Positions 1 to 18,226 of a DNA stretch of 18,226 bases are shown piece by piece. The notes under the pieces are model-generated. The model saw only the letters and a list, made by a program, of their open reading frames with translations, was not told the DNA's origin and did no database searches. Numbering within the stretch: the stretch's first letter is position 1; each line of letters begins with the position of its first letter. This stretch comes from Treponema sp. (GTDB taxonomy: Bacteria; Spirochaetota; Spirochaetia; Treponematales; Breznakiellaceae), in the NCBI GenBank assembly GCA_031269405.1, contig JAISZE010000141.1, positions 1 through 18,226 of the forward strand, read 5' to 3'. A program made the translations under genes and the position numbers.

Positions 1-1
1 A

Positions 2-118
2 ACCGATTTTTACAATATAAAGATACGGAAGGTCAGCGTTAACGGGAAGGTTGTCAAGTCCCTTGAGGAACTGAATCTTGAAAGCAACGAGCGGGTTCAT
101 AATCTTACTATTGAGTAG
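2..118 (+). CDS. C-terminal end of an unidentified protein (partial, 5' end outside window)
   Basis: An open frame enters from the left edge and ends at a TAG at 116-118, giving 38 residues that end in HNLTIE. The peptide is polar and beta-strand-like (alternating residues such as FYNIKIRKVSVNGKVV), as at the end of an extracellular or carbohydrate-active beta-domain, but I recognise no family. The stop lies 9 bases before the ATG of the SGNH-hydrolase remnant, the spacing expected in an operon, so the two were probably once expressed together. Only the end is visible, so neither function nor intactness can be judged. Confidence 0.4.
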   Translation, partial: TDFYNIKIRKVSVNGKVVKSLEELNLESNERVHNLTIE

Positions 119-127
119 CGCAGGCGG

Positions 128-295
128 ATGAAGGCTTTTTCTGAAGATCTGCTGCGGAATACTGTGCCGTCCCGGGGCCAACCGGCGGACAGCGGTTCTG
201 TGCGTTTTCACTACAAACGCGGCGGCAGATTGAAGGTCCTGTTCATAGGAAACTCTATTACCCTCCACGGTAAAGCGCCGCATATCGGCTGGTAG
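128..295 (+). pseudogene. Truncated SGNH/GDSL hydrolase (N-terminal 55 codons only)
   Basis: The frame from ATG 128 to TAG 293-295 encodes 55 residues. Residues 37-55 read KVLFIGNSITLHGKAPHIGW in all but the first residue. This matches block I of a bacterial SGNH-hydrolase subgroup in which GNSIT holds the nucleophilic Ser (about residue 43) and the run continues into a Gly-Asn-Trp-Gly-Met-type segment. Here the frame stops right after the Trp. The 52 bases before coaD show no continuation in another frame, so the other roughly 150 or more residues, including the catalytic Asp/His block, are gone. The product cannot be a working esterase. I infer a deletion that removed the 3' part and joined the stump to the coaD upstream region. 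The frame is too short for most gene callers. Confidence 0.6.
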
Positions 296-347
296 GGTAC
301 AGCGTCCCGACCTTGACCTCCCAGGGTTCCTGGTTTATGCTAAATAC

Positions 348-824
348 ATGTTTAAAGCGGTTTTTCCCGGCTCGTTTGATCCCCCGACTCTGGGGCACAT
401 GAATATCATCGAGCGGGCGTCTTTTCTTTTTGACGAGCTTTTGGTAATTATCGCGGAAAACCGGCAGAAAAGGTACTTTTTTTCGGCCCAGGAGCGGCTG
501 GATATGATGATGGAGCTTGTCAGGCCCTGGAAAAATGTTTCGGCCATCATCTGGGACCATCTCATTGTGGATTATATGAAACAGGAAAATATACGCCTTA
601 TGGTGAGGGGAGTCAGGGGCATGGATGATTTTTCATACGAGTTTGAGCTTTCCATGATGAACAAGGCCCTTTATCCCCACATTGAAACCTTGTTTATGAC
701 TACTGATCCCAAGTATTTCGTCCTCCGGTCCAGTTCTATCAGGGAACTTGCCTCTTTCCATGGGGATGTGTCCGCTATGGTCCCGCCTTTGGTAGCGGAA
801 GCTTTACAAGGGAAATATTCTTAG
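348..824 (+). CDS. coaD: Phosphopantetheine adenylyltransferase (CoaD)
   Basis: This enzyme catalyses the fourth, penultimate step of coenzyme A synthesis: 4'-phosphopantetheine plus ATP gives dephospho-CoA plus pyrophosphate, in the cytosol. At 158 residues it has the usual family length. The nucleotidyltransferase signature is intact: PGSFDPPTLGH at residues 7-17, with the T/HxGH motif at 14-17. So is the C-terminal SSSIRE block (128-133), equivalent to the family ISSTxVRE loop. VRGVRGMDDFSYEFELSMMN is the conserved central substrate-binding segment. The start is an ATG directly followed by the conserved FKAVFPGSF strand, so it is secure, although no clear ribosome-binding site precedes it. 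The gene follows the truncated hydrolase and is separated by about 100 bases and a promoter from rpmF. CoaD product feeds the phosphopantetheine arm of the AcpP encoded just downstream. Confidence 0.95.
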   Translation: MFKAVFPGSFDPPTLGHMNIIERASFLFDELLVIIAENRQKRYFFSAQERLDMMMELVRPWKNVSAIIWDHLIVDYMKQENIRLMVRGVRGMDDFSYEFELSMMNKALYPHIETLFMTTDPKYFVLRSSSIRELASFHGDVSAMVPPLVAEALQGKYS

Positions 825-857
825 TAAAGCGTTCGTGGGCGGTTTACGTAATTTAGC

Positions 858-886
858 TTGACACAAAATAGGGTTTTTGTTAAACT
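858..886 (+). promoter_or_regulatory. Sigma-70-type promoter for rpmF-acpP(-rnc)
   Basis: A perfect -35 hexamer TTGACA (858-863) is followed after exactly 17 bases by TAAACT (881-886), which matches the -10 consensus at four of six positions. It lies in the short gap between coaD and rpmF, about 40 bases before the rpmF ATG. The downstream genes therefore need not depend on coaD read-through. The call rests on consensus match and position only. Confidence 0.6.
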
Positions 887-928
887 TAAAATCTATGTTT
901 GATTTATCTATTCGAAGTGAGGTTAGAG

Positions 929-1117
929 ATGGCTGTACCCAGGTTTAAGACATCAAAGGCGAGAACAAGCAGGCGGCAGACGATTAATATGAAGCTTACC
1001 GCCCCTAAAACTGTTGAATGCGGCAACTGCGGCAACCAGGTTTTGCTGCACAGGGTATGCCCCAAATGCGGGTTTTACCGGGGCAGGCAGGTAATCCTGC
1101 CGGAATCTAAGGTATAA
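929..1117 (+). CDS. rpmF: 50S ribosomal protein L32 (zinc-ribbon form)
   Basis: L32 is a small basic protein of the large ribosomal subunit near the peptidyl-transferase exit side. The 62-residue product begins with the family's typical MAVPRFKTSKARTSRR. It carries two Cys pairs, CGNC (about residues 32-35) and CPKC (about 45-48), so it is the zinc-binding (C+) variant. An in-frame start 30 bases upstream is possible, but the ATG at 929 is preferred: it matches the conserved N-terminus and follows a GTGAGG ribosome-binding site (917-922) with 6-base spacing. The gene ends 18 bases before acpP. Bacteria often place rpmF beside fatty-acid synthesis genes (plsX, fabH, acpP). Here only acpP remains next to it. 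Confidence 0.96.
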   Translation: MAVPRFKTSKARTSRRQTINMKLTAPKTVECGNCGNQVLLHRVCPKCGFYRGRQVILPESKV

Positions 1118-1135
1118 GGATCAAGGTGGAATAAG

Positions 1136-1372
1136 ATGGATGATTTGTTCGACAAGATGAAGAAACTGATAGCCGATAAGCTGGAAGTTGATGTGGCTAA
1201 AATAACTATGGACGCTTCATTCCGGCAGGATCTCGGGGCCGACAGTCTGGACACCTATGAATTGGTCTATGCCATCGAGGAAGAGATGGGTATTTCCATC
1301 CCTGACGAAAAAGCCAACGAGTTTGAAACCGTCCGGGATGCTTACGAATATATTAAATCCCAGCAAAAATAA
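1136..1372 (+). CDS. acpP: Acyl carrier protein
   Basis: AcpP carries growing acyl chains as thioesters during type II fatty-acid synthesis and donates them for phospholipid and related synthesis. The 78-residue acidic protein has the canonical helix-2 motif GADSLDTYELVYAIEEEMG. Ser37 is the attachment site for 4'-phosphopantetheine, which holo-ACP synthase transfers from coenzyme A. The rest (IPDEKANEFETVRDAYEYI) is the standard helix 3/4 region. AGGTGG about 7 bases before the ATG is a good ribosome-binding site. The gene lies 18 bases after rpmF and overlaps the earliest ATG proposed here for rnc, so the three are probably co-transcribed. Length and motifs are normal. Confidence 0.97.
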   Translation: MDDLFDKMKKLIADKLEVDVAKITMDASFRQDLGADSLDTYELVYAIEEEMGISIPDEKANEFETVRDAYEYIKSQQK

Positions 1373-2237
1373 GAAGAACCAGGACTTTCCGGGCCTGCCT
1401 GGGGAATCGGGGATACGAAAAAACAGGGGCTTAGTAGCAGAAGTTCCTCTCTGTAACTTCTCCTCTGGTAAATTGCCGGCGCTGGAACCGGGTAGAAAGA
1501 AGGTTTTGACGGCTTTTCTCAAGGCTTCGGGGTTAAGGTTCAAGAGGCTGGAGCTTTTGAACCTTGCTTTCATACACCGGTCTGTATCCAACGAATCCAG
1601 TCATAAAATCAACAATGAACGGCTCGAATTTCTGGGAGACGCGATCCTCGGGGCGGTAACGGCCGCTCTTCTCTACGAACAACTGACGGATCGTTCCGAA
1701 GGGGATTTGGCCAGGATCAAGTCGGTAGTGGTTTCCGAGGATATCCTTTCCGGGGTAGCCAGGGAACTCCAGATCGATACCCTCCTTATCCTGGGCAAAG
1801 GGGAGGAGAATTCCGGGGGGCGTACCAAAAGGGCTATACTCGCCGATGCCCTGGAAGCCCTCATCGGGGCGCTTTACCTGGATTCGGGCTATAAAGAAGC
1901 TTTTGTTTTTGTAAGCCGTTTAATAAAAGCGGAAATCGGCCGGGTTTTGGAAAACCGCTACCACAGGGATTACAAGTCCCTGCTCCAGGAATTTAGCCAG
2001 TGTCATTTCCGCAACTGTCCTGTCTACCGGCTCGTTAAGTGTTCCGGCCCGGAACACGAACGGATCTTCTGGGTAGAGGTTGAGGTGGACGGCGCTGTCT
2101 ACGGCCCTGGTATGGGGCGCAGCAAAAAAAGCGCCGAACAGGAAGCCGCCAGAATGGCCTGGGAAGCTATAGCGATAAATCCGCCTGTCCCTGAGGAGGG
2201 GGGGGCGGGGTCGGGCCTGGCAGGCGCTCTATGTTGA
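1338..2237 (+). CDS. rnc: Ribonuclease III
   Basis: This endonuclease cleaves double-stranded RNA and processes rRNA precursors and structured mRNAs. Numbered from the ATG at 1338 (299 residues), the catalytic signature NERLEFLGD is at about 93-101, with D101 the catalytic Asp. The second acidic block DALEALIGALYLD follows, with E173 the metal-binding Glu. A complete double-stranded RNA-binding domain occupies about 210-279, including GMGRSKKSAEQEAA. The start is uncertain. The ATG at 1338 overlaps acpP by 35 bases and gives a 45-residue extension not typical of the family. A TTG at 1473 would give 254 residues, closer to the usual 225-250. Neither has a convincing ribosome-binding site, so translation may be coupled to acpP. 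The last roughly 15 residues are Gly/Pro-rich and not conserved. Confidence 0.93.
   Translation: MLTNILNPSKNKKNQDFPGLPGESGIRKNRGLVAEVPLCNFSSGKLPALEPGRKKVLTAFLKASGLRFKRLELLNLAFIHRSVSNESSHKINNERLEFLGDAILGAVTAALLYEQLTDRSEGDLARIKSVVVSEDILSGVARELQIDTLLILGKGEENSGGRTKRAILADALEALIGALYLDSGYKEAFVFVSRLIKAEIGRVLENRYHRDYKSLLQEFSQCHFRNCPVYRLVKCSGPEHERIFWVEVEVDGAVYGPGMGRSKKSAEQEAARMAWEAIAINPPVPEEGGAGSGLAGALC
1439..1461 (+). other. Short inverted repeat between acpP and the conserved part of rnc
   Basis: AGAAGTT (1439-1445) and AACTTCT (1455-1461) are perfect complements around a 9-base loop. The hairpin ends 12 bases before the alternative TTG start of rnc. If that TTG is the real start, the hairpin would sit in the rnc leader, where some bacteria have RNase III cutting its own mRNA. 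A 7-bp stem is short and may be chance. Confidence 0.25.
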
Positions 2238-2350
2238 AGAGGCTTTTTACCCACCTGGAGCGGCTAAACTTGACCCGCCTTTTTTTGCGAAAGCCTGGGG
2301 CGGGGGAAAGCCTGAGAAAAACATTTGGAATTCCCCGCCGGAGCGTATAA
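2231..2350 (+). CDS. Possible 39-codon ORF overlapping the rnc stop
   Basis: An ATG at 2231 overlaps the rnc stop (ATGTTGA) and opens a 39-codon frame, basic and leucine-rich (MLKRLFTHLERLNLTRLFLR...), that ends at 2348-2350 inside the terminator hairpin. The start-stop overlap resembles translational coupling. However, the only Shine-Dalgarno-like run (GAGGAGG) is roughly 25 bases upstream, too far away, and I recognise no family. It is more likely spurious than real and is listed so that it can be tested. Confidence 0.15.
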   Translation: MLKRLFTHLERLNLTRLFLRKPGAGESLRKTFGIPRRSV

Positions 2351-2381
2351 AAGACTTGACGTCGGCGTCAAGTCTTTTATA
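2346..2381. terminator. Bidirectional intrinsic terminator between convergent rnc and cca
   Basis: A perfect 16-bp inverted repeat, TATAAAAGACTTGACG (2346-2361) and its exact complement (2366-2381), encloses a 4-base TCGG loop. The A-tract in the left arm and T-tract in the right arm make it symmetrical, so it can end transcription from either side. It lies between rnc on the + strand and cca on the - strand, where such an element is expected. The U-tract is part of the stem rather than beyond it. Confidence 0.75.
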
Positions 2382-2459
2382 GCAGAGGCGGACTCTACAA
2401 GCGTTTTTCACGGGGTTTTCCCCGCCCCCGGGTTATCAAGGCGTGATTGCGGGACAAGT

Positions 2460-3851
2460 TTAGGCGTTGCTGTAGCGGTCGTTGATTTTTCCTGCTATTT
2501 CCAGCAGTTTTTCCCGTGTATTAAGAGAAGGATCTTCCACAACAGCCTCAAGAAGCTCTTTGAGGATAATGCCCATCTGTTTCCCCGGTTTTACCCGCAC
2601 TTCTTTGAGATCATAGCCGGAGACCGCCAGGTCTTTGAGTGAAAGGGTCCTTCCTGCGGCGAGGACCTTTTCCACCCGCTTTATCAGGGGTAAAAGGTAA
2701 TCCCGAGGCGGCTCAAGTCCGGCGGCGGCGTATGCGTCGGCCATGCGGATCCGGTAGAGGTCAGGCAGGCTGCCTTCCCCGGCGCGTATGATAAAACGCC
2801 GTACCGCGGCGTCGGTCCAGTTTTCCTCGTAGTGGAACATGTGCTCTTCAATCAGGTGGCAGACCTTATCCATAACCGCCTTGGGATACCGGAAACGGAG
2901 CATAATCTCCCTGGCAAGACGGGAAGATTCCCTTTCGTGCTGGTAAAAAGTCCTGGCCCCGGATTCATCCGTTTTACAGGTGATCCGTTTCCCCACGTCA
3001 TGATACAGAGCGGCCATGCGGACTTCCGGGGAAGCCTTTTCCCTGGCCGCAAAATCGCAGGCCAGGAGGGAATGATCCAGAACGTCGAATTGATGCAGCC
3101 CTTTTTGCTCGATCCCCCTGCATAAAGCCAGTTCCGGAAGTATAAGTTCAAGGAGCCCTGTTTTTTCCATTAAATAAAGCGCCGCCGAAGGCTTGGGGCT
3201 GGCGATTATCTTATCCAGTTCGTCCCGGATACGTTCAGGGGCTACCCCGGCTGTAAGGGAAATGGCCCCGGGTATGGCTTCAAGCACTGCATCGTCTACA
3301 GTGAAGTCCAACTGGCTCGCAAAACGGACCGCCCTCAGGGGGCGGAGGCCGTCTTCGGCAAAGCGTTCCACCGGGTTCCCTACGGAACGTATGAGGCGCG
3401 CCTTTATGTCCTCTTCGCCGTTAAAAGGGTCTGTCAGGGGGCCGGACGGGAACTTATACGCAGCGGCGTTCATGGTGAAATCCCTACGGGACAGATCTTC
3501 CATGATGGACACCCCGAATTCCACGCTGTCCGGCCTCCTGCCGTCGCTGTAACCTTTTTCGGCCCTGAAGGTAGTTACCTCGAAGGCAAAATTCTTGCAA
3601 TACACCGTAACAGTGCCGTGCTTGATCCCTGTAGGGACCACGAAATACGGGGTTTTTTTCCCCGGAGGACGGACCAGGGCTATTACCTCCTCAGGAAGGG
3701 CATCGGTAGCAAGGTCCCAGTCTTTGGCCTTTTGCCCTCTGAGGAGATCCCGAACCGCCCCGCCTACCAGGTAAATCTGCTTTCCTGCATTTGAGAAGAT
3801 AGACGCTATTTCCAGAACAGCCGGATGTATATTCCCTTTTCCAATCAACAC
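2460..3851 (-). CDS. cca: CCA tRNA nucleotidyltransferase (class II, with HD domain)
   Basis: The enzyme adds or repairs the 3'-terminal CCA of tRNAs without a template. The 463-residue protein starts with the nucleotidyltransferase head: LVGGAVRD at 28-35, then the metal-binding DWD at 44-46. It continues with RRDFTMNA (122-129) and ERIRDEL (206-212), which help select CTP and ATP, and then an HD hydrolase domain (YHDVGK around 283-288). A C-terminal tRNA-binding region ends the protein. Bacterial poly(A) polymerase (PcnB) shares the head, so that activity cannot be fully excluded, but the HD domain favours the CCA-adding type. GTG at 3851 is preferred as start because GGAG lies 8 bases upstream. 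The gene is divergent from thiamine pyrophosphokinase across about 80 bases and convergent with rnc. Confidence 0.92.
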   Translation of the reverse strand: MLIGKGNIHPAVLEIASIFSNAGKQIYLVGGAVRDLLRGQKAKDWDLATDALPEEVIALVRPPGKKTPYFVVPTGIKHGTVTVYCKNFAFEVTTFRAEKGYSDGRRPDSVEFGVSIMEDLSRRDFTMNAAAYKFPSGPLTDPFNGEEDIKARLIRSVGNPVERFAEDGLRPLRAVRFASQLDFTVDDAVLEAIPGAISLTAGVAPERIRDELDKIIASPKPSAALYLMEKTGLLELILPELALCRGIEQKGLHQFDVLDHSLLACDFAAREKASPEVRMAALYHDVGKRITCKTDESGARTFYQHERESSRLAREIMLRFRYPKAVMDKVCHLIEEHMFHYEENWTDAAVRRFIIRAGEGSLPDLYRIRMADAYAAAGLEPPRDYLLPLIKRVEKVLAAGRTLSLKDLAVSGYDLKEVRVKPGKQMGIILKELLEAVVEDPSLNTREKLLEIAGKINDRYSNA

Positions 3852-3873
3852 GCTGTAAACTCCAAGCGAGGAA

Positions 3874-3902
3874 TTGCCTGCCGCTGGTTACTATACTATA
3901 AT
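3874..3902 (+). promoter_or_regulatory. Sigma-70-type promoter for the thiN-folE2 gene run
   Basis: TTGCCT (3874-3879), 17 bases, then a perfect TATAAT (3897-3902). It lies 27 bases before the GTG start of thiamine pyrophosphokinase, in the short gap between that gene and the divergent cca. The -10 is consensus and the -35 matches at four of six positions. A promoter for cca on the other strand must overlap this region but I could not place it confidently. Confidence 0.6.
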
Positions 3903-3929
3903 AAGGTATTCCGGGAAAGGGAGGGAACT

Positions 3930-4559
3930 GTGCGGGGCATCGCTGTCATCGGAGGGGAAGGGCCAAAGCCCGCAATATGCCGCGGTCTGGCTGAAGGGGC
4001 GGACATCGTCCTCGCCGCGGATTCGGGGCTTGCGGCAGCCGAAGACGCGGGGCTCTTGCCGGACTGGATTGTTGGGGATATGGATTCCCTGGACGACCCG
4101 GGGCGGCTTGAAAAGTATCCTCCTGAAAGGATACGCCGGTTTCCGGGGGACAAGGATTATACCGATACCGAACTGGCCCTCTCGTGCCTTTGGGAACAGG
4201 GCTGCGCTGAAATCTGGCTTGCAGGCGGCGGCGGCGGAAGGGTGGATCATCTGTTTGCCATCCGCTCTCTTTTTGAACGGGAGCCCTGTCCGGCCCGCTG
4301 GATCACCGCCAGGGAGGACATGCGCTGCGTCAAGGCCCGCGGGGAGTTGAACCTTACGCTCTTTCCGGGAAGCCTGGTTTCGGTGTTTCCCCTGGGAGAG
4401 GGACCCTGGGATGCCGGGAGTTCCGGCCTCAAATGGCCCCTTGCCGGCTGCCTCTGGAACCGGGGCAGTTTCGGCATCAGCAATGTGGCCGTTGACGGGC
4501 ATTGTTCGGTACATGTTACAAAGGGTAAATTTTTGATAATTGTCCCGTTAGCGGATTAA
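3930..4559 (+). CDS. thiN: Thiamine pyrophosphokinase
   Basis: This enzyme transfers pyrophosphate from ATP to thiamine, making the active cofactor thiamine diphosphate. It allows use of salvaged thiamine. The 209-residue product shows the family motifs in order: AADSG (29-33), the acidic metal/substrate motif GDMDS (49-53), DKDYTDTELAL (74-84) and GGRVDH (102-107). A C-terminal thiamine-binding beta region (GSFGISN...) follows. The frame is open further upstream, but those 35 codons are unconserved and run back over the cca promoter region. GTG at 3930 is chosen because it directly precedes the conserved RGIAVIGGEG strand and has a GGGAGG ribosome-binding site about 5 bases away. I see no room for a thiamine riboswitch between the promoter and this start. 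Confidence 0.93.
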   Translation: MRGIAVIGGEGPKPAICRGLAEGADIVLAADSGLAAAEDAGLLPDWIVGDMDSLDDPGRLEKYPPERIRRFPGDKDYTDTELALSCLWEQGCAEIWLAGGGGGRVDHLFAIRSLFEREPCPARWITAREDMRCVKARGELNLTLFPGSLVSVFPLGEGPWDAGSSGLKWPLAGCLWNRGSFGISNVAVDGHCSVHVTKGKFLIIVPLAD

Positions 4560-4594
4560 AGTATAAAAGGATAAGAATAAGGACTATATACTTT

Positions 4595-5437
4595 ATGATT
4601 GACGTTCAAAACCAGGCGGATCACCGGGACTTGCCATTGGGCAAGGTAGGCGTCAAGGGCCTGGAATACCCTGTTACGGTGCTGGACCGGGAAAAGAAAA
4701 TCCAGCATTCCGCCGCAAAGGTGGATCTCTATGCCGATCTTCCCCGCCATTTTAAGGGTACCCACATGAGCCGGTTTATCGAGATTTTCCACCAGTACCG
4801 GGAAGATCTCTCTATGCCCAGGTTTCTGGATATGCTCAGGGCAATACGCGGCGAACTGGAAGCCAAATCGGCTTTTGGCTCCATGTCTTTTCCCTATTTT
4901 ATCGAAAAGAAAGCTCCTGTTTCCGGGCTTCCGGGGATAATGTCCTATCAGTGCCGCTACCAGGGCAGGGTCTCAGGCAGACCGGGCTGCGGCGAAGGCG
5001 GCGTCTGGGAGAAACACTTTACCGTGGCGGTTTCCGTTCCGGTAACCACAGTCTGCCCCTGTTCCAAAGCCATATCCGACAGAGGCGCCCATAACCAGCG
5101 GGGGGTGGTTACGGTGGAACTGGAACTGGGGCCTTTTTTCTGGATAGAGGATATTATTTCCCTTGTTGAAAAAGCCGCTTCAAGCCCGGTTTATTCCCTT
5201 ATCAAGCGGGAAGATGAAAAATACATCACCGAACATGCCTACGATAATCCGAAATTTGTTGAAGATCTGGTCCGGGATGTTTATATTGAAATAAGGGACT
5301 TGAACCAGTTTCCGCGCTTTTCCGTAGAGGCGGAAAATTTTGAAAGCATCCATAATCACAGCGCCTTTGCCTTTGCCGAGTATAACCCCTCAGCCGTGCC
5401 GGCCAGGGAAGGCGCAGGGGAGGCATTGTATGAATGA
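4595..5437 (+). CDS. folE2: GTP cyclohydrolase IB (FolE2)
   Basis: FolE2 converts GTP to 7,8-dihydroneopterin triphosphate, the first step toward tetrahydrofolate and, in many bacteria, queuosine. It is the variant that does not depend strictly on zinc. The 280-residue length fits the family. Conserved parts include HRDLPLGKVGVKGLEYPV near the N-terminus, GTHMSRFIE, the TVCPCSKAIS segment with the conserved metal/nucleophile Cys, DRGAHNQR, and the C-terminal IHNHSAFA. The stretch SGRPGCGEGGVWEK before the central strand looks somewhat expanded. The ATG lies 35 bases after thiN, with AAGGA-type sequence about 12 bases upstream, and probably belongs to the same transcript. The stop overlaps the next start by 8 bases, indicating coupling. 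No metal-responsive operator is recognisable. Confidence 0.95.
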   Translation: MIDVQNQADHRDLPLGKVGVKGLEYPVTVLDREKKIQHSAAKVDLYADLPRHFKGTHMSRFIEIFHQYREDLSMPRFLDMLRAIRGELEAKSAFGSMSFPYFIEKKAPVSGLPGIMSYQCRYQGRVSGRPGCGEGGVWEKHFTVAVSVPVTTVCPCSKAISDRGAHNQRGVVTVELELGPFFWIEDIISLVEKAASSPVYSLIKREDEKYITEHAYDNPKFVEDLVRDVYIEIRDLNQFPRFSVEAENFESIHNHSAFAFAEYNPSAVPAREGAGEALYE

Positions 5438-5798
5438 TATGGAACCTTCAGGGACCGCGCTGGCCAAACAGGGCGTCGCCGCTGCAGGCGGTATCGTGGG
5501 CGGCGTCCTGCTCCTGGCTATGCATATCCTGGGAGGCCGCTTCAGGCTTGTAGGGATACTCCTGGGGCTGATTGTCGGCGGGGTAGGGGTGAGCGGCCTT
5601 CTTTCCAGGGATCCTGAAGATAAAAAGCCCGGCCTTATCCTTACCGCCGCAGGGGCCCTGGAACTGGTTTTTCAATTTGGAATTCCTTTTTTAAAACCTA
5701 TTGCCGGGACTATTTTGGGCTTTTCGGCCCTGGGGCTTTTGGCTGTAGGCATCTGGAAGGGTATACGCTTCCTCAAGGGTCTGCGGAGCAGAAGGTAA
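5430..5798 (+). CDS. Small membrane protein of unknown function, four predicted transmembrane segments
   Basis: The 122-residue product is hydrophobic and Gly/Leu-rich. Likely membrane segments are at about 13-35, 38-58, 67-86 and 90-109. A charged loop (RDPEDKKPG, about 60-68) separates the two pairs, and the tail is basic (KGIRFLKGLRSRR). The two halves look like related helical hairpins. I recognise no family. The ATG at 5430 is supported by GGGGAGG (5417-5423) 6 bases upstream and overlaps the end of folE2 by 8 bases, so translation is probably coupled. The basic C-terminus suggests that end is cytoplasmic. Nothing in the sequence links it to folate or tRNA modification beyond its position. 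Confidence 0.75.
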   Translation: MNDMEPSGTALAKQGVAAAGGIVGGVLLLAMHILGGRFRLVGILLGLIVGGVGVSGLLSRDPEDKKPGLILTAAGALELVFQFGIPFLKPIAGTILGFSALGLLAVGIWKGIRFLKGLRSRR

Positions 5799-5846
5799 TT
5801 GTGTGGTAGTAACAGGTAACACGCCCTCTGGCAGGCGCCTTTTCAG

Positions 5847-7181
5847 GTGAAGTATTTTTTTGAGACCTACGGCTGCCAGATGAACCTGGCGGAATCAGCG
5901 GCCCTAAGCCTTGCCGCCCGGGAACGGGGCTGGGAGGAGGCCCGTGATCCGGAATCCGCCGACCTTATCCTCCTCAACACCTGTTCTGTCCGGGCCACCG
6001 CCGAGGAGCGGGTCATGGGCAGGCTGGGCCAGTATGGGGCGCTGAAAAAAAAACGCCGCAATAATCCCTTTATTCTGGTAGTAGCAGGCTGTATGGCCCA
6101 GAGGCTGGGGGAAAAACTCAAGCTTGAGGCCCCGGGGGTGGACTATGTGATGGGTACTTCGTCGCGTTCCTTCTTTCCCCAGATCCTTGAAGCCGCTGAA
6201 GAGGGCGGAAGGGCTCTTGAAATTTCAGAAAAACCCGAATTCAGTTTTTCCTCTTCGCACCTGGAAGAAGGCCGGTTCCGTGCCTTTATCCCCATCATGC
6301 ATGGCTGCGATAATTTCTGTTCCTACTGTATAGTCCCCTATGTCCGGGGCAGGGAAATCTCCAGGAGCCCTGCTTCTGTTCTGGAAGAGATACGCATGGT
6401 CAGGGAAAGGGGGGTGCGGGAAATCACCCTTTTGGGGCAGAATGTCAATTCCTACCGGTACTATGATGGTGAAACAGGGACTCTTAATTTTCCGGGGCTT
6501 TTGGAACGCGTTGCCCTGGAACTTGAGAACAGTCCCCTCAGGTGGGTGCGTTTTCTTTCCAGCCATCCCAAGGACCTTTCGCCTGATGCTGTCAGTATAA
6601 TGGCCGGGAACCAGGTGTTCTGCCGCCATCTCCACCTCTGCGTCCAGCACGGTTCCGATTCTGTGCTTAAAGCCATGAACCGCCGCTATACCCGGGAACA
6701 GTACCTGGATCTGGTATTCCGGCTTCGCTCGGCTATGCCGGATCTGAGCCTTTCCACGGATATTCTGGTGGGTTTTCCCGGCGAAACCGAAGAGGATCTT
6801 GAAGAGACCCTGGCACTGATGGAGGAAGTCAAATTCCTTTATGCTTATATGTACCATTATAATCCCCGTGAGGGGACAGCGGCCTATTCCCTGCCGGGAC
6901 GTATCGCCGAAGGGGTAAAGCGGAAGCGTCTGGCCCGGGTAATAGAACTGCAAAAACGGCATACTGCGGTTCTTTTACAGGCTAGGCTGGGTTCTGAAGC
7001 GGTGGTTTTGGTAGAGGGAATTTCCCGTAAAAATGCCGATGAATTAATAACCCGTACTGAACGGGATGAAATGGTCGTGGTTCCCGGGAAGCCCTCGATG
7101 CTGGGCCGTTTCGGCATCCTCACCCTTTCGTCCCTCAAAGGGAACACCTTCCGGGCAGCCGGAATTACGCTGTTGGACTAG
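5847..7181 (+). CDS. miaB: tRNA-2-methylthio-N6-isopentenyladenosine-37 synthase (MiaB)
   Basis: MiaB is a radical-SAM methylthiotransferase that adds a methylthio group to i6A at position 37 of tRNAs reading U-starting codons. In the 444-residue protein the N-terminal UPF0004 domain carries the three auxiliary-cluster cysteines C10, C46 and C82. The radical-SAM domain holds C154-x3-C158-x2-C161 within HGCDNFCSYC. LLGQNVNSY is typical of MiaB rather than the RimO or MtaB paralogues, and the C-terminus is a TRAM RNA-binding domain. The expected PVQSGS-like motif reads CVQHGSD, a small departure. The start is GTG at 5847, giving the conserved MKYFFETYGCQMN. Only weak ribosome-binding sequence (GGCAGG) precedes it. 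The 48-base gap from the membrane-protein gene has no obvious terminator, so it may be in the same transcript. Confidence 0.96.
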   Translation: MKYFFETYGCQMNLAESAALSLAARERGWEEARDPESADLILLNTCSVRATAEERVMGRLGQYGALKKKRRNNPFILVVAGCMAQRLGEKLKLEAPGVDYVMGTSSRSFFPQILEAAEEGGRALEISEKPEFSFSSSHLEEGRFRAFIPIMHGCDNFCSYCIVPYVRGREISRSPASVLEEIRMVRERGVREITLLGQNVNSYRYYDGETGTLNFPGLLERVALELENSPLRWVRFLSSHPKDLSPDAVSIMAGNQVFCRHLHLCVQHGSDSVLKAMNRRYTREQYLDLVFRLRSAMPDLSLSTDILVGFPGETEEDLEETLALMEEVKFLYAYMYHYNPREGTAAYSLPGRIAEGVKRKRLARVIELQKRHTAVLLQARLGSEAVVLVEGISRKNADELITRTERDEMVVVPGKPSMLGRFGILTLSSLKGNTFRAAGITLLD

Positions 7182-7207
7182 TCCGGACCGCCGGACAAGG
7201 AGGCCTT

Positions 7208-7519
7208 ATGGGGCGCTTGATCGGATTCATACTTATTTTCGCTGTTTTTCTTACTTTTATTGTCCTTAATCTGGATAACAAATGCGACGTTTCCCTGGGG
7301 TTCAGAACCATCCGGGAAATTCCTGTTTTTATAACCGTCTTTGTTTCTTTCTTTCTGGGCATGTTCTGCGCTGTTCCTTTTGTCATATCCTTTGGCAGGA
7401 AAAAGTCTCCTGCTAAGGGGGTTCCGTCAAAACAGGCTAAAAAATGGGGGAAAAACAAAGACGGAGCTTCCCCGCTCCCTGAAGACCTGAAAGGCGACGG
7501 GCCCTATGGGATCGACTAG
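7208..7519 (+). CDS. LapA-domain (DUF1049-like) inner-membrane protein
   Basis: The 103-residue protein has two hydrophobic segments, about 3-22 and 39-63. Between them is a short loop with the asparagine-rich VLNLDN motif that typifies LapA/DUF1049 proteins. The cytoplasmic tail is Lys/Pro/Gly-rich and likely disordered. In Proteobacteria LapA (YciS) works with LapB in controlling lipopolysaccharide synthesis. Treponemes are not known for classical LPS, so only the membrane topology should be carried over. A strong AAGGAGG lies 5 bases before the ATG. A 6-bp hairpin (GTCCGG/CCGGAC, 7181-7196) sits just upstream of that site. The 3' end overlaps the SPOR-protein gene by 14 bases, so the two are translationally linked. 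Family assignment rests on topology and loop sequence. Confidence 0.78.
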   Translation: MGRLIGFILIFAVFLTFIVLNLDNKCDVSLGFRTIREIPVFITVFVSFFLGMFCAVPFVISFGRKKSPAKGVPSKQAKKWGKNKDGASPLPEDLKGDGPYGID

Positions 7520-8396
7520 GTTTTCCTATTTTCTCAGCGCAGTCTTTTTGTTTTTTTTAGCATTTCCCCTGAATGCCCAAAATGGTTCAGGCGCGGTTTC
7601 CCTGGCGGCGGAGATGGACAGGCTCGAAAAGCAGCAGGCCCTGCCGGCACAGAAGAGCGACGCCCTGTTCCGGCAGGCAAGGCTCTACCAGCTCGCGGGG
7701 AACTACGAAAAAGCCGCCCAGGCCTGGCGGGAGGGAGCCAATCCTTCTCCCGCTGACACCAGGGCCCTGCTGGAAGCTTCAAGGCTTTTTATTTCCCTTG
7801 GGGAATACGACAAGGCCGAGTCAGGAATCAAGGTCCTTTTTGCTGCCGGCGATGAGTCTCCCGGGGTCATGCTCCTGAACGCCCAGCTCCAGGCTTTTAA
7901 AACAGGGGACACCCAGGCTCTTGCCCTGTTGGCGGCGGATCCTGCCTGCGCCGTTATGCGCAGCGGAATATACTATACGCTCTGGAAAATCACCGGAATC
8001 CAGGCCTGGAAGACACGGCTCCTTGTTGAATACCCCCAAAGCCCCGAAGCCCGCATAGCCCGCGATGCCGCAGGGATTATTCCCGCAGGCAGCCCCCAGT
8101 GGCTTCTCTTCCCTGGCAGGGAAAGCATAAGCCTAGCCACTGGTACGGCTTCGCCTGGGGCTGAGTCTCCTGCGGCGCCTGCCGCCGCACTGCAAACCGG
8201 TCTCTTTAACAGGGAAGAAAACGCCAGGGCCATGGCAGGACGCTTGGAAAAAGCGGGCTTTCAGGCCCGCTTGGCGCGCCGCAGCGTCAACAGCGACGAG
8301 TACTGGGCCGTTCTGGTCCCGTGCGGCGCTGAGGCCGGCAAAACCCTCATGGAACTTAAAAACGCGGGATTCGAGTCCTTTCCGGTATTTGAGTAA
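7506..8396 (+). CDS. Secreted TPR-like protein with C-terminal SPOR domain
   Basis: The 296-residue product begins with a signal peptide (hydrophobic core about 8-20, likely cut after PLNA at 24). The middle, about 35-185, is alpha-helical with tetratricopeptide-like units, for example ALFRQARLYQLAGNYEKAAQAW. An Ala/Pro-rich linker leads to a SPOR domain at about 229-296, opening with ALQTGLFNREENARAMAGRLEKAGF. SPOR domains bind peptidoglycan strands lacking stem peptides, often at division or growth sites. The protein is therefore likely periplasmic and cell-wall associated, with the TPR part recruiting a partner. It overlaps the LapA-domain gene by 14 bases in another frame. It ends 8 bases before the convergent pallilysin-like gene, with no recognisable hairpin between them. 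Confidence 0.85.
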   Translation: MGSTRFSYFLSAVFLFFLAFPLNAQNGSGAVSLAAEMDRLEKQQALPAQKSDALFRQARLYQLAGNYEKAAQAWREGANPSPADTRALLEASRLFISLGEYDKAESGIKVLFAAGDESPGVMLLNAQLQAFKTGDTQALALLAADPACAVMRSGIYYTLWKITGIQAWKTRLLVEYPQSPEARIARDAAGIIPAGSPQWLLFPGRESISLATGTASPGAESPAAPAAALQTGLFNREENARAMAGRLEKAGFQARLARRSVNSDEYWAVLVPCGAEAGKTLMELKNAGFESFPVFE

Positions 8397-8404
8397 TCCC
8401 CCTT

Positions 8405-9952
8405 CTATTCATTCGCCAGAGTCAGCGATATCGTCCCTTCATGGAGTTCCTGTATGCCCCTGGCGCCCAGGCGTACCCGTAGGAGCGTCATGGTTTTCCG
8501 GGGTCCTGCCTTGTCCTCTTCCCCTTCAGGAACAGACGGGGATTCTACCACGTAGGTTTCCCTGTCCCTGGAAAGGCCGCCAACACGGGGATCTGTGGAA
8601 CGCAGCTCCAATAGTTCCCGGCCTTCAAGGGAGAAGAAGGCGTATTTCCCTTGCCTGAAGGCATCTCCTGCGTAAAATTCGTAGTTTCCGTCAGGGTAAA
8701 ACCGGATTTTTCCGATAGAGCCGTCATAAACCGCATCGATATAAGCGCTGTTCCCGGAAGGTTTGGCGGCGCGGTTTTCCATGGGCTCTGCCTTGCGGTA
8801 AGAGCCGTCCCAAACGGTATTAACCCCCAGTTTGAGACGCACGTCCTCTACGACCCTTACCTTGATGCTGTCCAGGCTTTCCAGTTCCAGGTCTATAGAA
8901 CGCCTAAGTGTGGTTACTGAGATGTTCTGGCTTGATACGTAGAGGCCGTACCTTGTGGCGCTGGAATTCTGCCATGTAAAGACCTGCTGGGTTTCATCAC
9001 CGTAGAAAATAATCTCCCTGTTAGGAGGATCGAAGTAAATATACTGCCTGCTGTCTATAGTACCCTGGGCGCTCACGTAATACCACAGGCCGGTGATGAA
9101 TTCTTCAAAAGCTCCGGGGTTCCCCAGGAGTTCCTGGAGCCGGCGTTGTTCGATCTGGGTTCCCGGCACAGGGGTGACGCGGCTCTGCTCGTAAAGACCG
9201 TTGATTACGTTATAGGTGTAGGTAATTTCCACCTGATCCATGATATTCGACGAATCGTAGTCCCTGCCGTAAGCCAGAATGGAAAAACTGGCCCCCCTGG
9301 CCATACCCAACTGGTATGCCTGGGACCGCTCGGTTTCGCGGACCGAAATCGAACCGTCGATCCTGAGTTCGCCGATTTTAGTAAAAAGCTGGTTTTCCTC
9401 CCCCTCTGAAGGGGGCTGGGTCTGGGGGGGCTTGCGGAAGATAGTCAAAGTGTGTTCCCCAAGGCCGTTCATCCCCGAAAGGAGCACGCAGAGGCTCCGG
9501 TCGCCGATAAGATCCTGGGTATACAGGGAAACCGTCCCCGGCCGGGTTGCCGCAGCAGGGGCGCTCCAGAACCGCCGGTATGCCCGGAGGTTTTCGTCAT
9601 AATCAATATAGGTAAGGTACAGGGGGCTTTCCAGTTCCAGGAGGTTCCGGTAAGCCGCAATCTGTTCGTCCTGGAGATCCCCGTCAAAATCATCATTCAG
9701 GATAGTTACCAGAATCTCGCCGTCCTCAAGCGGGACTTTCAGGTTCATCTGGTTTTCCCGGGCCATACGTTCCGCCTGGTTCTCCCAGGCCCCTGTTTCC
9801 GGGCCCGGTGGCTGGGGAATAACAATACGGGTCTGCCGGGATTCGGCGTTCTTTTTTGTATTCCACGATGATGGAAAGAGGACCGCCGCGCCTATACCCA
9901 GGGCGGCAAAAATGAGGACAATAACCGCAATAATTCCAAAAAAAGGTCTCAT
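8405..9952 (-). CDS. Membrane-anchored pallilysin-like (Tp0751-family) protein without HEXXH
   Basis: The 515-residue protein has an N-terminal membrane anchor (about 4-27), a Pro/polar linker, and a large beta-rich exported region. Residues 87-96 (DDFDGDLQDE) look like the acidic calcium-binding loop of FG-GAP/VCBS-type repeats. The C-terminal third contains WDGSY (381-385), followed by FYPDGNYEFYAG and GKYAFF. This resembles the lipocalin-like barrel of T. pallidum pallilysin (Tp0751), which I recall being next to the VWA protein Tp0750. The HEXXH zinc motif of T. pallidum pallilysin is absent. The nearest is HEGTI at 504-508. A TTG 15 bases upstream is possible, but ATG 9952 has AAGGA 6 bases before it. 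It is the last gene of the operon, 17 bases after the DHH gene. Family assignment relies on context plus C-terminal pattern. Confidence 0.72.
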   Translation of the reverse strand: MRPFFGIIAVIVLIFAALGIGAAVLFPSSWNTKKNAESRQTRIVIPQPPGPETGAWENQAERMARENQMNLKVPLEDGEILVTILNDDFDGDLQDEQIAAYRNLLELESPLYLTYIDYDENLRAYRRFWSAPAAATRPGTVSLYTQDLIGDRSLCVLLSGMNGLGEHTLTIFRKPPQTQPPSEGEENQLFTKIGELRIDGSISVRETERSQAYQLGMARGASFSILAYGRDYDSSNIMDQVEITYTYNVINGLYEQSRVTPVPGTQIEQRRLQELLGNPGAFEEFITGLWYYVSAQGTIDSRQYIYFDPPNREIIFYGDETQQVFTWQNSSATRYGLYVSSQNISVTTLRRSIDLELESLDSIKVRVVEDVRLKLGVNTVWDGSYRKAEPMENRAAKPSGNSAYIDAVYDGSIGKIRFYPDGNYEFYAGDAFRQGKYAFFSLEGRELLELRSTDPRVGGLSRDRETYVVESPSVPEGEEDKAGPRKTMTLLRVRLGARGIQELHEGTISLTLANE

Positions 9953-9969
9953 TGAATTCCTTAACAAGC

Positions 9970-10944
9970 TTACGCGCCGTTCAATACACCGGTAATTCTA
10001 TCTAATACTTTCGTCAAAGTTTCTTCAATACGTTCCTTGCTCTTGAATCCCGCAGCGGAAACGTGCCCGCCTCCACCAAAGGACTGGGCGATTTTCGACA
10101 CATTCAACTCCCCTTTGGACCTGAGGGAACAGCGGACCTGGCCTTCGTGGTTTTCCTTTATCAGAACGGACACTTCGATGTCCTTGCTTTTCAAGGGTAT
10201 ATTGATAATGTTGTCGGCGTCTTCCAGATAGGCGCCTGTAGCGGTAAGATCCTCCTTCCTGAGAATCTGGACCGCTACCCGGCCTTCATTGCGGATTTCC
10301 AGAGTCGAAAGTACCTGTTTCTGCAGGAGCAGCGTTCCGGTAGAGGCGCTTTCATGGAGTTCGCGGTATACCTTGTAGGGGATCACCCCTGTTTCCACCA
10401 GGGACAGCACTGCCCGGAAGGTTCTGGCAGTGGTCTTTGAATAGGCGAAAGAGCCTGAATCGTAGCTTATCCCGGCGTAAGCAGCCTGTGCTGACACTGT
10501 ATCCAGGGCGATCCCTGCTGCAGCCGCAAGTTCTACCATTATTTCACACGTAGAAGAGGCGGTATTATCAATATAGCCCTTCAGGGAACTGAGCGGGTTG
10601 GGTTCATGGTGATCAATCGTAAACACTTCGGCTGCGAGGGGTATAAATTCCTTTACCTGCCCGATATTGTATTCATCGGAAGTATCCAGGACTGCCAGGG
10701 CCGATTCAGCAGGAATACTGTCTGCTAGGGATATGTCCCAAACCTCCATTTCCCCCTGGGGGTCCATAAACACGTAGCGCTCAGGAACAGACGCGGTATT
10801 GATGATACGGATTTTCTTGCCCAACGAACGGCAGATACATGCCAGAACGGCTTCGGCCCCTAGACCGTCCGCATCGGCCCCCTCATGGGTGGTCAGCACC
10901 AGAGATTCATGGCGGTTCAGAAAAGCAAGAATATCTTCCAGCAT
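9970..10944 (-). CDS. DHH/DHHA1-family phosphoesterase (NrnA-like)
   Basis: This manganese-dependent phosphodiesterase family degrades nanoRNA, pAp or cyclic dinucleotides. The exact substrate cannot be read from sequence. The 324-residue protein has motif I as H20-EGA-D24-A-D26, an LDTSD segment near D87, the name-giving DHH at 111-113 (IDHHEPN), and the DHHA1 GGGGH motif at 290-294 (FGGGGHVSAAGF). All expected metal ligands are present, so it should be active. It lacks extra PAS/GGDEF/CBS regions, which places it with the compact cytosolic NrnA-like type. The start is the ATG at 10944, 14 bases after the VWA gene stop, without a clear ribosome-binding site, suggesting coupling. It is a cytosolic enzyme placed between two exported proteins. 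Confidence 0.9.
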   Translation of the reverse strand: MLEDILAFLNRHESLVLTTHEGADADGLGAEAVLACICRSLGKKIRIINTASVPERYVFMDPQGEMEVWDISLADSIPAESALAVLDTSDEYNIGQVKEFIPLAAEVFTIDHHEPNPLSSLKGYIDNTASSTCEIMVELAAAAGIALDTVSAQAAYAGISYDSGSFAYSKTTARTFRAVLSLVETGVIPYKVYRELHESASTGTLLLQKQVLSTLEIRNEGRVAVQILRKEDLTATGAYLEDADNIINIPLKSKDIEVSVLIKENHEGQVRCSLRSKGELNVSKIAQSFGGGGHVSAAGFKSKERIEETLTKVLDRITGVLNGA

Positions 10945-10958
10945 GGGGCCAGCAGCTA

Positions 10959-11537
10959 TTAACTGCCCATATAGGCCGCAACGGCTCTTTTGACCTTGTC
11001 CCCTATACCCGGAGCCACTACCAGGGCCTGCCAGCCGGCGTATTCGTCCACCCGGGACCAGCGGAAAAGGCCTGCGGACCCTCCTTCCAGGGCAGGGGCC
11101 AGGGCTTCGGCGGAGCCTGATACCACTATGGTAACTGCAAGGCGCTTTCTGTCCCCGGGGTCCCGGGACGCCCTGGAAGCGGCTTCCATGAGGGCTCCGG
11201 AAAAATCCGCCCTTTTAGCGGAGGCATCCAGGGAACGGAGTTTGTCCTTAATGCCTTCTTTTTGGCCCCCTACAGTTCCGGTATAAACAATTTGAGCTTT
11301 ATCTCCTGCTGACCAGATAGTCAGGCTGTCCCCTTCCTGGAGGATCCGGTCGATTATTTCCCGGCTAATCCAGGAAACGGTCTCGTTCCTGGCTTCTTTG
11401 GACAGAGAAGAGCCGTCTATAATCAGGTACAGATCCAGGGGAAGGCTGCGTTTATCTTCGGCCCTAAGGAAGCCGGGAGCCAGGAAAAAAAGAGCCGCCC
11501 AGCAGACAGCGGTCATTCTACGGTATAATAGCTTCAT
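10959..11537 (-). CDS. Secreted VWA-like protein (Tp0750 type) with degenerate MIDAS
   Basis: The 192-residue protein has a signal peptide (basic MKLLYRR, hydrophobic core 9-21, likely cut near LRA at 26). A von Willebrand factor A fold then fills the rest: the first strand LDLYLIIDGSSLS (35-46), helix ETVSWISREIIDRIL, strand SLTIWSA, and strand LAVTIVVSG. In T. pallidum a VWA protein (Tp0750) lies near cfpA and pallilysin, which supports orthology. The metal-ion-dependent adhesion site is poor: DxS is present at 41-43, but the fifth position is Leu45. The Thr expected before GAL is Ala110, and the usual Asp after the central strand is replaced by SGS (140-142). The start at 11537 gives a normal signal peptide. 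An ATG 18 bases upstream is also in frame. It is the first gene of the operon and divergent from cfpA. Confidence 0.8.
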   Translation of the reverse strand: MKLLYRRMTAVCWAALFFLAPGFLRAEDKRSLPLDLYLIIDGSSLSKEARNETVSWISREIIDRILQEGDSLTIWSAGDKAQIVYTGTVGGQKEGIKDKLRSLDASAKRADFSGALMEAASRASRDPGDRKRLAVTIVVSGSAEALAPALEGGSAGLFRWSRVDEYAGWQALVVAPGIGDKVKRAVAAYMGS

Positions 11538-11603
11538 AATCCGATATTTTATCATATTTTTTTATTTAATGATATAAGTTTTCAATAAAAATGCAAAAAA
11601 GGC

Positions 11604-11633
11604 TTTACATTTATATGTGAATGTTGATACAAT
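11604..11633 (+). promoter_or_regulatory. Upstream promoter candidate for cfpA
   Basis: TTTACA (11604-11609), an 18-base spacer, then TACAAT (11628-11633). Each hexamer matches the sigma-70 consensus at five of six positions. It sits in the very AT-rich divergent gap between the VWA operon and cfpA. Its -10 overlaps the -35 of the second promoter, so the two could not be occupied simultaneously. Confidence 0.5.
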
Positions 11634-11653
11634 ATAAGTGTATTATGTATAAT
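11624..11653 (+). promoter_or_regulatory. Proximal promoter for cfpA
   Basis: TTGATA (11624-11629), an 18-base spacer, then a perfect TATAAT (11648-11653), about 43 bases before the cfpA ATG. The leader then runs to a strong AAGGAG ribosome-binding site (11684-11689), 7 bases before the ATG. Good promoter and ribosome-binding matches fit a gene for an abundant structural protein. No operator is recognisable. Confidence 0.65.
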
Positions 11654-11696
11654 GATCGTAGAATCAGAATAAACTAACCTTATAAGGAGTCTGAAC

Positions 11697-13763
11697 ATGG
11701 GAGCCATTGACCTGCCTAAGAGCCCTAACGTATTCCACCCGGAGAAACCGAGTGCCGTAGGTTCTCGAAATTCGCTTGCCCAGGAATACCGGGATCAACA
11801 AGCTGAAGTTAACCAACTTCTGGAAGAGGAGACCAACAAGGTCATCCATCATCTCACCGCTAAACTGCCCAAGGATACCCTGGAACGCCTGGATGTCATG
11901 GGGGGGTTGAAGGAGAAGTTGTACAACTACTTCAACCAGAATTACCAGAACATGTTTAACCGTTACATGGTAACGAGTGAAGATGAGATGGTAAAGAAGG
12001 TACGGAACTTTATCGACAAGGAAGAGACCAAGGTCCTTGCCCGGTATACGCCGAAAGAGATTGCCGATTTGCTGGACGCCGTAGGAGGCGCCGACAAGTT
12101 CAATACCGGCGAAATCGAAAAATCCATGGTCAACATGTATGGCCACCTTCAGGGCCATATCCAGCGGGGCGTCAACGAACTGGAAACGCACACCAATTCC
12201 ATACTACGCCAGAAGACCGACACCGGGGCCTTTGTCCGGGGTGAAAACGCCTATTCAATCGTTAAGTGCGCCTTCAAAGACAACCTGGTAAAGCCCAAGA
12301 CCGTTTCGGATGTTAAGCTTTCGGTAAACATCCTGGATTCGGAGCTTATCAGCCCTATTTTCCACTACCAGGTAACGGTGGAATACCTCATCAAGGATCT
12401 TTTGGGCAAGCACATCATTGATTCCATCGATCACACCATCGAAGGGATCAAGGACGAGCGGGTTGATCAGGGCCTGGAAGAGTTCTCGGACAGCGAGATC
12501 CTCTTTACCAAGATCGGCCAAGTCGAGAATTTCACGGATGATAAAATCGACGACCCCAAATCCAAGCGCTATTCCATTATCGCCAAGACGGTTATGGAAA
12601 AGATCAACGATCTCAGGGCCGAAATCGATCCCGAAACTTTCGATCAGATGAACATTCGCGAGAATATCAAGAAGATCGTCGATATCGAGAACATCAGGAA
12701 CCGGGGTTTCAACACCGCCATCAATTCCATCACTTCTATCCTGGACACCTCCAAGATGGGGTATCAGTACATTGAAAACCTCAAAAACGCCCGGGAAGTC
12801 ATTATCCGGGAATATGAGGACACCGATGTGGCGAACCTCCCTGACGAACGGTACCAGATCAAGCTCCGCTACTTCGATAATGCCCAACTCACGGAGGATC
12901 GCAAGGCCTACGATGTGCAGCTCAAGAGCTTTGAGACCGAAGTCCAGCATCTGTGGGATGTCCTTGAAGTTATCTACCAGGATTCCAAGAATTCCTGGAA
13001 AGTCAACGATTTTGAGGATCTGGCCAGGAAGGAGAAACCCCGTATTCAGAAGCTTATCAAAGCCAAGACCGGAGAGCCCCTGTACGAAGATATCGCCAAG
13101 GTCTGGGACGAGATTTCCTTTGTCCGCGCCGGGGAGACGGAAGTGGAACGCTCCAACCGCACCTACATCTATGAAAAAGACCGGATCCGCCAGCGGATCA
13201 TCCTGATGCGGAACAAGATGAAGCAAATGTATACGTACCAGTACCCCATCGAGCGGCGGGTTATGGAAGACCGGCTCTCGTTCCTTGAGAGGGAATACTA
13301 CCGGTTTGAATACATGATCAACCCCTATCATCTCCAGCCCGGGCTTCTCCTGGATGTGGATATTACTTCTATTAAACGGAAAAAGGCGACACTGGACGCT
13401 ATGGCTAACGTGCTCAACGAATTCCTCCACGGTGTGTCCAAGGGGTTCCAGGACGCGGCGTTCGCGTCTTTCAGCCGCCGGCGCTCTACGGTGCGGGAGG
13501 ACATCAACCAGTCCTTCTCGACAGTTGAGGACAGCAAAACCGCCCAGTCCGCCGAAGCGGGCGGCAGTTCGGCCTATCTGGATCTTCTCAATTCCGACAG
13601 CCCCGCGAGCGTTTCTGATTCCGAAACCAAGGCCATCGTTGCGCCCAAACGGGGCCGCGGCGCGGCTAAAGCCAAGGGCGCCGCGGTAGACGCCAAGCCT
13701 GGACGCAGGGGACGCAAAGCTGGCCGCAGTACAGGCGGTGATGTTGCTCTGAAAGAAGTTTAA
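11697..13763 (+). CDS. cfpA: Cytoplasmic filament protein A (CfpA)
   Basis: CfpA is the roughly 80-kDa subunit of the ribbon-like cytoplasmic filaments that run under the inner membrane of treponemes, along the line of the periplasmic flagella. In other treponemes its loss disturbs cell division and chromosome partitioning. The 688-residue product matches the known length and the hydrophilic, charged, mostly alpha-helical character. It has long heptad-like stretches, such as around 315-430 and 480-560, and no signal peptide or membrane segment. The N-terminus [19 protein letters not shown] is distinctive. C-ending codons and AAG for Lys dominate, consistent with high expression. The last 44 residues form a low-complexity basic tail (KRGRG at 651-655, [10 protein letters not shown] at 668-677). 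The gene has tandem promoters and its own intrinsic terminator, so it is probably expressed mostly as a monocistronic message. Confidence 0.93.
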
Positions 13764-13788
13764 TCATAAAAAATCGGTTGTTTAGCCG

Positions 13789-13817
13789 AAACGCCCCCGT
13801 CTCCGGGGGCGTTTTTT
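13789..13817 (+). terminator. Intrinsic terminator after cfpA
   Basis: AAACGCCCCCG (13789-13799) pairs perfectly with CGGGGGCGTTT (13804-13814) around a 4-base TCTC loop, followed directly by more T residues (six in a row in total). This is a textbook rho-independent terminator. It lies between the cfpA stop and the AGGAGG ribosome-binding site (13820-13825) of the next gene, so downstream genes get either leaky read-through or an unseen promoter. Confidence 0.9.
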
Positions 13818-13833
13818 CTAGGAGGTTCAAGGA

Positions 13834-14892
13834 ATGAGTAAAGAGACAGCGAATCTTGAGGTGTTGTCCAGCAGAGCAGGTTTCAACTCCGCAGTGCGGC
13901 ACATGAATAAAACTATCCAGATTGCCGGAACTCTGGGAAGCAGTAATCTGGGAGACCTCCTCTATGAACGGGGCGATGAGAATCTTTCCGGCGAACGCAG
14001 CAAGCTGCTCCTCAATATGCTTCTGGTGGATAAGCTGGGATATAAATCCGTGTCTTCCAACCTTGGAACCGTAGCAGGGGATATCCCCTCATTGGCCCGG
14101 GAATTTGAAAAGTGGAAGGCTGTTGACCTGATAGCTGCATATCATCATCCTGATTTGGGCCTCCTTGTGGCGAATCCAAAAGTTGCCGAAGAGCTTGCCA
14201 ATTTCGGAATGCTTAGGAAACGGGAACTCCTGGTAATATACGCCGGTAAAGGCGGTGTTCCTGCTGACGAAAACTGCCAGAAAGCCGCTGAACTGGCGCT
14301 TACCCTTTTTGAAGGCCGTAAGGCAAAGGTCCCTGCGGAGATTCTCAAGGGCAGTTTTATCGCAACGAAGCTGAAAAAAGCCGAAGAGGAAAAACCCGCA
14401 AAGGTCAAAACGGCCAGGGCCGGAAAACCCGTCCGGGCCGCGAAAGCCGCCGAACCCGCCACGGGAAGGGGCAGTGTCCCGGCGCCTGTTCCCAGGGAAA
14501 TCACCAGAGTAGCGCCGCCTATGGTTACCGCAGCGGCTCCCGCCATTTCCAAAGGCCCTGTGCGGATGACCCCTATGTACTCCGTTGTCGTTTCCAACGA
14601 ACTTTTCCACAACGGAAACGTAGAAGCCTGGAAGCGTATTGTGGCCAGTTACAAAGCCAAATACCCTGCCCTGGAAGTTTACATTTACTATGAAGGCGAG
14701 CGCATCCTGGACATAAACTCCCTCTTCAAATGGGGTAAGGTCAAACACGGCAGTGCCATTCAGTTTGCCGTGGCCGGAAACGATATCAAGGATGTGGCCA
14801 AACTTCAGCGTTACCTGGTTCAAGGGGCCAGCCATCAGTTTGAGGCCTTCCTGCATGGTCCGGTAAACAATGTGTTGAAGCTGTTCGGTTAA
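13834..14892 (+). CDS. Uncharacterised treponemal protein with C-terminal HPr-like domain
   Basis: The 352-residue protein has three parts. Residues 1-180 form a soluble alpha/beta domain I cannot assign. About 183-244 is a Lys/Ala/Pro-rich, probably disordered linker. About 245-345 resembles the phosphocarrier HPr by eye: a strand ending NELFH, helix NVEAWKRIVASY, strands EVYIYYEGERI, then NSLFKWGKVKHGSAIQFAVAGND and helix KDVAKLQRYL. E. coli HPr has NGLH15, later S46LFK and QGTVVTISAEGED in the same order. His259 aligns with His15 and Ser296 with Ser46, but the Arg17-Pro18 pair is replaced by Gly-Asn and the first helix-strand loop is about six residues longer. AGGAGG lies 8 bases before the ATG. 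T. pallidum has a gene at the same place between ppdK and cfpA. The gene is certain; the HPr resemblance needs structural confirmation. Confidence 0.9.
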   Translation: MSKETANLEVLSSRAGFNSAVRHMNKTIQIAGTLGSSNLGDLLYERGDENLSGERSKLLLNMLLVDKLGYKSVSSNLGTVAGDIPSLAREFEKWKAVDLIAAYHHPDLGLLVANPKVAEELANFGMLRKRELLVIYAGKGGVPADENCQKAAELALTLFEGRKAKVPAEILKGSFIATKLKKAEEEKPAKVKTARAGKPVRAAKAAEPATGRGSVPAPVPREITRVAPPMVTAAAPAISKGPVRMTPMYSVVVSNELFHNGNVEAWKRIVASYKAKYPALEVYIYYEGERILDINSLFKWGKVKHGSAIQFAVAGNDIKDVAKLQRYLVQGASHQFEAFLHGPVNNVLKLFG

Positions 14893-14902
14893 GGGGGAAA
14901 AA

Positions 14903-17569
14903 ATGGATAACAGAATACACTTTTTTAGTCAGATTGATGTCATCCCCAAGAAGATCGAACCTGAAAAACTGGGGATCCGGGGCCGGCAGGCCAATGAATT
15001 CGCCGAACTGGGCTTTCCTATTCTCCCTGGTTTCATACTGGATACGGATATCGCCTCCAAGCTGGAGCCCAAGGAGATCAAAAAGGATATTTTGGCCCTG
15101 CTGGACAAGTGCGCCGGTATTGTGGGTAAAAAGTATGGGGATTCCGAAAACCCCATGCTCCTGAAAGTGGTCATATCTTCAAACCTGGCCATCACCACCT
15201 ATCCCACGCTCCATAACTTCGGTCTTGTAAAACCCACTATTGAAGGCTTCGGCAACTGGGTAGGTAAGGATTTTGCCGTCCACGAAGTGCTCTTTCTGGT
15301 CCGGGGAATGCTTAAAATTGAGGAGCGTATCAAGGAACTGGAGGATAAGTCCAAGGAACAGGCGGAAATTGCCGCCAAACTCAAGGCCCTGGACAATATG
15401 CTGGGTATCAGGAGACCTTCCAACGAACTGGGACTTGAGGAAGAACACATTCCCATTGACAAGAGCGCCGGGGAATACATGAACCTCTACGCCAAATACT
15501 TCCCGGCAGGCTTTTTTGACAGCGCCGAAAACCAGCTTCTCCTGACCCTGGGAGAAGTTACCCGCATGTTCCAGATGGACGATCAGAACGATAATGATAC
15601 CGCTCTTATGATCGCCCCTATGGTCTACGGGAACTACGGCAAGGATTCCTGTTCCGGGGACTTCTTCAGCCGCAACGTGGTCACAGGGGAAAAGAAGCTC
15701 CAGGGCAAATTCTTCAGGGAAAAATTCAACGAGGTTGACGCGGAAGGCCAGAGCATCGACAAGGTAGGCGACAAGCACCTTAAGGAACTCCAGAAGATCG
15801 CCTGGACCCTGGAAGACAAGTTCAAAGAAATCCGCCATGTCCGCTTCACCATTGAAAACAGCAAGCTTTGGCTTATAGAGCAGCGCCAGGTGGAGCAGAA
15901 ATCCACCCAGTCGGACATCAAACTCCTCCTGGATCTGGCCAAGCGGAAGATCGTGGACAACGCCTATGTGGTCAAGGCTATCGATCCCCTGCGGCTTAAC
16001 GAAATTCTCCACCCTGTTATCGATCCCGGAAGCGTCAAGGGCCTCAAATCCTGGAAAGGCGGTATTGCCGGCGCCCCTGGGGCGGCTATCGGCAGGGTGT
16101 ATTTTACCACCGATTCCCTCCTGGAAGCCAAAAAGCTGGCCCAGCAACGGGGCGAGGACACCAGGACCATCTTGGTGGCGATTTCCTCTTTCGCTGAAGA
16201 TGTTAAGGCTATCGAAGTGAGTACCGGGGTGCTCACCGCTGAAGGAGGCTATTCTGCCCATGCATCGGTTGTCGCCAGGCAGTACGGCAAAGTGTCCCTG
16301 GTTGCCCCTGATCTAAAAATCAAGGGCAGAAAAGCCACGCTAGGGAGTTTCAGCTTTTCCGAGGGGGATTATATCACCCTTAACGTACCTTTCTACGGCC
16401 AGTCCAATGTTTACGCCGGGACCGCCACCCTTATCGAGCCGGATCCCAAGGAATCGGGTCTTCTCGACTTTATCACCCTTTCCAAAAGCTTCCTCAGGAA
16501 CTTCCATGTCCGGTGCAACGCTGATACCACCCGGGACGCCACGCTGGCCCTGAGCTTTGGCGCCGACGGCGTGGGGCTCTGCCGCACGGAACACATGTTT
16601 TTTAAGGCCGAACGCATCAACGTTTTCCGGGAAATGCTCCTGTCGGACAATGACAAGGACCGGGTAAAGGCCCTGACCAAGCTCCAGGTCATGCAGCGGG
16701 AGGATTTCTACGGCATCTTTAAGGTAATGGTCGGCAAGGAAGTGACCATAAGGCTCCTGGATTCGCCGCTTCATGAATTTATGCCCCATAATGACGATGA
16801 ACTTGCGGCTTACATAGCCCATGTGGCAAAGACCAAAAAGGTGAAGCCTTCGAAGCCGGAAATTCTCGCCCAGATCGACGCCCTCCACGAGTTCAACCCC
16901 ATGCTGGGGCACCGGGGCTGCCGTATCGCAGTTTCCTATCCTGAGATCTACGCCATGCAGGTCAAAGCCATCTTCGAAGCGGCTTACAAGCTGCGTTCCG
17001 AAGGAGTGGACGTCAGGCCTGAGATCATGGTTCCTATTGTTATGAACGCCTCGGAACTCAAGCTGATTGCGTACGGCAAGAAGATCGAAGGCGCCAGCTA
17101 CCAGGGCATCGTGGACATTGAGGAAGAACTCAGGGCCGAAAAAAAGGCCAAACCTGTGGAATACCAGATTGGCACCATGATCGAGCTTCCTGCCGCGGCA
17201 TTAGGCGCCGGAGAAATCGCCAAGTACGGCCGGTTCTTCAGCTTCGGCACCAATGATCTGACCCAGACCACCTTGGGAATTTCCAGAGATGACTTTACCG
17301 CCTTCATGCCCGACTACACCCTCTTCGACCTTATCCAGGGGAACCCCTTCAGTACCCTGGATTCCCGGGTCAAGGAGCTCATCGCTATGGCTACCGAACG
17401 GGGGCGGCTTACCCGGCCCGACCTGGCCTGCGGTCTCTGCGGTGAACACGGGGCTAATCCCGCTAATGTGCGGTTCTGCATGGAAGCGGGGCTTAATTAT
17501 GTTTCCTGTTCTCCCTATTCGGTGCCTATCGCCCTGCTTGCGGTGGTCCAAGCCGAACTGGAGCGCTAA
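14903..17569 (+). CDS. ppdK: Pyruvate phosphate dikinase-family protein with atypical ATP-grasp domain
   Basis: Classical PPDK interconverts ATP, phosphate and pyruvate with AMP, pyrophosphate and PEP through a phospho-histidine. The 888-residue protein has the full domain order. Its central His453 lies in TAEGGYSAHASVVAR. The C-terminal barrel keeps R561 (GLCRTEHMF), R617 (RLLDSPLHEF), E761 (MIELP), N784 (FGTND) and C846 (GLCGEHG), all matching PEP/pyruvate residues of the Clostridium symbiosum enzyme. The N-terminal nucleotide domain is unusual. The GGKGANL Lys reads R26, the SVRSGAR phosphate loop reads KVVISSN (88-94), and the DxE before FT reads H312-V-R314. The following LQTR motif is IEQR, with E326 for Gln. 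ATP use is therefore doubtful. A Lys/Glu-rich helical insert (about 138-165) is also atypical. GGGGGA precedes the ATG, which follows the upstream stop by 10 bases. Family membership is certain; dikinase activity is not. Confidence 0.93.
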   Translation: MDNRIHFFSQIDVIPKKIEPEKLGIRGRQANEFAELGFPILPGFILDTDIASKLEPKEIKKDILALLDKCAGIVGKKYGDSENPMLLKVVISSNLAITTYPTLHNFGLVKPTIEGFGNWVGKDFAVHEVLFLVRGMLKIEERIKELEDKSKEQAEIAAKLKALDNMLGIRRPSNELGLEEEHIPIDKSAGEYMNLYAKYFPAGFFDSAENQLLLTLGEVTRMFQMDDQNDNDTALMIAPMVYGNYGKDSCSGDFFSRNVVTGEKKLQGKFFREKFNEVDAEGQSIDKVGDKHLKELQKIAWTLEDKFKEIRHVRFTIENSKLWLIEQRQVEQKSTQSDIKLLLDLAKRKIVDNAYVVKAIDPLRLNEILHPVIDPGSVKGLKSWKGGIAGAPGAAIGRVYFTTDSLLEAKKLAQQRGEDTRTILVAISSFAEDVKAIEVSTGVLTAEGGYSAHASVVARQYGKVSLVAPDLKIKGRKATLGSFSFSEGDYITLNVPFYGQSNVYAGTATLIEPDPKESGLLDFITLSKSFLRNFHVRCNADTTRDATLALSFGADGVGLCRTEHMFFKAERINVFREMLLSDNDKDRVKALTKLQVMQREDFYGIFKVMVGKEVTIRLLDSPLHEFMPHNDDELAAYIAHVAKTKKVKPSKPEILAQIDALHEFNPMLGHRGCRIAVSYPEIYAMQVKAIFEAAYKLRSEGVDVRPEIMVPIVMNASELKLIAYGKKIEGASYQGIVDIEEELRAEKKAKPVEYQIGTMIELPAAALGAGEIAKYGRFFSFGTNDLTQTTLGISRDDFTAFMPDYTLFDLIQGNPFSTLDSRVKELIAMATERGRLTRPDLACGLCGEHGANPANVRFCMEAGLNYVSCSPYSVPIALLAVVQAELER

Positions 17570-17574
17570 ATCCG

Positions 17575-17610
17575 CCTGCCCACCCGGAGGGCGATATCCG
17601 GGTGGGTGGG
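17575..17610. terminator. Hairpin between convergent ppdK-like and epimerase genes
   Basis: CCCACCCGGA (17579-17588) pairs perfectly with TCCGGGTGGG (17597-17606) around an 8-base loop. Adding two G-U wobbles and two C-G pairs extends the stem to 14 bp (17575-17610). It lies 5 bases after the ppdK-like stop and just beyond the end of the epimerase gene. No T-run follows on either strand, so it may terminate weakly, act as an mRNA 3' stabiliser, or need Rho. Confidence 0.5.
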
Positions 17611-17615
17611 AGATG

Positions 17616-18226
17616 TCAAGGCTTAATGCGGGTCAGGTTTAGATCTGCCAGGGCTTTCTCCCGGGCGGCGATGACCCTGTCGCACCAGGCGTCGAATTCG
17701 GGGTCCTCTTTCTGGCATTCCTTGTGGGATAGGATATACTCAAGGCTTTTCTTTACCCCCTGGTCGAAGCGGACAAGGGCCGTGAAACCCGGAACCAGGC
17801 GCTTGAGCTTGGCGTTGTCGAATACCGCCGAATTAGCCTTGTCCCCCGTAAGGCTTCCCCGGAAATCGTAGGGCCCCGACTCATGGAGGAAATCGCTGGA
17901 AATGTGCACTGCCTTGAGGGATACTCCCAGGGCGGCGGCTACGGTTTCGTAAATCTGGTTCCAGGTGAGGGCTTCGTCAGAGGTGATTTGTACCGATTCT
18001 CCCAGGGCATGGATGTTCCCCATAAGGCCGATGAAGGCTTCGGCGAAGTCGCTGCTTGAAGTCATGGTCCAGAGGCTCGTGCCGTCGCCGTGGATGATCA
18101 CCGGCTTGCCCTCAAGCATACGCTTCAGAATCTGCCAGCTTCCGTTAGCCCCGTGGATTCCAAGGGGCACATTCCGCTCGTCATAAGTATGGCTGGGGAG
18201 GACTATGGTAACCGGGAAACCTTCTT
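17616..18226 (-). CDS. NAD-dependent epimerase/dehydratase (C-terminal part; start outside window)
   Basis: The visible 203 residues are the C-terminal half of an extended short-chain dehydrogenase. The frame runs to the right edge with no stop, from a PVTIVLPSHTYDERNVPLG segment. It passes through HGDGTSLWTMTSSSDFAEAFIGLMG, the loop that marks sugar-nucleotide epimerases and dehydratases near the substrate pocket, to SDEALTWNQIYETVAAALGV and a helical C-terminus with the stop at 17616-17618. A GTG at 18170 could begin a shorter frame, but the conserved residues before it show it is internal. The Rossmann NAD site and the YxxxK catalytic pair lie outside the window, so substrate and activity cannot be stated. 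It converges on the ppdK-like gene. UDP- or CDP-sugar modification is the usual role, inferred from family only. Confidence 0.88.
   Translation of the reverse strand, partial: EGFPVTIVLPSHTYDERNVPLGIHGANGSWQILKRMLEGKPVIIHGDGTSLWTMTSSSDFAEAFIGLMGNIHALGESVQITSDEALTWNQIYETVAAALGVSLKAVHISSDFLHESGPYDFRGSLTGDKANSAVFDNAKLKRLVPGFTALVRFDQGVKKSLEYILSHKECQKEDPEFDAWCDRVIAAREKALADLNLTRIKP

Follow-up and report, generated by a model that had tools for sequence, protein, structure and literature searches.

PPDK and PTS enzyme I both take phosphate from PEP onto a histidine, and in both the PEP half-reaction is chemically self-contained. PPDK also binds Pi/PPi in its N-domain, and we take K22, R92, D321, E323, Q335 and R337 to be its ATP-grasp ligands. 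For HPr, the protein that enzyme I binds, we take His-Ala-Arg-Pro to be the active-centre motif, which is also present in the HPr sequences retrieved here. In PTS-Ntr and other permease-less forms of the PTS, a PEP-fed histidine relay has a regulatory output and no sugar transport.

In Treponema pallidum, TP0746 is described as a glycolytic PPDK (PMC10013896; PMC8525777) and appears among the most expressed genes (PMC8525777, table), and the organism is said to have all glycolysis enzymes (PMC7512555). Loss of the cytoplasmic filament in T. denticola leads to chromosome condensation and cell filamentation (PMC3398590). The literature searched, a scope outside which most subscription papers lie, yielded no statement that TP0746/TDE0844 has lost its nucleotide site, and none that TP0747/TDE0843 resembles HPr.

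The stretch of DNA analysed here (the window) covers 18,226 nucleotides of a Treponema sp. contig (JAISZE010000141.1, assembly GCA_031269405.1). On its + strand, cfpA is followed by a gene for a protein designated X, and then by a pseudo-PPDK gene (PP):

11697..13763, + strand: cfpA, cytoplasmic filament protein A (NF040882, 1218 bits, cut-off 500)
13798..13819, + strand: terminator-like GC hairpin with T-run between cfpA and X (weak)
13834..14892, + strand: X, 352 aa, predicted tandem HPr-fold protein, orthologue of TP0747/TDE0843 by gene order
14903..17569, + strand: PP, PPDK-derived, nucleotide site degraded, His and PEP sites intact-looking

A PPDK paralogue with a degraded nucleotide site

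PP is an 888-aa reading frame with an ATG start. It aligns full length (21-886) to the PPDK model TIGR01828 at 637.9 bits (E 2.4e-191), which is below the equivalog cut-off of 843.45, and its closest PDB relative is C. symbiosum PPDK (E 6e-153). Pfam PPDK_N matches residues 277-337 only (23.4 bits against a cut-off of 27), and the PEP-binding domain (226 bits) and mobile His domain (34 bits) both pass. The enzyme I model TIGR01417 gives 92.2 bits against a cut-off of 341.7, and the N-terminal HPr-binding domain of enzyme I is not among the Pfam matches of PP. By these scores PP is PPDK-derived and not a member of the enzyme I family; it belongs to the PPDK lineage yet fails at the defining nucleotide site, and would work in an enzyme I-like manner without being one.

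14903..15892, + strand: PP N-domain, aa 1-330, degenerate ATP-grasp by alignment; absent from the orthologues in G033 and G096
14978..14980, + strand: R26 at PPDK K22 (1KBL-anchored alignment)
15170..15172, + strand: V90 at PPDK R92 (1KBL-anchored alignment)
15836..15844, + strand: H312 and R314 at PPDK D321 and E323 (1KBL-anchored alignment)
15878..15880, + strand: E326 at PPDK Q335 (1KBL-anchored alignment)
16259..16261, + strand: His453, phospho-acceptor position (PPDK His455), kept in 94/94 and 35/35
16427..17566, + strand: PEP-binding domain with R561, R617, E761, N784, D785 and C846 (Pfam and alignment)

A preliminary description of this DNA had proposed, from an alignment by eye, that the ATP-grasp site is lost while the phospho-His and PEP sites are kept. 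An alignment of 94 distinct PP orthologues with 50 canonical PPDKs of spirochaetes, for which C. symbiosum PPDK (1KBL) served as anchor, bears out each of the nucleotide-site changes named there (K22=R26, R92=V90, D321=H312, E323=R314, Q335=E326) and the retention of R337 as R328, and adds two more, R135 to V129 and D280 to V278. Among the 94 orthologues, 93 carry R for K22 and 93 carry V/I for R92, with one gap at each position; E323 is replaced by R in 93 and by L in 1, and Q335 by E/D in all; D321 and R135 are replaced by various residues, and position 337 is R or K in 94/94. Canonical spirochaete PPDKs keep K22, R92, R135, D280, D321, E323, Q335 and R337 in 50/50, and 48 of the 78 canonical-invariant columns in 4-244 are lost in PP. 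A second set comprises 35 further relatives, most of them more distant than the 94, which score 849 to 1367 bits with the degenerate profile against 484 to 723 with the canonical one. In 34 of these 35, which have the N-domain, K22 is R, R92 is V/I and E323 is K/R/M; Q335 is still Q in 34, D321 has become E in 15 and D280 is still D in 13. This partial retention in far relatives indicates that the site is more eroded among the relatives of the window. The recurrence of the substitutions in orthologues, which had been left as a check, is thus seen for K22, R92 and E323 in 93/94 closer and 34/35 further proteins. A lone decayed gene or a sequencing error was considered and ruled out, because the pattern is common to the 94 orthologues.

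The catalytic core presents the opposite picture. The residues listed earlier as kept (His455=H453, R561=R561, R617=R617, E745=E761, N768=N784, C831=C846) align as described; H455, R561, R617, N768, D769 and C831 are unchanged in 94/94 orthologues, E745 in 93/94 (the remaining one reads X), and all tested PEP and His residues are kept in 35/35 further relatives. In the PEP domain, 103 of 131 canonical-invariant columns are kept. Family-wide replacement of K22, R92 and E323, with the N-domain gone in one lineage, supports the predicted loss of the nucleotide half-reaction, and the kept residues support retention of a putative PEP-to-His transfer. Dikinase activity is very probably absent from the window protein.

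Loss of the N-domain

The PP protein of G033 starts at the linker and consists of the His and PEP domains only, in a 587-aa frame directly 3' of X, and G096 has the same form (548-aa frame, His and PEP domains only). No N-domain was found in 5 kb around either gene. Since the two genomes are sisters on the tree, this is counted as one event. G071 and G081 also have no N-domain among their matches; their contigs end there, and they were left out of the count, and the PP pieces in G115 and G138 likewise end at contig ends. In G131 (L262) and G094 (L263) a frame change splits the PP gene with both parts present, reflecting decay or sequencing error.

In the same lineage, a search of G096 detected no copy of cfpA, and the G033 copy is located elsewhere, divergent (55% identity) and has one stop inside the match. 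This combination suggests that, in this one lineage, the degenerate N-domain faces the filament and the core serves X. Between the window and T. pallidum, the N-domain is 46% identical and the PEP domain 66%.

Canonical PPDK copies and Treponema pallidum

The preliminary description had advised looking for a second, canonical PPDK. Such a copy lies beside PP in all 19 related genomes searched, picked from 80 fetched loci (14 complete above cut-off, and 5 high-scoring fragments, some at contig ends). By sequence, PP is a paralogue and not the genome's PPDK, and together with the family-wide ligand replacement this upholds the suspicion raised against the default PPDK label.

T. pallidum (G030, 1.1 Mb) has a single PPDK-class match at E <= 1e-120 in a search of 145 genomes of the order, and that protein is 58% identical to the window PP. 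The match, at 810749-813361, spans the TP0746 variant positions 810772 and 811414 (PMC10013896), and the cfpA frame of the same genome has 678 aa, the length given for TP0748 (PMC3373638); these agreements identify TP0746 as the altered-site form. Its residues at 22, 92, 321, 323, 335 and 337 are R, V, E, R, E and K.

Pyruvate kinase was sought in ten genomes, with a positive control found in 14/14 named genomes; it was not found in T. pallidum G030 and is present in 4/4 PP-bearing non-pallidum genomes searched. Three order genomes that have no PP (G093, G124, G145) have neither a PPDK match at E <= 1e-120 nor a pyruvate kinase match; T. pallidum is therefore not alone in lacking both, and the lack by itself does not require PP. 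T. pallidum encodes PEPCK (GTP) (L260:16039-17988, -) and the alpha and beta subunits of a sodium-pumping oxaloacetate decarboxylase (oadA/oadB; L259:14352-17569, +), which could together form a route from PEP to pyruvate.

Association with cfpA

The cfpA-X-PP order is conserved in the fetched loci. X lies on the same strand as PP in 110/112 PP loci, the remaining 2 having <1.2 kb upstream, and cfpA lies on the same strand in 96/112; these 112 loci include repeats of one locus, the distinct PP proteins numbering 94. All 62 loci with >4 kb of upstream DNA have cfpA within 6 kb upstream of PP. The hairpin between cfpA and X may set expression of X and PP below that of cfpA; terminator-like sites in the region number 13 against 8.5 (sd 3.0) in shuffles, so that it is weakly supported. 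Upstream of cfpA, the window encodes a pallilysin beta-barrel domain (PF18663) protein (8405-9967, -), which lies near a DHH phosphoesterase and a VWA-like protein whose match is below its cut-off.

Presence of the genes is tightly matched. Among 294 Spirochaetota genomes, X occurs in 94, PP in the same 94, and cfpA in 94, of which 93 are common with X/PP. In the order set (145 genomes, a draw overlapping the phylum one), X and PP occur in the same 70 and cfpA in 71; cfpA is absent from X/PP-bearing G025 (X near a contig start) and G096, and occurs without X/PP in G122 and, at low score, in G117 and G142. The presence threshold for PP was 1e-160, set after a canonical copy was seen at 3.8e-159. 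In G190, G194, G211 and G241 the X and PP genes are found on separate contigs, which shows that linkage alone does not explain the matched presence. A quick tree built from the canonical PPDKs of 50 genomes, which excludes T. pallidum for want of a canonical copy, requires at least 7 changes in X/PP presence. A mere neighbour effect was ruled out on these two grounds, the pair being kept unlinked in distant genomes and the repeated changes on the tree.

Two full-length cfpA genes occur in G057, G001, G005, G090, G098 and G104, with one X and one PP each. Divergent or low-scoring cfpA genes include the relocated G033 copy (L255) and poor matches in G117:C78 and G142:C53, both genomes without X/PP.

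Published results from T. denticola agree with a filament link of PP. Of the 16 major proteins of the envelope, TDE0844 forms band 1 and CfpA (TDE0842) band 3 (PMC3931704), and joint repression of TDE0842-0844 has been described (PMC3914990); TDE0844 is taken as the filament-linked PP copy because of gene numbers and order. PP and X are very probably tied in function to CfpA.

X, a predicted HPr-fold protein and proposed partner

14032..14322, + strand: X domain 1, aa 67-163, predicted HPr-like fold, no conserved His at residues 74-89
14569..14847, + strand: X domain 2, aa 246-338, HPr-like fold in the predicted model
14608..14610, + strand: X His259, invariant, immediately ahead of helix 1 in domain 2, at the HPr His15 position

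In an AF2 model, the topology of X fits HPr, and HPr/Crh/NPr entries fill the first 30 VIA rows, with Z to 8.6 (Foldseek E > 0.001). His259 is invariant in two alignments of X relatives (92/92 and 45/45) and in the model caps the first helix of domain 2, at 260-276. Its motif is HNGN, the His-Ala-Arg-Pro centre being absent from X, and the HPr Ser46 position reads S, A or T among X relatives.

Pfam and NCBIfam profiles, including PF00381, do not match X, which a protein database lists under the newer Pfam accession PF27497. Comparison of X with HPr by hhalign, local and global, and a column-shuffle control of the profile comparison gave no support for homology, and the A3 profile found no HPr among PDB sequences. 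Since all these comparisons are unsupportive, the predicted fold is what argues for HPr likeness, and on that model X would work like HPr. The best whole-sequence match of the A3 profile, an RxLR effector (1.6e-4), was treated as chance, its best stretch alone giving E 0.31. True HPr genes (PF00381) were found in 25/26 genomes searched; in G018 none was found despite enzyme I and a PP copy, possibly owing to an incomplete assembly.

A proposed PEP-dependent relay

PP would be a PPDK paralogue turned PEP:protein phosphotransferase, in which the PEP domain and the swivelling His453 would accept the phosphate of PEP and release pyruvate, as in PPDK and enzyme I. Where no usable ATP/AMP site remains, the phosphate would pass from His453 to His259 of the adjacent X. 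Without a nucleotide acceptor, the simplest destination for the phosphate is a histidine on another protein, and X offers such a residue. The PP-X pair, as part of a CfpA filament module, would either inform the filament of PEP/pyruvate status or act there. We give this reading, a PTS-like relay from PEP via His453 to His259 of X tied to cytoplasmic filaments, a probability of roughly 0.6. Residue loss and retention, co-occurrence, gene order, N-domain absence and the HPr-like predicted fold form its observed basis, and from them we infer phosphorylation of His453, transfer to His259 and action on CfpA.

The suggestion in the preliminary description that PP would behave like enzyme I holds in part: a predicted HPr-fold neighbour with an invariant histidine and a lineage without the N-domain favour the behaviour, and the PPDK derivation of PP speaks against membership of that family. 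The proposed X partner and the filament link are not part of that description.

A wider version remains tentative, with the balance slightly against it: that a second PTS-like phosphorelay arose in spirochaetes out of a PPDK, running from PEP through pseudo-PPDK to the tandem HPr-fold protein and serving the CfpA filament specifically, by which PEP level would control the cytoskeleton, and that TP0746 has wrongly been taken for the enzyme that completes glycolysis, PEP reaching pyruvate via PEPCK and the sodium-pumping oxaloacetate decarboxylase. A PP-X relay would mean that an enzyme I/HPr-like pair had arisen independently, out of a different enzyme. The findings also offer a candidate mechanism for the treponemal cytoplasmic filament, and put the standard account of the end of glycolysis in the syphilis spirochaete in doubt while naming a testable alternative.

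Among the competing explanations, an unlikely one keeps PP in metabolism, its His-phosphate being hydrolysed or passed to Pi/PPi, so that a PEP phosphatase or nucleotide-free dikinase ends glycolysis and X is a regulator. The intact PEP and His sites fit this, as do the high expression in T. pallidum (PMC8525777) and the lack there of another PPDK-class or pyruvate kinase match; yet the PP-less genomes G093, G124 and G145 also have neither enzyme at the thresholds used, and PEPCK-GTP with oadA/oadB is a possible bypass. Elsewhere a canonical-class PPDK (19/19 genomes) or pyruvate kinase (4/4) is at hand, the presence of PP tracks cfpA, and the N-domain, the Pi/PPi-binding part of PPDK, is missing in G033/G096.

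That missing domain also bears on a less probable idea, a silent scaffold in which the PPDK fold would serve the filament as a structural element or bridge. It would account for the association with cfpA, for the appearance of both PP and CfpA as major bands of the envelope (PMC3931704) and for the faster divergence of the N-domain, but the part most altered is the one that G033/G096 do without, and the constancy of all tested PEP/His residues across 94 + 35 proteins (E745 being unread in one) is unexpected in a scaffold. A working PPDK with nucleotide ligands moved to nearby residues is highly improbable. Far relatives keep Q335 (34/35), E at 321 (15) and D at 280 (13), T. pallidum has E at 321, R/K persists at 337 in 94/94 closer orthologues, and R26 could partly stand in for K22; nevertheless R92, R135 and E323 are replaced together, E323 becomes R/K/M/L wherever the domain exists, one lineage is missing the nucleotide domain, and canonical copies coexist. 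The PP-to-X relay is preferred over these three.

Comparison with known systems

PP resembles PPDK (TIGR01828; 1KBL) in its full-length alignment, its His and PEP domains and the checked residues of the PEP half-reaction, but differs in a nucleotide site degraded family-wide, a score below the cut-off and its own genomic partners. Like PTS enzyme I (TIGR01417), it would move PEP phosphate via a histidine to a predicted HPr-fold protein, and the G033/G096 forms consist of His and PEP domains only; unlike enzyme I, its sequence sides with PPDK (TIGR01417 gives 92.2 bits, the PPDK model 637.9), it has no match to the enzyme I N-terminal domain, and separate PtsI genes exist in 4/4 genomes searched. 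X shares with HPr/NPr (PF00381) the predicted fold of both domains and, in domain 2, a histidine before the first helix, but it has neither a Pfam match nor the HARP motif, is tandem with a His-less first domain, and varies (S, A or T) at the Ser46 position. As a proposed PEP-fed histidine relay with a regulatory role and no sugar transport, PP-X would resemble PTS-Ntr and other permease-less PTS, from which it differs in enzyme lineage, in carrier and in its link to a filament protein.
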